A stretch of DNA of 64,000 nt, from positions 1,701,240 to 1,765,239 of the forward strand of contig NZ_FOYQ01000001.1 of the NCBI RefSeq assembly GCF_900115205.1, in the 5' to 3' direction. This DNA is from Robiginitalea myxolifaciens. GTDB lineage: Bacteria > Bacteroidota > Bacteroidia > Flavobacteriales > Flavobacteriaceae. Below are positions 1-64,000 of this stretch, in pieces (the stretch's first letter is position 1; each line of letters starts with the position of its first letter). The translations under genes and the position numbers were made by a program. The notes beneath the pieces are model-generated. The model saw nothing but the letters and a program-made list of their open reading frames with translations, did no database searches and had not been told where the DNA came from.

Positions 1-208
1 GGCGCAGCCGCAGGAATCCAAAGAAAGCTACCAGGTTCAGGATGGCTCCCAAAGCGAGCAGGCTACCCACGTGATCCTCTTCAACTGCCGCGGCATAGGT
101 CTCGGCAATGCCAAGGTCCGAAAACAGGAGAATATAGGCCAGTACGCCCAGGATATTGGCTATGATTCCAACGATAAATCCAATCGCTATTTCCTTTTTG
201 GGGTTCAT
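1..208 (-). CDS. Small membrane protein, 3' end outside the window (partial)
   Basis: Read on the minus strand, an open frame starts with ATG at 208 (MNPKKEIAIGF...) and runs off the window edge without a stop, giving 69 visible residues. Residues about 8-29 form one hydrophobic segment and about 50-67 a second, separated by an acidic loop (YAAAVEEDH), so this looks like a small integral membrane protein. An in-frame ATG at 253 would add 15 residues (MKNVFLADKVFFFDL). I prefer 208 because the MNPKKE start looks natural and the upstream stretch is T-rich, more like a promoter than coding sequence. Similar small proteins occur in flavobacteria but I know of no assigned function. It is divergent from prc. 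Confidence 0.65.
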   Translation of the reverse strand, partial: MNPKKEIAIGFIVGIIANILGVLAYILLFSDLGIAETYAAAVEEDHVGSLLALGAILNLVAFFGFLRLR

Positions 209-426
209 CAGGTCGAAAAAAAATACTTTATCCGCCAAAAATACGTTTTTCATGCGTAGGAGTCCGAAGCATGCATTAACAAAAAATTACCAGCCGCTGG
301 TCTTTCTGGCACGGTTTTTTCTGTATCTTGGGAGTTCATTAATCAATGCCGATGCCCCTGATTTTCGCCCTTTTGGAGGTTTTGACCTTAAGGCGGGCCT
401 AAGTCCGGGGGAATAAAAAAAATTAC

Positions 427-2544
427 ATGAAGCGAAAATTCTTTCTTGCTGTTTGGATCCCTCTGATCGCTGTAGCCTCCTGCAGTTTTGCCAGCAGCTC
501 TTTCGAAACTGACGACAAAGATAAACTCCTACTCGATCTCATCGTTTATGTCCTGGATCGCGCTCACTACGAGCCCAAGGACATCAATGACGATTTCTCG
601 GTAAGCGTGTACGAGGATTTCATCGATGTGATAGATCCTACCAAACGCTATTTCCTGGAGTCCGACATCCGGGAATTCGAACAATACAAATTTCAGATCG
701 ACGACCAGATCAAGAATACCGATATCAGCTTTTTTAATCTGGTCTATGACCGGCTGATGGAGCGAATGGCCGATGCCCGCGAGATCTATCAAGAAGTACT
801 GGATCAACCTTTTGATTTCAGCACCGCCGAGGTTATCGATACCGATTACGATAAGCAATCTTATGCAGACTCCCGCGAGTCTTTAAAGGAGCGTTGGAGG
901 AAGCAGCTGAAATATGCTACTATTGGCACCTACGATTCCAAGCTTACGCTAAGCCAAAAAGATGAGGCAGCCAAAATAACGCCGGAAGAGGCCGAAAAGG
1001 CTTCCCGTGAGGCTACCCGCCAGACCCTGGATGAGTTCTTCGCTTTTACGGACGACCTTGAGCGTAAGGATTGGTTTGTACAATACCTCAATACCATTGT
1101 GGATGAATTCGATCCGCATACCCTTTATTTCGCTCCAGAGGACAAGGAGCGCTTCGACATTGACATGTCCGGGAAATTCGAAGGGATTGGGGCACGTCTT
1201 CAGAAGAAGCCCGAGGGAGCTAAAATTGTGGAAATTATTTCCGGAGGTCCCGTATGGCGCGACCAGCAAATTGAAGTGGGTGATGAAATCCTCAAAGTAG
1301 GGCAGGAAGGGGAACCTCCTGTAAATATTGTGGGCATGCGCCTGGACGATGCCATCAAACTCATCAAAGGGCCAAAAGGTACCGTAGTTGACCTCACCGT
1401 TCGCAAAGTAGATGGGTCTATCGAAGTGATTTCGATTACCCGCGATGTTGTGGAGCTGGAGGAATCTTTTGCCAAGTCGGCTACCGTGATCAAGGATGGG
1501 ACTACATATGGCCTGATCCACTTGCCGAGCTTCTACGCTGATTTCGAAAATTACAACAGCCGGAATTCTGCGGCCGATGTGGCCCGTGAAGTAGCTATGC
1601 TCAAGGAGCAAGGTGCAGAAGGCCTGATTCTGGATCTCCGAAATAACGGAGGGGGATCCCTGAAGACTGTGGTGGAGATGGCCGGACTCTTCATCAAAGA
1701 CGGACCTGTAGTACAGGTGCGGTCTTCAGATCAGGAAAAAGAAGTATACGAAGACAAGGACGAGCGCATCCAATGGGATGGCCCGCTGGTTATCCTTGTA
1801 AACGAATTATCGGCTTCCGCCTCTGAGATTATGGCGGGTGCTATGCAGGATTATAAGCGTGCCGTAGTTATCGGGAGTAAGCAAACTTTCGGAAAGGGTA
1901 CGGTACAGAATATCATCCCGCTTTCCAACATCGTCCGCGGTAACGAGTACGGTGATCTGGGAGCCATCAAAATCACCACCCAGAAGTTTTATCGGGTGAG
2001 TGGTGGTTCCAATCAGTTGGAAGGCGTAAAGAGCGATGTTGTTCTTCCGGACCGCTACAGCTACATTGACCTGGGCGAAAAGGACCAGCAAAATCCCCTG
2101 AAGTGGGATCAGATCAGCCCGGCCGACTATGAGCCATGGGATGGTTATATCGATTTTGAAGGGACTATTGAGCGCTCTCAGCAGCGTCTGGCCCAGCATC
2201 CACAGATTGCCATGGTAGAGAAAAATGCCCGCTGGTTAAAAGAACAACAGGATCAGAAATCCGTTCCCCTGAAGTACGAATTGTATCGGGAGCGCGAGCA
2301 GGAAATTAAAGATCAGTCTAATTATTTCCGTGAGAACCTGAAATACGATTCCCAGTTGAGCTTTAGCTCATTGCCGTATGAAACTGAATTATTCACCCAG
2401 GATTCCGTATTACGCGAAAAGCGCGACCGCTGGCATCGCAACCTGGCTGGAGATGTCTACGTTGAGGAATCGATCAACGTCCTGGAGGATCTTCGCATGA
2501 ATAGTTTCCGCAAGGACAAACTGGCGAAGCGAATGGAGGATTAA
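427..2544 (+). CDS. prc: C-terminal processing (tail-specific) protease
   Basis: Peptidase family S41A, a periplasmic serine protease that degrades proteins by recognising non-polar C termini. The 705-residue length fits Prc/Tsp rather than the shorter CtpA type. The N terminus is a signal peptide ending in VASC, so Cys19 may be lipidated. A PDZ domain lies at about residues 246-335 (from SGKFEGIGARL onward). The catalytic core follows: the RNNGGGS segment, the serine-bearing SASASE motif at 462-467, and the general-base lysine K490 in TFGKGTVQ. A Prc-type C-terminal extension fills the last 170 residues. The ATG at 427 is preceded by an A-rich stretch and no Shine-Dalgarno. A strong terminator follows at 2571. 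Confidence 0.95.
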   Translation: MKRKFFLAVWIPLIAVASCSFASSSFETDDKDKLLLDLIVYVLDRAHYEPKDINDDFSVSVYEDFIDVIDPTKRYFLESDIREFEQYKFQIDDQIKNTDISFFNLVYDRLMERMADAREIYQEVLDQPFDFSTAEVIDTDYDKQSYADSRESLKERWRKQLKYATIGTYDSKLTLSQKDEAAKITPEEAEKASREATRQTLDEFFAFTDDLERKDWFVQYLNTIVDEFDPHTLYFAPEDKERFDIDMSGKFEGIGARLQKKPEGAKIVEIISGGPVWRDQQIEVGDEILKVGQEGEPPVNIVGMRLDDAIKLIKGPKGTVVDLTVRKVDGSIEVISITRDVVELEESFAKSATVIKDGTTYGLIHLPSFYADFENYNSRNSAADVAREVAMLKEQGAEGLILDLRNNGGGSLKTVVEMAGLFIKDGPVVQVRSSDQEKEVYEDKDERIQWDGPLVILVNELSASASEIMAGAMQDYKRAVVIGSKQTFGKGTVQNIIPLSNIVRGNEYGDLGAIKITTQKFYRVSGGSNQLEGVKSDVVLPDRYSYIDLGEKDQQNPLKWDQISPADYEPWDGYIDFEGTIERSQQRLAQHPQIAMVEKNARWLKEQQDQKSVPLKYELYREREQEIKDQSNYFRENLKYDSQLSFSSLPYETELFTQDSVLREKRDRWHRNLAGDVYVEESINVLEDLRMNSFRKDKLAKRMED

Positions 2545-2570
2545 GGGGTAAACCTCAATCCAAAAAAACA

Positions 2571-2600
2571 AAAAACCCTGGCTTTTCGGCCAGGGTTTTT
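2571..2600. terminator. Bidirectional terminator between prc and msrA
   Basis: Perfect 12-bp stem (arms 2571-2582 and 2589-2600) with a 6-base loop, A-rich on the left and T-rich on the right. It can end transcription of prc on the plus strand and of msrBA on the minus strand. Confidence 0.9.
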
Positions 2601-2639
2601 CTTTTGTGCCAACCTTTTACAGGATTGTAGAAACAGGGA

Positions 2640-3179
2640 TCAGCTTTTTAGTTTCTCGGTGAAACTTTCACGCAACTTGCGCAGCTTCGGATCGATTACC
2701 ACCCGGCAGTACCCATATTCCTTATTGCGGCGATAGAAATCCTGGTGTTCTTCTTCGGCCTCATAGAAATTCTTCAACGGGCTCAGTTCGGTAACTATAG
2801 GATCGCTGTAGTACTCCTTCATTTCCTCCAGGACCTCGGAGGCAGTTTGCTGTTGCTCCGGGTTGTGGAAAAAGATTACCGAGCGGTACTGCGTACCCCG
2901 GTCTGCCCCCTGGCGATTCAGGGTAGTCGGATCGTGGGTAGCCATAAAGATTCGCAATAGGTCGGCGTAGCTTACCAGCTCGGGATTAAAGCGAATCCGG
3001 ATAACTTCCGCGTGCCCGGACAAGCCGCTGCAAACTTCCCGATAGGTGGGTTTCCCGGGCAGGTTTCCCCCACTGTAACCCGAGATCACTTCTTCCACCC
3101 CGGCAACTTCCAGGAAAACAGCTTCTGTGCACCAGAAGCAACCACCACCAACGGTGGCTTCATGCAATTCAGGAGTCAT
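2640..3179 (-). CDS. msrA: Peptide methionine-S-sulfoxide reductase MsrA
   Basis: Reduces the S epimer of methionine sulfoxide in proteins, repairing oxidative damage. The 179-residue protein is a single MsrA domain with the signature GGCFWC near the N terminus (catalytic Cys14), followed by SGYSGG and the conserved EEEHQDFY segment that lines the active site. There is no signal peptide, so it acts in the cytoplasm. The ATG at 3179 lies 11 bases inside the end of msrB, so the two repair enzymes for opposite epimers are translated from one message. The gene ends at the terminator shared with prc. Confidence 0.96.
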
Positions 3180-3654
3180 GGTTCTCAGTATTTAATTCGG
3201 CTTCGGGATCGAGTACCAAAGCTGCGGAGTTAATACAATATCTCAGGCCGGTAGGCGGGGGTCCATCGGGGAATACGTGGCCCAAATGGGCATCGCAAAC
3301 ATGGCAGCGCGTTTCCACCCGAATCATTCCAAAAGACGTGTCCTTGATATACCGGATACTGTGATCCGCAACAGGTTGGGTAAAACTCGGCCACCCCGTT
3401 CCGGATTCGAACTTAATCCGGGAATCGAACAAGGGGGTATTGCAACACACACAGCCATAGATTCCCGGGTCGTAGGCCGTACAATAATCCCCGGTTCCCG
3501 GGGCTTCCGTTCCGTGTTGCCGCGTGATTCGGTATTGTTCGGGAGTGAGCATTTCCCGCCACTCTTTATCGGTTTTAGTTACTTTGCGTTCGGGCTCCGG
3601 ACTCCCCGTTCGGCAGTACCGGATAACGTCGTTCCAATTCAGGTCCTTGGTCAT
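3169..3654 (-). CDS. msrB: Peptide methionine-R-sulfoxide reductase MsrB
   Basis: Reduces the R epimer of methionine sulfoxide in proteins. The 161-residue sequence shows the zinc site typical of MsrB (C68xxC71 in GCVCC and C117xxC120 in CHVC) and the catalytic Cys140 in [21 protein letters not shown] is the conserved substrate loop. It is cytoplasmic, as no signal peptide is present. It is the first gene of a two-gene msrB-msrA unit with an 11-base overlap. ATG start at 3654. Confidence 0.96.
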
Positions 3655-3719
3655 AAATTAAAAGCTTATTTTCGGTCATAAGTTAGTCGTTTTTCGGGGC
3701 TTTGTCTTACACTTTTTTC

Positions 3720-4544
3720 ATGCGTAAAAGCAAAAGAAATCGCTGGATTTACTCCGTCCTGATGCTCCTCTGCGTAGTGGGTTTCTGGTGGTTCGAAAAT
3801 TTCTACACCCCGGACCCATACGCCTCTGAAAACCCGGCTGTTAAAACGGAGTTCCCCGATGATTTTTTGCCTGATTACCCGGAGGCCGAAGTCGTTGTGC
3901 ACAATCACCATGTGCTGGGCTACAGCGAACCCTACGAACAAGCGGCCTGGGTGGCTTATACCCTGAAACCCACCCACCTGACCCGCGACGACCGGCAACG
4001 ACCCTATTTTGTGGAAGATCCTAGGGTGGGAACCAAATCTGCAGATTGGCGCAACTATCGCGGTTCGGGCTACGATCGCGGCCACCTTTGCCCGGCAGGG
4101 GACAGGCGGTTTTCTGAGGAAGCCTACAACCAGACATTTTATACCAGCAATATAAGCCCGCAGGATTCAGAGTTCAATGCAGGCACCTGGAATACCCTGG
4201 AACAACAGGTAAGGGCCTGGTGCCGGCGCTATGGCGAGCTCTATGTAATTACAGGCGGGGTTTTAGAACCCGGGTTGGAGGAAATCGGAAGCGAGGATGT
4301 GGATGTCCCGCGTTATTTCTACAAAGTCGTCTTTCGAGGCAAGGCAGCGAACCTGAAAGCAACAGCCTTTCTGATGCCAAACCGGGAGGAAAACCTACCC
4401 CTGGATAATTACCGCGTGAGTATCGATGTTATTGAAGCGGCCACAGGGATCGATTTCTTTGCTGAACTCGACACCCGTACCCAGCAACAATGGGAGGCAG
4501 AAGCAACCACTTCCTCCTGGCCCATAACTTTAAGGGGAAATTAA
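3720..4544 (+). CDS. Membrane-anchored DNA/RNA non-specific endonuclease (NUC family)
   Basis: A 274-residue protein of the Serratia-type His-Me finger nuclease family. I start it at ATG 3720; a TTG at 3702 would add only six unlikely residues. Residues 9-25 form an N-terminal membrane anchor after a basic MRKSKRNR stretch, so the enzyme domain faces the periplasm. The signature SGYDRGH ends at the catalytic H122, followed by LCPAGDR, and the NISPQ...N...W pattern supplies the metal-binding asparagine (N153). A role in degrading extracellular or periplasmic nucleic acid for nutrition is likely but inferred. It converges with rodA with a 4-base overlap of stop codons. Confidence 0.88.
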   Translation: MRKSKRNRWIYSVLMLLCVVGFWWFENFYTPDPYASENPAVKTEFPDDFLPDYPEAEVVVHNHHVLGYSEPYEQAAWVAYTLKPTHLTRDDRQRPYFVEDPRVGTKSADWRNYRGSGYDRGHLCPAGDRRFSEEAYNQTFYTSNISPQDSEFNAGTWNTLEQQVRAWCRRYGELYVITGGVLEPGLEEIGSEDVDVPRYFYKVVFRGKAANLKATAFLMPNREENLPLDNYRVSIDVIEAATGIDFFAELDTRTQQQWEAEATTSSWPITLRGN

Positions 4545-5821
4545 GCCCACTCGTTCAGGCGGTTCGCATCGAGTTTGAGGAAGATAAAAAGCAAGAGGGT
4601 AAAGCCCAGCAGGCTGGAGCCTCCATAACTGAGCAAGGGTAAAGGAATCCCAATGGTTGGCAGCAGGCCAATGACCATCCCGATATTGATAAAAAAGTGG
4701 ATGAGCAGGATGGAGATCACCCCATAGCCATACATGCGGCTAAAGGCATTTTTCTGGCGTTCGGCCAGGTGAACCAGGCGCAACAGCAAAAAGGTAAAAA
4801 GCAAGGTCACGGAGGCCGTACCGAGGAAGCCCCATTCCTCCCCAACAGTGGTAAAGATGTAGTCGGTATCCTGTTCTGGGACAAAATCCCCTTTGGTACG
4901 TGTTCCTTCCAGGAATCCCTTCCCCCAGAATCCTCCCGACTCTATGGCCTTTTCCGATTGGTAGGTATTGTATCCTATCGTTTTTCGAATCTCCTCTAAT
5001 TTATCCGGATCCTTTTCCAAACGCAACCACAAAGTAAAGCGATCCCGGTGACGCTGTTCAAATACATTATCAAAGACAAAGTCTACGGAGAGCGAGAATA
5101 CTACGGAAACCAAAAACAAACCAACCACAGGGAGCAGCGGTATTTTGACCGAGGGGCGTTTTAGCGCAAATACCAGCGCAATGAGCAGCGCCAGGCCAAT
5201 ACCCACCCAAATGGTGCCAAAGATCAATGTAGTTATAAACAAAAGTACAGCCAGTAGCGCCAACCCCAGGTACCATAAGGGGAGACCTTCTCTGAATAGT
5301 ACAAAGACCAGGGCAAAGAATACCAGGGCGCTCCCGGGATCGGGCTGGGGGATAATCAACAAGGCAGGGAGCAGGATAATCAGTAAGGCGCGAAACTGGT
5401 CCTTACGCCTTTTGATATCGGTCTGGATATCGCTGAGGTACTTGGCCAGGGCCAGGGCTGTTGCCGTTTTGGCCAGCTCCGAGGGCTGCAGGTTAAAAAA
5501 GCCCAGGCTGTACCAGGAGGTTGCCCCGGCTATGGTTTTGCCAAAGAGGAAGAGGCCTACCAGGAGTACCAGGACAATGACGTAGAACAAGCTGGCAAAG
5601 CGTTCATAGAATGAGGCCTCCAGGGCCATGACTACAATGATCAGTGCCAGGCTTACCCCGATAAAAATCAGCTGTTTTCCGTAGCGATGCCCCATATCGA
5701 GGATGCTGCTATCCGGTTCCAGGGTGCTGGAATAAATATTGACCCAACCGATAAGGACCAGGGAAAGGTAGATCAGCACGGAAAGCCAGTCGATCCTTCG
5801 GACCGCATTGCTACCAGACAT
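4541..5821 (-). CDS. rodA: Rod shape-determining SEDS glycosyltransferase RodA
   Basis: SEDS-family peptidoglycan glycosyltransferase that polymerises lipid II for cylindrical growth together with PBP2 and MreB. The 426-residue sequence has about ten hydrophobic segments, the conserved loop QPDPGSALVF and the C-terminal GLLPTIGIPLPLLSYGGSS region typical of RodA/FtsW. A larger periplasmic loop (about residues 230-310, from VDFVFDNVFEQRHRDR on) lies where the family has its catalytic loop. ATG at 5821 overlaps the end of mrdA by 11 bases, so the two partner enzymes are translationally linked. It is the last gene of the mreBCD-mrdA-rodA cluster. Confidence 0.96.
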   Translation of the reverse strand: MSGSNAVRRIDWLSVLIYLSLVLIGWVNIYSSTLEPDSSILDMGHRYGKQLIFIGVSLALIIVVMALEASFYERFASLFYVIVLVLLVGLFLFGKTIAGATSWYSLGFFNLQPSELAKTATALALAKYLSDIQTDIKRRKDQFRALLIILLPALLIIPQPDPGSALVFFALVFVLFREGLPLWYLGLALLAVLLFITTLIFGTIWVGIGLALLIALVFALKRPSVKIPLLPVVGLFLVSVVFSLSVDFVFDNVFEQRHRDRFTLWLRLEKDPDKLEEIRKTIGYNTYQSEKAIESGGFWGKGFLEGTRTKGDFVPEQDTDYIFTTVGEEWGFLGTASVTLLFTFLLLRLVHLAERQKNAFSRMYGYGVISILLIHFFINIGMVIGLLPTIGIPLPLLSYGGSSLLGFTLLLFIFLKLDANRLNEWA

Positions 5822-7682
5822 ATTCGTTTATCTCAAATTCCTCGCCGCTGTAGGGCTTGGCGTATTCATGTTCCAGGGTTTTCTCCAGCATACGTCGCTC
5901 CAGGTCGGTACGGGTTATTTCTCCCTTGAGGTATTTCTCGATCATCAGGGAAGCGATATGACCGGCATACCGGGCCCCGTAGTAGCCATTTTCAATGTAG
6001 ACAGCGAGGGCAATTTTAGGCTTGTCCACTGGGGCAAAAGCCACGAAAACCGAGTGGTCCGTCAACTGGGTGCGTACCCCGTCTATCTTGGTGAAGTTCT
6101 CAACGGTTCCGGTTTTCCCCGCAATATCAATTCCCGGAATCTTAATCCATTTCGCCGTTCCCTTGTTGTAGACATCGGCCATACCGCGAATTACCGGTTC
6201 AAAGTGAACGGGATCTATGGTCGTGTATTTGCGTTCCGTGTAGCGCGGGTCGGCGATCTCTTCACCGCCCATTTTCTTGAGGACGTGTGGGGTATAATAC
6301 CATCCGCGATTGGCTATGGCAGCCGTCATATTGGCCAGCTGTATGGGCGTGGCCGCCACTTCGCCCTGCCCGATAGAGTTCGAAATAATGTAGGAGGAAC
6401 TCCAGCGGTTGTCTCCGTAGACGCGGTCGTAGTATTCCTTTCCGGGAACACGTCCTGGCGCCCCGGTGGGTAAATCGTAGCCGAGGTAGTTGCCCAGGCC
6501 AAAACTGCGCATGTGCTTTTCCCAGATATCCTGTCCCTCGTCTGTAGTTACGTAATTGTCGTAGAATTTGCGGAAGGTGCCTGCAAAATACGCGTTGCAG
6601 GAACGGTAAATTCCGCTATTCATCGTACGCATTCCTCCGCCGCAGTGACATCCCCGTTTTTTGTTTCCCACGTAGAATCCATTGTAACACATGAAGGTGG
6701 TTTGCGGGGTAATAATGCCTTCCTGAAGGGCCACCAGGGCATTCAGGGTTTTGAATGGGGATCCCGGGGAGGGCTGGGCCAGTATGGAGCGATCCCAGGT
6801 GGGTTTTGAGAGGGTATCGTTGTGGAGCCGGGTATAATTCCGCGAGCGTTCCCGACCCACCAGCAAGGCCGGATCATAGGTTGGTCCCGAGATCATGGCC
6901 AGGATTTCCCCGGATTCGGGTTCAATCGCTACAATACCGCCGCGCTTGCCGTTCATCAGCAGCTCTCCGTATTCCTGCAACACCTTATCCAGGGTTAGAT
7001 GGAGCTCGGTTCCCGGCTTGGGCAGGGTGTCGAGGGTACCATTTTTGTACGGGCCAATGTCCCGGTTAAAGCGATCCTTTTGAATAACTTTTACCCCTTT
7101 ACGACCTCTGAGGATCTCCTCGTATTGTTTTTCAATCCCCGTTCGGCCGGTAAGTTCTCCTTGCTCGTAGTAGGGGTTTTGTTTCAGGTCCCATTCGTTT
7201 ACCTCTGAGATATACCCCAGGACATTTGCTGCAGCGGGGGTATTGTAATCGCGCAGGGAGCGCTTTTCAATATAGAATCCCTTGTATTTGCGCATCTTTT
7301 CCTGTAATCGGGCGTAGTCCCGTTTGGAAAGTTGAGGCACCATTACAGAGGGCAATCGGGGGGAATAAACCCGAGCTTTCTTTAGCTGACTGTCGAAACG
7401 TTCCTTGTCAATACCCAGCAGGTCGCAGAACTCCAGGGTATCCAGGGGTTCCACTTCCCTGGGGATAACCATCACATCATAAGCGGGCTGGTTGGCCACC
7501 AGTAACTTGCCATTTCGATCGTAGATATGCCCTCGCTCGGGATAGTCGTAAACTACCTTAATGGCCGGGTCGTCATAAATCTGATCCGCAGAGGAGAAGC
7601 GGAAAAGTTGCAAATAGCTTAGCCTCCCGATAAAGGTGATCCCTATCAGAATGATCAGAGAAGACAGGATGAGTTTTTTCAT
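5811..7682 (-). CDS. mrdA: Penicillin-binding protein 2 (rod-complex transpeptidase)
   Basis: Class B PBP, the DD-transpeptidase partner of RodA. The 623-residue protein has one N-terminal membrane segment (about 3-24), a dimerisation/pedestal domain and a transpeptidase domain with all three active-site motifs: S308-P-F-K311, S361-C-N363 and K523-T-G-T526. A cysteine-bearing insertion (CYNGF...GCHCGG, about 332-348) sits between the first two motifs; similar insertions occur in Bacteroidetes PBP2 and may bind a metal or form a disulphide. ATG at 7682, 38 bases after mreD. The last 11 bases overlap rodA. Confidence 0.95.
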   Translation of the reverse strand: MKKLILSSLIILIGITFIGRLSYLQLFRFSSADQIYDDPAIKVVYDYPERGHIYDRNGKLLVANQPAYDVMVIPREVEPLDTLEFCDLLGIDKERFDSQLKKARVYSPRLPSVMVPQLSKRDYARLQEKMRKYKGFYIEKRSLRDYNTPAAANVLGYISEVNEWDLKQNPYYEQGELTGRTGIEKQYEEILRGRKGVKVIQKDRFNRDIGPYKNGTLDTLPKPGTELHLTLDKVLQEYGELLMNGKRGGIVAIEPESGEILAMISGPTYDPALLVGRERSRNYTRLHNDTLSKPTWDRSILAQPSPGSPFKTLNALVALQEGIITPQTTFMCYNGFYVGNKKRGCHCGGGMRTMNSGIYRSCNAYFAGTFRKFYDNYVTTDEGQDIWEKHMRSFGLGNYLGYDLPTGAPGRVPGKEYYDRVYGDNRWSSSYIISNSIGQGEVAATPIQLANMTAAIANRGWYYTPHVLKKMGGEEIADPRYTERKYTTIDPVHFEPVIRGMADVYNKGTAKWIKIPGIDIAGKTGTVENFTKIDGVRTQLTDHSVFVAFAPVDKPKIALAVYIENGYYGARYAGHIASLMIEKYLKGEITRTDLERRMLEKTLEHEYAKPYSGEEFEINEYVW

Positions 7683-7720
7683 CAGACTAAGTCGTATTCG
7701 AGGTATGTGCCAGGACTACC

Positions 7721-8227
7721 TCAGGTTTTTCGCGCCGAAAAAAGCGCCGCTAGTAAAATCGAAAATATAAAGGTGCAGACCCCGGTTAATAGTACCCGCT
7801 TTAAAATTAAGAGCAAATTCGTCAAACTAAAAATTTCCAGGGTAAAGAAAATTAGGTGATGCACCCCAATTAACAACGCGAGAAAGGTGAATTGTTGTAC
7901 ACGGGTGGAATTGGGAAGGCTGAAATTCTGAAATTCCAGGTTAATTCCGAACACAAAGCGCATGATAGCGGGCCTGAAAAAGGCCGCCGTAATACAGGCC
8001 GCCGTATGCATGGCCATAGTATCTGAGAACAGGTCAATGACAAAACCCAGCGCAAAGGCCCATCCCAAAAGCCCGGATCGGTTCTCCTTTAAAGGATACC
8101 AATACAGGAAGAGTATATAGACCATGGGGTTGATGAGGCCGAACAGGTTCATCCGGTTAAAGATCAGCACCTGGAGCAGCACCAATCCAACAAAACGTAT
8201 GATCCCCGAAAATGGACTAAAATTCAT
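7721..8227 (-). CDS. mreD: Rod shape-determining protein MreD
   Basis: Small polytopic membrane protein of the elongation complex, 168 residues with about five hydrophobic segments (starting FSPFSGIIRFVGLVLLQVL) and very few charged positions. MreD sequences diverge strongly, so the call rests mainly on its place between mreC and mrdA plus length and topology. The ATG at 8227 overlaps the end of mreC by 11 bases, indicating translational coupling. Confidence 0.88.
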   Translation of the reverse strand: MNFSPFSGIIRFVGLVLLQVLIFNRMNLFGLINPMVYILFLYWYPLKENRSGLLGWAFALGFVIDLFSDTMAMHTAACITAAFFRPAIMRFVFGINLEFQNFSLPNSTRVQQFTFLALLIGVHHLIFFTLEIFSLTNLLLILKRVLLTGVCTFIFSILLAALFSARKT

Positions 8228-9032
8228 CTTCTGCAGCTTGAAGTTCCAGGATTTCGGGCCGGTTGCGATTACGGATCACATAGACCGGCTTTAAGTTGGT
8301 CATATCGTTGAACAACCGAACATCAATACTGTAGAAACTTTGGGATTCCCCCAGTTCAAAAGATTCTATAGTACCGATGGGGATGTTTTCCGGGAAGATG
8401 CTGGACATGCCACCTGTGACCACTACGTCCCCAACTTCCAAAGGTACCTGCCGGGGGATGTCTTCCAGCTGCACCAGACGAAAGTCTTCGCGATTCCAGG
8501 TAAGGGAGCCAAAATACTCCGTACCGGCAATCTTGGCATTGATAATGGACTTGGAATTCAAAACACTTTGTACCGAGGCGTAATTGCCACTGCTGCGCTC
8601 CACGATCCCCACGATCCCTTCGGTGCTGATCACGCCCATATCCTGGACCACGCCGTCATTGGTACCTTTGTCGATGGTCAGGTAGTTGTTGGCTTCGGAA
8701 AAGCTGTTTTTGATGATACGCGCCGAGGAAATCACATAATCCAGGGAGGTGGTATCCTGAGGTGCGGGGATTATGGAATCCTTGTTGAAGAGCAATAGCC
8801 GCAACCGGCGATTCTCTTCCAGCAACTTATCGTTCTCTGCCCTGAGGTCAAAGTAGTTACTCATGGAAAAACTGGCGCCGTATACGGTTCCGGTAAGCCA
8901 GTTGGCAGAATTGAAATAACGGGAACGGTGGTAGGCGTTATTCTGAATGGTCAGGCCCAGGGCAATGATCATAAGAATCAGGTAGAGCAGGGAGGACTGA
9001 TTCCGCAATATAAAATTGATGATCCTTTGCAT
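8217..9032 (-). CDS. mreC: Rod shape-determining protein MreC
   Basis: Periplasmic scaffold that links MreB to the RodA/PBP2 enzymes. The 271 residues show one N-terminal membrane segment (about 13-29), a short coiled coil (RAENDKLLEENRRLRLLL, about 64-81) and a C-terminal beta-rich domain with the typical GxxGIVE turn (STEGIVGIVERSS). ATG at 9032, 52 bases downstream of mreB, with an 11-base overlap into mreD. Confidence 0.94.
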   Translation of the reverse strand: MQRIINFILRNQSSLLYLILMIIALGLTIQNNAYHRSRYFNSANWLTGTVYGASFSMSNYFDLRAENDKLLEENRRLRLLLFNKDSIIPAPQDTTSLDYVISSARIIKNSFSEANNYLTIDKGTNDGVVQDMGVISTEGIVGIVERSSGNYASVQSVLNSKSIINAKIAGTEYFGSLTWNREDFRLVQLEDIPRQVPLEVGDVVVTGGMSSIFPENIPIGTIESFELGESQSFYSIDVRLFNDMTNLKPVYVIRNRNRPEILELQAAEDEF

Positions 9033-9084
9033 CAGGCACTTCGGGTTCTAGGCACTATTCCCGGGCCAGTTCCGGGGGTGCATC

Positions 9085-10113
9085 CTATTTAATCAGAATA
9101 CTCTTGTATCGCTCCAGGTTTTTGAGGGCTATCCCGGTTCCCCGAACAACAGCGCGCAAGGGATCTTCGGCGATGTATACCGGAAGGTCCGTTTTTTGCG
9201 ACAGGCGACGGTCGAGTCCGCGTAACATGGAACCACCCCCGGCCAGGTAAATCCCGGTATTGTAAATATCGGCAGCCAGTTCGGGTGGGGTTTGGCTCAG
9301 GGTTTCCATTACCGCGTCTTCAACACGGAGGATGGACTTATCCAGAGCCTTGGCAATTTCGCGATAGGAAATGGAAACCTGCTTGGGTTTTCCGGTCAGC
9401 AGGTCGCGCCCCTGTACGGACATCTCCTCCGGTGGGGTTTGAAGGTCTTCTGTGGCGGAGCCGATCTGAATTTTGATATTCTCTGCAGTGCTTTCCCCCA
9501 CATAGAGGTTATGCTGAGTCCGCATGTAGTAGATAATGTCGTTGGTGAAAACGTCACCTGCAATTTTAACCGATTTGTCGCAGACAATTCCTCCGAGGGC
9601 AATGACGGCAATCTCGGTGGTTCCTCCTCCGATATCCACGATCATATTCCCCTTGGGTTGCATAATGTCCAGGCCAATACCAATAGCGGCAGCCATTGGC
9701 TCATGGATCAGGTAAACTTCTTTTCCATTTACCCGCTCAGCCGATTCCCGTACCGCGCGCATTTCTACTTCCGTGATCCCGGATGGAATACAGATGACCA
9801 TACGCAGGGCAGGAGGAAACCATTTTTTCTTGAGTGCAGGAATGCCCTTGATGAACATATTGATCATCTTTTCAGAAGCATCAAAGTCGGCAATAACCCC
9901 GTCTTTCAGCGGGCGGATGGTCTTGATGTTCTCATGGGTTTTCCCCTGCATCATGTTGGCTTCCCGACCAACGGCGATAACTTTTCCGGTGATTCGATCG
10001 CGGGCTACAATAGACGGACTGTCTACTACAACCTTGTCGTCGTGAATAATAAGGGTGTTGGCTGTACCGAGGTCAATAGCGATTTCCTCGGTCAGGAAGT
10101 CAAAGAAACCCAT
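9085..10113 (-). CDS. mreB: Rod shape-determining actin homologue MreB
   Basis: Bacterial actin that forms membrane filaments directing lateral wall synthesis. The 342-residue length is standard. Actin-fold nucleotide signatures are visible: phosphate-1 DLGTANTLI near residue 14, phosphate-2 IVDIGGGTTEIAVI near 160, and the adenosine-site YLAGGGSMLRGLD near 288. The N terminus MGFFDFLTEEIAI is hydrophobic enough for membrane contact. ATG at 10113. A good -7 element (TACTTTTG, 10159-10166) and a 10-bp inverted repeat lie in the 59 bases upstream, so the cluster probably has its own promoter downstream of purH. Confidence 0.97.
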   Translation of the reverse strand: MGFFDFLTEEIAIDLGTANTLIIHDDKVVVDSPSIVARDRITGKVIAVGREANMMQGKTHENIKTIRPLKDGVIADFDASEKMINMFIKGIPALKKKWFPPALRMVICIPSGITEVEMRAVRESAERVNGKEVYLIHEPMAAAIGIGLDIMQPKGNMIVDIGGGTTEIAVIALGGIVCDKSVKIAGDVFTNDIIYYMRTQHNLYVGESTAENIKIQIGSATEDLQTPPEEMSVQGRDLLTGKPKQVSISYREIAKALDKSILRVEDAVMETLSQTPPELAADIYNTGIYLAGGGSMLRGLDRRLSQKTDLPVYIAEDPLRAVVRGTGIALKNLERYKSILIK

Positions 10114-10128
10114 GGGCTAGTTGTTTTG

Positions 10129-10163
10129 TTTTGACGATGAACGGTCAAATTTTATCGTCAAAA
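10129..10163. promoter_or_regulatory. Inverted repeat upstream of mreB
   Basis: Perfect 10-bp arms TTTTGACGAT (10129-10138) and ATCGTCAAAA (10154-10163) with a 15-base spacer. It overlaps the -7 element and the expected start of the mreB transcript, so it could be an operator or a 5' leader hairpin. No T-run follows on the minus strand, which argues against a purH terminator. Confidence 0.55.
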
Positions 10164-10166
10164 GTA
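10159..10166 (-). promoter_or_regulatory. -7 element of the mreB promoter
   Basis: Minus strand TACTTTTG, an exact match to the Bacteroidetes TAnnTTTG consensus, 45 bases from the mreB ATG. No clear -33 TTG is seen. Confidence 0.55.
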
Positions 10167-10172
10167 GTAAAA

Positions 10173-11705
10173 TTAATGCTTAAAATGACGGGTGCCTGTC
10201 ATTACCATGGACAGCCCGTTTTCATCGCAAAAATCAATACTCAACTGGTCCTTAATCGAGCCTCCCGGCTGGATTACCGATTGGATTCCCGCCTGGTGTG
10301 CAATCTCCACACAATCAGGGAATGGGAAGAAGGCATCACTGGCCATTACAGCACCTTCCAGGTCAAAGTCAAAGGAACGCGCTTTGTGTATGGCCTGGTT
10401 CAGGGCATCGACCCGGGAAGTTTGACCGGTTCCACTGGCACAGAGCTGTTTGTTTTTGGCCAGGACAATGGTATTGGACTTGGTGTGCTTGCAAATTTTA
10501 GAGGCAAACAACAGATCTGCTGTTTCCAGGGCAGACGGCGTCTTTTTGGTAGCGACCTTCAGGTCTGCAGCCGTATCGGTTTTCAGGTCCTTATCCTGGT
10601 AGAGGATTCCATTCAGGCAGGTTCGTATCTGGGTTGCCGGCAGGGCAGTGGGTTTTTGAACCAGGAGGATGCGGTTCTTCTTTCCTTTGAGGATTTCCAG
10701 GGCGTCGTCGTGGAAGCCCGGGGCAATCACTACTTCACAAAATAGCTCGTGTACTTTAGCAGCCGTCTCTGCATCCATCGGTCGGTTACAGATCAGGATT
10801 CCCCCGAAGGCAGAAACCGGATCCCCCGCCAGGGCATCGCTATAGGCCTGGCTCAATGTAGCGCGCGTGGCCAAACCACAGGCGTTGTTGTGCTTGAGGA
10901 TGGCGAAAGTTGGATCGTCCTGGATGAATTCAGACATCAGGTTCACAGCTGCATCGATATCGAGCAGGTTATTGTAGGACAGGGCCTTCCCGTGGAGTTG
11001 GTCGAACAGGGCATCGAAATCCCCGTAAAACACCCCTTGCTGGTGGGGGTTTTCCCCATAGCGGAGCGTGCGCCCCTGGGATTCGCTTAATCGCAGTTTG
11101 GACTCCCCGCCCTCGCGGTTGAAGTAGTTGAAAATGGCAGCATCGTAATGGGAGGAAACCGCAAAACTTCGGGTGGCGAATGCTTGCCGGTCTTCCAGGT
11201 CGGATTCTCCCGCTTTGGTGTCGAGCAGCTCCAGTAAGGGCTGGTAATCTTCCATGGAGGACACGCATAGCACGTCTTTATAATTCTTGGCAGCGGCCCG
11301 GATCAGGCTTATTCCCCCGATGTCAATTTTTTCAATGATATCCTGTTCCGAGGCACCCTCTGCAACTGTCTTCTCGAAGGGATAGAGGTCTACGATAACA
11401 ATATCCAACTCCGGAATGTCGTACTGCTTGAGTTGATCCCGGTCCGAATCCAGTTCCCGGCGTCCCAGGATACCTCCAAAGACTTTCGGATGCAGGGTTT
11501 TTACCCGACCCCCGAGGATGGATGGATATCCGGTAAGTTCCTCTACAGGAACTACAGGGATCCCTAAATCCCGGATAAAGCGTTCGGTGCCTCCAGTGGA
11601 ATAGAGGACCACACCGAGTTGGTGGAGTTTTTGAACTACTGGTTCCAAACCGTCTTTATGGAATACCGATACCAGGGCTGCAGCAGCCTTTTTTGAATGA
11701 CTCAT
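10173..11705 (-). CDS. purH: Bifunctional AICAR transformylase / IMP cyclohydrolase
   Basis: Catalyses the last two steps of de novo IMP synthesis: formylation of AICAR with 10-formyl-THF and ring closure. The 510-residue protein has the N-terminal cyclohydrolase domain of MGS fold (ALVSVFHKDGLEP, YSTGGTERFI, GRVKTLHPKVFGG, about 10-75) and the C-terminal transformylase domain (RYGENPHQQG, KHNNACGLA, and SDAFFPFPD near the end). Length and order are normal. ATG at 11705, with a TAAATTTG -7 element about 64-71 bases upstream. It lies before mreB with no functional link to it. Confidence 0.97.
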   Translation of the reverse strand: MSHSKKAAAALVSVFHKDGLEPVVQKLHQLGVVLYSTGGTERFIRDLGIPVVPVEELTGYPSILGGRVKTLHPKVFGGILGRRELDSDRDQLKQYDIPELDIVIVDLYPFEKTVAEGASEQDIIEKIDIGGISLIRAAAKNYKDVLCVSSMEDYQPLLELLDTKAGESDLEDRQAFATRSFAVSSHYDAAIFNYFNREGGESKLRLSESQGRTLRYGENPHQQGVFYGDFDALFDQLHGKALSYNNLLDIDAAVNLMSEFIQDDPTFAILKHNNACGLATRATLSQAYSDALAGDPVSAFGGILICNRPMDAETAAKVHELFCEVVIAPGFHDDALEILKGKKNRILLVQKPTALPATQIRTCLNGILYQDKDLKTDTAADLKVATKKTPSALETADLLFASKICKHTKSNTIVLAKNKQLCASGTGQTSRVDALNQAIHKARSFDFDLEGAVMASDAFFPFPDCVEIAHQAGIQSVIQPGGSIKDQLSIDFCDENGLSMVMTGTRHFKH

Positions 11706-11768
11706 TGGGAAAGGGTTATTTAGGAGAACAGGTTGATTACTAAGGAGCTGATTTACACTTTAGGGCTC

Positions 11769-11776
11769 CAAATTTA
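11769..11776 (-). promoter_or_regulatory. -7 element of the purH promoter
   Basis: Minus strand TAAATTTG, a perfect TAnnTTTG match. It predicts a leader of about 55 bases before the purH ATG at 11705. Confidence 0.5.
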
Positions 11777-11828
11777 CCTTTTTTGATAGGAAATTGCAGG
11801 GGAGGTTATCAACAATCCGGGGGAAGTT

Positions 11829-12314
11829 TTACAATTCTGCAGCCGGATCGGAAATCCCCTGGGATTCCAAAAGCGTAGCTACCGCTGCAGCAACCCCTTC
11901 GAGAAGTTCGATATCCGCATCAGTAAACGGATCCGCTGTTTCGGAATCGATATCGATCTGTCCGATATTTTCACCTCCTACAAAAATGGGAACAACAATT
12001 TCGGCCTTTACATGGATGCTACAGGCAATATAGTTGTCCTGGGCCTTTACATCCGGCACTACAAAATTTGAATTACTCACGGCAACCTGTCCGCAAATCC
12101 CTTTGCCAAACGGGATAATAGTATGGTCGGTAGGGTCCCCGACATAGGGTCCTAACTTGAGTTCTTCTTTGTTTCCGTTGCGGAAATAGAAGCCGACCCA
12201 GTCGTAATGGGGGACTTCCGCCTGAAGCAGCCCACAGAGTTCCAGCAGCAGGGCCGAAGGGTGTTTTTCGGATTCAGCGAGAAGTTTTTGACTGCGATTC
12301 AATAAGGCATTCAT
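11829..12314 (-). CDS. GAF-domain protein related to free methionine-R-sulfoxide reductase
   Basis: The 161-residue protein is a single GAF domain resembling the free-methionine-(R)-sulfoxide reductase (fRMsr, E. coli MsrC/YebR): DWVGFYF, PFGKGICG, IACSIHVKAEIVVP and GQIDIDSE are all in place. Two of the three E. coli active-site cysteines have equivalents (C74 in GICG, like Cys94, and C98 in IACS, like the catalytic Cys118). The position of E. coli Cys84 is not a cysteine here (PTDHTIIP). The enzyme may therefore work with a shorter relay, or be a ligand-binding GAF protein. ATG at 12314 with a TAAATTTG -7 element just upstream at 12334. Confidence 0.75.
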   Translation of the reverse strand: MNALLNRSQKLLAESEKHPSALLLELCGLLQAEVPHYDWVGFYFRNGNKEELKLGPYVGDPTDHTIIPFGKGICGQVAVSNSNFVVPDVKAQDNYIACSIHVKAEIVVPIFVGGENIGQIDIDSETADPFTDADIELLEGVAAAVATLLESQGISDPAAEL

Positions 12315-12333
12315 GGAGGAATAATTAAGAGTT

Positions 12334-12341
12334 CAAATTTA
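12334..12341 (-). promoter_or_regulatory. -7 element of the GAF gene promoter
   Basis: Minus strand TAAATTTG, identical to the purH -7 element, 20 bases from the ATG at 12314. Confidence 0.5.
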
Positions 12342-12411
12342 CAAAGAGCCGGTGGAAGCCTCACAAGAGCTTGAGAAAAAAAGCAAGTGGTCTTCGTCTC
12401 TGCAGTAAAGA

Positions 12412-12441
12412 AAAAACCCGATGCACGTGCATCGGGTTTTT
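12412..12441. terminator. Terminator downstream of groEL
   Basis: A perfect 30-base palindrome centred on CACGTG, with A-run and T-run flanks, 48 bases after the groEL stop on the minus strand. Confidence 0.9.
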
Positions 12442-12488
12442 CGAATATCCAGAATGGATCGCTGGTGCATTTGGCACCTATACCATTC

Positions 12489-14129
<1,641 letters not shown>

Positions 14130-14142
14130 CTAATGATTGTGT

Positions 14143-14421
14143 TTATATGATTGCTAAAATATCGCTCTCGCGCATCATGAGGTAGTCGGAACCTTCGAAC
14201 TTGAGTTCGGTTCCGGAGTATTTTCCGTAAAGAACAGTGTCTCCAACCTTAACAGTCATGGGCTCATCCTTGGTGCCAGGACCCGCAGCGACAACTTTTC
14301 CGCGCTGAGGTTTTTCTTTGGCAGTATCCGGGATGATAATCCCTGAGGCTGTTTTGGTTTCGGCTTCCATAGGAGCGATAAGCACCCGGTCTGCCAGTGG
14401 TTTGATGTTTACTTTAGCCAT
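14143..14421 (-). CDS. groES: 10 kDa co-chaperonin GroES
   Basis: Lid of the GroEL chamber. The 92 residues are complete: [14 protein letters not shown] at the start, the mobile loop [17 protein letters not shown], and the dome and barrel strands [22 protein letters not shown]. First gene of groES-groEL. ATG at 14421. Upstream lie a promoter-like pair and a 9-bp inverted repeat around the -7 element, described separately, that may mediate heat control. Confidence 0.98.
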
Positions 14422-14457
14422 ATCAGTTGATTTTTCGGATTTTAATGTTTCGCGTCA

Positions 14458-14486
14458 TTAGGGGCTAAAATTATGCCAGCCCCTAA
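14458..14486. promoter_or_regulatory. Inverted repeat bracketing the groES -7 element
   Basis: Perfect 9-bp arms TTAGGGGCT (14458-14466) and AGCCCCTAA (14478-14486) separated by 11 bases that contain most of the presumed -7 element. It has the TTAG...CTAA ends of the CIRCE element but not its core sequence or its 9-base spacer. Confidence 0.5.
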
Positions 14487-14496
14487 AAACTGACAC
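14466..14496 (-). promoter_or_regulatory. Candidate groES-groEL promoter
   Basis: On the minus strand GTGTCA (14491-14496) is followed after 17 bases by TAATTTTA (14466-14473), one base off TAnnTTTG. The GTGTCA is part of a near-dyad TTACAAAGTGTCA (14491-14503) that resembles the perfect one upstream of miaB. Confidence 0.45.
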
Positions 14497-14508
14497 TTTG
14501 TAAAACAA

Positions 14509-14539
14509 AAATGCCAGCTTGTCATAAAAGCTGGCATTT
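14509..14539 (-). terminator. Terminator of the miaB-secG operon
   Basis: 12-bp stem (arms 14509-14520 and 14528-14539) followed by a T-rich tail on the minus strand, 20 bases beyond the secG stop codon. Confidence 0.85.
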
Positions 14540-14558
14540 CGTTGAATTCTTTCAGGTT

Positions 14559-14921
14559 CTACTGAATCGTATCAATAGTCGTGGCAGGCTCTGCAGCTGG
14601 TTCCACGGGGATTTCATCGAGTTCTCCCTGAGGGACACTCTCGATCCCATCTTCCTGCAGCAAGCGAGATTCCGATGCCGCAAAATTGGATTTAAGGGCA
14701 ACATTGGAAAGCAGGATCAAAACGATCAACACGGTCGCCAGGGTCCAGGTGCTTTTATCGAGGAAGTCCCCGGTTTTTTTCACACCACCAACGATTTGTG
14801 TTCCCCCGCCTCCGAATGAGGAAGAAAGTCCACCTCCCTTGGGGTTTTGAACCATAACTACCAGCATGAGCAGTAGGCAAACCACGATGATCAGGATTAG
14901 AAAAATATTAAAGGTATCCAT
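14559..14921 (-). CDS. secG: Preprotein translocase subunit SecG
   Basis: Auxiliary membrane subunit of the SecYEG channel. Residues 5-23 form the first membrane helix, then VQNPKGGGLSSSFGGGG is the conserved cytoplasmic loop, and about 60-77 the second helix. An acidic C-terminal extension (about 80-120, ending EPAAEPATTIDTIQ) is longer than in E. coli but common in Bacteroidetes. ATG at 14921, 7 bases after the TPR gene. Last gene of the miaB operon, before a strong terminator. Confidence 0.95.
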   Translation of the reverse strand: MDTFNIFLILIIVVCLLLMLVVMVQNPKGGGLSSSFGGGGTQIVGGVKKTGDFLDKSTWTLATVLIVLILLSNVALKSNFAASESRLLQEDGIESVPQGELDEIPVEPAAEPATTIDTIQ

Positions 14922-14928
14922 CTGAATA

Positions 14929-15909
14929 TTACTTGTTTTTGTCTTTTCGAAGCGCTGTTATCGCCGAAATTTGGTCTGCAAAGAAACTACTTTTTTCCGG
15001 ATATTTCAAACTGAGAATCCGGTAGGCCTGAATCGCTTTTTTGTACTTGCCCTGTTCCAGATAAACCCGTGCCAGGGTTTCGGTCATCAGCTCCTCTTGT
15101 TTGATTTTTAGGGAAGACTTTATATCTACCTCGGGTACCTCCTCCGGAGCTACCGGGGTAATTTTTGGATTCTCCGAGAGGAAGCGATCGATGCGATCGA
15201 ATTTGGATGCCATTGCCGGGGCTTCGGCTCCTTCATCCTGAGGGGTATCCTCGTTTGTCGCAGCGGGCGTATGCGCTGCTTCTTGTGTTTGCTCCTTTTG
15301 GGAAGTCTCCTGATCCTCTTCCTGGGAAGAAGTTTGCTTCCCCTTATCTATGGTTGTCAATTGCAGCCATTCGGAAAACGAATAGCGTTCGCGACGATTG
15401 AAGGTAAGCGGCTTACCGAGTTCGAGTTGCTCCCGCGCCTTCTGCCGGTCGGCATCCAATTGTTTATCTACCTCCGGGTCAAGGGATCGGAACAATCGCG
15501 GATCCAGAATCTTGTCTGCATCCTGTGTGGATTGGGGAAGCGGGCCATCCTCTGTCTCCTCATCCAAAGCCGGTGCTTTCATTTCTCCGGGATCGACAGT
15601 CTCAGCCACGGTCTCAATTTCGGCCAGGGGTACCTGGGTGGTCAGGGCATCTGCTATTTCGTCCTGCAGGAATTCCTCTGAGGTGATATAGTCGAAAAGG
15701 ATCTCCCGGTCGGCCGTTATCGCCGCCGTTTTTTTAAGGGCCAGGTTGTACTTGTAGCTCCCGGTCTGGTGCAAGCCTTTCAGATAAAGGGCCTGCGCCG
15801 ACTGAAACCAGGGATAGGCATCGAGGACTTCCTCTAGTTCCTTGGTTTGCCTCGGTGCGTCGGACAACTGGGTGTTGCGGAGCAGGGATGTAAATTCGTT
15901 GACATTCAT
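14929..15909 (-). CDS. TPR-containing protein of unknown function
   Basis: A 326-residue protein with three visible parts. Residues 1-85 carry a conserved-looking helical segment (LEEVLDAYPWFQSAQALYLK). Residues 90-250 are acidic, Glu/Gln-rich and low in complexity, probably disordered. Residues 265-320 contain a TPR-like hairpin (ARVYLEQGKYKKAIQAYRIL). There is no signal peptide. It sits 3 bases after lptE and 7 before secG, inside a tightly packed operon, so it may take part in envelope protein export or lipoprotein handling. That role is inference from position only. No enzymatic motif is seen. Confidence 0.7.
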   Translation of the reverse strand: MNVNEFTSLLRNTQLSDAPRQTKELEEVLDAYPWFQSAQALYLKGLHQTGSYKYNLALKKTAAITADREILFDYITSEEFLQDEIADALTTQVPLAEIETVAETVDPGEMKAPALDEETEDGPLPQSTQDADKILDPRLFRSLDPEVDKQLDADRQKAREQLELGKPLTFNRRERYSFSEWLQLTTIDKGKQTSSQEEDQETSQKEQTQEAAHTPAATNEDTPQDEGAEAPAMASKFDRIDRFLSENPKITPVAPEEVPEVDIKSSLKIKQEELMTETLARVYLEQGKYKKAIQAYRILSLKYPEKSSFFADQISAITALRKDKNK

Positions 15910-15912
15910 CGT

Positions 15913-16467
15913 TTACCAGTCGGCCAGGGAGGCGTTAAATATATCCTGATTCAAACGTTCGAAAATCTCTTCGTGTGCCTCGTCCTGTACAGAAGCCAAT
16001 TGGGAATTGGCCGGAAAATCAAAGAAGAAGGAGAAGCGTTGTTCAAAATCCGAGTCTTCTTTGGTGCTATTAAAGAAACGTACATTAACCGACATGGTCA
16101 GGCGATTTTGGGCAGCTGTTTGCTGCGCCGTGGCCGACATGGGCTGTACGCGGTATTCTACAATTTCCCCCTCATAAATGAGATCTCCCCCGGAACCTAC
16201 CAAAGACAAGCTGGTCTGATTGGCAAGGGTTTCCTGCAGGCTCTGGGTAAAATCCCGATCCAGGCCGGGGTGGAAAATCGAACCCGGGCTCTGGGTGGCG
16301 TAATTCTGGAAGAAATTCACCTGAAAGGTTTGCGCCGTTCCGACATCTCCCCCGGTGAAATTATAGATTCCACAACCAGAGTAGAGGGAGACAAAAATTA
16401 CGAGCAGGACGGCCTTAGCGCCACGTTGCATGCCTTGGAGAATTCCGCGCTTCATGGGGTAATTCAT
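15913..16467 (-). CDS. lptE: LptE-family lipoprotein (LPS assembly)
   Basis: Probable Bacteroidetes LptE, the outer-membrane lipoprotein that plugs and assists LptD in LPS insertion. The 184 residues start with a signal peptide whose lipobox YSGC sets the lipidated Cys at about residue 32, followed by GIYNFTGG and a typical QVNFFQN strand. Length and layout fit the family, although the sequence is divergent. The start shares one base with the stop of the sigma-54 activator (TAATG at 16469-16465). Alternative ATGs lie 4 and 12 codons in. Confidence 0.8.
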   Translation of the reverse strand: MNYPMKRGILQGMQRGAKAVLLVIFVSLYSGCGIYNFTGGDVGTAQTFQVNFFQNYATQSPGSIFHPGLDRDFTQSLQETLANQTSLSLVGSGGDLIYEGEIVEYRVQPMSATAQQTAAQNRLTMSVNVRFFNSTKEDSDFEQRFSFFFDFPANSQLASVQDEAHEEIFERLNQDIFNASLADW

Positions 16468-17741
16468 TACAGATCGTACTGTTTAATTTTACGGTAGAGC
16501 GTGCGCTCGGAAATTCCCAGTTCTGAGGCGGCCGCCTTGCGTTTTCCTTTGTTGCGCTGCAGGGCCTTTTGAATTAGCTCTACTTCCTTCTCCTGTAAAG
16601 ATAGGGTTTCCTCTTCTTCGATTTCCTCGGCAAAGTGATACTTGTCTTCCTGGACAGGAGGCTCGGGATTAACGGCAACGGGTCGGGCTACGGGAACGGG
16701 ATCCAGGGCAGCCGGAAGTACGGCATAGGACGTATCGGCTTCTTCGGGATCTTCTGCTCCGTATATTTTGCGGATCAGGCCGCGGTTTTCTTCCTGAACC
16801 TTTTCCGAATCGTCGTTCTTGATGAGCTCCAGGGTTAGCTTTTTCAGGTCATTCAGATCGGACTTCATGTCAAAGAGCACCTTGTAGAGGATTTCCCGCT
16901 CGTTGCTGAAATCACTTTTTCGCTCGTCCTGGCCAACAACAGCCGGCAGGTTATTCCCGGTATCCGGGAGGTAGGAGCGAAGGGTTGCTGCCCCAACTGA
17001 GCGGTCCTGCTCCAGGACGGAAATCTGTTCGGCAATGTTTCTGAGCTGACGGATGTTCCCGGGCCAGCGATAGTTTTGCAACAAGGCTACGGCGTCGTCT
17101 TCCAGGCGAACCGTCGGCATCTTATACTTCTGACCAAAATCGGAAGCGAATTTGCGGAAAAGCAGGTGGATGTCTTCCTGTCGTTCCCTGAGGGCAGGGA
17201 TATGGATTTCCACTGTGCTGAGACGGTAGTACAGGTCTTCGCGGAATTTGCCATCCCGGATCGCTTCCATCATCTTGATATTGGTCGCTGCCACGATGCG
17301 CACATTGGTCTTCTGAACCTTGGAGGATCCTACTTTGAGGAATTCCCCGTTTTCCAGAACGCGTAATAGTCGCACCTGAGTGGTCAGAGGGAGTTCGCCT
17401 ACTTCATCCAGGAAAATTGTTCCACCGTCGGCCACTTCAAAATATCCGCTTCGGGTTTGGGTAGCCCCGGTAAATGCCCCCTTCTCGTGTCCGAAGAGTT
17501 CACTGTCTATAGTTCCCTCTGGAATTGCTCCACAGTTAACGGCGATATACTTGGCGTGCTTGCGATGCGACAGGGCATGGATAATTTTTGGGATAGCTTC
17601 TTTACCCACCCCACTCTCTCCGGTAACCAGTACTGAAATATCAGTAGGGGCCACCTGGATCGCTTTTTCCAGTGCTCGGTTGAGCTTGACATCGTTGCCA
17701 ATCAGCTCAAAACGCTGCTTGATATTTTGTACGGTACTCAT
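16467..17741 (-). CDS. Sigma-54-dependent transcriptional activator without a receiver domain
   Basis: A 424-residue bacterial enhancer-binding protein. The AAA+ domain begins almost at once: Walker A GESGVGKE at 41-48, the sigma-54 contact loop GAFTGA at 88-93, Walker [11 protein letters not shown] around D112-E113, and FREDLYYRL with the arginine region. A Fis-type helix-turn-helix fills the last 28 residues ([18 protein letters not shown]). No response-regulator, GAF or PAS domain precedes the AAA+ core, so activity must be set by abundance or by partner proteins. It overlaps miaB by 4 bases and lptE by 1. Confidence 0.92.
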
Positions 17742-19231
17742 GCCTTGTTCTCTGATTTAATCCCCGCCGTGCTGCTTCCTGCCAACTCCTGATTTTCGGA
17801 ATAGCCAACCGCATTTCCGAGCAAGGTGGCCGAGGTGCATTCCTCAATGCGAACATCCACGAATTCACCCGCCTGGTAATGCTCCTTGGGAAATACGACA
17901 ACGGTATTCTGGGTGGTGCGTCCCATCCAGTGCGCGTCGGAGCGGCGCGAAGGCCCTTCGATCAAAACTTCCCGGACCTTGCCCACATGCGCCTGGTTTC
18001 GTTTCAGGCTGTGTTCTTGTTGCAGGGCAATGATCTCGCGCAGGCGTCGTTTTTTGGTTTCCTCCGGAACGTCGTCTTCGAGTTTGCGGGCGGCCAGGGT
18101 GCCCGGACGCTCGGAATAGGCAAACATAAATCCGAAATCATAGTGGACATATTCCATCAGGCTCAGGGTATCCTGATGGTCTTCCTCGGTTTCCGTAGGG
18201 AATCCGGCGATCATATCCTGACTGATGCCACACTCCGGAAGTATGCGTCGGATGTTGTCGATCAGCTCCATATATTCCGCCCGGGTGTGCAGGCGGTTCA
18301 TGGCCTTGAGGATACGGTCGCTTCCACTTTGTACGGGAAGGTGGATGTACTTGCAAATATTGCGGTGCCGGGCCATAGCCTCGATCACATCCAGGGTCAT
18401 ATCCTGTGGGTTGGAGGTCGAAAACCGAATGCGCATTCCAGGAACTGCGATAGCAACCCGGTCGAGCAAACCGGCAAAGTTTACAGCAGAAGCCTGTTGT
18501 ATCGCCGAGGCTTTCTCAAAATCTTTTTTCAATCCCCCACCGTACCAGAGATAGCTATCGACATTCTGCCCGAGGAGCGTGATTTCCCGGAAGCCTTTTT
18601 CCCAGAGATCAATCGCTTCAGCAACGATAGATTCGGGATCCCGGCTCCGTTCCCGTCCACGGGTAAAGGGTACCACGCAGAAGGTGCACATATTGTCACA
18701 ACCCCGTGTAATGGATACAAAGGCAGTTACTCCATTGGAGGCGAGGCGCACGGGCGCCACATCGGCATAGGTTTCCTCCTTGGAGAGGATAACATTAACC
18801 GCCTGCCGGCCTTCATCCACTTCCTGAACCAGGTTGGGTAAATCCTTGTAGGCATCGGGACCTACCACCAGATCCACTATTTTTTCTTCCTCCAGGAATT
18901 GGTGTTTGAGTCGCTCTGCCATACATCCCAGTACACCAACTTTGAGTGCTGGATTTTCGGCTTTGATGGCGTTGAATTTTTCGAGGCGCTTGCGTACGGT
19001 GAGTTCTGCCTTTTCCCGAATCGAACAGGTATTGACCAGGATGAGGTCTGCCTCTTCCATACTATCCGTAGTGTTGAAGCCAGCGCCTCCCAGGATGGAA
19101 GCCACGATCTCGCTATCCGAGAAATTCATCTGGCAGCCGTAGCTTTCAAGATATAGTTTTCGGGTGTTTTTTTCCTGCGCCTGCGTTTCCAGGGCAGTCC
19201 CCTGACGTTTTTCGTCAATAATTTTTTCCAT
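17738..19231 (-). CDS. miaB: tRNA-2-methylthio-N6-dimethylallyladenosine synthase
   Basis: Radical-SAM methylthiotransferase that adds the 2-methylthio group to i6A37 of tRNAs. The 497-residue protein has the N-terminal UPF0004 domain with its cluster cysteines C33, C69 and C103, the radical-SAM motif C178xxxC182xxC185 in [10 protein letters not shown], followed by RGRERSRDP, and a C-terminal TRAM domain (about 390-455). The first 25 residues are a polar extension. ATG at 19231. It is the first gene of a five-gene run to secG and has a good promoter with a TTGTCA/TATCTTTG pair. Confidence 0.97.
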
Positions 19232-19275
19232 AGACCACAGGTTGACCCCCTGAATTTGTGAGGGACAAAGGAGGG

Positions 19276-19314
19276 CAAAGATAAGGCCTTCTCGCCTAAT
19301 ATGACAATTTGTCA
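19276..19314 (-). promoter_or_regulatory. miaB operon promoter with a TGACA-TGTCA dyad at -33
   Basis: Minus strand: TTGTCA (19302-19307), an 18-base spacer, then TATCTTTG (19276-19283), an exact TAnnTTTG. The TTGTCA is the right half of the perfect dyad TGACAAATTGTCA (19302-19314), so a dimeric regulator could cover the -33 region. Confidence 0.6.
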
Positions 19315-19347
19315 GCTATAAATTAATTCATAAAATTCAACAATAAA

Positions 19348-20694
19348 ATGCGCAACGAAAAGCTAAAACGGAAATCTAATAAGCAACAACCCTTTTACCT
19401 CTTAATCATGCCTGCATTCGCCAGGGCCTTTGGGCCCAATTTCCAGTCCTTTTACCTCCGTTTCTTTTTTTTAATCACCCTTACAATTGGCGGAGTTGCC
19501 TTTTTAAATTCTTGCGACGATGATACCGACGATCTGGTAGAAGTTATTGTCGCCCGTCCACTCACTATGAGCCTGTCTGAATTCAGGGCGGAGGTGGCGT
19601 TAACCGCCCCGCAGCCTATAAAGGAATCGGGCAAAATTTATGTTTATTTAGATTATATTTTTGTTGGGGAAGTCGGTAAAGGAGTTCATATAATTGATAA
19701 TCGCGACCCCTCAGCTCCTGTGAGGATTGGTTTTTTGAATATTCCCGGCAATGCAGATATTTCGATTAGGGGCGATTTTCTGTTTGCCGACAGCCTCTTT
19801 GACCTCGTGGTCCTCGATATCTCCGACCTATCATCCATTTGGCAAGTTACACGTCTGGAAGGGGTACTCCAGTATCCGCCTATTTGGCCTGTCGGAGCAG
19901 ACATCATTGAAGGGGAATTTGACTATGAGAATGAGGTGGTAGTGGGATGGACGCGGTCTGTGGAAAGGCGGAGGCCTGAGGACTTACCTCAAGTTGGCGT
20001 TGCTGAAGATTTTGCTTTGGCCAATACAGATGGTGGTTCAAACACTGGGGAAGGCGGCTCTCTGGCTCGCTTCAAAATCGTCGGGGACTTCCTTTACGCA
20101 GTAGACAGCCATAGTATCAATGTTTTCGATATTACCAACCTGAAAGCTCCAATAGAATTGCCAGATGTCTATGCAGGTTTCGATATCGAGACGATTTATA
20201 ATCGTGGTGAGCATTTGTTTTTGGGAGGACGTCGCGGCATGTACATATTCGATATCAACGACCCGGCCGCCCCAAATTTTATCTCAGAATTCCAACACGG
20301 AACGGCCTGCGATCCGGTTGTTGTCGATGGGGATTTTGCCTATGTTACACTACGAGGAGGAAATGGATGCGGGGCAACTGAGTCCGGACTCTTTATAGTT
20401 GATATCAGCAATATTACCAACCCGGTTCTGGCCACCAGTTATCCGATGGTTGGACCTTATGGCTTAGGCCTGAGTGCTGACCTGCTTTTTGTTTGCGATG
20501 GGGAAGCCGGGTTAAAGGTATACGATCGCTCCGACGTACTTGACCTGAAAATGCTCGACCGTTTCCCAGAGCTTTTTGCGTATGATGTAATACCCCTGCA
20601 AGACCGGTTGGTCCTGGTAGGGGATGGAGAAGTCCGGCAGTACAATTACACCGAAGGCTCGATTGAACTTTTGAGCCGACTTAGTCTTCGCTAG
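19348..20694 (+). CDS. LVIVD-repeat lipoprotein (beta-propeller-like)
   Basis: A 448-residue secreted protein. A hydrophobic segment ending FLNSC supplies a lipobox, followed by the acidic DDDTDD that often favours surface exposure in Bacteroidetes. The rest is made of LVIVD-type repeats, seen as recurring strands such as VVLDISDLSS, NVFDITNLKAPI, YIFDINDPAAP and FIVDISNITNP, which usually fold as a propeller. No catalytic motif is seen and the function is unknown. I give the first ATG (19348); an ATG at 19408 (MPAFARAFGPNF) would drop a polar 20-residue leader and is equally plausible. It converges with the next gene, overlapping by 14 bases. Confidence 0.75.
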   Translation: MRNEKLKRKSNKQQPFYLLIMPAFARAFGPNFQSFYLRFFFLITLTIGGVAFLNSCDDDTDDLVEVIVARPLTMSLSEFRAEVALTAPQPIKESGKIYVYLDYIFVGEVGKGVHIIDNRDPSAPVRIGFLNIPGNADISIRGDFLFADSLFDLVVLDISDLSSIWQVTRLEGVLQYPPIWPVGADIIEGEFDYENEVVVGWTRSVERRRPEDLPQVGVAEDFALANTDGGSNTGEGGSLARFKIVGDFLYAVDSHSINVFDITNLKAPIELPDVYAGFDIETIYNRGEHLFLGGRRGMYIFDINDPAAPNFISEFQHGTACDPVVVDGDFAYVTLRGGNGCGATESGLFIVDISNITNPVLATSYPMVGPYGLGLSADLLFVCDGEAGLKVYDRSDVLDLKMLDRFPELFAYDVIPLQDRLVLVGDGEVRQYNYTEGSIELLSRLSLR

Positions 20695-23600
20695 CCGAAA
20701 CCATAGGAATCCCAAGGGACTTCACCTTGTCATTGATATCCCTGAGATATTGGCTTTCCAGGGTATTCAGGGCGTTCAACGCCTTCGCCAATTCGGCCTT
20801 TACCACTTCGAAGAACTCCCGGGACTGATCCGTTGGACGGTAATCTCCGCGCTGGGAATCGGCCAGGAGGAAGGCCAGGCGATTGTTGATCCGGATACCA
20901 TAATTCAGGGGATCCTGACGACTCTGGTTTTTGGTCATGTGGATGTTGTTTTCCACCACCGATAGTTTCTCGCCGAATTCGCTTATCATCCCTTTCAGTT
21001 CGTCGTGCCCGGCGGCCTTCCCCTTGAGATAATCCAGATCCTTGGCTATGGTACGGATTCGAGTAATGGCGTTATTTGCCTTGCTAACCTGGTCCCGTAC
21101 CGCAATGAGGAAATCGAATTGCTGCTGGTAGTCGTCCTGGCTATTGGGCAGGCGTGGGTCCGGAATGATCTCCAGGGATTGCTCCTGAACTTTACCGTTA
21201 TAAGTTAGGCGCACTTTATAGGTGCCTGGAACCGCTTTAGGTCCTCGGTTCGGACTCGAATAGAGGATCATGCCCTCAAAGCTATCGAAACCGGGATACC
21301 GCATATCCCATACGAGCCGGTTACCCCCGCTGCTTACCTTGAGGCTGCGCGGTGCTTGTGGATTATGTCTGGAAGGCTTGGCGGTATTGGAATAACTCCG
21401 AATCACAGTTCCATCGCCCTCCAGGATATCGAGGCTTACTTTATCTCCGTCTTTAAGGTCGGCTATGTAGTAGTTAATAATGGCGCCGCTGGGATGGTTC
21501 TGGCCTTCCCTTTTGGTGTCGGCCCGGCCCCATCCGCCTTGTTGCATGCGATAAGCCTTATCCGGGGCAAACAAATAAGAATCGCTGCTAGCTACTTCCG
21601 CGGACAATTGGTGCAGCGGAGTCAGGTCGTCGATCATCCAGAAACTGCGGCCATGCGTAGCGGCAATCAGGTCGTTATCGCGGACATGCAGGTCGCGAAT
21701 CGCCGTGACGGGAAGGTTCATCTGGAAGGAATTCCAGCTTTGGCCATCGTCAAAACTGATATACATACCCCATTCTGTACCGGCATACAAGAGCCCCTCG
21801 CGAACCTTGTCGGAGCGGATTGCCCGGGTGTAATAATTGTTCGGGATTCCCTTGGTAATCGTAGTCCATGTTTTCCCGTAATCCGTGGTTTTGTAGAGGT
21901 AAGGCGTATAGTCCCCGAACTTGTAGGAAGTGGCCGCAACATAGGCGGTTCCCTTTTTGAAAGGACTTGGGTCTATACAATTGATCATATTCAGTTTGGG
22001 CGACATTCCCGCAGGTGGAGTTACGTTTTCCCAGTTGGCGCCATTGTCTCGTGTCACATGGATCAGGCCGTCATCGCTTCCCACCCAAATAACTCCGGGT
22101 TCCTGGGGAGCTTCCGCAATGGCGAAAATGTTGGCGTAGAATTCTGCTCCGGTGTTGTCTTGCGTAATAGGTCCTCCGGAAGATTTAATGGTTTCCGGCA
22201 GGTTTCGGGTCAGGTCTCCGGAAAGGAGCTGCCAGCTTTGCCCGCCGTTATCCGAGGCGTGCAGGTAGTTAGAACCGGCATAAAGTCGGTTGGGGTTATG
22301 AATGCTGAACGCCACCGGGAAATTCCAGTTGAAGCGATATTTCATTACCTCAGCTCCCGATCCGGCCGGGTTGTCCGGCCATACATTTACCGAACGCATT
22401 TGCCCGACCTCATGGTCGTAGCGCATCATATACCCTTTATAGGTGCCACCATAGACAACCTCACTATTGTTGGGATCCGGTGCCAGGTGTGCACTCTCTC
22501 CACCAGCCGTGGGTTCCCAATCCCTTTCGGTAATCGCGTTTCCGCTGGTACGATGCAGGATGCGCACTGTGGAATTATCCTGCTGGGCTCCATAGATCCG
22601 ATACGGGAAATGGTTGTCTGTTGTGACGCGATAAAATTGCGCGGTAGGTTGGTTATAATAGGTACTCCAATTCTCCCCGCCGTCGTTCGAGACCTGAGCC
22701 CCGCCGTCGTCGGCAATGGCCATTCTCTGGTTATTATCCGGGTCGATCCAGAGGTCGTGGTGATCGCCGTGGGGCGCATTTTTCAGGGTAAAGGTTTTTC
22801 CCCCGTCCGTGCTCACTCCGTAACTCACATTCATGACATATACCTTGTCCTCGTTCTGTGTATCGGCATAGATGCGGCTGTAGTACCAGGCGCGCTGGCG
22901 CAAGGCCCGATTCTGATTTATTTTTCTCCAGGTTGCCCCTCCGTCGTCCGAACGGAAAACACCTCCATCTTCGGCTTCTATAATGGCCCAGATACGTTTG
23001 GAATTTACCGGGGAAATCGCAATTCCCGTTATCCCCCACGGAAATCCGGGGAGTCCCGGACGCTCGCTGATGTCGATCCAGTTATCGCCTCCATCGGTAC
23101 TCATAAACATACGGCTGTCTTCCCCTCCACTATCCATGCGGTATCCGTTGCGCTTCATTTCCCATGTTGCCGCAAAAAGGACTCGGGGATTGTTGGGGTC
23201 CATGATCAGGTCTCCTGCTCCAGCCTTGTCGCTCACGTACAGGATGCGTTCCCAATTTTGCCCACCGTCCTTACTGCGATAGACCCCGCGCATCTCGTTG
23301 GGCTTCCAAAGGTTTCCAATAGCTGCTACGTAGACCAGGTCCGGGTTTTCCGGGTGGATCCGGATACGCGCGATGTGCTCGGAATCTTTCAGCCCGATAG
23401 ATTTCCAGCTTTTGCCCGCATCGTCGCTGCGCCACATGCCGTGTCCTGAACTTACATTCCCCCTGAGGGTTTGTTCGCCTTCCCCGACATAGAGGATGTT
23501 CGGATCTGAATCCGCCACGGCCACAGCTCCGATGGATCCTCCGTAATAGCCATCGGAAATGCAACTCCAGGTTCCTCCGGCATCTTCTGTTTTCCAGACA

Positions 23601-23827
23601 CCTCCTCCGGCAGTACCCATGTAATACAGGTTAGGGTTGCCGATTACACCGCTTACGGTACCGGCCCTTCCTCCCCGGAATGGTCCAACCAGTCGCCACT
23701 CCATTCCAGAGTATAGATCAGCATCGTATTTCAGAGTTGTTGCACGGTTTTTGCGACTTTGAGCCTCACTTTCGCCAAGTGGAAACAACAGGCAAGCAGC
23801 CAGAAGGAATAGGGATAGGGTACGCAT
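20681..23827 (-). CDS. Large secreted sortilin/VPS10-like Asp-box propeller protein
   Basis: A 1048-residue exported protein of the type annotated as glycosyl hydrolase (BNR repeat) or VPS10 domain-containing. A signal peptide (residues 1-22, ending SEA) is followed by at least eleven Asp-box motifs of the form SxDxGxTW, for example RSDDAGKSW, RSKDGGQNW, RSDDGGATW, VSNDGGENW and KTTDYGKTW, spread over residues 80-700 and implying one or two multi-bladed propellers. The C-terminal third has an immunoglobulin-like part and a helical segment. No glycosidase catalytic residues can be assigned, so the hydrolase label should not be taken literally. A TATTTTTA box about 25-32 bases upstream may be the -7 element. 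Confidence 0.8.
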   Translation of the reverse strand: MRTLSLFLLAACLLFPLGESEAQSRKNRATTLKYDADLYSGMEWRLVGPFRGGRAGTVSGVIGNPNLYYMGTAGGGVWKTEDAGGTWSCISDGYYGGSIGAVAVADSDPNILYVGEGEQTLRGNVSSGHGMWRSDDAGKSWKSIGLKDSEHIARIRIHPENPDLVYVAAIGNLWKPNEMRGVYRSKDGGQNWERILYVSDKAGAGDLIMDPNNPRVLFAATWEMKRNGYRMDSGGEDSRMFMSTDGGDNWIDISERPGLPGFPWGITGIAISPVNSKRIWAIIEAEDGGVFRSDDGGATWRKINQNRALRQRAWYYSRIYADTQNEDKVYVMNVSYGVSTDGGKTFTLKNAPHGDHHDLWIDPDNNQRMAIADDGGAQVSNDGGENWSTYYNQPTAQFYRVTTDNHFPYRIYGAQQDNSTVRILHRTSGNAITERDWEPTAGGESAHLAPDPNNSEVVYGGTYKGYMMRYDHEVGQMRSVNVWPDNPAGSGAEVMKYRFNWNFPVAFSIHNPNRLYAGSNYLHASDNGGQSWQLLSGDLTRNLPETIKSSGGPITQDNTGAEFYANIFAIAEAPQEPGVIWVGSDDGLIHVTRDNGANWENVTPPAGMSPKLNMINCIDPSPFKKGTAYVAATSYKFGDYTPYLYKTTDYGKTWTTITKGIPNNYYTRAIRSDKVREGLLYAGTEWGMYISFDDGQSWNSFQMNLPVTAIRDLHVRDNDLIAATHGRSFWMIDDLTPLHQLSAEVASSDSYLFAPDKAYRMQQGGWGRADTKREGQNHPSGAIINYYIADLKDGDKVSLDILEGDGTVIRSYSNTAKPSRHNPQAPRSLKVSSGGNRLVWDMRYPGFDSFEGMILYSSPNRGPKAVPGTYKVRLTYNGKVQEQSLEIIPDPRLPNSQDDYQQQFDFLIAVRDQVSKANNAITRIRTIAKDLDYLKGKAAGHDELKGMISEFGEKLSVVENNIHMTKNQSRQDPLNYGIRINNRLAFLLADSQRGDYRPTDQSREFFEVVKAELAKALNALNTLESQYLRDINDKVKSLGIPMVSASED

Positions 23828-23950
23828 TGGATTGGTATTTGAGTTAGCTCTTAAAAATACAACTATATTATCGAATTATCAGGCAGAAAGAATCCTCGGA
23901 CCCCTGCTTTCGTTTAGGTAGCGGAGAATCTTCCGGGCCAGATGGAAAGC

Positions 23951-23978
23951 TTGAAATAAAAAAATTCGGCTACTTTTG
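23951..23978 (+). promoter_or_regulatory. topA promoter
   Basis: TTG at 23951-23953, a 17-base spacer and TACTTTTG at 23971-23978, an exact Bacteroidetes -33/-7 pair. The topA ATG follows 18 bases later. Confidence 0.65.
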
Positions 23979-23996
23979 TGAACCTAAATCCGCTGC

Positions 23997-26462
23997 ATGG
24001 CAAAGAATTTGGTTATCGTAGAGTCGCCTGCCAAGGCCAAAACCATTGAGAAATTTCTCGGGAAAGAGTACACCGTAACCTCTAGTTTCGGTCATATTGC
24101 CGATTTGCCCTCCAAGGAACTCGGGGTAGATGTAGACAAGGGATTTGCCCCTAAATATGTAGTGGATAAGGAAAAGAAAGCCCTGGTGAGCAAACTTCAG
24201 GGACTGGCCAACAAGGCAGAAACCATCTGGCTGGCCAGTGATGAGGACCGGGAAGGGGAAGCCATCTCCTGGCACCTGGCAGAAACCCTGAAACTCGATC
24301 AGCAGAAGGTGAAGCGGATTGTCTTTAATTCCATTACCAAGTCGGCCATTCAAAAGGCAATCGAGAATCCCAGGAGTATCAATTATGACTTAGTCAATGC
24401 CCAGCAAGCGCGGCGTATTTTGGACCGCCTGGTGGGGTATGAACTCTCTCCGGTACTCTGGAAAAAAATCAAGCCTGGGCTATCGGCGGGTCGCGTACAA
24501 TCCGTTGCGGTTCGGCTGATTGTGGAACGGGAACGTGAGATCGAAGAATTTGCTCCTGAAAGCAGTTTCAAGGTCAGTGCAGCATTTACCACCGGGCAGG
24601 GCTCGGGATTCGCAGCCAAGTTGCTGGATACTTTTCAAAGTGAGGCCGAGGCAGTGGCCTTTCTTGAAGCTGTGAAGGGGGCCGATTTTCAGGTGGAAAG
24701 CCTGGATAAGAAACCCGCTAAGAAATCCCCGGCTGCGCCGTTTACTACTTCAACCTTGCAACAGGAAGCATCTAGGAAATTATATTTCTCGGTTTCGCGA
24801 ACCATGCAGGTTGCCCAAAGACTGTATGAAGCCGGTCTGATAACCTATATGCGAACCGATAGTACGAATCTGAGCGGGGAGGCCATTGCTGCTGCCAAGA
24901 GTGCCATTATTCAACAGTACGGGGAAGAATACCATCAGGTAAGGCAGTACAAGTCAAAATCCAAAGGCGCCCAGGAGGCTCACGAAGCCATTCGTCCTAC
25001 CAATATGGAGCTGCAGCAGCCCAATCTGGACCGGGATCAATCGCGTCTGTACGAATTAATCCGTACCCGTACGCTGGCCTCGCAGATGAGCGACGCCAAA
25101 CTGGAGCGGACCAACGTCAAGATCAGCAATAACAAACAGGGTTCCCGCTTCAGCGCCAATGGGGAAGTCATCGTGTTCGACGGGTTCCTGAAAGTTTATC
25201 TCGAAGGGAAGGACGAAGAGGATATTGAAGAGCAGGATGGAATGCTCCCGGCCATGCAGGTTGGGGAGGCGCTGACTGCCGAATCGATCACGGCTACCCA
25301 GCGATTTACCCGGGCACCGTATCGCTATACGGAAGCTTCTCTGGTAAAAAAATTGGAGGAATTGGGTATCGGCCGACCTTCCACCTACGCCCCGACAATT
25401 TCTACGATCCAGAATCGGGGATACGTTGAGAAAGGAAGTGTAGATGGAAGCGATCGCGAATACCTGCAACTGACCCTTGAAGGAGATGGAATTGCTAAAA
25501 AGACCCTGACCGAAAAAGTAGGTTCCGACAAGGGGAAATTAGTGCCTACAGATATCGGGAAAATTGTGAATGATTTCCTGGTAAGCCATTTCGCGACCAT
25601 CCTCGATTATAACTTTACGGCCAAAGTCGAGAAGGATTTTGACGAAATAGCCACTGGAGAGGAAGATTGGCAGCAGGTGCTGCAGGAATTCTACAAGGAT
25701 TTCCACCCGAACGTTATCGATGTTGAGGAGAATGCGGAACGCGCCAGCGGAGAACGCGTATTGGGAACTGATCCCAAATCAGGACGGCAGGTCGCTGCAC
25801 GCCTGGGACGTTTTGGACCGATGGTTCAGATTGGAACGGCGGAAGAAGAGGAGAAACCTCAGTTTGCCAGTTTACTTCCCGAACAATCGATAGATACAAT
25901 CACCTTCGAGGAGGCGATGGACCTCTTTAAGCTTCCGCGCAAATTAGGCACCTATGAAGGCATGGAGGTCGAAGCCAATGTCGGTCGCTATGGACCCTAT
26001 GTGCGCTACGGGAAAAAATTCGTTTCCCTGGACGAAGGGGAAAGCGTTTTTGACGTTGACTTTAAGCGGGCGGCAGAGCTGATCCAGGCTAAGGAGAAAG
26101 CCGATGCGCCGATCGCTACTTACGAAGAGAAGCCGGTTACTAAAGGTAAGGGGCGTTTTGGTCCCTACATCAAATGGGACGGTATCTTTATTAATGTACC
26201 CAAGAAGTACGACTTTGATGCCCTGAGCAAGGAGGATATTGCCGAATTGATCGAGGACAAGAAAAAGAAGGAGGCGGAGAAACGCGTACGGGAATGGCCC
26301 GAAGAAGGGATTGTACTGGAAAAAGGCCGGTGGGGTAAGCTCCAATTGGTCAAAGGTCGCTCCCGGGTTCCCCTGGCAAAGACCGTAGATCCCGAGACCC
26401 TGACCCTGGAACAGGCCAAAGAACTATTAGCATCAAAAACGAAAAGCAAGAAATCCAAATAG
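23997..26462 (+). CDS. topA: DNA topoisomerase I
   Basis: Type IA topoisomerase that relaxes negative supercoils. The 821-residue protein begins with the TOPRIM domain (NLVIVESPAKAKTIEKFLG with E9, and the acidic LASDEDREGE motif). The catalytic tyrosine is Y284 in GLITYMRTDST. The C terminus has no zinc-finger cysteines; instead it carries repeats of the form RFGPMVQ, RYGPYVR, RFGPYIKW and RWGKLQL (about 600-800), the zinc-free topoisomerase C-terminal repeats common in Bacteroidetes. It leads a plus-strand run that continues with an arginase-like gene only 6 bases downstream. Confidence 0.97.
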   Translation: MAKNLVIVESPAKAKTIEKFLGKEYTVTSSFGHIADLPSKELGVDVDKGFAPKYVVDKEKKALVSKLQGLANKAETIWLASDEDREGEAISWHLAETLKLDQQKVKRIVFNSITKSAIQKAIENPRSINYDLVNAQQARRILDRLVGYELSPVLWKKIKPGLSAGRVQSVAVRLIVEREREIEEFAPESSFKVSAAFTTGQGSGFAAKLLDTFQSEAEAVAFLEAVKGADFQVESLDKKPAKKSPAAPFTTSTLQQEASRKLYFSVSRTMQVAQRLYEAGLITYMRTDSTNLSGEAIAAAKSAIIQQYGEEYHQVRQYKSKSKGAQEAHEAIRPTNMELQQPNLDRDQSRLYELIRTRTLASQMSDAKLERTNVKISNNKQGSRFSANGEVIVFDGFLKVYLEGKDEEDIEEQDGMLPAMQVGEALTAESITATQRFTRAPYRYTEASLVKKLEELGIGRPSTYAPTISTIQNRGYVEKGSVDGSDREYLQLTLEGDGIAKKTLTEKVGSDKGKLVPTDIGKIVNDFLVSHFATILDYNFTAKVEKDFDEIATGEEDWQQVLQEFYKDFHPNVIDVEENAERASGERVLGTDPKSGRQVAARLGRFGPMVQIGTAEEEEKPQFASLLPEQSIDTITFEEAMDLFKLPRKLGTYEGMEVEANVGRYGPYVRYGKKFVSLDEGESVFDVDFKRAAELIQAKEKADAPIATYEEKPVTKGKGRFGPYIKWDGIFINVPKKYDFDALSKEDIAELIEDKKKKEAEKRVREWPEEGIVLEKGRWGKLQLVKGRSRVPLAKTVDPETLTLEQAKELLASKTKSKKSK

Positions 26463-26468
26463 GCGATC

Positions 26469-27626
26469 ATGGCCTTTGATTTTTTACTCCCGGTTTCCCA
26501 AAGCGTTCTGGCCCATACAGAGCTACTCCCTGCACAGGCCCTGGGACGCAACATCTATAAACATACCGAACAGGACGGACTACCCGTACTGGCCGGTGCC
26601 CGATTTGCGCTGTTAGGGGTCTATGAATCCCGGAATGCCTTTATCCGGAAAACCAGCCGCCTGGATATGGATGGCCTGCGATTGCAACTCTACAAACTCA
26701 TGCAGGGCAACTGGAACGATACCATAATTGATCTGGGCGATGTCGACGAGGGGGAAACCGTAAAGGATACCTACTTCGTAGTCCGTGAGATTTTGGCCGG
26801 CCTGCTCGAGGAAAATATTATACCTATAATAATAGGGGCTACCCAGGATATTACCTATCCCATGTATCGGGCTTTCGATGGGATAACGGATCTGGTAAAT
26901 CTGGTTTCCGTAGACAGTCGTTTTGATTTTGGGGCGGAAGAGGAGTTGATCTCTTCGAATTCCTACATGAGTAAAATCATTACCGACAAGCCCAACAACC
27001 TTTTTAATTTTTCCAACCTGGGCTATCAGAGCTACTTCAATGCCCAGGAGGAAATAGACCTGATGGACCGCTTGTTTTTCGATGCCTATCGGCTTGGGGA
27101 ACTCACAGCGGATATTGGCCTGGTGGAACCCGTTATGCGCAACGCGCACTTGGTGAGCCTGGATGCCCGTGCGATCCGCGCTGCGGAAATGGGCCAGTCC
27201 GATGAATTTTCACCCAATGGTTTTACCGGTCGGGAGATTTGCGCCATTACCCGTTATGCCGGCATGGGCGAACAGATTGCTGCCTTCGGGATTTTTGAAG
27301 TGGAAAACAATCCCCAGTCCCTGCAATTGATTGCCCAGATGATCTGGTATTTTCTGGAAGGCCACAACTTCAGTACGCGGGAATTCCCCTCGGACAACGA
27401 TCCGAACTTTACTAAGTATATTGTACCCTGCGACAGTGAGCAACTTCACTTTTACAAAAGCGCGCTTACAGAACGCTGGTGGGTAGAAGTGCCAAACCTC
27501 CTTAGTGCACATACTAAATCCGATACCCCTGCGTTATTACCATGCACCGAGCAAGACTATCTGGACGCCTGCGACCAGAATATTCCGGAGCGCTGGTTTA
27601 AAGCCTACAAGAAGGGCTTTAATTAA
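26469..27626 (+). CDS. Arginase/formimidoylglutamase-fold protein with degenerate metal ligands
   Basis: A 385-residue member of the ureohydrolase (arginase/agmatinase/HutG) fold, often annotated as formimidoylglutamase. The core strands are recognisable, but the manganese-binding signatures are altered: the GGxHS motif is IIIGATQDI (no His), DAHxD is VDSRFD (His to Arg), and SxDxDxxDP is SLDARAIRA. A binuclear metal centre is therefore unlikely to be intact, and hydrolysis of a guanidino substrate is doubtful. The gene lies 6 bases after topA and 111 bases before gldK. A non-catalytic role linked to gliding or secretion is possible but unproven. Confidence 0.75.
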   Translation: MAFDFLLPVSQSVLAHTELLPAQALGRNIYKHTEQDGLPVLAGARFALLGVYESRNAFIRKTSRLDMDGLRLQLYKLMQGNWNDTIIDLGDVDEGETVKDTYFVVREILAGLLEENIIPIIIGATQDITYPMYRAFDGITDLVNLVSVDSRFDFGAEEELISSNSYMSKIITDKPNNLFNFSNLGYQSYFNAQEEIDLMDRLFFDAYRLGELTADIGLVEPVMRNAHLVSLDARAIRAAEMGQSDEFSPNGFTGREICAITRYAGMGEQIAAFGIFEVENNPQSLQLIAQMIWYFLEGHNFSTREFPSDNDPNFTKYIVPCDSEQLHFYKSALTERWWVEVPNLLSAHTKSDTPALLPCTEQDYLDACDQNIPERWFKAYKKGFN

Positions 27627-27737
27627 TCAAGGGATTTATTCGTCTAGAATACCCCATCCAGTACAATAAATCATTCCAAATCGAGTTTTTAGGAATAATT
27701 GAGTACGTCACAGTCTTAAACTGAAATTAACCTAAGT

Positions 27738-29087
27738 ATGAAAAAGCTATTGTTGACATCTATAGCGTTTGTTTTTTTGCTGAGCAGCTGCGGATCAAAA
27801 TCCAAGGGGGAACTCGTTGGTGTGCAAGGCAAAAAATGGTACCCTGAAAAACCCTACGGAATGGAATTGATCCCGAGGGGTTCTTTTATTATGGGTAAAA
27901 GTGAAGAGGATATGGGGAATGTTCTCAACGCACCAACCAAAACCGTAACCGTTCGTTCCTTCTATATGGACGACACAGAAATTACCAATAGCGAATACCG
28001 GCAGTATGTCGAGTGGGTACGCGACTCTATCGTTCGTACCAAGCTTGCCATCCTCGCGGATGAGCTGGGACTCGGACCTGAAGATGACGGGATCGGAGCT
28101 TTTGCTTTCCGGGATGCCGATACCGCTAACCTTTCTGTATACGATAAATATATGCTGGATAATTACGCCGGCATCGGGGATTATGAAAGTCGTGCCCTGA
28201 ATACGGACGAGGATCTGATCTGGGAAACTTCTGATTATCCGGATGAGTACTACGCCGAGATCATGGATTCCATGTATATCCCTGAAGAAGAATCTTATAA
28301 TGGTCAGCGTACTATTGACGTGACCAAGCTCGAGTACAAATACAACTGGATGGATATCGAGGCTGCTGCCCGATCTCAGGAAGGACGTCGCAAAGACTTT
28401 ATCCGTACCGAGGTTGTACAGGTTTATCCCGATACCACCGTTTGGATCAAGGATTTTGCCTATTCCTACAACGAGCCCATGCACAACGATTATTTCTGGC
28501 ACGATGCCTACAGCGACTATCCTGTAGTTGGGGTAAGCTGGAGCCAGGCCAAGGCCTTCTGTAACTGGAGGACCAAATTTAAGAACGACGACCAACGCGC
28601 TCGTGGAAAGCAGTTTGTGAACCAATTCCGTCTGCCTACCGAAGCCGAATGGGAATACGCTGCCCGCGGTGGGATCGAAGGGGGAACCTATCCCTGGGGA
28701 GGCCCGTACGTAATCAGCGACACCGGCTGTTTTATGGCTAACTTTAAGCCGCAACGCGGAGACTATGCTGCTGATGCTGCCCTCTATACTGTAGAGGCCA
28801 AGTCTTACGAGCCGAACGATTTTAACCTGTATAACATGGCCGGGAATGTTTCGGAGTGGACCAACTCCAGCTACTTCCCCGGATCTTATGAGTACGCCTC
28901 TACCATGAACCCGAATGCCGATACGCAGAACAATACGCGTAAGGTTATTCGAGGTGGATCCTGGAAGGATGTGGCTTACTTCCTGCAGGTGAGTACAAGA
29001 GATTATGAGTACCGGGATTCCGCGCGAAGCTATATCGGCTTCCGTACGGTTCAGGATTACATGGGAGAGGAAGATTCCACCCAATAA
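27738..29087 (+). CDS. gldK: Gliding motility / T9SS lipoprotein GldK
   Basis: Outer-membrane lipoprotein that with GldN forms the periplasmic ring of the type IX secretion system (PorK in Porphyromonas). The 449 residues start with a lipoprotein signal (lipobox LSSC, Cys18). The rest has the formylglycine-generating-enzyme (FGE-sulfatase) fold: MELIPRGSFIMG near residue 41, RLPTEAEWEYAARGG near 302, NMAGNVSEWTNSS near 366 and VIRGGSWKD near 403. The two catalytic cysteines of true FGE are absent from the last segment (GGSWKDVAYFLQVSTR), so the fold is structural. First of gldK-L-M-N. Confidence 0.97.
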   Translation: MKKLLLTSIAFVFLLSSCGSKSKGELVGVQGKKWYPEKPYGMELIPRGSFIMGKSEEDMGNVLNAPTKTVTVRSFYMDDTEITNSEYRQYVEWVRDSIVRTKLAILADELGLGPEDDGIGAFAFRDADTANLSVYDKYMLDNYAGIGDYESRALNTDEDLIWETSDYPDEYYAEIMDSMYIPEEESYNGQRTIDVTKLEYKYNWMDIEAAARSQEGRRKDFIRTEVVQVYPDTTVWIKDFAYSYNEPMHNDYFWHDAYSDYPVVGVSWSQAKAFCNWRTKFKNDDQRARGKQFVNQFRLPTEAEWEYAARGGIEGGTYPWGGPYVISDTGCFMANFKPQRGDYAADAALYTVEAKSYEPNDFNLYNMAGNVSEWTNSSYFPGSYEYASTMNPNADTQNNTRKVIRGGSWKDVAYFLQVSTRDYEYRDSARSYIGFRTVQDYMGEEDSTQ

Positions 29088-29166
29088 TAAAACCATCACG
29101 AGGACCTAAACCGTTTAAACTTTAACCCAACACTTATTCTTAACTTTTTTTATTAAACTTCAAATT

Positions 29167-29817
29167 ATGGCACAGTCAAAATCAACTAAAAAGCTCTTTA
29201 ACATGGCCTACGGCCTGGGTGCTTCGGTGGTAATCATCGGGGCCCTGTTCAAGATCCTGCACTGGGAATTCGGACCACTTACCGGTGGATTGCTTCTCGC
29301 AGTAGGTCTTATTACCGAAGCCTTGATCTTCGCGATCAGTGCATTCGAGCCCGTAGACGATGAATACGATTGGTCTTTGGTTTACCCGGAACTTTCCGGA
29401 GGACAATCCAAAGGAGGTAAAAATGCAGCTCAGGAAGCTAAAGAAGCCGAAGGTCTGCTTTCCAAGAAACTGGATGAAATGCTCAAGGAAGCTAATATCG
29501 ACGCTAACCTTATGAGCTCTCTGGGAGAAAGCATCCGCAACTTCGAAGGTGCTGCTAAAGGAATTGCTCCTACTGCCGATGCGATCCAATCTACTAAGAA
29601 ATACTCAGAAGAACTGACTCATGCAGCTTCTCAGATGGAGTCTCTGAACAGCCTGTACAAAGTTCAGCTCGAGAGCGCCAGCCGTCAGGCCAGCATCAAC
29701 GAGGAAGTAGTACAGAATGCCGGAGCCTTGAAAGATCAAATGGAATCTTTGGCCAGCAACCTGTCTTCTCTGAACGGAGTATACGGTGGAATGCTGTCTG
29801 CCATGGCTAAAAGCTAA
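29167..29817 (+). CDS. gldL: Gliding motility / T9SS motor protein GldL
   Basis: Inner-membrane component of the proton-driven rotary motor GldLM that powers gliding and type IX secretion. The 216-residue protein has two N-terminal membrane helices (about 12-30 and 38-58). Acidic residues in or next to the second helix, E51 and E61 in LITEALIFAISAFEP, correspond by position to the glutamates reported as important for proton flow. The remainder is a cytoplasmic helical tail with coiled-coil character (residues 90-215). ATG at 29167, 79 bases after gldK. Confidence 0.97.
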   Translation: MAQSKSTKKLFNMAYGLGASVVIIGALFKILHWEFGPLTGGLLLAVGLITEALIFAISAFEPVDDEYDWSLVYPELSGGQSKGGKNAAQEAKEAEGLLSKKLDEMLKEANIDANLMSSLGESIRNFEGAAKGIAPTADAIQSTKKYSEELTHAASQMESLNSLYKVQLESASRQASINEEVVQNAGALKDQMESLASNLSSLNGVYGGMLSAMAKS

Positions 29818-29876
29818 TTAAGTTGTTGAAGGCTTAATCCCAAATCAAAGTAACAAGTAACAACTAATTAGATAAA

Positions 29877-31445
29877 ATGGCATCAGGAAAAGCAACGCCA
29901 CGTCAGAAGATGATCAACCTTATGTACTTGATCTTCATTGCGATGTTGGCATTAAATATGAGTAAAGAGGTTCTGGCCGCATTCGGATTAATGAATGCAA
30001 AGCTGGAGGCTTCTAACGTAAAAGCAAGCGAGAATAACCAAGCGTTCCTCGCTAGCCTCGAAACTAAATCCCAGGAGGATGCTGCCAAGTATGCTGAGCT
30101 CTACAAAGACGCGAAGCAAATTAAGCAGCTCTCTCAGGAATACTTCGATTGGCTCGAAGCCTTGAAGGCTGAGATGGTCGAAGGTATCGAAGACCCTACC
30201 GATTACCAGGTAATGGACAAATCTGATTATCTCGATCAGAAGTTCTTCCAGGGAGACAACCTCGGACCAACAGGTAAGGAGTTCATGGAAAGGATCAACA
30301 ACTACAGAACTGAGGTAGTAGCGATCCTGGGTGATGGATTCCCAGATGTAAAGGATGCGGTTGAGACGCGTTTCCAAACCGGAGACGAGAACGGGAAAGT
30401 AGAAAAGCGTGATGGAACCAAGCAAGATTGGATCAATTACCACTACGAAGGTTTCCCACTGATTGCTTCTTTGACCAAGCTCACCTCCCTGCAATCCGAT
30501 ATCAAGGCTACTGAAGAAGCAGCTTTGAAATCCATGCTGCAAGGAGAGCTGACCAGCCAGGTTAGCCTGGAGAACTTTTCTACATTGTTAGAGTCCGAAA
30601 AGTCGGCCTTCTACGCTGGTGAAAAGTTCCAGGGAGATATCGTACTGGGTAAAACCGACAAGTCGGCTAAGCCGGTTCGCGCTGAGCTTACCCTGGACGG
30701 TCGCAAATTGTCTGAAGGTTCAGATTACCGCCTGAAAGAAGGTGGTGTAGAGATGCTGATCGGAGCCGGGAACCCTGGAGATCATACGATCGCTGGTACC
30801 CTGATCTATATGCAGGATGGGGAAGAGACTGAAGTTCCTGTGAAGAACTCTTTCTCTACAATCTCTAAGCCTAATGCGGCAGTGATCTCTGCTGATAAGA
30901 TGAATGTGGTTTATCGCGGGGTTGCTAACCCAATGACGATTTCCATCCCAGGTATTCCTGACAATAAGGTTAATGCTTCTGCCGCCGGACTTTCCCGACG
31001 CAGTGGTAGCAACTATGTCATGAACCCGGGTACCGGACGTACGGTTACGATTACGGCTAGTGGTACACTGCCTGATGGTCAGAGCATCAGTACCCGTAGC
31101 GAATTCCGTATCAAGGATATTCCACGCCCAACCGGTTCCGTTCGCGGAGAAACTGGTTCGGTTAAAATCCCAAGAGGAAACCTCGAAGTGGCTACTATCG
31201 GCGTATTGCTGGAAGATTTCGACTTTGACCTGAACCTCGGTGTAAGCGGATTTAAATTTAAGGTTGCCGGACAGCCTACAGTTAGCGTAAATGGCAATAA
31301 GCTGGATGCGCGAGCTAAGTCTGCCCTGAAACGCGCCCGTCGCGGAGATGCTATTCAGATCTTCGACATCCAGGCGTACATCACCAACAACCGAAGCTAT
31401 AAATTGAAGAAGGTATCTCCCGTATTTGTGGAGCTTACCAACTAG
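29877..31445 (+). CDS. gldM: Gliding motility / T9SS motor protein GldM
   Basis: Stator/shaft partner of GldL. The 522 residues begin with the very conserved ATPRQKMINLMYLIFIAMLA, a single inner-membrane helix entered by a basic cluster, and continue as a long periplasmic protein of four domains that reaches the GldK/GldN ring. An alpha-helical first domain (about 40-220) is followed by beta-rich domains (about 225-520). ATG at 29877, 59 bases after gldL. A terminator-like hairpin lies between gldM and gldN. Confidence 0.97.
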   Translation: MASGKATPRQKMINLMYLIFIAMLALNMSKEVLAAFGLMNAKLEASNVKASENNQAFLASLETKSQEDAAKYAELYKDAKQIKQLSQEYFDWLEALKAEMVEGIEDPTDYQVMDKSDYLDQKFFQGDNLGPTGKEFMERINNYRTEVVAILGDGFPDVKDAVETRFQTGDENGKVEKRDGTKQDWINYHYEGFPLIASLTKLTSLQSDIKATEEAALKSMLQGELTSQVSLENFSTLLESEKSAFYAGEKFQGDIVLGKTDKSAKPVRAELTLDGRKLSEGSDYRLKEGGVEMLIGAGNPGDHTIAGTLIYMQDGEETEVPVKNSFSTISKPNAAVISADKMNVVYRGVANPMTISIPGIPDNKVNASAAGLSRRSGSNYVMNPGTGRTVTITASGTLPDGQSISTRSEFRIKDIPRPTGSVRGETGSVKIPRGNLEVATIGVLLEDFDFDLNLGVSGFKFKVAGQPTVSVNGNKLDARAKSALKRARRGDAIQIFDIQAYITNNRSYKLKKVSPVFVELTN

Positions 31446-31457
31446 AAAGTGAAGATT

Positions 31458-31496
31458 ACCGGGCGGTTTACGCTTAAAGTACGCTGCCCGGTTTTT
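31458..31496 (+). terminator. Terminator-like hairpin between gldM and gldN
   Basis: ACCGGGC (31458-31464) pairs with GCCCGGT (31486-31492) and is followed by a T-run (31492-31496). It looks like an intrinsic terminator, but inside the gld operon. Partial read-through would set gldN level relative to gldKLM. Confidence 0.6.
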
Positions 31497-31515
31497 ATAG
31501 AATTCGAAATATCGC

Positions 31516-32424
31516 ATGACAATGAATTGGAAGCATAGTTTAATCATCGGAGCGCTAGCCGTGTTACCTGTCTCAGGATGGGCACAGGCCAACATCCTGA
31601 ATGCCAAAACGCCAGACCAGATCGGTCAACGGACTGAAGAGCAGAAGGGCCTTGACAATGACGCTCCCCTGGATTACGGATACGTAGATGACCGGGATAT
31701 CCTCTGGTCTAAGACCGTTTGGGAAACCATCGATCTGGACGAGCGGGTAAACTTCCCCCTCTACTATCCAACGGATACCATCGATATCGGAGCAGACAGA
31801 CGTTCGCTCTACGATGTATTCATTAAAAACATTAAGAATGGGAAACTCACGGATGTTTATGTGGATTCCTATTTCACCGAGAAGCGGAAATTCGAGGACC
31901 TCAGGGCTACCCTGAGTAAGATCGATACCACGGACCTCGGTTACGAGCAATTGAATGCCGGTGAGCAGATCTCTGCTGAGTTTATCAACAAGCGAGACCT
32001 GACAGCCGCCGACATCGAAGAGTATCGCATTAAGGGAATCTGGTATTTTGACAAGCGTCAAGGCGAACTCAAGTACCGCATGCTGGGAATTGCCCCGGTT
32101 GCTCCCGACGTAAACTTTATCGATGACGAAAGCATGGCCCCTGAGGATGCATTAGTTGAACTGTTCTGGGTATGGATTCCTTCTGCCCGTCAGATCCTGC
32201 ACGATGCCAAGGTTTTCAACCAACGCAACTCAGCACAGCCGATTTCTTTTGATATGCTGTTGAACGCCCGTCGTTTTAATGCAGTGATCTATAAAGAAGA
32301 CAACGTACACGGAGACCGTAAAATCCGCGATTATATCGCAGATAACGCACTCTTCCAGTTACTGGAAGCTCAGCGAATCAAGGAGCAAATCCGCGATCGC
32401 GAACAAGATATGTGGGCGTACTAA
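31516..32424 (+). CDS. gldN: Gliding motility / T9SS ring protein GldN
   Basis: Periplasmic partner of GldK in the T9SS ring (PorN). The 302-residue protein has a signal peptide ending at GWAQA (about residue 24), then the conserved LDYGYVDDRDILWSKTVWETIDLDER segment split over residues 53-78, and the family features LYDVFIKNI and IKGIWYFDKRQGELKYR. Start ATG at 31516, with a second ATG two codons later. A strong terminator at 32454 ends the gldKLMN run. Confidence 0.97.
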   Translation: MTMNWKHSLIIGALAVLPVSGWAQANILNAKTPDQIGQRTEEQKGLDNDAPLDYGYVDDRDILWSKTVWETIDLDERVNFPLYYPTDTIDIGADRRSLYDVFIKNIKNGKLTDVYVDSYFTEKRKFEDLRATLSKIDTTDLGYEQLNAGEQISAEFINKRDLTAADIEEYRIKGIWYFDKRQGELKYRMLGIAPVAPDVNFIDDESMAPEDALVELFWVWIPSARQILHDAKVFNQRNSAQPISFDMLLNARRFNAVIYKEDNVHGDRKIRDYIADNALFQLLEAQRIKEQIRDREQDMWAY

Positions 32425-32453
32425 ATAAACTGCCCTCCAATTCAAGCGAATAG

Positions 32454-32480
32454 ACAAACCCGGCCCAGCGCCGGGTTTGT
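32454..32480 (+). terminator. Terminator after gldN
   Basis: Perfect 11-bp stem (arms 32454-32464 and 32470-32480) with a 5-base loop, followed by TATTTTTG. That T-rich tail doubles as a -7 element for the next gene. Confidence 0.85.
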
Positions 32481-32488
32481 TATTTTTG
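32481..32488 (+). promoter_or_regulatory. -7 element of the FAD oxidoreductase gene
   Basis: TATTTTTG, an exact TAnnTTTG match, ends 4 bases before the ATG at 32493. If used, the transcript would be almost leaderless. Confidence 0.4.
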
Positions 32489-32492
32489 TGCC

Positions 32493-33551
32493 ATGCTCGA
32501 TTACCTCATTGTCGGTTGTGGCCTTTCCGGAATGGCCCTGGCAGAAAAGCTCCGCCAGCGTGGCCGCAGCTTCAAAGTCGTGGATCAGGGTGGCAGTGGG
32601 GCGTCGCAGGTGGCGGCCGGACTTTATAACCCCGTTGTACTCAAAAGGCTGAACCCGATTTGGGAGGCGCACCGTCAGATGGCTACCTCCCCCGGATTTT
32701 ACCAGGAATTGGAAAAACGATTGGGTATCCACGCCGTACACCGGGTGCCGATCTTACGCCTGCTCCACAATCCTGCCGAACAGAATGCCTGGTTTGAAGG
32801 GGCCGCTTCCACTAAATTACAGGCTTTCCTTGATCCTCAACTCGAGACCGTCCAGAACGGATCCATAAAGGCTCCCATGGGTTTCGGCAAGGTGCTGGGA
32901 ACGGGATGGGTAGATACCTCCCTGCTGCTCAATGCCTTTGCGGAATGGTTGCTGGGCCAGGGTCACTTGTTGCGGGAACGCTTTGAGCATGATGCCCTGC
33001 AACCTGAGGACAATTCGGGAGGGGCTTCCTGGTCCTATCGCGAGCTAAAGGTCAGGAACATTATTTTTTGCGAGGGTTTTGGGCTCAAGGCCAATCCATA
33101 TTTCAATTACCTTCCGCTCCAGGGAACCAAGGGGGAATATCTGACCATTCACGCTCCGGAATTACAGGAGCAACACATTATCAAGAGTTCCGTCTTTCTC
33201 ATCCCTCTGGGCAATCATCGCTATCGGGTAGGGGCCACCTACAGCTGGAACGATTTTGAGGCGACCCCCACCGCAGCAGCGCGAAAAGAACTGCAGGAGA
33301 AACTCGAACGCTTTCTAACCTGCGGGTATACTATTGAGGGGCAAACTGCGGGTATCCGTCCTACGGTTCCGGACCGGCGTCCGCTTGTGGGGAAACACCC
33401 TGAAAAACCAGGACTTTATGTGATGAATGGCATGGGTTCCCGCGGGGTTCTTATAGCTCCTTTCGCCGCCGATGAACTCCTGCAGCATATTGAGAATGGA
33501 GCAACACTTCCACCTGAGATGGATATCCTACGTTTTCCCGGATATTTTTAG
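32493..33551 (+). CDS. FAD-dependent oxidoreductase (D-amino acid oxidase / glycine oxidase type)
   Basis: A 352-residue DAO-family flavoprotein. The dinucleotide-binding motif is at the very start (LIVGCGLSGMALAEKL), followed by the VVDQGGSGASQVAAGLYNP stretch typical of ThiO/DadA-like oxidases, and near the C terminus GIRPTVPDRRPLVGKHP and NGMGSRGVLIAPF. It is soluble, with no signal peptide. The substrate is probably an amine or amino acid but cannot be set from sequence. It follows gldN after a terminator and precedes an ABC-F gene by 15 bases. Confidence 0.85.
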   Translation: MLDYLIVGCGLSGMALAEKLRQRGRSFKVVDQGGSGASQVAAGLYNPVVLKRLNPIWEAHRQMATSPGFYQELEKRLGIHAVHRVPILRLLHNPAEQNAWFEGAASTKLQAFLDPQLETVQNGSIKAPMGFGKVLGTGWVDTSLLLNAFAEWLLGQGHLLRERFEHDALQPEDNSGGASWSYRELKVRNIIFCEGFGLKANPYFNYLPLQGTKGEYLTIHAPELQEQHIIKSSVFLIPLGNHRYRVGATYSWNDFEATPTAAARKELQEKLERFLTCGYTIEGQTAGIRPTVPDRRPLVGKHPEKPGLYVMNGMGSRGVLIAPFAADELLQHIENGATLPPEMDILRFPGYF

Positions 33552-33566
33552 GATTTTTGCACCGCT

Positions 33567-35543
33567 ATGCTCAATGTCCACAATCTTAGTGTCGGCTTTG
33601 CCGGTGAATACCTTTTCGAGTCGATTTCCTTTATGCTGGGCCCCGGGGACCGGGTTGGCCTTATCGGAAAAAACGGGGCCGGTAAGTCTACCTTGTTGAA
33701 GCTGTTGGCCGGCGAGCTCTCGCCTTCCTCCGGGACGATTGCCACGGACAAGGGCTTGACCCTGGGCTATCTGAAGCAGGATCTTGATTTTGAACAGGGG
33801 CGTACAGTTTTGCAGGAGGCTTACCAGGCCTTTGAAGAAATCCGGGAGCTGGAACAGAAGCTCGAGGAGATCAATACGGCCCTGGCCGAGCGCGACGATT
33901 ATGAAAGCGAGGCCTATCACGATCTCATGGTTGCCCTCAGCGATTTAACGGCACGCTATGAGCTGATTGGAGGATATACCTATCAGGGGGAAACCGAAAA
34001 GATCCTCTTGGGGCTTGGTTTTCGCCGGGAGGATTTTGATAAACCCACCCATACTTTTTCAGGTGGATGGCGCATGCGCATAGAACTGGCTAAACTCCTC
34101 TTGCAGCAAAACGACCTGCTACTGCTCGATGAGCCTACCAACCACCTCGACATTGAATCGATAATCTGGCTCGAGGAATTCCTTAAGCAGTTTCCGGGGG
34201 CAGTGATGCTGGTTAGCCACGACAAGATGTTCCTGGATCAAATGACCAATCGTACGATCGAAATTTCCCTGGGCAGGATCTACGATTATAAAAAGCCCTA
34301 TTCCGGTTTTATGGAATTGCGGGAGGAAATACGCGAGCAGCAGATGAGCGCTTTCAAGAACCAGGAGCGCGAAATCCAACAGGCGGAGCGCCTGATCGAG
34401 CGATTTCGGGCCAAATCCTCCAAAGCTTCCATGGCGCAATCCCTGATCAAGAAGCTCGACAAGATGGAGCGAATTGAAGTAGACCAGGAGGATGCCACCC
34501 GGATGAAACTGCGCTTTCCGATATCTGTTCAACCGGGGAAGGTGGTCGCGGAGATCAATAACCTGAGCAAGGCTTACGGCGAAAAGCGGGTACTGGATAA
34601 TATAGACCTGCTCTTGGAACGGGGGAGTAAAATTGCCTTTGTGGGCCAGAATGGTCAGGGGAAGACTACCCTGGCTCGCATCCTTGTCGGGGAATTGGAG
34701 TATCAGGGGAAATGTAATTTGGGCCACAATGTACAGCTCGGGTACTTTGCCCAGAACCAGGCCGAATTCCTGGATGGGGAGAAAACAGTAGAAGACACCA
34801 TGCTCGATGCGGCCAATGCCCAGACGCGTCCACGGGTACGGGACATTCTCGGAACTTTCCTTTTTCGGGGGGAAGAGGTTGAAAAGCAGGTAAAGGTCCT
34901 CTCCGGGGGCGAACGCAACCGCCTGGCGCTCGCGCGCATGCTCTTGCAACCCTTTAACGTCCTGGTCATGGATGAGCCCACTAACCACCTGGACATCCCC
35001 TCCAAGGAAGTCCTGAAGGAGGCCCTGAGGCATTTCGAAGGCACGCTGATTCTGGTCTCCCACGACCGGGATTTTCTCCAGGGGCTTACGGACACCGTTT
35101 ATGAATTCCGGGACCGGAACATTAAGGCTTTCCTAGATGATATCGATGAATACCTGCAAACCCGGATGGCCGCTGATTTTCGGGAAATAGAAAGAGGTAA
35201 GCCGGCAGCTGCCGGTAAAGGCTCCGGAGCAGGTGAGACTAATTCGGTCGAATCCGGTGACGGGAACCCGGATAAAAAGGGCCAGAGCGGGGCTGAACAG
35301 CATAAGCTTCGCAAGAAAAAGAAGTCGCTGAGTAATCGCTTAAGCAGCACAGAAAAGAAGATTACAGCTTTGGAGCAAGAATTGTCAGAAATAGACCACA
35401 AATTGCTGATGAATTACGAGGAAACCATCGCCGAAGAAGGCTTTTTTGACAATTATCAACGTAGGAAAGACGAATTATCGGCGGCCATGGAGCAGTGGGA
35501 AGAGATATCTGAGGCCCTGGAGGCGCTCAGTTTCGACGATTAA
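33567..35543 (+). CDS. ABC-F family ATPase (ribosome-associated type)
   Basis: A 658-residue protein with two ABC ATPase domains and no membrane segments, as in ABC-F translation factors (Uup/EttA/YdiF group). First domain: Walker A GKNGAGKST near residue 32 and signature SGGWRMRIELAKLL. Second: Walker A GQNGQGKTT near 352 and signature LSGGERNRLALARML. The linker between them is the helical P-site tRNA interaction motif region (about 240-320). A Ser/Gly-rich hinge (about 550-575) leads to a C-terminal coiled coil (590-655), as in Uup-like members. The exact subfamily is unresolved. Confidence 0.92.
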   Translation: MLNVHNLSVGFAGEYLFESISFMLGPGDRVGLIGKNGAGKSTLLKLLAGELSPSSGTIATDKGLTLGYLKQDLDFEQGRTVLQEAYQAFEEIRELEQKLEEINTALAERDDYESEAYHDLMVALSDLTARYELIGGYTYQGETEKILLGLGFRREDFDKPTHTFSGGWRMRIELAKLLLQQNDLLLLDEPTNHLDIESIIWLEEFLKQFPGAVMLVSHDKMFLDQMTNRTIEISLGRIYDYKKPYSGFMELREEIREQQMSAFKNQEREIQQAERLIERFRAKSSKASMAQSLIKKLDKMERIEVDQEDATRMKLRFPISVQPGKVVAEINNLSKAYGEKRVLDNIDLLLERGSKIAFVGQNGQGKTTLARILVGELEYQGKCNLGHNVQLGYFAQNQAEFLDGEKTVEDTMLDAANAQTRPRVRDILGTFLFRGEEVEKQVKVLSGGERNRLALARMLLQPFNVLVMDEPTNHLDIPSKEVLKEALRHFEGTLILVSHDRDFLQGLTDTVYEFRDRNIKAFLDDIDEYLQTRMAADFREIERGKPAAAGKGSGAGETNSVESGDGNPDKKGQSGAEQHKLRKKKKSLSNRLSSTEKKITALEQELSEIDHKLLMNYEETIAEEGFFDNYQRRKDELSAAMEQWEEISEALEALSFDD

Positions 35544-35619
35544 CCACAGGTTTTGTGCAATTCACAACAAATATTGGCGTTCTATACAAAATAAGCATGG
35601 CAGAAATTGGGGCAACTGC

Positions 35620-35653
35620 TATATTTGTAGGAAAATACGTTATAGTTGTAGGA
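35620..35653 (+). promoter_or_regulatory. Direct repeats and -7 element upstream of the LRR gene
   Basis: TATATTTGTAGGA (35620-35632) is repeated as TATAGTTGTAGGA (35641-35653), one mismatch in 13, with a period of 21 bases. The first copy contains TATATTTG, an exact TAnnTTTG. The second ends one base before the ATG at 35655. Confidence 0.45.
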
Positions 35654-35654
35654 C

Positions 35655-36545
35655 ATGCCATACAAAGCTCCCAAACTACTTAGCCTGATTACCTGCACCT
35701 TGCTCACTGCTTTTAGCCTTTTGGCCGAAGTACCTGCAGCAGAGCGTCAGGCCCTGCTGGATCTGCATGAGAGCACCAATGGTTTACATTGGGTTCACAA
35801 GTGGGATACTAAGAAGCCGGTGGCCTCCTGGCATGGTGTCACCGTAAAGAATGACCATGTTGTAGCGGTGGAACTCTTCCACAATAACCTCATGGGTCCC
35901 TTACCTAAAACGCTTTCCAATCTTAAAGAGCTACAAACGCTTAATCTGGCCTTTAATAATATCACCGGAGATTTACCTGAGGAGCTGTTCGAGTTGCGCA
36001 AATTACAGGTGCTGAAGCTGGAAATGAATCGCTTAAAAGGCGGTATTCCGGATACCCTGGGCGCTATGGCCGACCTTAGGGAATTCTCGGCCTTCAATAA
36101 CTTTTTATCGGGCCGTATTCCTTCCAGTGTGGGGATGCTCAAAAAGCTGGAGGTACTCAACCTCTCAAGTAATCAGCTATTCGGGCGTATTCCTACCTCG
36201 TTGGGAGAAGTGAGTAGCCTGGAGGCACTGGGCCTATTCGACAATCAGCTATTCGGGGACATTCCCGAAAGCATAGGTAACCTGACCGCCCTTAAAGAAC
36301 TGGTGCTGTCTAATAATGAACTAGGGGGGGCTATCCCGGAGAGTTTTGGTAACCTCGCCCAACTGGAAATCCTGCAACTGCAAAACAATCAATTCGATTC
36401 TTACGAGAATCTTGGGAAAATCAACAGTAAGGGCCTGCTGGTTTTTGACTATGATGTAGAGAAATCCGAAATCGATTACCGCAATTTGAATTTCAGCAGA
36501 ACGCGTATGGCTGAAACCATTTTTGAAGACGATAATGACAATTAA
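35655..36545 (+). CDS. Secreted leucine-rich-repeat protein
   Basis: A 296-residue protein with a signal peptide (residues 1-24, ending LLAEVPA). After a capping segment (ERQALLDLHESTNGLHW) come about seven LRRs of the 24-residue plant-specific type, with the pattern LxxLxxLxLxxNxLxGxIP seen in LEVLNLSSNQLFGRIP, LEALGLFDNQLFGDIP and LKELVLSNNELGGAIP. The C-terminal 45 residues are acidic and end DDNDN. Plant-type LRRs usually bind proteins or glycans. No T9SS C-terminal domain is evident. The partner is unknown. A strong terminator follows. Confidence 0.85.
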   Translation: MPYKAPKLLSLITCTLLTAFSLLAEVPAAERQALLDLHESTNGLHWVHKWDTKKPVASWHGVTVKNDHVVAVELFHNNLMGPLPKTLSNLKELQTLNLAFNNITGDLPEELFELRKLQVLKLEMNRLKGGIPDTLGAMADLREFSAFNNFLSGRIPSSVGMLKKLEVLNLSSNQLFGRIPTSLGEVSSLEALGLFDNQLFGDIPESIGNLTALKELVLSNNELGGAIPESFGNLAQLEILQLQNNQFDSYENLGKINSKGLLVFDYDVEKSEIDYRNLNFSRTRMAETIFEDDNDN

Positions 36546-36582
36546 GTTAGGTTAGTTAGTTTGGTTACAACGTAGCTGTTGG

Positions 36583-36608
36583 GGGTGCTTTCGGGCACCC
36601 TTTTTTTT
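36583..36608 (+). terminator. Terminator after the LRR gene
   Basis: Stem GGGTGC (36583-36588) with GCACCC (36595-36600), followed by eight T. Confidence 0.85.
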
Positions 36609-36638
36609 GGCTTCCCCCTGACTACGGGGCCTTTTATG

Positions 36639-36668
36639 ATAAGTTTAACGAAGCACCGTTAAACTTAT
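36639..36668. promoter_or_regulatory. 12-bp inverted repeat, candidate operator of the efflux operon
   Basis: ATAAGTTTAACG (36639-36650) and CGTTAAACTTAT (36657-36668) are perfect inverted arms around a 6-base spacer. It lies 42 bases before the adaptor ATG, where a TetR- or MarR-type dimer would control an efflux operon. No T-run follows, so it is not a terminator. Confidence 0.65.
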
Positions 36669-36710
36669 GGATAATTTTACGGTCTTAAGCCTACCACCTA
36701 ATACGGCTAT

Positions 36711-37859
36711 ATGCGAAAAATAATACTCTACATCCTCGGGGTGCTCGTTCTCGTGCTCTCCGGTTGGATTTCTTACCTTCTCGTAACTCAGGAAAAAGAC
36801 AAACGCCCCGCCCCGAAATTGCAAGCCAAAACCGTTTTTGTTGACACGGTCAGAAATGGCTCTATTCCGGTGCGTCTCAGTGCCAACGGGAACCTAATGG
36901 CCAAGCAGCGCGTTGCCCTGTTCTCTGAAGTTCAGGGGATTTTCCTGGGCAGTGCGCATCCCTTTAAACCAGGCCAGGCCTATCGCAAAGGAGAGGTGCT
37001 TCTACGCATCGATGCTTCGGAGTATCAGGCCAGTGTGCAATCGGCCAAGAGTAACCTTTACAACCTTATCACCGCGGCCATGCCCGACCTGCGTCTGGAC
37101 TACCCGGAAATCTATCCCAAGTGGCAGGCTTACCTCAACGGCTTTGACTTAAACAAAACAACACCCGTCCTGCCAGAAATGGCTTCTGAAAAGGAGCGTT
37201 ACTTCATCAATGGCCGGAATATCGTAACCACGTATTACAACGTCAAAAACCTCGAGCAGCGCTTGGGCAAGTACGTTATCCGGGCACCATTTAATGGGGT
37301 CCTGACCCAGGCCGATGTCACTGAAGGCACCCTGGTACGTTCCGGACAATCCTTGGGGACGTTTATAAACACCTCCATTTACGAGCTGGAAGTAGCCGTT
37401 AATAAGAGTTATAGCGATTTCCTCAAAGTGGGCCGTGAAGTACAACTGGAATCCCTGGAAGCTTCCCAGTCCTTTACCGGGAAGGTTAGTCGCATCAACG
37501 CGGCTGTAAACCAGCAATCTCAGACCGTAACCGTATTCATCGATGTGGCCGATCCCAGCCTCAAGGAAGGCATGTATCTGGAGGCGCTCATCGCCGGAAG
37601 AGAAGAGGAAAATGCCATAGAAATCCCGCGACGCCTGCTTACGGAGCAAGGGGAAATCTTTATTCTACGGGACAGTGTCCTGGACCTGGCCGAAGTGGAG
37701 ACCATTTTCTTTACCGATCAGACCGTGATCCTGCGCGGACTTGAGGACGGGACAACCTACCTTTCGCGCTCCGTACCGGGGGCTTATCCGGGTATGGTCG
37801 TGAAACCTTACAGCGACGAAAAGCCGGCTGAAGAAGTGAGTCAGAACCTCCAGAACTAG
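36711..37859 (+). CDS. RND efflux periplasmic adaptor (membrane fusion protein)
   Basis: A 382-residue HlyD/AcrA-type adaptor linking an inner-membrane RND pump to a TolC channel. Residues 5-26 form an N-terminal membrane anchor. The biotinyl-lipoyl halves are visible as SEVQGIFLG...GQAYRKGEVLLRID and YVIRAPFNGVLTQADV...GTLVRSGQSLG, with a short helical hairpin between them and a beta-barrel after. First gene of a three-gene operon with only 6 bases to the pump gene. Behind a perfect inverted repeat. Confidence 0.93.
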   Translation: MRKIILYILGVLVLVLSGWISYLLVTQEKDKRPAPKLQAKTVFVDTVRNGSIPVRLSANGNLMAKQRVALFSEVQGIFLGSAHPFKPGQAYRKGEVLLRIDASEYQASVQSAKSNLYNLITAAMPDLRLDYPEIYPKWQAYLNGFDLNKTTPVLPEMASEKERYFINGRNIVTTYYNVKNLEQRLGKYVIRAPFNGVLTQADVTEGTLVRSGQSLGTFINTSIYELEVAVNKSYSDFLKVGREVQLESLEASQSFTGKVSRINAAVNQQSQTVTVFIDVADPSLKEGMYLEALIAGREEENAIEIPRRLLTEQGEIFILRDSVLDLAEVETIFFTDQTVILRGLEDGTTYLSRSVPGAYPGMVVKPYSDEKPAEEVSQNLQN

Positions 37860-37865
37860 AACAGG

Positions 37866-40800
37866 ATGCGCAAGATCATCAGTTATTTTATTCGCTACGA
37901 CGTTGCGGTCAACGTCGTGATCATAGCCTTTGCAGTCTTCGGTATCATCGGAGTATTGCGGATGCGTTCGTCCTTCTTCCCCCTGATCGAATCCCAGACG
38001 ATTACGATTAACATCAATTATCCCGGGGCAGCTCCCCAGGAAATTGAGGAAGGGGTAGTCCTGAAGATCGAGGACAACCTGAAAGGGCTGGTTGGTGTTG
38101 AACGATTTACATCGACCTCCCGTGAAAATGGGGGTTCTATTGTAGTCGAAATCGATAAGGACGAGGACATCGATGTCATGATCACCGAGGTCAAGAATGC
38201 GGTTGACCGGGTACCTAATTTTCCCGGGGGTATGGAACCCCTGGTGGTTGCCAAACAGGAAGCCATTCGGCCTACCATTAGCTTTTCGGTTAGTGGGGAA
38301 GGGGTGAATCTGAAAACCCTCAAGCAAATTGCCCGGGAAATTGAATATGACCTGCGGGCCATGGACGGGATTTCCCAAATCGAGATCAGCGGATACCCGG
38401 AGGAAGAAATTGAAATAGCCGTACGCGAAAGCGATCTTTTGGCTTATGAACTGACCTTTCAGGAAGTTGCCCAGGCCGTTGGTCAGGCGAATATCCTAAC
38501 CACTGGCGGGGATATTAAAACCGAGGCTGAGGATTATCTGATCCGGGCCAGGGCCCGTTCGTACTATGGGGATGAGCTCAATAACCTGGTGGTACGTTCG
38601 GATATTTCAGGGAACATCATACGACTCGGCGATGTGGCCGATGTACGCGATCGCTTTTCTGAGAACCCCAACACCCTTTACTTCAACGGAAACCTGGCGG
38701 TAAACGTAGAGGTCAGTAACACCAACAGTGAAGACCTGATCCCTACGGCAGAGAAGATCAATGCCTATATCGAAGATTTTAATGCGACCCACAACAACAT
38801 TCGCCTGGATGTGGAGTCGGACCGCTCCATTACGCTGAACCAACGGACCGAGTTGCTGCTGGAGAACGGGGCAGTGGGAATTTTGCTCGTACTCATATTT
38901 CTGTCCTTCTTCCTCAATACCCGCCTGGCCTTTTGGGTAGCCTTCGGATTACCGATCGCCTTTTTAGGGATGTTTATGTTTGCCGGCAGTTTTGACGTGA
39001 CTATTAACGTGCTCTCGCTCTTCGGGATGATTATCGTAATCGGGATCCTGGTCGACGACGGAATTGTTATCTCGGAGAATATCTATCAGCATTATGAGGA
39101 AGGTAAGTCGCCCATACAGGCGGCCATAGATGGAACCATGGAGGTAATTCCACCGATTATTTCTGCGATCCTGACCACCGTACTGGCCTTCTCTACATTC
39201 TTATTTCTCGACAGTAGAATTGGGGAGTTCTTTGGCGAAGTATCTACCGTTGTGATCTTAACCCTCGTGGTATCCCTGGTGGAAGCCCTGATTATCCTCC
39301 CTGCCCATATTGCCCACTCCAAGGCTCTGGTTAAAGAAACGGAGGAGGATAAAGCGAAAAAGAAAGGGCCCATAGAGAAAGTCTTTGCCAAACTGCGCAG
39401 TTTTAATGTGCTGGGAGATCGTATTATGAATTATCTGAGGGAAAACCTCTATGCCCCCAGCCTTCGTTTTGTGCTGAATAACCGGTTTTTGTCCTTTGCC
39501 ATTTTCCTGGGTCTCTTTATGGTGACTATCGCCTCTATTGGGGCAGGCTTAATCCGGATTACCATCTTCCCCAGTATTGCCAGTGATCAGGTGAACATTA
39601 ACCTGCTCATGCCTGAGGGAACAAACCCGGAAAAGACCGCTGAGATCATCACTATGGTCGAAGCTGCAGCCTGGCGGGTAAATGAAGATTATACGGCGCG
39701 CCAGACAGAAAATAAACAGGTGGTGGAGAACATCATCAAGCGGGTAGGTCCGGGAACCAACAAGGCGTCCCTTCGGGTGAATCTCCTGCCCGGGGAAGAA
39801 CGGGATTTCCCCAGCCCGGAAATTACCAATGCCATTCGCGAGGAAGTTGGCCCGGTTTACGGGGTAGAACGACTCACCTTTGGTTCCGGGGGGAACTTCG
39901 GGGGTAGCCCGGTATCCATTGCCTTACTCAGTAACGATAGTAAACAACTCGAAGCCGCTAAGGAAGAACTGCGCGCCTATCTGGAGAACAATCCTCGGCT
40001 GACGGACGTGACGGATACCGATCCTGAGGGGATTAAGGAAATCGATATCAAACTCCGGGAGAATGCGTATGCCCTGGGGCTTAACCTGCAATCGGTAATG
40101 TCGCAAGTCCGAGCCGGATTCTTCGGTACCCAGGCACAACGTTTCCAGCGCGGCCAGGACGAGATTCGCGTATGGGTACGCTACGACCGTTCCAACCGCT
40201 CATCGATCAACGACCTGGACGATATGCGGATCCTGACGCCTTCGGGTCAACGGGTTCCCTTCTCGGAGATTGCTACCTATTCCATTTCCCGCGGAGACGA
40301 ATCCATCAGCCACCTCGATGGGCAACGTGAGATTCGGGTAGAGGCGGATATGGAAGACCCCAACGATAGCGCCACGGAAATCATACAGGATGTACAATTC
40401 AATTTTATTCCTGAGCTGCAATCGCGTTATCCCGGCCTTAAAGTGGCCTTTGAGGGTCAGAACCGGGAGGCCCAAAAGCTCTTTAATTCTCTGAACCGGG
40501 TTTGGCCGGTTATCCTCTTCCTGATATTTGCGGTGATTGCCTTTACCTTCAGGACCTACAGCCAGCCTATTATCCTGATTCTGATGATTCCATTCAGTAT
40601 TATTGGAATTGCGTGGGGCCATTACCTGTTAGGATTCCCGATTAATATCCTATCCTTCCTTGGAATTATCGCCCTGATTGGGATTATGGTGAACGACGGC
40701 CTGGTACTAATCGGCAAGTTCAATTCGTATTTGAGGAAGGGAATGAAGTTTGAAGACGCGCTGTTTGCCGCGGGGAATTCCCGTTTCCGCGCAATCTTCC

Positions 40801-41150
40801 TAACTTCGCTGACCACCATCGCCGGATTAGCCCCGCTGCTATTGGAAAAGAGCCGTCAGGCCCAATTCCTGATACCCATGGCCATTTCTATCTCCTTTGG
40901 AATTGCCATAGCCACGGTTCTCACCCTTTATCTCCTTCCGCTATCGCTCTCTGTAGTGAATAATGCCAAGGCGCGAATCAAATGGTTAAAGACCGGAGAA
41001 ACGGTCAACCGGGAGGAAGTGGAGCGCGTAATCAAAGAGATCAAAATGCAGGAGGATTTGGAAGGCGAACTCAGCGAGGCGAACAACGTGGCCCGGGATA
41101 CAAAAAGGCGCCGTCAAAAAACTCAAGCATACCAACACCAGGACAAATGA
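37866..41150 (+). CDS. RND efflux transporter permease
   Basis: A 1094-residue proton-driven pump of the AcrB/HAE1-like RND superfamily. Twelve membrane helices are expected, with one at residues about 12-31, a block at 340-475 and another at 875-1015, separated by two large periplasmic domains. The TM4 proton-relay pair is present in GILVDDGIVISENI, and the second half has GIMVNDGLVLIGKF. The C terminus is basic and cytoplasmic. The substrate cannot be predicted. The stop codon overlaps the TolC start by 4 bases (ATGA). Confidence 0.95.
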   Translation: MRKIISYFIRYDVAVNVVIIAFAVFGIIGVLRMRSSFFPLIESQTITININYPGAAPQEIEEGVVLKIEDNLKGLVGVERFTSTSRENGGSIVVEIDKDEDIDVMITEVKNAVDRVPNFPGGMEPLVVAKQEAIRPTISFSVSGEGVNLKTLKQIAREIEYDLRAMDGISQIEISGYPEEEIEIAVRESDLLAYELTFQEVAQAVGQANILTTGGDIKTEAEDYLIRARARSYYGDELNNLVVRSDISGNIIRLGDVADVRDRFSENPNTLYFNGNLAVNVEVSNTNSEDLIPTAEKINAYIEDFNATHNNIRLDVESDRSITLNQRTELLLENGAVGILLVLIFLSFFLNTRLAFWVAFGLPIAFLGMFMFAGSFDVTINVLSLFGMIIVIGILVDDGIVISENIYQHYEEGKSPIQAAIDGTMEVIPPIISAILTTVLAFSTFLFLDSRIGEFFGEVSTVVILTLVVSLVEALIILPAHIAHSKALVKETEEDKAKKKGPIEKVFAKLRSFNVLGDRIMNYLRENLYAPSLRFVLNNRFLSFAIFLGLFMVTIASIGAGLIRITIFPSIASDQVNINLLMPEGTNPEKTAEIITMVEAAAWRVNEDYTARQTENKQVVENIIKRVGPGTNKASLRVNLLPGEERDFPSPEITNAIREEVGPVYGVERLTFGSGGNFGGSPVSIALLSNDSKQLEAAKEELRAYLENNPRLTDVTDTDPEGIKEIDIKLRENAYALGLNLQSVMSQVRAGFFGTQAQRFQRGQDEIRVWVRYDRSNRSSINDLDDMRILTPSGQRVPFSEIATYSISRGDESISHLDGQREIRVEADMEDPNDSATEIIQDVQFNFIPELQSRYPGLKVAFEGQNREAQKLFNSLNRVWPVILFLIFAVIAFTFRTYSQPIILILMIPFSIIGIAWGHYLLGFPINILSFLGIIALIGIMVNDGLVLIGKFNSYLRKGMKFEDALFAAGNSRFRAIFLTSLTTIAGLAPLLLEKSRQAQFLIPMAISISFGIAIATVLTLYLLPLSLSVVNNAKARIKWLKTGETVNREEVERVIKEIKMQEDLEGELSEANNVARDTKRRRQKTQAYQHQDK

Positions 41151-42529
41151 AGCAATTTGTTTCACTGACACTTTTATTGATTAGCGTTGCATTTCCCGCC
41201 TTAGGACAGGAAACCAACGCAGTTCCCGGCGGACCTTCATCAGAAGAAGAACTCCGGGAAGCCGTGCAGATACCACTCTTAACCCGGGAAGATGCCGTAG
41301 GATTTACCCTGGAGAATAACCTGGGTATCCAGGTGAGCCGGAACCAGCGCGAGATCGACGAGAACAACGCAAGTTTGCTGAATTCGGGCTATCTCCCTAC
41401 CGTGAGTGCCATCGGGGGCGGAAGTATCGATGTGCAGGATACCGAAGGGGTCCTTGCCAACGGGGAAACTCGTACGGCCGATGGCGCAGAAACCCGTCGG
41501 TACAATGCTTCTCTGAATGTTAATTATACCTTATTTGACGGGTTTGGTCGCTGGTACGATTACAAGCGGTTTAAGGAGCGATCTGCCCAATCGGAACTAG
41601 AGGTTCGGCAAACCATAGAAACGACAGTCCTACAACTGTTTTCGGTATATTATGAGGTCGCCCGCCTGGAGGAAAACGCCGCGAACCTGCAGGAGGCGCT
41701 TACCATATCCCGAAACCGACTGGAACGGGCCCGGTATCAGTTCGAATTTGGACAGAATACAGGGCTAGATGTACTCAATGCTGAGGTCGATGTGAATACG
41801 GACAGCGTAAACCTGCTCAACGCCCAGCAGTTTTTGCGCAACACCAAACGCGACCTGAACCTGATTATGAATCGGGAACTTACCACCGCTTTTGCGGCAG
41901 ATACTACGGTCACTTTCCTGCCTCAATTGCAAATTGAGGACATCATGTCGGCGGCCCGGGAAAATAACATCCGGATGCTGCTGGCCGAAAAGGATATCCT
42001 TATTTCCGAGTACTCCATGAAGGCTACACGTAGCGGCTACCTGCCTACTATTGGGCTTACCGGAAGTTACGGGTGGAATGAATCCAATAACAACAGCCCG
42101 CTGGCCTTTGTACTCCAGAACACTTCCACCAATATCAACGGGGGGGTGAATGTTACCTGGAACCTCTTCGATGGCGGTAGTGCCATCAACAATGCGCGAA
42201 ATGCGCGTATCACTTTTGAGAACCAGGAACTGATCCGCCAGCAGACCGAGTTGGAAGTGGAGCGCGATATCCAGAATGCTTACGGGGATTACCGCAACGC
42301 ACTCTTTGTCCTCGACGTACAGGACAAGAACCTGCAAACTAACCAGGACAACTTTGAGCGTTCCCGGGAGCGGTACCAACTGGGACAGATTACCTCTATT
42401 GAATTTCGCCAGGCGCAGCTCAATTTGTTGCAGGCCGAACTGGCCCGCAGCCAGGCTAAATACAATGCGAAACTGGCCGAGCTACAGTTGTTACAGGTGA
42501 GCGGGGAATTGCTGAATCAGGAGTTTTAG
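41147..42529 (+). CDS. TolC-family outer-membrane efflux protein
   Basis: A 460-residue OEP-family channel, the outer-membrane exit of the RND system. I start it at ATG 41147, which overlaps the pump stop as ATGA and gives a clean signal peptide (MKQFVSLTLLLISVAFPALG). A longer frame upstream lies inside the pump gene and lacks an ATG. The two OEP repeats are visible: long helices with Asn-rich turns (VNYTLFDGFGRWYDYKRF and VTWNLFDGGSAINNARNA) that build the trimer barrel and tunnel. Confidence 0.93.
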   Translation: MKQFVSLTLLLISVAFPALGQETNAVPGGPSSEEELREAVQIPLLTREDAVGFTLENNLGIQVSRNQREIDENNASLLNSGYLPTVSAIGGGSIDVQDTEGVLANGETRTADGAETRRYNASLNVNYTLFDGFGRWYDYKRFKERSAQSELEVRQTIETTVLQLFSVYYEVARLEENAANLQEALTISRNRLERARYQFEFGQNTGLDVLNAEVDVNTDSVNLLNAQQFLRNTKRDLNLIMNRELTTAFAADTTVTFLPQLQIEDIMSAARENNIRMLLAEKDILISEYSMKATRSGYLPTIGLTGSYGWNESNNNSPLAFVLQNTSTNINGGVNVTWNLFDGGSAINNARNARITFENQELIRQQTELEVERDIQNAYGDYRNALFVLDVQDKNLQTNQDNFERSRERYQLGQITSIEFRQAQLNLLQAELARSQAKYNAKLAELQLLQVSGELLNQEF

Positions 42530-42541
42530 TTCGAAACCTCC

Positions 42542-42724
42542 ATGCTGGAACACTTCTTTCAATGTCCGTATTGCTGGGAAACGATCTCTATTCTCGTAGA
42601 TACTTCCGTATCGCAACAGCAATTTGTTGAGGACTGTGAAGTCTGCTGCAACCCCATTGATTTTACGGTAAATTGTTCCGCCGACGCCCTCACCGCTTTT
42701 GAGGCCCAGCCCCTGGGACAGTAG
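42542..42724 (+). CDS. CPXCG-motif small cysteine-rich protein
   Basis: A 60-residue protein with two metal-binding cysteine pairs, FQCPYCWETI (residues 8-11) and DCEVCCNPID (about 32-36), matching the small CPXCG family of presumed zinc proteins of unknown role. ATG at 42542, 12 bases after the TolC stop, so it may be co-transcribed with the efflux operon, though a functional link is not evident. Confidence 0.8.
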   Translation: MLEHFFQCPYCWETISILVDTSVSQQQFVEDCEVCCNPIDFTVNCSADALTAFEAQPLGQ

Positions 42725-42744
42725 TTCGTACGACACCCTGAATT

Positions 42745-43773
42745 TTATTCCATTTTCGGATCGATTGCCGGATTAATACGCCCGTCCGATTCCAGGATTC
42801 CGTCCATTTTTATATGAAGGATTTCAGGCTTTTCGGCCATACGTACCAGGGTAATGTGGTCGATGGCGGTGGAGTCATTTGGCCGTTGGCTTCCCCCTGT
42901 TGTCCCCAGGATCATATATTCCATGCCGTGACGCTCCCGGTGGGAGAGGCGGTGAAAGTGACCATTGAAGACCGTGTAGTTCCTTCCGGCCAGAGCCGTT
43001 TCCAGCGGTTCTAACGGGATATCTTCACGCTGCAGGATGTCCCCATCGTCATTGAGCCATAGCGGTTTATGCATGAGCAGGAAGGTCCAGCGTACATCCT
43101 GATTTTGGGTGAGTACCTCTTTGAAGTATGCGATTTGCTCTTCGCTCATGCCCCCAAGGTTGCGCTCGGGCATAAAGCGATAGGTAGAAGTGGCATAGTC
43201 GCCTTCCATCAGGCCGTCTAGAATCCGGATTGCCGTATCCCTTGCCTGGTAGATTTCTTCCATTCGCTTTTCGGTGTAATCCTCCGAGTCGAGCATCAGG
43301 AAAAGGACATCATCGTAGCGAAAATGATAGAAGCGTGGGCCAAAACGACCCTCCCAGAATTCCCGCATGGTCTTGTTGGTGAGGTCGTGGTTTCCACCTA
43401 CGTAGAAAAAAGGCATATGCAGCGCACGCGCCCGTTGGTCAAAGAAATCCCACTCCCGTTTGAGTTGGTCCGTATCCGTAGTACCCCCGTCGATAAGATC
43501 TCCCACGCTCAGGACAAAAGTTGGATCGAGGTGGTTGAGCTGGGCTACCGCCTTACTAAAAATATGGGGTCGCTCGCCGCCATTCAGGTCGGAAATGATG
43601 GCGAAGGTAAAATCGGTTTCGGTCTCCTCGAAATGATCGTGGGTCCAGGGGAGTACTTCCCCGGTAAGCTCGTGGGTAAAGCGCGTGGTCTCCTGAGGTG
43701 CTTCCCGGGTATATTTGCAGGAAGTGAGCAGGATTAAAATAAGGAGTACACGAGAAAGCGGTTGGTATTTCAT
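42745..43773 (-). CDS. Metallophosphoesterase lipoprotein
   Basis: A 342-residue calcineurin-like phosphoesterase. I start it at ATG 43773 (MKYQPLSR) rather than the TTG at 43791. The signal peptide ends in a lipobox LTSC (Cys19), so it is anchored on an envelope membrane. Metal-binding motifs are visible in order: ISDLNGG in place of the usual DxH, GDLIDGG, GGNHD, HKPLW and NGHFHR. The first motif has Asn where most members have His. Substrate unknown. It is divergent from the FGE-type gene, from which it is separated by 48 bases. Confidence 0.88.
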   Translation of the reverse strand: MKYQPLSRVLLILILLTSCKYTREAPQETTRFTHELTGEVLPWTHDHFEETETDFTFAIISDLNGGERPHIFSKAVAQLNHLDPTFVLSVGDLIDGGTTDTDQLKREWDFFDQRARALHMPFFYVGGNHDLTNKTMREFWEGRFGPRFYHFRYDDVLFLMLDSEDYTEKRMEEIYQARDTAIRILDGLMEGDYATSTYRFMPERNLGGMSEEQIAYFKEVLTQNQDVRWTFLLMHKPLWLNDDGDILQREDIPLEPLETALAGRNYTVFNGHFHRLSHRERHGMEYMILGTTGGSQRPNDSTAIDHITLVRMAEKPEILHIKMDGILESDGRINPAIDPKME

Positions 43774-43805
43774 AAGATCAAGATAGCTCAATTTTAAGTA
43801 TTTTG

Positions 43806-43820
43806 GATCAGAATCTGATC
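43806..43820. promoter_or_regulatory. 15-base palindrome before the FGE-like gene
   Basis: GATCAGA-A-TCTGATC, one base before the ATG at 43822 and just after a TATTTTG box (43799-43805). It would cover the transcription start of the plus-strand gene. Confidence 0.45.
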
Positions 43821-43821
43821 T

Positions 43822-44859
43822 ATGCCCGCTCCAATGCCTGTGATTTTACGCCCCCTGGTTTTACTGATTTTATTTTGCGTAACGGGATGTAGACCGCAAG
43901 GGGAGGAGGTCGCGGATATGGAGGAGATGGTCCTGATTCCGGGGGGAACCTTTACAATGGGCGGAAAAAGCCCGCAGGCCGATCCGGATGAACTTCCCAG
44001 GAGGCAGGTTCAGGTAGCCGATTTCCTGATGGATAAAACGGAAGTAACCAACGCTCAGTTTTTAGAGTTTGTGGAGGCTACGGGATACATAACAGTGGCG
44101 GAGCGCGATGTCGATTGGGATGAGCTTCGCAAGCAAGTTCCACCCGGAACGCCGAAACCCCCGGATTCTGTATTGCGTGCGGGTTCCCTGGTATTCGTGC
44201 CAACTACAGGCCCTGTAGACCTTCGGGACTACAGCCAGTGGTGGGCCTGGACCATCGGGGCAAACTGGAGACACCCGGAAGGCCCCGGTTCGGACCTGGA
44301 AAACCGGATGGACCATCCCGTAGTGCATATTGCCCTTCAAGATGCCCGGGCTTATGCGGAATGGGCGGGCAAACGCCTCCCAACCGAAGCAGAGTGGGAG
44401 TGGGCAGCCATGGGCGGTCTGGACGACCCGAAATATCCCTGGGGGAACGAATCTATTGCCAATGCGACCGGTAAAGCCAATTTCTGGCAGGGAAACTTTC
44501 CCTATCAGAACAGTGTGGCCGACGGCTATCCGCGCACGGCTCCTGTTCAGAGTTATCCGCCCAATGGTTACGGGCTTTATGATATGGCCGGCAATGTCTG
44601 GGAGTGGTGTCAGGATAAGTATCGGGCCGATGCCTACAGACAGAAGTCATCAACAGCTGTTTTGGTAAACCCCCAGGGTCCGGCAAGGGCCTACGACCCC
44701 CTGGAACCCTATGCCGAAAAATACGTAATCCGTGGAGGATCTTTTTTATGTAGTGAAAGCTATTGCAGTGGGTATCGCGTTGCCCGCCGTATGCGTTCGA
44801 CCCCGGATTCCTCCTTTGGCCATACAGGCTTTCGCTGTGTCCGCGATCCCGGTCCCTAG
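43822..44859 (+). CDS. Formylglycine-generating-enzyme family lipoprotein with the catalytic cysteine pair
   Basis: A 345-residue protein of the FGE-sulfatase (SUMF1) family. The signal peptide ends VTGC (Cys23), predicting lipidation. Family blocks are all present: VLIPGGTFTMGG, DKTEVTNAQFLEFV, RLPTEAEWEWAAMGG, NMAGNVWEWCQDKYR and TGFRCVRD. Near the end the motif GGSFLCSESYC has C310 and C315, spaced as the catalytic C336/C341 of human FGE, and is followed by RSTPDSS as in the human enzyme. It is therefore likely an active formylglycine-generating enzyme, acting in the periplasm. No sulfatase substrate is encoded in this window. Confidence 0.88.
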   Translation: MPAPMPVILRPLVLLILFCVTGCRPQGEEVADMEEMVLIPGGTFTMGGKSPQADPDELPRRQVQVADFLMDKTEVTNAQFLEFVEATGYITVAERDVDWDELRKQVPPGTPKPPDSVLRAGSLVFVPTTGPVDLRDYSQWWAWTIGANWRHPEGPGSDLENRMDHPVVHIALQDARAYAEWAGKRLPTEAEWEWAAMGGLDDPKYPWGNESIANATGKANFWQGNFPYQNSVADGYPRTAPVQSYPPNGYGLYDMAGNVWEWCQDKYRADAYRQKSSTAVLVNPQGPARAYDPLEPYAEKYVIRGGSFLCSESYCSGYRVARRMRSTPDSSFGHTGFRCVRDPGP

Positions 44860-44901
44860 ATTTTTCATACTTTGTAGGGTAATCTTCTCGAATTCTCCGA
44901 C

Positions 44902-45711
44902 ATGAAAGTTTCCAAGTACACCAAGGCTTCGTTTCTCCTGGCACTCTTTTTACTGCTGGTCCTGAGTTGCAAACAGGAAAAAAAGGCCGATGAAGCCCTT
45001 GAGGAAGAAGAAATGGCTGCGGCCCTTCCGGAAGCCAGCTTCTTTGAAATGCGTACCTACTACTGCGCCCCGGGACGACTGGATGCGCTGCAAACCAGGT
45101 TTCGCGATCATACCATGAAGCTCTTTGAGAAACACGGGATGACGAATTTGGCGTATTGGATACCTGTGGAGAACCCGGATAATAAGTTGGTTTACATTAT
45201 TGGATATCCCAATGAAGAATCTCGGGATGCCATCTGGAATTCCTTTGCCGAAGATCCGGATTGGAAACAGGTTTGGGAAGCTTCTACCGCCGACGGGCCC
45301 ATCGTGGATTCGGTTGAGCAGGTCTTTTTGCGGTATACGGATTATTCCCCCAAGATCGTTGCCGGCGATGGGGGACCCAGAGTCTTTTCCCAGCGCACCT
45401 ATTTCACTCCTGAAGGTAAATTACCCAATCTGCACGCGCGTTTCCGGGATCATACTCTTAAGATTTTCGAGAACAACGGAATGACCAACGTGGCCTATTT
45501 TGATTTGGACGACCGGCATGAAATGGGAGATCGCACCCTGATCTATTTTATCACATTTCCCGATACCACGGCGCGAAGCACAAGTTGGGCCACCTTCCTG
45601 GAGGACCCGGATTGGTTGGAGGCCCGGGCCAATTCTATCGCCGATGGCCCCATCCTCGATTCCCTGAAGTTTGAGTTGTTTACCGCAACGGACTTTTCGC
45701 CTCTGAAATAA
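44902..45711 (+). CDS. Tandem NIPSNAP-domain lipoprotein
   Basis: A 269-residue protein with a lipoprotein signal (lipobox VLSC, Cys23) and a short acidic linker, then two NIPSNAP domains of the dimeric alpha-beta-barrel fold. The repeats are obvious: FEMRTYYCAPGRLDALQTRF in the first (about 48-67) matches RTYFTPEGKLPNLHARF in the second (about 169), each followed by RDHT, an FE...GMTN segment and an EDPDW block. NIPSNAP proteins have no settled function. Most are cytoplasmic, so the lipidated tandem form is somewhat unusual. Confidence 0.85.
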   Translation: MKVSKYTKASFLLALFLLLVLSCKQEKKADEALEEEEMAAALPEASFFEMRTYYCAPGRLDALQTRFRDHTMKLFEKHGMTNLAYWIPVENPDNKLVYIIGYPNEESRDAIWNSFAEDPDWKQVWEASTADGPIVDSVEQVFLRYTDYSPKIVAGDGGPRVFSQRTYFTPEGKLPNLHARFRDHTLKIFENNGMTNVAYFDLDDRHEMGDRTLIYFITFPDTTARSTSWATFLEDPDWLEARANSIADGPILDSLKFELFTATDFSPLK

Positions 45712-45718
45712 GTGAGTA

Positions 45719-46960
45719 CTATCCCAGAGCCGATTCCAACCCTGCGATCAATTGCTGTATTTCGGCTGGGGAGGTATAGTGCACAAAGGATAAGCGGATA
45801 ACTCCTGGATCACGGGGGATATCCATATCGATTAGCGGTCTGACGGCATAAAAATGCCCGTATCCAGCCATGATCTGGTTTTTGGTAAGTCCGTCATATA
45901 CGGTTTTCAAATCTTTTTTAAGCGGGAGGAAGGAGACGATTGGAGCCCGATTCTCCAGTGACGAAGGACCTATTATCCTCAGGTCCTTACGCGAACCCAG
46001 AAACTCCAGTAGCGGCGCCAGAAGTTCCATTTCATGACCTCGAAATAAGTCGTTCAACAGCTCTCGTTTTTGGTTTGCCTCAGCCTGACCGGGCTTTGCA
46101 GTATCCCTGTGGTGTTCATAAACAGCATCCCAGTAATGGGCCATCCCCGCCGCTGCCGCTACCTGCGCATGATCCGGTCCGGCAGGGGTTAAGCGGTGCC
46201 GCGGACTTCCATCTTTGAAGAAATGACTTTGGTTGGCCATTTGAAGATTGAGCTCATGACGAACGTACATGACCCCAAGATGCGGTCCAAAGGTTTTATA
46301 GGAGGAGAACAAATAAATGTCCGCACCGAGTGACTTGAAATCCGGGATTTCATGGGGCGCCCATCCTACACCGTCTACTACACATAATGCGTCGTGATAA
46401 TGTGCCAGGGAGGCAATTTTACCAACTGGGTTTACGTGGCCGATGACATTAGAGCAATGGGGAAAGGCTACCATCCGGGTACGTTTGGAGAAAAGCTTAC
46501 TGAGGTCCTCTATGGGCAAAACTCCGGTTTGCTTGTCTACGTGCCATTCCACGATTTTGATCCCGGTAGCTTCCAGGCGCCTCCAGGCACCAGCGTTGGC
46601 TTCATGATCCTGGCAGCTTACAATGATTTCGTCCCCTTCATTCCACATCGACCGCAAAGCGTGGGAGAGCACATAGGCATTCTGGGTGGTGGAAGGACCG
46701 AAATGAATCTCCAGCGGATCGGCTCCCAGGTAAGAAGCCATAGACGCATAGGCCTCATCCATCTGCTCACCGGCCTTAATGGAGGCCGGATAGGGATAGT
46801 AAGGCTGTACTTTGTGGTGCGTGTAAAAATGATGCAAGCGGTCTACCACCTGTTGACACGGATAAGACCCTCCGGCATTTTCAAAAAAGGCCCAACCCTT
46901 GAGGTCAGGGTCTCGAAACGCGGGGAATTGGGATCGGATGAAACTGAGATCAAGTGCCAT
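45719..46960 (-). CDS. Class V aminotransferase (cysteine-desulfurase-like fold)
   Basis: A 413-residue PLP enzyme of fold type I. I start it at ATG 46960 (MALDLSFIRSQFPAF), the usual start for this group; the TTG at 47011 is unlikely. K222 in FSSYKTFGPH is the cofactor lysine, D196 in CVVDGVGWAPHE the pyridine-nitrogen ligand, and GPSTTQNAYVL the phosphate loop. The C-terminal loop that carries the catalytic cysteine in SufS/IscS reads GYGHFYAVR and has no Cys, so desulfurase activity is unlikely. It could act as a lyase or aminotransferase. It is convergent with the NIPSNAP gene. Confidence 0.82.
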   Translation of the reverse strand: MALDLSFIRSQFPAFRDPDLKGWAFFENAGGSYPCQQVVDRLHHFYTHHKVQPYYPYPASIKAGEQMDEAYASMASYLGADPLEIHFGPSTTQNAYVLSHALRSMWNEGDEIIVSCQDHEANAGAWRRLEATGIKIVEWHVDKQTGVLPIEDLSKLFSKRTRMVAFPHCSNVIGHVNPVGKIASLAHYHDALCVVDGVGWAPHEIPDFKSLGADIYLFSSYKTFGPHLGVMYVRHELNLQMANQSHFFKDGSPRHRLTPAGPDHAQVAAAAGMAHYWDAVYEHHRDTAKPGQAEANQKRELLNDLFRGHEMELLAPLLEFLGSRKDLRIIGPSSLENRAPIVSFLPLKKDLKTVYDGLTKNQIMAGYGHFYAVRPLIDMDIPRDPGVIRLSFVHYTSPAEIQQLIAGLESALG

Positions 46961-47039
46961 GGTTAGGGGTTTTTTCAAAGTAAACAGATTGTAAAAAGAT
47001 AAGAAAAACAACCCAGTTGCCCCGAGCCCGTCAGCAGGG

Positions 47040-47723
47040 TTATTTCGGATTCTCCAGGATTCCAGCCCCAGTCAGGTTGCCGACGATGAGCACATCGACA
47101 TAATCCAGGAATAACCCGGTTTCCACGATACCCGGAATAGCTAGTAATCGCGAGTTGAGCCTTTGGTAATCCGAGAACCCACGGATATCTGCGTCGAGGA
47201 TTGCATTGCCCTCATCAGTTTTGAAAGGAGCGCCATTTTGCAACCGTAACTGCGGGTTCAAGTCTATTTGTTGTAGCTGAATAACTACGCTTTCCAAAGC
47301 GAAGGGTACGACTTCCAGGGGAAGTGGAAAAGCCCCCAGTTCATGCACCTGTTTCCCCTGATCCACAATAAAAATATTGCGCTTCGCACTTTGGGCCAGG
47401 ATCTTTTCCCGAAGGAGTGCGCCACCCCCGCCTTTGATCATATTAAACTGCGGATCCACTTCATCGGCACCATCGATGTTCAGGTCAAGGACAGGGGATT
47501 CTTGCAGCGAACTAAGGGGAATACCCAGTTCTTGAGCCAGCTGGGCCGATTGATCGGATGAAGGTACCCCGGTGATGTCGAAGCCCTGGGCGACCTGCTC
47601 CCCCAGCAAACGAATCAGTTCAGCGGCTGTAGATCCCGTCCCCAGACCGAGGATCATCCCGGGTTCGACGTACTTCAGGGCGGCCTTCGCGGCTTGTTGT
47701 TTGGCCTGGGTGGTGTGATCCAT
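47040..47723 (-). CDS. rpiA: Ribose-5-phosphate isomerase A
   Basis: Interconverts ribose 5-phosphate and ribulose 5-phosphate in the pentose phosphate pathway. The 227 residues carry all family blocks: LGLGTGSTAAELIRLL, PSSDQSAQLAQELGIPL, DLNIDGADEVD and KGGGGALLREKILA, which holds the catalytic region. ATG at 47723. It is divergent from the HAD gene with 40 bases between, and 79 bases upstream of the class V aminotransferase. Confidence 0.96.
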   Translation of the reverse strand: MDHTTQAKQQAAKAALKYVEPGMILGLGTGSTAAELIRLLGEQVAQGFDITGVPSSDQSAQLAQELGIPLSSLQESPVLDLNIDGADEVDPQFNMIKGGGGALLREKILAQSAKRNIFIVDQGKQVHELGAFPLPLEVVPFALESVVIQLQQIDLNPQLRLQNGAPFKTDEGNAILDADIRGFSDYQRLNSRLLAIPGIVETGLFLDYVDVLIVGNLTGAGILENPK

Positions 47724-47763
47724 TTACTTACCTTTAGCAGAGGTCCTAAAATATCCAATTTAA

Positions 47764-48507
47764 ATGATACGAGCAGTGATTTTTGATCTGGATGGTACCC
47801 TGATCCAGACCGAAGTACTCAAGGCTGAGTCGTACGCCCGAGCCATGTTCACGCTAACAGCTGGCCATGTTCCCAAAGAACAGACGATGGGGGTGTTTGA
47901 TCGTTTTGTAGGCCTATCCCGGCAGGAGGTGGTCCATGGACTTGCAACGCACTTTCGAAGTGAGCTCCAGGCCGCTCTCGGGGAATCCAATATGGCCACC
48001 TTGGGGGAAGCACTCATTGAGAAACGGCTGGAGATTTACCACGGCATTCTGGACAATGAGGAGCTGCTGTCCCGGCATTTTTGCTCAAATACCCTCGGCT
48101 TGTTCCACCGGCTTGGTCAGGAAGGGAAGACCCGGGTTCTGGCGACCATGTCGCATTTACCGGAAGCCAGGAAGGTAACTACGGCCATGGGCATTTTCGG
48201 AGACTTTGATTTGATCTGTACCCGGGACGACGTGGAAAACGGGAAACCGGCTCCGGATATCTATCTGAAAGTACAGGAGCATTTTGGTCTTAAAACGGAA
48301 GAATTCCTGGTAATCGAGGATTCTGTAAATGGGATCAAAGCAGCACAAAATGCGGGGATGCCTGTTTTTGCGGTTACCAATGCAATTACCCGGAAATCTG
48401 TTCACGATTGCAAATTGCTCCCATCCGAATTCGTGGTCGACGACCTGACCCAATTGGAAGCCCGGGTAATTGCCTTCATAACAAACGGGTCCCTGCAGAA
48501 GGAGTAG
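47764..48507 (+). CDS. HAD-superfamily phosphatase/phosphomutase
   Basis: A 247-residue HAD hydrolase of the beta-phosphoglucomutase-like subgroup. Motif I is IFDLDGTLIQTE (nucleophile Asp8), motif II ATMSHLPEAR, motif III the lysine in NGKPAPDIYLK, and motif IV VIEDSVNGIKAA. A helical cap domain lies between motifs I and II. It probably acts on a sugar phosphate; the neighbours rpiA and galK fit that but do not prove it. The last 32 bases overlap the 3' end of galK on the other strand. Confidence 0.85.
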   Translation: MIRAVIFDLDGTLIQTEVLKAESYARAMFTLTAGHVPKEQTMGVFDRFVGLSRQEVVHGLATHFRSELQAALGESNMATLGEALIEKRLEIYHGILDNEELLSRHFCSNTLGLFHRLGQEGKTRVLATMSHLPEARKVTTAMGIFGDFDLICTRDDVENGKPAPDIYLKVQEHFGLKTEEFLVIEDSVNGIKAAQNAGMPVFAVTNAITRKSVHDCKLLPSEFVVDDLTQLEARVIAFITNGSLQKE

Positions 48508-49594
48508 CTTCAAACCAGTTTAAATCTAGACTAAAACGATTTTTATAGGCCGCTGCAGCCCTGGAGACAAAGGCTTCGATGGCTTCCTGGTGGATCAGGT
48601 TCAGGGTACATCCTCCAAATCCTCCCCCCATCATACGGGCACCGGCAATACATTTGTTGTTACGAGTGAGATCCACAAGAAAATCCAATTCCGGACAGCT
48701 TACCTCATATCGGGTACTCAGGCCTTCATGACTCTGATACATCAAGGCTCCGAATTCCTCCAGGTCGTTCTCCCGAAGGGCTTGCACGGCCCTACGCACC
48801 CGTTCAATTTCTGCCACTACGAAAGTGGCACGCTTGTACTGGTTCGGCGATAACAGCTGCTGGGCTGCTTCGATTTGCGCCCGGGTTAAGGCGCGATAAC
48901 TGGGGGGTGATTCGTAGTAATCCGAAAGCAAGGTAAGTGCAGTGGCACTTTCTTCCCGCCTGCTATTGTAGCCACTGGACGCCAGGTTATGCGAAACATT
49001 CGAATTCAGCAGCAGTAGTTTGTAGGACCCGAAAGCAGCAGGCACATATTCGAATTCCAGACTTTTACAATCCAGCAGCATGCAATGCCCTGATTTACCC
49101 ATTACCGAGGCAAATTGATCCATAATCCCGCATGCCGTGCCTACAAAATTATGTTCGGCATCCTGGCCAATATGGATGAGGTCCCAGGGGCTGAGGCCCA
49201 GATCAAAGAGTTCATTCAGGCCAAAGGCAAGTCCGCTTTCCAGGGCCGCGGAAGAGCTCACCCCGGATCCCACCGGGATTTCGCTGTGCAGGGTACAGCT
49301 AAAACCCCGCAGGCCATCGGATCGTTTCCGGATTTCACTTAGGACCCCCAGAATATATTGGTGCCAGCCCGCACCGCCCTTTTCAAGTTGGTCCAAATCC
49401 CCACTAAAGGTACTCCCGAAGTCCTCGCTGGTGACTGTAAACGAGGTGTCATCTCCGTTGGCCGTCATGGTGAGGTATATACAGCGGTCAATTGCCGCAG
49501 GCAGTACCCATCCGTCGTTGTAGTCTATATGCTCCCCAATAAGGTTGATCCTTCCCGGGGCAGCTACCCGAATTGTTCTGGACTTATTCGCCAT
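48476..49594 (-). CDS. galK: Galactokinase
   Basis: GHMP kinase that phosphorylates galactose at C1 as the entry to the Leloir pathway. The 372-residue sequence shows the galactokinase signature GRINLIGEHIDYNDGW near residue 12, the ATP loop PVGSGVSSSAALES near 108 and the C-terminal GARMMGGGFGGCTLNLI. ATG at 49594. No other Leloir genes are next to it. Its 3' end overlaps the HAD gene by 32 bases, and it is divergent from the TIM-barrel gene. Confidence 0.95.
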   Translation of the reverse strand: MANKSRTIRVAAPGRINLIGEHIDYNDGWVLPAAIDRCIYLTMTANGDDTSFTVTSEDFGSTFSGDLDQLEKGGAGWHQYILGVLSEIRKRSDGLRGFSCTLHSEIPVGSGVSSSAALESGLAFGLNELFDLGLSPWDLIHIGQDAEHNFVGTACGIMDQFASVMGKSGHCMLLDCKSLEFEYVPAAFGSYKLLLLNSNVSHNLASSGYNSRREESATALTLLSDYYESPPSYRALTRAQIEAAQQLLSPNQYKRATFVVAEIERVRRAVQALRENDLEEFGALMYQSHEGLSTRYEVSCPELDFLVDLTRNNKCIAGARMMGGGFGGCTLNLIHQEAIEAFVSRAAAAYKNRFSLDLNWFEATPSAGTRLL

Positions 49595-49698
49595 GGGGTT
49601 TTGGTTTGCAAGCCGAAAATTACAAAATCCGGGCTTCCGCCACGGGTACGTTTGGTTTTGATTATCTTTTGGGACGAAACATATTTTGTCGGGAACCT

Positions 49699-50652
49699 AT
49701 GGAACGAAGAAAATTTATTCAGAATAACGTGATGGCCTCAGCCGCTTTGGGACTGGCCGGTTTGGGGACGGCCCAGGCAGCCGCAGCTGTAAATGGAGCT
49801 TCCCGGGAGGAAAACCTGAAGCCTTCCCTGTCCAAAACAGATTTTAAGTTGAAATACGCACCGCACCTGGGGATGTTCCGGCATTCGGCAGGGGAAGACC
49901 CACTGGATCAGTTAAATTTTATGGCCGATCGGGGGTTTACCGCGTTCGAGGATAATGAAATCAAAGGGCGAACAACTGCTTTGCAGGAGTCTATGGCTAA
50001 AGTGATGGCCGACCGCGGGATTGTCATGGGGGTCTTCGTAGCCCATGAAATTTACTGGACCGAACCCAACCTGGCCAGTGGGGATGCGGCTTTACGAGAA
50101 AAATTCCTGAAGGAAATAGCGGAATCCGTGGAGGTGGCCAAACGGGTCAATGCCAAATGGATGACCGTTGTCCCGGGCCATGTAGATTTGAGACTCAATA
50201 TGGCCTATCAGACGGCTAATGTGGTCGAATCCCTGAAACGCGCTTGTGAAATACTGGAACCCCATGGACTCGTCATGGTACTCGAACCCCTGAATTTCAG
50301 GAACCACCCCGGCTTGTTCCTGGCCGAAAGCCCGCAGGCCTATCAAATATGCAAGGCCGTAAACAGCCCCTCCTGCAAGATCTTATTTGACATCTACCAC
50401 CAGCAGATTCAGGAAGGGAATCTAATTCCGAATATTGAAGCATGTTGGGAAGAAATCGCCTATTTCCAGATCGGTGACAATCCGGGAAGGAACGAACCAA
50501 CAACCGGGGAAATCAATTATGCCAATGTTTTCAAGTTTATCCATTCCAAAGGCTATCAGGGAATTCTGGGAATGGAACACGGGAACAGCCGGCCCGATAA
50601 AGCCGGGGAGGAGGCAGTAATTGAGGCCTACCAAAAAGTGGACACCTGGTAG
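49699..50652 (+). CDS. Tat-exported TIM-barrel protein (hydroxypyruvate isomerase-like)
   Basis: A 317-residue sugar-isomerase-type TIM-barrel protein (AP endonuclease 2 / Hyi fold). I start it at ATG 49699, which gives a twin-arginine signal, ERRKFIQN plus a hydrophobic stretch to AQAAAA. A frame further upstream overlaps galK and ruins the signal. Metal-ligand-like residues are in VLEPLNFR (Glu), FDIYHQQIQEG (Asp, His), QIGDNPGR and GMEHG (Glu). It likely needs a folded-in metal cofactor, which suits Tat export. The substrate is unknown; periplasmic sugar acids are a guess. Confidence 0.82.
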   Translation: MERRKFIQNNVMASAALGLAGLGTAQAAAAVNGASREENLKPSLSKTDFKLKYAPHLGMFRHSAGEDPLDQLNFMADRGFTAFEDNEIKGRTTALQESMAKVMADRGIVMGVFVAHEIYWTEPNLASGDAALREKFLKEIAESVEVAKRVNAKWMTVVPGHVDLRLNMAYQTANVVESLKRACEILEPHGLVMVLEPLNFRNHPGLFLAESPQAYQICKAVNSPSCKILFDIYHQQIQEGNLIPNIEACWEEIAYFQIGDNPGRNEPTTGEINYANVFKFIHSKGYQGILGMEHGNSRPDKAGEEAVIEAYQKVDTW

Positions 50653-50679
50653 GAATGTAATACCTTCCTCCCGGCTATT

Positions 50680-50970
50680 TTAGAGCTGCAGTAAATAGGC
50701 GCCCAGGATAATTGCGAGATTAACCAGGGTGCTGACCACCAAAAGGCGATAGATCATAGTAGGCTTTTGCACCGTAAGTATGGCGGCGTTATGCGCACTA
50801 CAAACCGCAACGGTCAGCAGGACAATGCCCATTTGCAACAATCCGTTACCAAAACTCAGGGTCATCATAATGGCGAATGCCCCGAGGCATGTGGAAAGCA
50901 GGATACCCATGGAAGAATATCCGGCGATATTTCGTGTGAAATCGTTTTTGATATTGGTTAAAGCACTCAT
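50680..50970 (-). CDS. Small three-helix membrane protein under an FNR-like promoter
   Basis: A 96-residue protein with three hydrophobic segments (about 20-41, 43-62 and 74-94) and little else. ATG at 50970. I recognise no family with a known job. Its promoter is informative: an exact TATTTTTG -7 element 34-41 bases upstream and an FNR/CRP-like dyad centred 29.5 bp further, the same geometry as at the hemN and usp promoters. It is thus predicted to be part of the low-oxygen or stress set in this part of the window. Confidence 0.7.
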   Translation of the reverse strand: MSALTNIKNDFTRNIAGYSSMGILLSTCLGAFAIMMTLSFGNGLLQMGIVLLTVAVCSAHNAAILTVQKPTMIYRLLVVSTLVNLAIILGAYLLQL

Positions 50971-51004
50971 AGCTCAATGATTTAATTACGCTTAATTACT
51001 GATC

Positions 51005-51012
51005 CAAAAATA
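51005..51012 (-). promoter_or_regulatory. -7 element of the 96-residue membrane protein gene
   Basis: Minus strand TATTTTTG, an exact TAnnTTTG. The same bases form the T-rich tail of the pckA terminator. Confidence 0.6.
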
Positions 51013-51073
51013 GGGCCACGGCTATGGGGATTCTATGACATTTGTCAGCTCCCGCAGTATAGCCGTGGCCTTA
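51011..51073 (-). terminator. pckA terminator with an internal FNR-like dyad
   Basis: GGCCACGGCTAT (51014-51025) and ATAGCCGTGGCC (51059-51070) are perfect 12-bp inverted arms, extendable by three more pairs with one wobble, 14 bases past the pckA stop and followed on the minus strand by CTATTTTTGG. The 33-base loop contains the dyad at 51036. Confidence 0.75.
51036..51047. promoter_or_regulatory. FNR/CRP-like dyad
   Basis: TGACATTTGTCA (TGAC-N4-GTCA). Its centre is 29.5 bp from the first base of the -7 element at 51012, the spacing of a class II activator site. Confidence 0.6.
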
Positions 51074-51086
51074 ATTATTTACTGGT

Positions 51087-52721
51087 TTATATGTGATCTT
51101 CCAGTTCGTGGTGGGAATCGATCAGCGGTCCGCCGTTGATGATTTCCTGCGAAGCCTCCCGGGCAAACTTGTCAAAGTTCAGGTGGAAGGAGTGCGCCAA
51201 TTGTATAGCCTTACTGATATAGGCACCTTTTTGGAGCCAGGTATTCATGGGATCCAGCATTTCAGTCGGTACCCCGGGACAGTATTTAGGCATGTGCAAT
51301 CCAAAAATCGGGTGCGCCTGATATTCGACATTGTCGAGTTCATCATTCAGGATGGCACTGATCATGGCTCGGGTGTACTTCAGTTTAATCCGCGATCCTA
51401 CCCCGTAAGGTCCGCCGCTCCAACCGGTATTGATCAGCCAGACCCGGGCTCCGGATTCTTTCATTTTATCGCTTAGCATTTCCGCGTAAATGGTGGGATG
51501 CAGGGGCATAAATGGCTCCCCGAAACAAGCCGAGAAGGAGGGAACAGGCTCATTAATGCCTGCTTCCGTACCCGCCACCTTGGCGGTATAGCCGGAAATA
51601 AAGTGGTATGCCGCCTGTCCGGGAGTCAGTTTAGATACGGGAGGTAGTACCCCAAACGCATCACAGGTCAGGAAAAAGATGTTCCTGGGATTCCCGGCCC
51701 GGGAGGGCACCTGAATGTTATCGATATGTTCAATCGGGTAGCTTACCCGGGTATTCTGGGTAATACTGCTGTCGAAAAAGTCAACTTCCCCGGTGCCAGG
51801 TTTAAAGACAACGTTCTCGAGGAGGGCGCCGGGTTTAATTGCCCGGTAAATATCGGGTTCGGATTCTTCGGTCAGATCGATGACCTTGGCATAACATCCC
51901 CCTTCGAAATTGAAGATCTGGTTATCCGCCGTCCATCCGTGTTCGTCGTCTCCGATGAGTTTGCGATCCGGGTCTGCGGAGAGGGTAGTCTTCCCGGTTC
52001 CGGAGAGTCCAAAAAAGATGGCTGTATCCCCGTCCTGACCTACATTGGCGCTGCAATGCATGGGCAATACATTCTTTTCAGTGGGGAGGATGAGGTTCAG
52101 GGCTGAAAAGATACCCTTCTTCATTTCTCCTGTATAGGCAGAACCGCCTACCAGCGCCACTTTTTCGGTGAAATTTAAGATGGAAAAATTACCGGCAATG
52201 ATTCCGAATTCTTCCGGATTTTCCGGCTGGTATCCGGGGGCACAGAGCACGAGCCATTCCTCTTCGAAATTAGCCAGCTCCTCCTCAGAAAGCCTCAGAA
52301 ACATGTTCTTGATAAAGAAATTGGACCAGGGATATTCGGTAATCACCCGAACATTCATCTGATACCTCGGGTCGGCACATACTGCAGCATCCCGGACATA
52401 TACAGTTTTATCTGAGAGATAGTTAATGACTTCCTTATGTAAAGCCTGAAAATGCTCCGTACTGATGGGTTTATTGATGCGTCCCCACCATACCAGGTCG
52501 CGGGTATAATCGTCCCGGACCAAAAAGCGGTCTTTGGGAGAGCGACCGGTGAATTTTCCGGTATTTATCGCAAGGGTTCCTTCTGAGGTTTCCACCCCCA
52601 TTCCCAAATCCAGGGTAATTCGCTGTAATTCTTCTCCGCTGAGGTTCCAATGGGCATCGGCATTGCCCAATCCGTATTTTTCCAATGATCTCATCGTTGT
52701 TTTCAAAGTTTTCATATTCAT
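51087..52721 (-). CDS. pckA: Phosphoenolpyruvate carboxykinase (ATP)
   Basis: Interconverts oxaloacetate + ATP and PEP + CO2 + ADP, the link between the TCA cycle and gluconeogenesis. The 544-residue protein has the kinase-1a loop GLSGTGKTTLSADP, the metal/ATP motif DDEHGW, the substrate loop FTGRSPKDRF near residue 60 and RVWLINTGWSGGPYGVG near 425. ATG at 52721 (a second Met two codons on). It begins 10 bases after the universal stress protein gene, so the two are probably one transcript driven by the promoter at 53552, and it ends at the hairpin at 51011. Confidence 0.97.
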   Translation of the reverse strand: MNMKTLKTTMRSLEKYGLGNADAHWNLSGEELQRITLDLGMGVETSEGTLAINTGKFTGRSPKDRFLVRDDYTRDLVWWGRINKPISTEHFQALHKEVINYLSDKTVYVRDAAVCADPRYQMNVRVITEYPWSNFFIKNMFLRLSEEELANFEEEWLVLCAPGYQPENPEEFGIIAGNFSILNFTEKVALVGGSAYTGEMKKGIFSALNLILPTEKNVLPMHCSANVGQDGDTAIFFGLSGTGKTTLSADPDRKLIGDDEHGWTADNQIFNFEGGCYAKVIDLTEESEPDIYRAIKPGALLENVVFKPGTGEVDFFDSSITQNTRVSYPIEHIDNIQVPSRAGNPRNIFFLTCDAFGVLPPVSKLTPGQAAYHFISGYTAKVAGTEAGINEPVPSFSACFGEPFMPLHPTIYAEMLSDKMKESGARVWLINTGWSGGPYGVGSRIKLKYTRAMISAILNDELDNVEYQAHPIFGLHMPKYCPGVPTEMLDPMNTWLQKGAYISKAIQLAHSFHLNFDKFAREASQEIINGGPLIDSHHELEDHI

Positions 52722-52731
52722 TATTTATGCG

Positions 52732-53523
52732 TTAATCAAGGCTTAAGATTGGCACCCGTGAATGCAGGGTCAGCAATTTTGTCAAGCGTCCGTCGGAAGG
52801 TTCCGTTTTGCGAGCATGGTTCCTGGGGATAATGACAAGCAGGTCTATATTCTTATCTTCCAGGTAGTTGTATATGCCCTGCTCAACATCCTGGTTTTTC
52901 TCGAAACTGTGCTCCACATAGAAGTTTTCCAGATAGTACTCCAGGGAATCCTCGTTGGAGGCCACCTCAACTTTTTCTGCATAGACCGATTCGGCGTAAA
53001 TGGTCAGGACGTGTACTTTGGCATTGAAGCTGCGGGCCACTGCCAGGAGGAAATCCAGTACGCTAGCATCCTCTATTTCCTCTTTCCCCAGTACCAGAGC
53101 GATTTCTTCCGGCCGCTTGGACTCACTGCCCATAGGGACTGAAATAACCGGGCACTCTGCTTCCAGGACCAGGTTGGAGGTATTGGTTACGTGCTGATCC
53201 AGACTGGTATCGCCCATGGTCCCCATAATGATCAAATCGGCTTCGGATTCCGTCTGAAGCTCCAGCAGGGCGCTTGGTAGCGCTCCCTCGGTTACCCGGA
53301 GTGCCGGTGAAATCATAGGTTTCTTATTAAGGTCTGCTACAATATTCCTAAAGGAGGTTTGGGTCTCTTGTAATTCGTATTCGGAAACCGGTTTTGAACT
53401 GAGGTAAACTGCAGTAATGGCAATGGGTTTATCGTAGCCAGCAAATTCCAGGGCATAGTCCAGGGCATTGATGGCGGCCTCGGTGAAATCGAAAGGAATC
53501 AGGATCTTATTTATGGTCTTCAT
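52732..53523 (-). CDS. Universal stress protein, two Usp domains
   Basis: A 263-residue tandem Usp protein. I start it at ATG 53523 (MKTINKILIPFDFTEAA), the normal Usp start; the ATG at 53583 lies upstream of the predicted transcription start. Domain 1 (2-140) has IIMGTMGDTSLDQHVT, in which the last Gly of the ATP-binding pattern G-2x-G-9x-G is Asn. Domain 2 (148-263) has lost the pattern. ATP binding is thus doubtful. First gene of a unit with pckA. Promoter: TACATTTG at 53552 with two FNR-like dyads. Confidence 0.88.
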   Translation of the reverse strand: MKTINKILIPFDFTEAAINALDYALEFAGYDKPIAITAVYLSSKPVSEYELQETQTSFRNIVADLNKKPMISPALRVTEGALPSALLELQTESEADLIIMGTMGDTSLDQHVTNTSNLVLEAECPVISVPMGSESKRPEEIALVLGKEEIEDASVLDFLLAVARSFNAKVHVLTIYAESVYAEKVEVASNEDSLEYYLENFYVEHSFEKNQDVEQGIYNYLEDKNIDLLVIIPRNHARKTEPSDGRLTKLLTLHSRVPILSLD

Positions 53524-53551
53524 GGCGAAGGATTTTAATGGATTAATACCC

Positions 53552-53559
53552 CAAATGTA
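53552..53559 (-). promoter_or_regulatory. -7 element of the usp-pckA promoter
   Basis: Minus strand TACATTTG, an exact TAnnTTTG, starting 29.5 bp from the centre of the dyad at 53583. Confidence 0.65.
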
Positions 53560-53582
53560 GGTGCTGAAAACAGTATAAAACA

Positions 53583-53594
53583 TGATGATTGTCA
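53583..53594. promoter_or_regulatory. FNR/CRP-like dyad A, usp/tonB region
   Basis: TGATGATTGTCA (TGAT-N4-GTCA). It is the proximal site for usp (29.5 bp to the -7 element) and the distal one for tonB (64.5 bp). Confidence 0.6.
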
Positions 53595-53617
53595 GTTTGT
53601 TACCAAAGAATCAAACC

Positions 53618-53629
53618 TGATTTATATCA
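53618..53629. promoter_or_regulatory. FNR/CRP-like dyad B, usp/tonB region
   Basis: TGATTTATATCA (TGAT-N4-ATCA, the core of the FNR consensus). Proximal for tonB and distal for usp. Its centre is 35 bp from dyad A. Confidence 0.65.
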
Positions 53630-53652
53630 TATTTTTTACGTGGGGATCGCTT

Positions 53653-53660
53653 TACATTTA
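53653..53660 (+). promoter_or_regulatory. -7 element of the tonB promoter
   Basis: TACATTTA, seven of eight matches to TAnnTTTG, starting 29.5 bp from the centre of dyad B. Confidence 0.5.
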
Positions 53661-53682
53661 AGAGAATTTAATCCAGAAGATC

Positions 53683-54408
53683 ATGGAACTAAAGAAGAAC
53701 CCTCAGGCAGATTTAAATAGGAATAGCCGACTCTATTTTTTGATCGGGCTTGCCCTTGTATTATTTACCACTTGGCGCCTCCTGGAGCACAAGACCTATG
53801 ATACCGTAAAGACTTACGATACCAGTTTCAACATGGAAGAGGTACTATTGGAGGAGGTCCCACAGACCCAGACGGTGAACACCCCGCCACCCCCAGCTCC
53901 ACCAACGGCACCAGCAGTTATCGAAATCGTGGATAACCTGGAGGAAGTGGAGGAATCCATAATAGAAAGTACCGAGAGTAGTCAGGATATGGCCGTCGAA
54001 GAAGTGGTTTACCGCCCCGACGATATCGAGGTAGAGGAAGTGGAAGAAGATGTAACCGTTCCCTTCGCCGTTATTGAAAATGTACCGGTGTTTCCCGGAT
54101 GTGAAGGATTGAGTTCAGAAGCTGAGCGCAAGGCTTGTTTTAATCAAAAAATGCAGGAACACGTTCAGAAGCAATTCAAGTATCCGGCTACCGCTCTTGA
54201 ACTCGGTATCTCTGGAAAAGTCTTTGTGCTGTTTTCCATAAACTCCGACGGGTATGTTACCAACATTAAAACCCGCGGCCCGGATAAATTACTGGAGGAA
54301 GAGTCTGTGCGAATAATCACAGCGCTTCCCAAGATGAAACCTGGCATACAGCGCGGAATTCCTGTAAAAGTGGGATACAGCATCCCGATTACTTTTAAAT
54401 TGGAATAA
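53683..54408 (+). CDS. TonB-family energy transducer
   Basis: A 241-residue TonB protein that passes proton-motive force to outer-membrane TonB-dependent transporters. An N-terminal helix (about 18-36) anchors it in the inner membrane. A Pro-rich and then Glu/Val-rich spacer (62-130) spans the periplasm, with the VFPGCEG box at about 138 leading into the C-terminal domain (VQKQFKYPATALELGISGKV, ending PITFKLE). No exbB/exbD genes are adjacent. ATG at 53683. It is divergent from the usp-pckA unit and shares its two FNR-like sites. A good terminator follows. Confidence 0.92.
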   Translation: MELKKNPQADLNRNSRLYFLIGLALVLFTTWRLLEHKTYDTVKTYDTSFNMEEVLLEEVPQTQTVNTPPPPAPPTAPAVIEIVDNLEEVEESIIESTESSQDMAVEEVVYRPDDIEVEEVEEDVTVPFAVIENVPVFPGCEGLSSEAERKACFNQKMQEHVQKQFKYPATALELGISGKVFVLFSINSDGYVTNIKTRGPDKLLEEESVRIITALPKMKPGIQRGIPVKVGYSIPITFKLE

Positions 54409-54448
54409 ATAGTTTCAGGATGTGAACCTCTTGGGATAATTCTTTGAG

Positions 54449-54479
54449 CCCCGGACGATATTTTCGTTCGGGGTTTTTT
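54449..54479 (+). terminator. Terminator after the tonB gene
   Basis: Stem CCCCGGACG (54449-54457) with CGTTCGGGG (54465-54473), one G-T pair, then six T. The T-run overlaps the last codon of the convergent M14 gene. Confidence 0.85.
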
Positions 54480-55632
54480 AGTACCAGGGGGCTGCTGCAT
54501 AGGACTTTGTTCGCGCATTGCGTTCCCGGCTGCGAAGTAACAGATGGTCGGCATCTTGCTTACGAGCCCGATATCCCAATAAATGGAAGAAGGATTTGGC
54601 CATAAACCGCGCGATTCGCGTATTGGCCAATAGCGTGGTCCGCTCCTTATCGGCCCAGTCGATTCCGGGTAACCGGGTTAGCAGACCATCCATCCGGGAC
54701 CAACGCAGGTACTTGGATAACAGGAGGAAGAATCCGGGTATTTTACGGATAAAATAATACGCTTCGTGACCCTTCTTCTGATAAAGCGGCATAAAGATCT
54801 GCCTGGCTTTTTTAGTCGTGACCAGGCCGTTGGAATCCGTAGCGAAAGTGGTGCCTCTTGGAATCCATTGAAAGTTCTCAAAATTGGGTTGCATTTTAAA
54901 ATATTCCCCCTCCGTCAGGAGGCGCTGGAAGTAGATTTCATAAAAGGTTTTACGAGCTTTTCCCTGGTTCCATATGTCGTTGCGCAAACTGCGCTGGATA
55001 GCCGCATCCAGTTTTAAAAAGCCGGTGATAGCCAGGGTAAACCAAATAAAATGACGGGCATTTTCAATAGCCTCCGGAGCCTCGTGTTGCCCGGATTCAA
55101 ACCCGATAGAAACATATCCCTTATCGTTTAGGTAACTGAGCAAGGCCCCCCCCAGGTACTCTTCAATCCCAAGGATAGTGGGCAGGGGGTAGTTGCGGGT
55201 AAACCTGCGGTTGAGCAGGGTATCATTCATTATTACGAAAGGCTCGGTTGGTCCTGAGGTCGTATGCAGGTCAAAGAAGTAGAAGGGGGGATTGCAATTT
55301 TCGAAAATCAGGTGGATTTCCCGCAGCAATTCCAATAGCTCCAATTCCTCCTTGCTGGAAACGGCACCTGTACTGAGTAATTGCTCCAACCGCTCGTGGT
55401 GCCAAATACGGTTCAGGTCTTCCTCGTGGTAGCGGATATTTTTCTCCAGCGCATTCAAGTTCCCCGCCAGGGCTATAAAATTGCCATGGAAAGAATCCTC
55501 CCGGGCACTCAAACGGTCACTAACCTCCTGGAGGGCGGTAACACCTGCCGGTTCATTGCCGTGCAGTCCTGCAAAGAAAACAAGGGTCGGTCCTGGTTTT
55601 TCACCAGTAATGCGTGCTAAAATTCGCTCCAC
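54478..55632 (-). CDS. M14-type deacylase (succinylglutamate desuccinylase / aspartoacylase family)
   Basis: A zinc-dependent amide hydrolase of the AstE/AspA group, 384 residues from a GTG at 55632. The frame has no early ATG; the GTG shares its G with the TAG stop of the upstream GCS2-CBS gene (TAGTG), and it places the first strand where homologues have it. Zinc ligands are H24 and E27 in FAGLHGNEPAG and H123 in FDLHTTSG; E179 in GFESGQH fits the catalytic Glu. A C-terminal 180-residue part is poorly conserved. Substrate unknown; the coupling suggests it acts on the product of the upstream ligase-like protein. Confidence 0.85.
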   Translation of the reverse strand: MERILARITGEKPGPTLVFFAGLHGNEPAGVTALQEVSDRLSAREDSFHGNFIALAGNLNALEKNIRYHEEDLNRIWHHERLEQLLSTGAVSSKEELELLELLREIHLIFENCNPPFYFFDLHTTSGPTEPFVIMNDTLLNRRFTRNYPLPTILGIEEYLGGALLSYLNDKGYVSIGFESGQHEAPEAIENARHFIWFTLAITGFLKLDAAIQRSLRNDIWNQGKARKTFYEIYFQRLLTEGEYFKMQPNFENFQWIPRGTTFATDSNGLVTTKKARQIFMPLYQKKGHEAYYFIRKIPGFFLLLSKYLRWSRMDGLLTRLPGIDWADKERTTLLANTRIARFMAKSFFHLLGYRARKQDADHLLLRSRERNARTKSYAAAPWY

Positions 55633-57479
55633 TAACTCAGATCCCTTTTGCTTAGTATTCCAATAAGCACTCCCTGGGAACAAACCGGCAGGCAACCGAT
55701 TTGATGGGTGTCGATTAGCCTGCGCACTTCCTCCAGCGTTGTTTCCGGGCTAACCGAAACGGGATTTTCTATCATCACTTCGCCTACAGTGGTTGTGGAA
55801 AAGGAATAGGAATCCCGCAAATCTTCGAGCATGCTCCAACTGAGTAATCCGACCAGCTCCCCATTTTTATTTTCAATGGGCAGGTGATGGATGTCGTTCC
55901 ATTGCATTAAGGCTTCGGCCATATTCAGAAAATCTTCCGGTGCGGCTTTGATCAAACGGGTAGACATCAGGTCTTTGATCTGCATCCCCTGCTCACCGAG
56001 AGCTGTGGATGTTATTTCAGGCCATTCCTGAAGGGATTTGCCCGTGGTTTGGTTCTCGATCATCGCCCGTGTTAACGCTTTCAGGGCCGGGCCCGTTTTG
56101 GTTTCGGACAGCAGCTTGCGGTAGTTGCGGATTTGCCACTGGTCGGGACTACTACCACTGAGGCGCTTTTCGATAATTCCCAGATAATGCTCCCGGTCTG
56201 CATCGGAAATTCCACGTTTCTGCAATCCCAAATGCGCAATAGGCAGCAGGTGATTCCTGAGCAACTTTTTGGCTGGCATCAATTCTCCACACCAGGAAAA
56301 GAGTGATTCTTTACCGTAGCGGGCCGCCTTGATAAAATTGGACTTGGCAGCTTTGAAATCCATTTGGCTGGCCATATCGTCGAATTTAGCTGGTCTGCCT
56401 GCCATCAATCCAATCCAAAAGGCAAAATTCGCCACCTGGTCCGGGATACTCGGGCCTGCTGGGATATAGCGATTTTCAATACGTAAATGTGGCTTTCCTC
56501 CACCTACCCCGTAACAGGGTCTGTTCCAACGGTAAACGGTGCCGTTATGCAGCCTCAGGGCATCCAGGCCAGGAGCTTCGCCCGCTCCTATTTGCTCCAG
56601 GGATCCGGTTGCAATGTCCTTAGTGAGCAGGATATTGTGCGTAGAAATGCTCCTTTTGAAGATGTCGGCAAGGGTCCCGGTTTCCCACTGCTCCCCGAAA
56701 CCTACCCGCGGACTTTGATCGACCAGGGCATACGAGGATTTACGGGTATCCAGGCTTTGCTGAAAAAGTGCGATCCGCGTTTCCTTCCACAATTCCCGAC
56801 CCATAAGCAGGGGGGAATTACAGCTTACGGAAAGGACCGGGCCAGAAATAGCCTGGGCCCAGTTGTAGCTCGCGATGAAATCTTTGGAAGGAATCTGAAG
56901 GTGAAGTTGGAAGCTGGTATTGCACGCCTCGAACATAACCGTATCATGATCGAGGAAGAATTCGTCGGCTCCCCGGATTTTCAGGCTAAAATCACCGCCC
57001 TTATCGGACTTCAGCCGATTGTTGAGTGCAAAGTACCTGGGGATCGGGGTCAGGAAATCCTGACCTACTTCCCGCTTCCCAATGGTGGGCAGGATTCCTG
57101 CAAGCAAGGGAGCGGTCTTGAGCATGGCGGCCTTTTTGCGAACCACTGCCATATTGCTTTTCAGCAGGGATTCGGTTTTGGACAGGCATTCCCCGGTAAA
57201 GGCCAGGGGATCCAGATTCAACTCAATATTATAGGACGCCAATTCCGTAGTGAAATGGTCATCGCCGAGCATGTCGAGTAGTTCCATATTAACCGGTGCC
57301 GGTTGAAAGTTGGAATCGACCAGACATATTTCCTGCTCTGCGCCAATACGCACGACATCGTCTTCGAACAGGCCGTTTTCGAGTAAATACTCCAGGGCGT
57401 GAACATCGTCCAGCAGGTGGCGTACGAATTCCCGTTTGTCGTCAAGTGAGGTTTTCTCGTGCAATAGTTTTTCGCCCAT
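55632..57479 (-). CDS. GCS2-type glutamate-cysteine ligase-like protein fused to a CBS pair
   Basis: A 615-residue two-part protein. Residues about 30-400 resemble the GCS2 carboxylate-amine ligase family: RIGAEQEICLVD holds the acidic nucleotide/metal residues, ASYNIELNLDP follows, then AIPSKDF-type strand blocks and RIENRYIPAGPS. Residues about 490-615 form two CBS domains (IKDLMSTRLIKAAPEDF...HLPI and VGEVMIENPVSVSPETTLEEV...GILSKRDL), which often bind adenine nucleotides and regulate activity. No gshB-like partner is next to it, so it need not make gamma-Glu-Cys. ATG at 57479. Promoter TAGTTTTG at 57497 with two FNR-like dyads. Coupled to the M14 gene downstream. Confidence 0.82.
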   Translation of the reverse strand: MGEKLLHEKTSLDDKREFVRHLLDDVHALEYLLENGLFEDDVVRIGAEQEICLVDSNFQPAPVNMELLDMLGDDHFTTELASYNIELNLDPLAFTGECLSKTESLLKSNMAVVRKKAAMLKTAPLLAGILPTIGKREVGQDFLTPIPRYFALNNRLKSDKGGDFSLKIRGADEFFLDHDTVMFEACNTSFQLHLQIPSKDFIASYNWAQAISGPVLSVSCNSPLLMGRELWKETRIALFQQSLDTRKSSYALVDQSPRVGFGEQWETGTLADIFKRSISTHNILLTKDIATGSLEQIGAGEAPGLDALRLHNGTVYRWNRPCYGVGGGKPHLRIENRYIPAGPSIPDQVANFAFWIGLMAGRPAKFDDMASQMDFKAAKSNFIKAARYGKESLFSWCGELMPAKKLLRNHLLPIAHLGLQKRGISDADREHYLGIIEKRLSGSSPDQWQIRNYRKLLSETKTGPALKALTRAMIENQTTGKSLQEWPEITSTALGEQGMQIKDLMSTRLIKAAPEDFLNMAEALMQWNDIHHLPIENKNGELVGLLSWSMLEDLRDSYSFSTTTVGEVMIENPVSVSPETTLEEVRRLIDTHQIGCLPVCSQGVLIGILSKRDLS

Positions 57480-57496
57480 AACGCAAGTACTTTGAA

Positions 57497-57504
57497 CAAA
57501 ACTA
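57497..57504 (-). promoter_or_regulatory. -7 element of the GCS2-CBS promoter
   Basis: Minus strand TAGTTTTG, an exact TAnnTTTG, starting 29.5 bp from the centre of the dyad at 57528. Confidence 0.65.
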
Positions 57505-57527
57505 AAGACACCAAGCGGCTGAAAATA

Positions 57528-57539
57528 TGATTTTTATCA
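57528..57539. promoter_or_regulatory. FNR/CRP-like dyad 1, GCS2-CBS/hemN region
   Basis: TGATTTTTATCA (TGAT-N4-ATCA). It is the proximal site for GCS2-CBS and the distal one for hemN. Confidence 0.65.
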
Positions 57540-57562
57540 GATAAGGAAAGCGCGCTACCCCC

Positions 57563-57574
57563 TGACATTTATCA
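57563..57574. promoter_or_regulatory. FNR/CRP-like dyad 2, GCS2-CBS/hemN region
   Basis: TGACATTTATCA (TGAC-N4-ATCA). Proximal for hemN and distal for GCS2-CBS. Its centre is 35 bp from dyad 1. Confidence 0.65.
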
Positions 57575-57597
57575 TATTTTAAACAGGGTTTCCAGAC

Positions 57598-57605
57598 TAG
57601 CTTTG
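57598..57605 (+). promoter_or_regulatory. -7 element of the hemN promoter
   Basis: TAGCTTTG, an exact TAnnTTTG, starting 29.5 bp from the centre of dyad 2 and 26 bases before the hemN ATG. Confidence 0.65.
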
Positions 57606-57623
57606 ATCTGAAAAAAACAACCT

Positions 57624-58982
57624 ATGTGCAGTCTGACCCAAAAATATAATGTTGCCGGACCCAGGTATACGAGTTATCCCACAGTACCCTATTGGAACGA
57701 GGAATCTTTTTCATCGAAACAATGGCAGTTTTCGGTCAGGAAAAGCTACGACGAATCGCGGGAGGAAGGTATTAGTCTCTACATTCATCTGCCTTTCTGC
57801 GAAAGTATGTGCACCTTTTGTGGGTGTCATAAGCGTATAACCAGGCGACACGATTTGGAGAAGCCTTATATCCAGTCGGTTCTAAAGGAATGGTCTCTGT
57901 ACTTGCAGCTGTTGGGCACACGCCCGCTGATTCGCGAGATTCACTTAGGGGGAGGGACACCAACTTTCTTCTCAATGGAGAACCTGAGATTGCTCATCGA
58001 AGGGTTGCTCAGAAGGTCCAGGCTGGCTGCGGGCGCTGCTTTGGGATTTGAGGGCCATCCGAATAACACCACCCGTGAACACCTTCAGGGACTGTACGAT
58101 TTGGGGTTCAGGAAAGTGTGTTTCGGAGTGCAGGATTACAATGAGCAGGTGCAGACGGCTATCAACCGGCACCAGTCCTTTGAGCAGGTGCGTGATGTTA
58201 CCCAACTTGCGCGGGACATTGGCTATACCTCGGTCGGACACGATATCATTTACGGTTTACCTTTTCAAACCCTTGAGCATGTCAAAAACACCATTGCCCG
58301 CACTCAGGAAATCCGTCCGGACCGCATCGCTTTCTACAGCTATGCCCACGTTCCGTGGCGGAAGGGTAACGGCCAGCGCGGCTATAAGGAAGCCAACCTT
58401 CCCAGCCCGGCGGACAAGCGCCAACAATATGAACAAGGCAAGGCCCTGTTGACCCAACTCGGCTATCGCGAGATAGGCATGGATCACTTTGCACTGGAGA
58501 CCGATTCCCTGTACAAAGCCCTGGAAACGGGAACCCTACATCGAAATTTTATGGGATATACCCCCGAGCGTACCCAACTCATGATTGGTCTCGGGGTATC
58601 GAGTATCAGTGACAGCGGTTATGCTTTTGCACAGAATGTGAAGAGTGTGGAAGAGTACCAGCACCTGGTCGCCTGTGATATTCTTCCCGTTTATCGCGGA
58701 CATATCCTCACCGAGGAGGATCGCATAATCAGGCAGCAAATACTAAACTTAATGTGCCAGTTCCGGACAAGCTGGACGGCGCAGGACGCGACGCAAATCG
58801 ATTTTGAGGGTATCGTTGAAAACCTCTCTGAATTGCGCGCCGATGACCTGCTGACAATGTCCGAAAAGGGCCTGGTGGTAACCGAGGCCGGAAAGCCTTT
58901 TATCCGCAATATAAGTATGGCTTTCGATTTACGGCTGCAACGCAAGCAACCGGAAACCCAATTATTCTCAATGACTGTATAA
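57624..58982 (+). CDS. hemN: Oxygen-independent coproporphyrinogen III oxidase
   Basis: Radical-SAM enzyme that converts coproporphyrinogen III to protoporphyrinogen IX without oxygen, needed for haem synthesis when oxygen is scarce. The 452-residue protein has the cluster motif C59xxxC63xxC66 plus C68 in FCESMCTFCGC, the N-terminal RYTSYPTVPYW that separates true HemN from HemW-like proteins, LGGGTPTFFS, and the C-terminal helical domain (MCQFRTSW). ATG at 57624. It forms a unit with the second universal stress protein gene 18 bases downstream, and is controlled by the FNR-like promoter shared with GCS2-CBS. Confidence 0.97.
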   Translation: MCSLTQKYNVAGPRYTSYPTVPYWNEESFSSKQWQFSVRKSYDESREEGISLYIHLPFCESMCTFCGCHKRITRRHDLEKPYIQSVLKEWSLYLQLLGTRPLIREIHLGGGTPTFFSMENLRLLIEGLLRRSRLAAGAALGFEGHPNNTTREHLQGLYDLGFRKVCFGVQDYNEQVQTAINRHQSFEQVRDVTQLARDIGYTSVGHDIIYGLPFQTLEHVKNTIARTQEIRPDRIAFYSYAHVPWRKGNGQRGYKEANLPSPADKRQQYEQGKALLTQLGYREIGMDHFALETDSLYKALETGTLHRNFMGYTPERTQLMIGLGVSSISDSGYAFAQNVKSVEEYQHLVACDILPVYRGHILTEEDRIIRQQILNLMCQFRTSWTAQDATQIDFEGIVENLSELRADDLLTMSEKGLVVTEAGKPFIRNISMAFDLRLQRKQPETQLFSMTV

Positions 58983-59000
58983 CCCCAAAATAAGTGTGTT

Positions 59001-59831
59001 ATGAAATCAATAATAGTACCTGTCGATTTTTCCAATCAGTCCGAAAAAGCGCTCAAGATTGCCGCCGGACTGGCAAAGGCCAATAAGGCCGAGTTGCTTG
59101 TGCTGCATATGCTTGAAATTTCCCCGGCGATTATTTCCAGGGGGGAAGAATATGTGCCGCAGGTACAAATGGTTCACCTGATTAAGGCGATTGAGGAAAG
59201 GATGGCCGCTTTTTTGGATAAACCCTATTTAAGTGATGTTCATCTTACTCCGGTAATCAAACACTATAAAGTGTTTTCCGAGGTCAATGACCTGGCCGAA
59301 AAACACAATGCCGACCTGATTGTAATGGGTTCGCACGGAACGGATGGTTTGGACGAGATTTTTATCGGTTCCAATACCGAACGTGTGATTCGCAATTCCT
59401 CCATACCTGTGTTGGTGGTCAAAGGCGACCATCCCGAGGACTATGCGATCGAGCGATTCGTTTTTGCCTGTGATTTCCGGGAGGAAAACATCACCGCAGC
59501 GCAACAGGCCAAAGATTTTGCCAATGCCCTTGGCGCTTCTCTTAAGTTGGTCTATATCAACACGCCCGGAGACGGCTTTTTAAGCACTCCTGAGGCCTAT
59601 GAGAAGATCAATCACTTCCTGGCGAAAGCAAACCTGGGAATTGAAGTGGAAGTCTTTAATGACTACACCGTAGAGCGCGGGGTTATCAATTTTGCGGAAT
59701 CCTATGGAGCTCACCTGATCGGTATTCCCACCCATGGTCGTAAAGGCCTCTCCCACTTCTTTATGGGAAGTATCGGAGAAGATGTGGCCAATCACAGTGG
59801 GATCCCGGTGATTACCTTCAGGATTTCGTAA
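59001..59831 (+). CDS. Universal stress protein, two Usp domains
   Basis: A 276-residue tandem Usp protein. Domain 1 (2-140) has an intact ATP-binding pattern, GSHGTDGLDEIFIGS (G-2x-G-9x-G-S). Domain 2 (150-276) has PTHGRKGLSHFFMGS, with the first Gly replaced by Pro. Unlike the tandem Usp at 52732, this one therefore may bind ATP in at least one domain. It follows hemN by 18 bases, so it is expected to be induced with it, as Usp proteins often are under low oxygen. It converges with the HMA gene with 9 bases between stops. Confidence 0.9.
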   Translation: MKSIIVPVDFSNQSEKALKIAAGLAKANKAELLVLHMLEISPAIISRGEEYVPQVQMVHLIKAIEERMAAFLDKPYLSDVHLTPVIKHYKVFSEVNDLAEKHNADLIVMGSHGTDGLDEIFIGSNTERVIRNSSIPVLVVKGDHPEDYAIERFVFACDFREENITAAQQAKDFANALGASLKLVYINTPGDGFLSTPEAYEKINHFLAKANLGIEVEVFNDYTVERGVINFAESYGAHLIGIPTHGRKGLSHFFMGSIGEDVANHSGIPVITFRIS

Positions 59832-59840
59832 GAAGTAGCT

Positions 59841-60113
59841 CTAAGCCTTATCGAGTCGGCCAATGCCACAACTCACGAAGGATTTGGCTTTATCCCTTAG
59901 GCTGTTGCTCACTTCGGCCAGCGGATAGCCCAGGCTTTTCAGAATTTTGGGAGCCTGGTCAAGGGCGGCTTCCTCCTGGTGCTCCAGGATTATTTTGCCT
60001 TCGGCCGGATCGACCATTACCTCACTAACGCCTTCAAGTTTTTGGAGGCGTTTGCTTATTGTAGTACCGCATCCTCCACATTTCACGTTTTGAACAAAGA
60101 TCTCAGTTTTCAT
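59841..60113 (-). CDS. Heavy-metal-associated (HMA) domain protein, copper-chaperone-like
   Basis: A 90-residue protein: one HMA ferredoxin-like domain with metal-binding cysteines C12 and C15 in NVKCGGCGTTI, and a C-terminal tail holding one more Cys (FVSCGIG). I start it at ATG 60113; the GTG at 60119 would add two residues. It lies 9 bases after the TauE/SafE-like gene at the end of the cbb3 assembly run, so delivery of copper for the CuB site is the natural inference, though no copper ATPase is in the window. Confidence 0.85.
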   Translation of the reverse strand: MKTEIFVQNVKCGGCGTTISKRLQKLEGVSEVMVDPAEGKIILEHQEEAALDQAPKILKSLGYPLAEVSNSLRDKAKSFVSCGIGRLDKA

Positions 60114-60122
60114 AGTCACGGT

Positions 60123-60830
60123 TTAATAACATTCAAAGCTAGTGGAAATCGCCTGGACTGGTGCCGGATCCGCAGGAGAAATATAGGGTATGCCCAGACC
60201 CAGTCCGCGTAGGATAAAAAACAATCCCAGCACAACCACTATGGCCGGGATCCATCGGTTCAGGTTGAATTTGAGTTTGTTCCCCATCAGCGACCTCGAG
60301 AAAATTACTCCTGTCATCATAGGAACGGTTCCCAGTCCAAAGACAGTCATATAGAGTCCTCCCTCCAGCGGGTTGCCCATGGCAACAGCGCCCAAAATAG
60401 CCATGTAAACCAGGCCGCAGGGCAAAAGTCCATTGAGGATACCCAGGGAAAGATACGTATCCGGGGTCTTCTTCTGAAGCGCTTTACCCAGACCGGACTT
60501 TACCTTGCCAACGAACGTATAGAGGAATCGCGCCGGGCCAAACCGGGACAGGTATTTCCCCGGCAGGAGTACCAGCAGGATCATCAATACCCCGATTCCT
60601 ATGGAGAGTTTCTGCTGTACCCCAAATAGTTGCAATCCCCGACCAACCAGGCCAAATGCTATCCCCATTAGGGCATAGGAAAATAATCTTCCCGCCTGAT
60701 ACAGGGTTACCAGGAGTAGTTTTTTAGGCATGCGTTCCTGACCGAGGGGTAGCATAAAGGCAATAGGCCCGCACATGCCGAGGCAGTGCAGGCTTCCCAA
60801 TAGTCCCAGTATCAGTGCAGCGAGTAGCAT
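60123..60830 (-). CDS. TauE/SafE-like (UreH-type) membrane protein of the cbb3 cluster
   Basis: A 235-residue polytopic protein with about six membrane helices. It opens with the motif GSLHCLGMCGP, whose cysteines in a membrane helix are typical of the UreH-like transmembrane group next to ccoGH operons, and repeats GLLPCGLVYMA in the second half. It is often annotated as a sulfite exporter, but the cysteine motifs and the position after ccoH favour a metal (copper) role in oxidase assembly. This is inference. ATG at 60830, 15 bases after ccoH. Confidence 0.85.
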   Translation of the reverse strand: MLLAALILGLLGSLHCLGMCGPIAFMLPLGQERMPKKLLLVTLYQAGRLFSYALMGIAFGLVGRGLQLFGVQQKLSIGIGVLMILLVLLPGKYLSRFGPARFLYTFVGKVKSGLGKALQKKTPDTYLSLGILNGLLPCGLVYMAILGAVAMGNPLEGGLYMTVFGLGTVPMMTGVIFSRSLMGNKLKFNLNRWIPAIVVVLGLFFILRGLGLGIPYISPADPAPVQAISTSFECY

Positions 60831-60845
60831 GGTTAGGGTATACGC

Positions 60846-61292
60846 TTAATAGATTAATTTTTCTTTCTGTAGGAATTGCTTCCCCTGATATGCCCATTCG
60901 ATGGTAATATCCCAGCGGCCCTCCAGTAATTTTGAGGCGGGAATCAGCAATTCGGCGCTTTCTAACTGCAGCGGGATTTCCACATCCAGCCGCCTGTTTG
61001 AAGGGCGATACAGCCCAATAGTACCGTTGATATCCTCGGGCTTAAACCCATCCGGGAACGCGACGAGCAGCCCTTCTTCGGTTTTCGTAAACGCCAAGGA
61101 GGCGTCGTTGTCCAAAACGGATCGCTGTGCGTCGATCTCCTTTTGATAGCCCAGTTCCTTCTTATAATAGGATTCGGTGACCAATTCATGGTTTGCACGT
61201 TCATCGGTGCTCACCCGGATCACGAAATACAGGATAAAGGCGATAAAACCTATAAAGGCCAATACGATTGCGGTTCCCCAATTGATTTTCAT
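60846..61292 (-). CDS. ccoH: FixH/CcoH cbb3 oxidase assembly protein
   Basis: A 148-residue single-span protein needed for assembly or stability of cbb3 oxidase. Residues 6-26 are the N-terminal membrane helix (GTAIVLAFIGFIAFILYF). The motif LVTESYYKKELGYQKEID is the conserved FixH segment, followed by an Ig-like periplasmic domain with the WDITIEW block near the end. ATG at 61292, 5 bases after ccoG. Confidence 0.93.
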   Translation of the reverse strand: MKINWGTAIVLAFIGFIAFILYFVIRVSTDERANHELVTESYYKKELGYQKEIDAQRSVLDNDASLAFTKTEEGLLVAFPDGFKPEDINGTIGLYRPSNRRLDVEIPLQLESAELLIPASKLLEGRWDITIEWAYQGKQFLQKEKLIY

Positions 61293-61297
61293 AAGCT

Positions 61298-62713
61298 TTA
61301 GTTATAGCTGCGCGGCGCGAGGAATTGGGTGGTGGTGGTTTCGATGAGTTCATCGCCACTATAAACTCCTATTTTGAGTTTATCCTTGTCCCCGGTTAAG
61401 GCGGCATTGTTTATTTCTATAAATAAGGTGCCTTCGGCAAGATCCTGCGCCGGCACTTCAAAATAATCCTGGGAAACCATGGTAATAGTCCCCTTATGTG
61501 AGAGCAGCTTAAAATTCACCTGCTCTACCGGATCTACGGTCTTATTGACCAGTTTGTAAGTATATACATTGCTGATCACGTTGTTTTCTTTCCGCTCGTA
61601 CAATTGTCCGGGAAGTCGGAGGATGTTGGCCTCGAGTTCATTTCTGAGGAACAACATCCCTACCAGTAGTCCGGTCAGGATGGTAAGTACAGCGGCATAA
61701 CCTTTCATTCGGGAGGTAACCCGGAACTTTTGCTTGGTGTTGATCTCGTGTTCGCTGGCATATCGGATGAGTCCTTTGGGCCTGTTAATCTTCTCCATAA
61801 TAGTATCGCACTCATCGATACAGGCGGTACAGTTTACACATTCCAGCTGGGTACCATTTCGGATATCAATTCCCGTGGGGCAAACATGAACACATTGGAA
61901 GCAGTCGATGCAGTCGCCATGACCCAGGGCTTCGCGATCCTCATTTTTGCGGAACTTTTTTCGGCCGTTGGGTCCTTCCCCGCGCTTATGGTCATAGGCT
62001 ACCACAATGGATTTGTCGTCTAGCAGCACGCCTTGTAACCGGCCATAAGGACAAGCGATAATGCAGACCTGTTCCCGGAACCACGCAAAGACAAAGTAGA
62101 ACACCGCTGTAAAAATCAACAGGGGGATGATTGTCCCCGTATGGGCTGCAGGACCGTCCTGGATGTAACCGATCAGTTTATCGCTGCCGATGAGGTAGGC
62201 TAGGAAAATGTTGGCGATCAGAAAAGAAATCAGCAGAAAGACGCCCCACTTCAGCGTCCGCTTCCAAATTTTCCTGAAATTCCAGGGGGATTTATCCAGT
62301 CGTATCTGTGCCCCGCGGTCGCCGTCGATCCAATATTCGATCCGCCGGAAGACCATTTCCATGAAAATGGTCTGGGGGCACATCCACCCGCAAAAGATCC
62401 TTCCAAAGCCCACGGTGAACAGGGCAACGAAGACTACACCAATGATCATGGCGATCACCACCAGGTGAAAATCCTGGGGCCAGAAGGGAAATCCGAAAAT
62501 ATTAAACCGACGCTCCAGGACATTGAAGAGCAGGAATTGATTTCCCCCGACCTTGATGAATGGGGCAGAAAATAGAAAAGCCAACAGGGCATAGCTCACC
62601 CATTTGCGGTAGTTGTAGTAGCGACCACTTGGCTTTTTTGGGAACATCCAGGCCCGCTTCCCTTCTTTGGAAATGGTGCCAATGGAATCCCTGAAATTTT
62701 CTTCCCCGTCCAT
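61298..62713 (-). CDS. ccoG: CcoG/FixG polyferredoxin, cbb3 oxidase assembly
   Basis: Membrane-bound iron-sulfur protein, reported in other bacteria to reduce copper for oxidase assembly. The 471-residue sequence has about five membrane helices, CGWMCPQTIFMEMVFRR, CIIACPYGRLQGV, and two ferredoxin clusters written as CIDCFQCVHVCP and CVNCTACIDEC in the middle. The C-terminal 120 residues form an Ig-like domain after a last helix. ATG at 62713, 2 bases after ccoP. Confidence 0.95.
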   Translation of the reverse strand: MDGEENFRDSIGTISKEGKRAWMFPKKPSGRYYNYRKWVSYALLAFLFSAPFIKVGGNQFLLFNVLERRFNIFGFPFWPQDFHLVVIAMIIGVVFVALFTVGFGRIFCGWMCPQTIFMEMVFRRIEYWIDGDRGAQIRLDKSPWNFRKIWKRTLKWGVFLLISFLIANIFLAYLIGSDKLIGYIQDGPAAHTGTIIPLLIFTAVFYFVFAWFREQVCIIACPYGRLQGVLLDDKSIVVAYDHKRGEGPNGRKKFRKNEDREALGHGDCIDCFQCVHVCPTGIDIRNGTQLECVNCTACIDECDTIMEKINRPKGLIRYASEHEINTKQKFRVTSRMKGYAAVLTILTGLLVGMLFLRNELEANILRLPGQLYERKENNVISNVYTYKLVNKTVDPVEQVNFKLLSHKGTITMVSQDYFEVPAQDLAEGTLFIEINNAALTGDKDKLKIGVYSGDELIETTTTQFLAPRSYN

Positions 62714-62715
62714 GG

Positions 62716-63723
62716 TCAGTTATCGCTTTCCGTTGAGGAGGATTCCCCTTCCCAGTCTGTATTGGTTTCCCCGGAATACGAATCGGGATCCCATTGTTCG
62801 GATTCCGTGGCAGTAGAATCGGCTTGTACTTCTGCAGGAGCCGGGGCGTCAGGATCTATCCAAATTTCGCCTTCGGGAGCTTTAGGATTTGCAGCAGTGG
62901 TGCCCTGAAATTGCAGGACATAACTGGATACCTGAGCCATCTCTGCAGGTTTCAGGCTGGTTTTCCAGGCTACCATCCCCTTACCGTCCCGACCTCCTTC
63001 GGAAATGGTGCGGAAGACATTTTTGATACCCCCACCCAAAATCCAATAGTCGTCGGTCAGGTTGGGTCCGATCCCCCCGCCGCCATCGGCCATATGGCAG
63101 ACCACACAGTTCGTCTCGAAAATAGCCTTACCCGCGGCCAGATCCCCGGCATCGGTAAGTACCACTACCGTATTGACATCGACCAGGTCCTTGGCGGTCT
63201 TTTTATACTCCTCAATGGCCAGGCGCGCCTCGGCTACCTCCATCTCGTATTCCTCTGCCTGGGTATAATCGTCCAGGATGTGGAAGCGAACCAGGTAAAC
63301 CGCTCCGAATACGATGGTGGCATAAAACAGCCCAACCCACCAGGGGGGTAAAACATTATCCAATTCCCGTATCCCATCGTAGTTATGGTCCAGGATAATC
63401 TCTCCTTCACGTTCAATGGAACGGCTCCGGGTAAGGCGTTTGTACATATCCTTTCCCCATTTCCATTCCCGCTTCTTGTTCTTGTTGGCGAGATAGCGCT
63501 CCTGTGCCTCAGGCGACAAGCTGCGGAACATTACGTTTTCCACCGCCGCAACAATGGCCTCAATCGCAATGAGCAATACAAGGGCCAGCAACAGGAAGAA
63601 CAGCGTAACCGGGTACTCCATGACCGCGGGTTTGCCGGAGGTGTCGACAAAATATTCCAATAGGATCCAGATTGCGAAAAACAATAGTGGTACGCGAATC
63701 CACCAGGGCATTCTGCTTATCAT
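62716..63723 (-). CDS. ccoP: cbb3-type cytochrome c oxidase subunit CcoP, single haem
   Basis: Cytochrome c subunit that passes electrons to the catalytic subunit. The 335 residues have two or three N-terminal hydrophobic stretches (10-25, 40-60, 128-148) and one c-type haem motif, C206VVC209H210, with M250 in GKGMVAWKT as likely sixth ligand. Proteobacterial CcoP has two haems; here only one CxxCH exists, as in other Bacteroidetes. An acidic, Ser/Thr-rich tail (residues 295-335) follows. ATG at 63723, 11 bases after ccoQ. Confidence 0.93.
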   Translation of the reverse strand: MISRMPWWIRVPLLFFAIWILLEYFVDTSGKPAVMEYPVTLFFLLLALVLLIAIEAIVAAVENVMFRSLSPEAQERYLANKNKKREWKWGKDMYKRLTRSRSIEREGEIILDHNYDGIRELDNVLPPWWVGLFYATIVFGAVYLVRFHILDDYTQAEEYEMEVAEARLAIEEYKKTAKDLVDVNTVVVLTDAGDLAAGKAIFETNCVVCHMADGGGGIGPNLTDDYWILGGGIKNVFRTISEGGRDGKGMVAWKTSLKPAEMAQVSSYVLQFQGTTAANPKAPEGEIWIDPDAPAPAEVQADSTATESEQWDPDSYSGETNTDWEGESSSTESDN

Positions 63724-63734
63724 AATAGTATCTT

Positions 63735-63911
63735 TTAGTGGTTATCCTTATCCAGGGGGAGTTCCCCCATTTCTTTTATATGTGCCTTACTCGCCGTAAA
63801 TACCCACCAGAAGAGGAGGGCAAAAAAGACGAAGAATATCAGCAGGGAAATCATGGGGTAGGTGGCTACCCCATCGATTGTTTGCAGGTGTTCTTTTACA
63901 AATTTCATCAT
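63735..63911 (-). CDS. ccoQ: CcoQ/FixQ-like small subunit of cbb3 oxidase
   Basis: A 58-residue frame, MMKFVKEHLQTIDGVATY... to ...PLDKDNH, with one membrane helix (about 20-38, MISLLIFFVFFALLFWWVF) and a polar C-terminal tail. Size, topology and position between ccoO and ccoP identify it as CcoQ, which stabilises the oxidase. Two adjacent ATGs (63911 and 63908) are possible starts. It is 12 bases after the ccoO stop. Confidence 0.85.
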   Translation of the reverse strand: MMKFVKEHLQTIDGVATYPMISLLIFFVFFALLFWWVFTASKAHIKEMGELPLDKDNH

Positions 63912-63923
63912 GGCTGCTTGTTC

Positions 63924-64000
63924 TTAATTTTCAGATTGTGCTGTGGCGTCATTCACTTTTATGTCGGTTCCCAATCGCTGTAAATAAGCGATCAGGGCAA
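63924..64000 (-). CDS. cbb3 oxidase subunit CcoO (or CcoNO fusion), C-terminal end only
   Basis: The last 24 residues of a frame entering from the right edge, ending at a TAA at 63924-63926. The visible ALIAYLQRLGTDIK is the characteristic C terminus of CcoO, the monohaem cytochrome c subunit. In Bacteroidetes it is often fused to CcoN, but that cannot be decided here. The operon promoter lies beyond the window. Confidence 0.85.
   Translation of the reverse strand, partial: ALIAYLQRLGTDIKVNDATAQSEN

Follow-up and report, generated by a model that had tools for sequence, protein, structure and literature searches.

Back-to-back dyads between usp-pckA and tonB in Robiginitalea myxolifaciens: probable class II sites of an FNR-like activator at a conserved distance from the promoter

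Two divergent pairs with the same geometry

The window analysed here is a 64,000-nucleotide stretch of the Robiginitalea myxolifaciens genome (contig NZ_FOYQ01000001.1, positions 1,701,240 to 1,765,239), and the coordinates below are window positions unless a genome or locus handle is given. Within it, the usp-pckA unit and the tonB gene are directed away from each other, and the intergenic region between them holds two dyads, each facing one of the two genes. About 4 kb further on, hemN and a gene for a 615-residue CBS-domain protein are arranged in the same manner. The features of the two regions, together with another dyad of the same type in the window, are as follows.

50680-50970: open reading frame for a 96-residue membrane protein
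51005-51012, minus strand: -7 element TATTTTTG of the dyad at 51036-51047
51036-51047, minus strand: fifth window dyad of the class II type, upstream of the 96-residue frame; 23 bases to the -7 element
51087-52721, minus strand: pckA, ATP-type PEP carboxykinase; same direction as usp, beginning 10 bp after it
52732-53523, minus strand: usp, 263 aa, PF00582; first gene of the leftward unit
53552-53559, minus strand: -7 element of usp-pckA, TACATTTG; first base 53559; matches TAnnTTTG
53583-53594, minus strand: usp-pckA dyad, TGATGATTGTCA; centre 53588.5; TGA-N6-TCA core
53618-53629, plus strand: tonB dyad, TGATTTATATCA; centre 53623.5; followed by T-A-TTTT
53653-53660, plus strand: -7 element of tonB, TACATTTA; first base 53653; TAnnTTT with a final A
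53683-54408, plus strand: tonB, TonB-family protein, 241 aa; ATG at 53683
57497-57504, minus strand: -7 element of the CBS gene, TAGTTTTG
57528-57539, minus strand: dyad serving the 615-aa CBS-domain gene
57563-57574, plus strand: dyad serving hemN
57598-57605, plus strand: -7 element of hemN, TAGCTTTG

The usp and pckA genes presumably form one transcript. The ATG at 53523 fits best as the start of usp; the mechanical start of the open reading frame, at 53583, would place the promoter within the gene. In the direction of usp, the usp-pckA dyad reads TGACAATCATCA and is followed by T-G-TTTT. The dyad centres are separated by 35.0 bp, and each -7 element begins 29.5 bp from the nearer centre, leaving 23 bases between dyad and element (hereafter, “gap 23”). 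On re-reading, the coordinates, letters and both distances of a preliminary description of this region proved exact, as did its claim that the hemN region repeats the geometry: the 35-bp, 29.5-bp and 23-base values are all found there. The element TAnnTTTG lies at -7 in promoters of the Bacteroidota primary sigma factor, whose -33 element is weak and has not been identified in Flavobacterium johnsoniae, according to PMC7366714. Three of the four promoters in the two pairs match TAnnTTTG, the exception being tonB with its final A. The 96-residue protein has no match in Pfam or NCBIfam.

Could these arrangements be produced by chance? With the strict dyad defined as TGAy-N4-rTCA, the window contains eight dyads against an expectation of 3.42 +/- 1.72, and two of 100 shuffled sequences reach eight. 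The preliminary description had judged chance unlikely and proposed a genome-wide scan for such pairs. Across the 3.2-Mb genome, strict pairs with 18-28 or with 10-40 intervening bases occur only at usp-pckA/tonB and at hemN, both times between divergent genes; the reversed-pattern control gave no strict pair in this genome, and about 0.1 pairs would be expected genome-wide at gaps 18-28 from the dyad density of shuffled window sequence. When the strict dyad was combined with the -7 search pattern TANNTTTR at gaps 13-33 (21 lengths), eight of the 15 matches in the genome fell on gap 23, compared with none of the 14 matches obtained with non-strict dyads. In total, the combined search returned 29 matches, against 14 with the reversed pattern. 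The judgement that the sites are not due to chance is supported.

All eight gap-23 sites of this genome lie shortly before a gene start. The genes behind them, named from profile matches (NCBIfam, Pfam) or by our own reading, are a gene upstream of a usp, a cytochrome c gene, the 96-residue frame, usp-pckA, tonB, the 615-residue CBS gene, hemN, and a usp that follows an fnr-like gene. The seven strict matches at other gaps are distributed differently: three are within long coding frames (gaps 19, 19 and 30), one is within a 133-residue frame of uncertain coding status (gap 33), and three are intergenic or before a gene (gaps 22, 24 and 30).

The site and its distance to the promoter in relatives

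Alignment of 76 sites—mostly from hemN orthologues, and hence not independent—gives the consensus (A/C)TGA(C/T)-N4-(A/G)TCAT, in which T is overrepresented at positions +14 to +17 and A around +47 to +50. On the promoter side, TCA is followed by T rather than A in all 76 sites, although the search did not impose it, and by T in 21 of the 24 distinct gap-23 sites of a broader sample from the genus. At the opposite end (position -1), where the outer T of TTGAT/ATCAA would stand, the aligned sites have A in 39, C in 29, T in 4 and G in 4. The string TCAT(A/G)TTTT is found at all four promoters of the two pairs and is absent from the site of the 96-residue frame. In both pairs, the inner flanks of the dyads are G after TCA and C before TGA, while the outer flanks are T and A; four of the five named hemN loci with two dyads (hereafter, “hemN twins”) have the same flanks. 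Each dyad thus has a direction, since its inner and outer flanks differ. If the A-rich stretch marks the transcription start, the dyad centre would lie at about -41.5, which is the position of class II activators according to PMC5957442.

The distance between dyad and promoter is conserved, as judged from sequence comparison with relatives. In ten genomes of the genus, the strict search for a dyad and a -7 element gave 229 matches, as compared to 13 with the reversed pattern. Among the 150 matches listed, which span 13 gap lengths and seven genus genomes (our own included and the last in part), 112 have gap 23, 12 have gap 24 and 13 have gap 25. For usp, we used the best 11 loci and left aside the others, whose scores mark them as remote Usp paralogues. 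All 11 (our own and ten relatives) have a TGA-N6-TCA dyad at gap 23, which in five of them departs from the strict consensus by one base.

For hemN, 24 of 30 loci were used, the others being partial or remote, and the gap-23 arrangement is present in 18 of them, the site of one locus (L113) lying 369 bp upstream. Family members have it at 18 of 19 loci; none of the five loci from outside the family does. In a set of 80 named hemN loci, gap 23 was found in 40, gap 24 in three and any other gap in at most two, with neither gap 23 nor gap 24 in 37. For tonB, 24 of 30 loci were compared; 14, including our own, have a gap-23 dyad, and ten have no such dyad. The -7 element is looser (TAnnTT) than that of the window in 11 of the 14 dyad-bearing loci. 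Nine of the ten tonB loci within the genus carry the dyad, the exception being a locus of genome G200, which has a second tonB outside the count. On the tonB tree, the dyad-bearing rows group beyond chance without forming one clade (three changes, shuffled mean 7.7); this tree omits L292 and L296, and L289 is entered in it as dyad-less though it bears a dyad. Finally, the PEP carboxykinase gene of another genus member (L136), with a product 51% identical to that of the window, has its own dyad, followed by 23 bases and then TACCTTTG.

Usp and tonB are not neighbours in the eight genus relatives whose tonB has the dyad: they are found on separate contigs, and a gene other than tonB, often pirin-like by our reading, stands upstream of usp. 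Thus usp, tonB and, in one instance, pckA are each served by a site of their own. Within the genus, the genes that follow gap-23 sites—for the loci returned by the search, part of which have no assigned function—include those for ferredoxin, 2-oxoacid:ferredoxin oxidoreductases, the NiFe-hydrogenase small subunit, FixS, Usp and PEP carboxykinase. The preliminary description had linked usp-pckA and tonB to the signal that controls hemN, and this link gains support from the comparison: since gap 23 recurs in the relatives at the orthologues of usp, hemN and tonB, and at one pckA, usp-pckA and tonB very probably belong to the regulon of hemN.

Some further arrangements were observed. In three cases a single dyad has a divergent -7 element to either side, one at gap 23 and the other at gap 24 (G191:C22:216449/216480, G206:C22:195410/195441 and G204:C9:521568/521600). 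In our own genome, a dyad at gap 24 precedes a transporter-like gene (L004, G000:C3:913582); a transporter-like gene that resembles it by eye comes after usp in two relatives (L047 and L048).

A candidate regulator and the proposed mechanism

An FNR-like regulator gene (229 aa, G000:C3:1770133-1770819, L012:6134-6820) is located 5 kb beyond the window. It sits between genes for a metal ATPase and cytochrome oxidase, a cluster that we read as cbb3 maturation and oxidase genes, and a usp with its own site. The strict dyad before the fnr-like gene, which is among the three intergenic or pre-gene matches at other gaps, faces the opposite way: 23 bases separate it from AACATTTG, one base off the -7 consensus, which precedes the divergent metal-ATPase gene (ccoI by our reading). 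The protein matches PF00027, PF13545 and PF00325 above their cut-offs, and its PDB matches include an FNR-type regulator; its best NCBIfam match is Fnr, at 98.9 bits, far under the 228-bit cut-off. In E. coli FNR, the cluster cysteines are C20, C23, C29 and C122, and the E and R of the recognition helix read TGA. Among the 29 orthologues of the FNR-like protein that were counted (a thirtieth, L283, was left out), Cys6, Cys9 and Cys108 are kept in all 29, as are the recognition-helix E and R, while the place of C29 is taken by Asn in 27 and by Ser in two.

Two further observations concern regulator genes in the genus. Shortly before the regulator gene, G203, G204, G191, G206 and G200 have a dyad at gap 25, which differs by two bases from the class II distance and possibly reflects autoregulation of another type. 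Seven of nine genus relatives also have a further Crp/Fnr homologue with an open frame of 360-391 aa (for example, G206:C47:47173 and G191:C50:65808), and an eighth has a cut-off piece of it; a search of the window's genome at E 0.001 returned none. This extra homologue may account for the larger number of dyads in the genus relatives.

On the observed sites, their spacing and conservation, the genes behind them and the presence of the regulator gene, we base the following model, to which we assign a probability of about 0.8. A homodimeric activator of the CRP/FNR family, most likely the FNR-like protein, would bind each dyad and activate each of the divergent sigma-ABfr-type promoters in the class II manner, from about -41.5 relative to the predicted start site. 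Each promoter would have one class II site facing it, leftward for usp-pckA and rightward for tonB. The bound dimer would abut the weak, T-rich -33 region and touch RNA polymerase with the primary sigma factor of Bacteroidota, so that the active regulator, probably under low oxygen, would switch the promoter on. The twin layout would then be two class II promoters placed back to back. Low oxygen is the likely signal because the FNR-like gene lies beside the cbb3 genes and because ferredoxin, 2-oxoacid oxidoreductase, hydrogenase and FixS genes are behind the sites in the genus.

The assignment of the dyads to the FNR-like protein, which we infer as the most likely one, has to be weighed against other members of the family. 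In this genome, HTH_Crp_2 is matched by two genes and a cNMP-binding domain occurs in seven proteins. Carbon sensing has been predicted for the CRP/FNR homologues of a Flavobacteriales metagenome-assembled genome (PMC8510549). With several CRP-family genes present, the promoters might be driven by another of these proteins—the 210-residue one encoded at C3:1366728 or a short cNMP-domain protein—in response to a signal other than oxygen. The 210-residue protein, by our reading, is without the recognition-helix glutamate. This glutamate is the residue that reads TGA. In addition, the FNR-like gene sits amid the target genes, many of which are related to oxygen, and we consider a driver other than the FNR-like protein unlikely.

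A more detailed version of the FNR-like reading, which we offer tentatively and at somewhat less than even odds, is that a distinct clade of Flavobacteriaceae FNR proteins, with three cluster cysteines and Asn or Ser for the fourth, reads a directional (A/C)TGAy-N4-rTCAT site, together with a T-rich stretch, at a distance of exactly 23 bp upstream of the -7 element. Dyad and T stretch would jointly replace the missing -33 element, the low-oxygen regulon would include pckA and one TonB paralogue, and in the species of the window two gene pairs of this regulon would happen to stand head to head.

The spacing between the two dyads

Is the 35-bp spacing itself part of the design? The preliminary description had treated the symmetric twin sites as a unit, and this part of it was not supported. 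In five named hemN twins, the dyads are 31 bp (Flagellimonas algicola), 34 bp (uncultured Allomuricauda), 38 bp (Croceivirga thetidis), 52 bp (Muricauda sp.) and 52 bp ([Muricauda] lutisoli) apart, and a conserved 35-bp twin module was rejected on these values and on the counts that follow. In all five, the outward dyad for the divergent gene is at gap 23. The nine other genus genomes have 19 strict pairs, one of which is at 35 bp; usp has a single site upstream in the ten relatives; and a lone site is also what 17 of the 18 hemN loci that show the arrangement have. Two loci with two strict hemN dyads each, L232 (26 bp apart) and L247 (22 bp), were left out of the twin count, and a family-wide pair scan of 199 genomes, in which at least 94 had a match that was mostly noise by eye, was excluded from the evidence on spacing. 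Common ancestry of the two intergenic regions was also considered and set aside, their 23-bp inner spacers being dissimilar by eye.

The alternative that gives the spacing a function is one cooperative unit of two dyads 35 bp apart, in which each dimer would be a class II activator for one promoter and would occupy a position near -76.5 relative to the other. Expression of usp-pckA would thereby be tied to that of tonB, and likewise the CBS gene to hemN. Both pairs of this genome are at exactly 35 bp with no other strict pair at 10-40 intervening bases, and the pattern of inner and outer flanks is common to them and to four of the five named hemN twins. Nevertheless, the variable hemN twins, the one genus pair in 19 at 35 bp and the single sites at usp in relatives and at 17 of 18 hemN loci speak against such a unit; moreover, 35 bp amounts to about 3.3 helical turns. 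We regard a cooperative unit as quite improbable.

Least probable by far is that the dyads are chance palindromes, repressor sites or terminators: short palindromes often arise by chance, with 3.42 strict ones expected in the window, but the exact gap 23 recurs across genera, and a repressor site would not need a fixed position upstream of -7.

Returning to the independent class II promoters, the site-to-promoter distance is constant and the site-to-site distance is not. The 35-bp spacing is not conserved in the genomes compared and is probably incidental, and its double occurrence is best explained as coincidence, each divergent promoter pair having been built independently of the other.

The arrangement may be compared with known systems. 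The E. coli FNR site is TTGAT-N4-ATCAA, centred at -41.5 in class II promoters. The dyads described here are similar to it in their TGA...TCA core, in their predicted placement near -41.5 and in the low-oxygen genes served, including hemN, with an FNR-like regulator nearby. They differ in that the outer T is mostly A or C, in that the Bacteroidota -7 element TAnnTTTG replaces -10 and -35, and in that one of the four cluster cysteines of the regulator is Asn or Ser. In Pseudomonas aeruginosa, hemN is controlled by Anr/Dnr, and the likeness lies in the proposed FNR-type regulator over hemN, whereas the phylum, the sigma factor and the site consensus are different here. The CRP half-site is TGTGA. 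The dyads lack this half-site and the candidate regulator carries conserved cysteines, unlike in CRP class II promoters (centred at -41.5; PMC5957442), with which the predicted position class and polymerase contact would be shared. Sigma-ABfr promoters (PMC7366714) have the same TAnnTTTG at -7 and weak -33; here, however, the -33 region is a T-rich stretch that abuts an activator dyad at a fixed distance. On this analysis, the arrangement would work like an FNR/CRP class II promoter, yet we do not class it as a strict FNR system, because of two features that define FNR, the outer T is mostly lacking and the fourth cysteine is replaced. Within our partial coverage of the literature, which is no proof of absence, we found no paper that describes FNR class II promoters in Flavobacteriaceae.

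If the model is correct, the 23-base rule would make much of the low-oxygen regulon of one bacterial family readable from sequence, in a phylum whose promoters depart from the textbook ones. Oxygen-independent haem synthesis would share its switch with a PEP carboxykinase and a TonB paralogue, and the model would point to an FNR whose set of cysteines is altered. The case also illustrates how two ordinary promoters, standing back to back, can yield a strikingly symmetric design.
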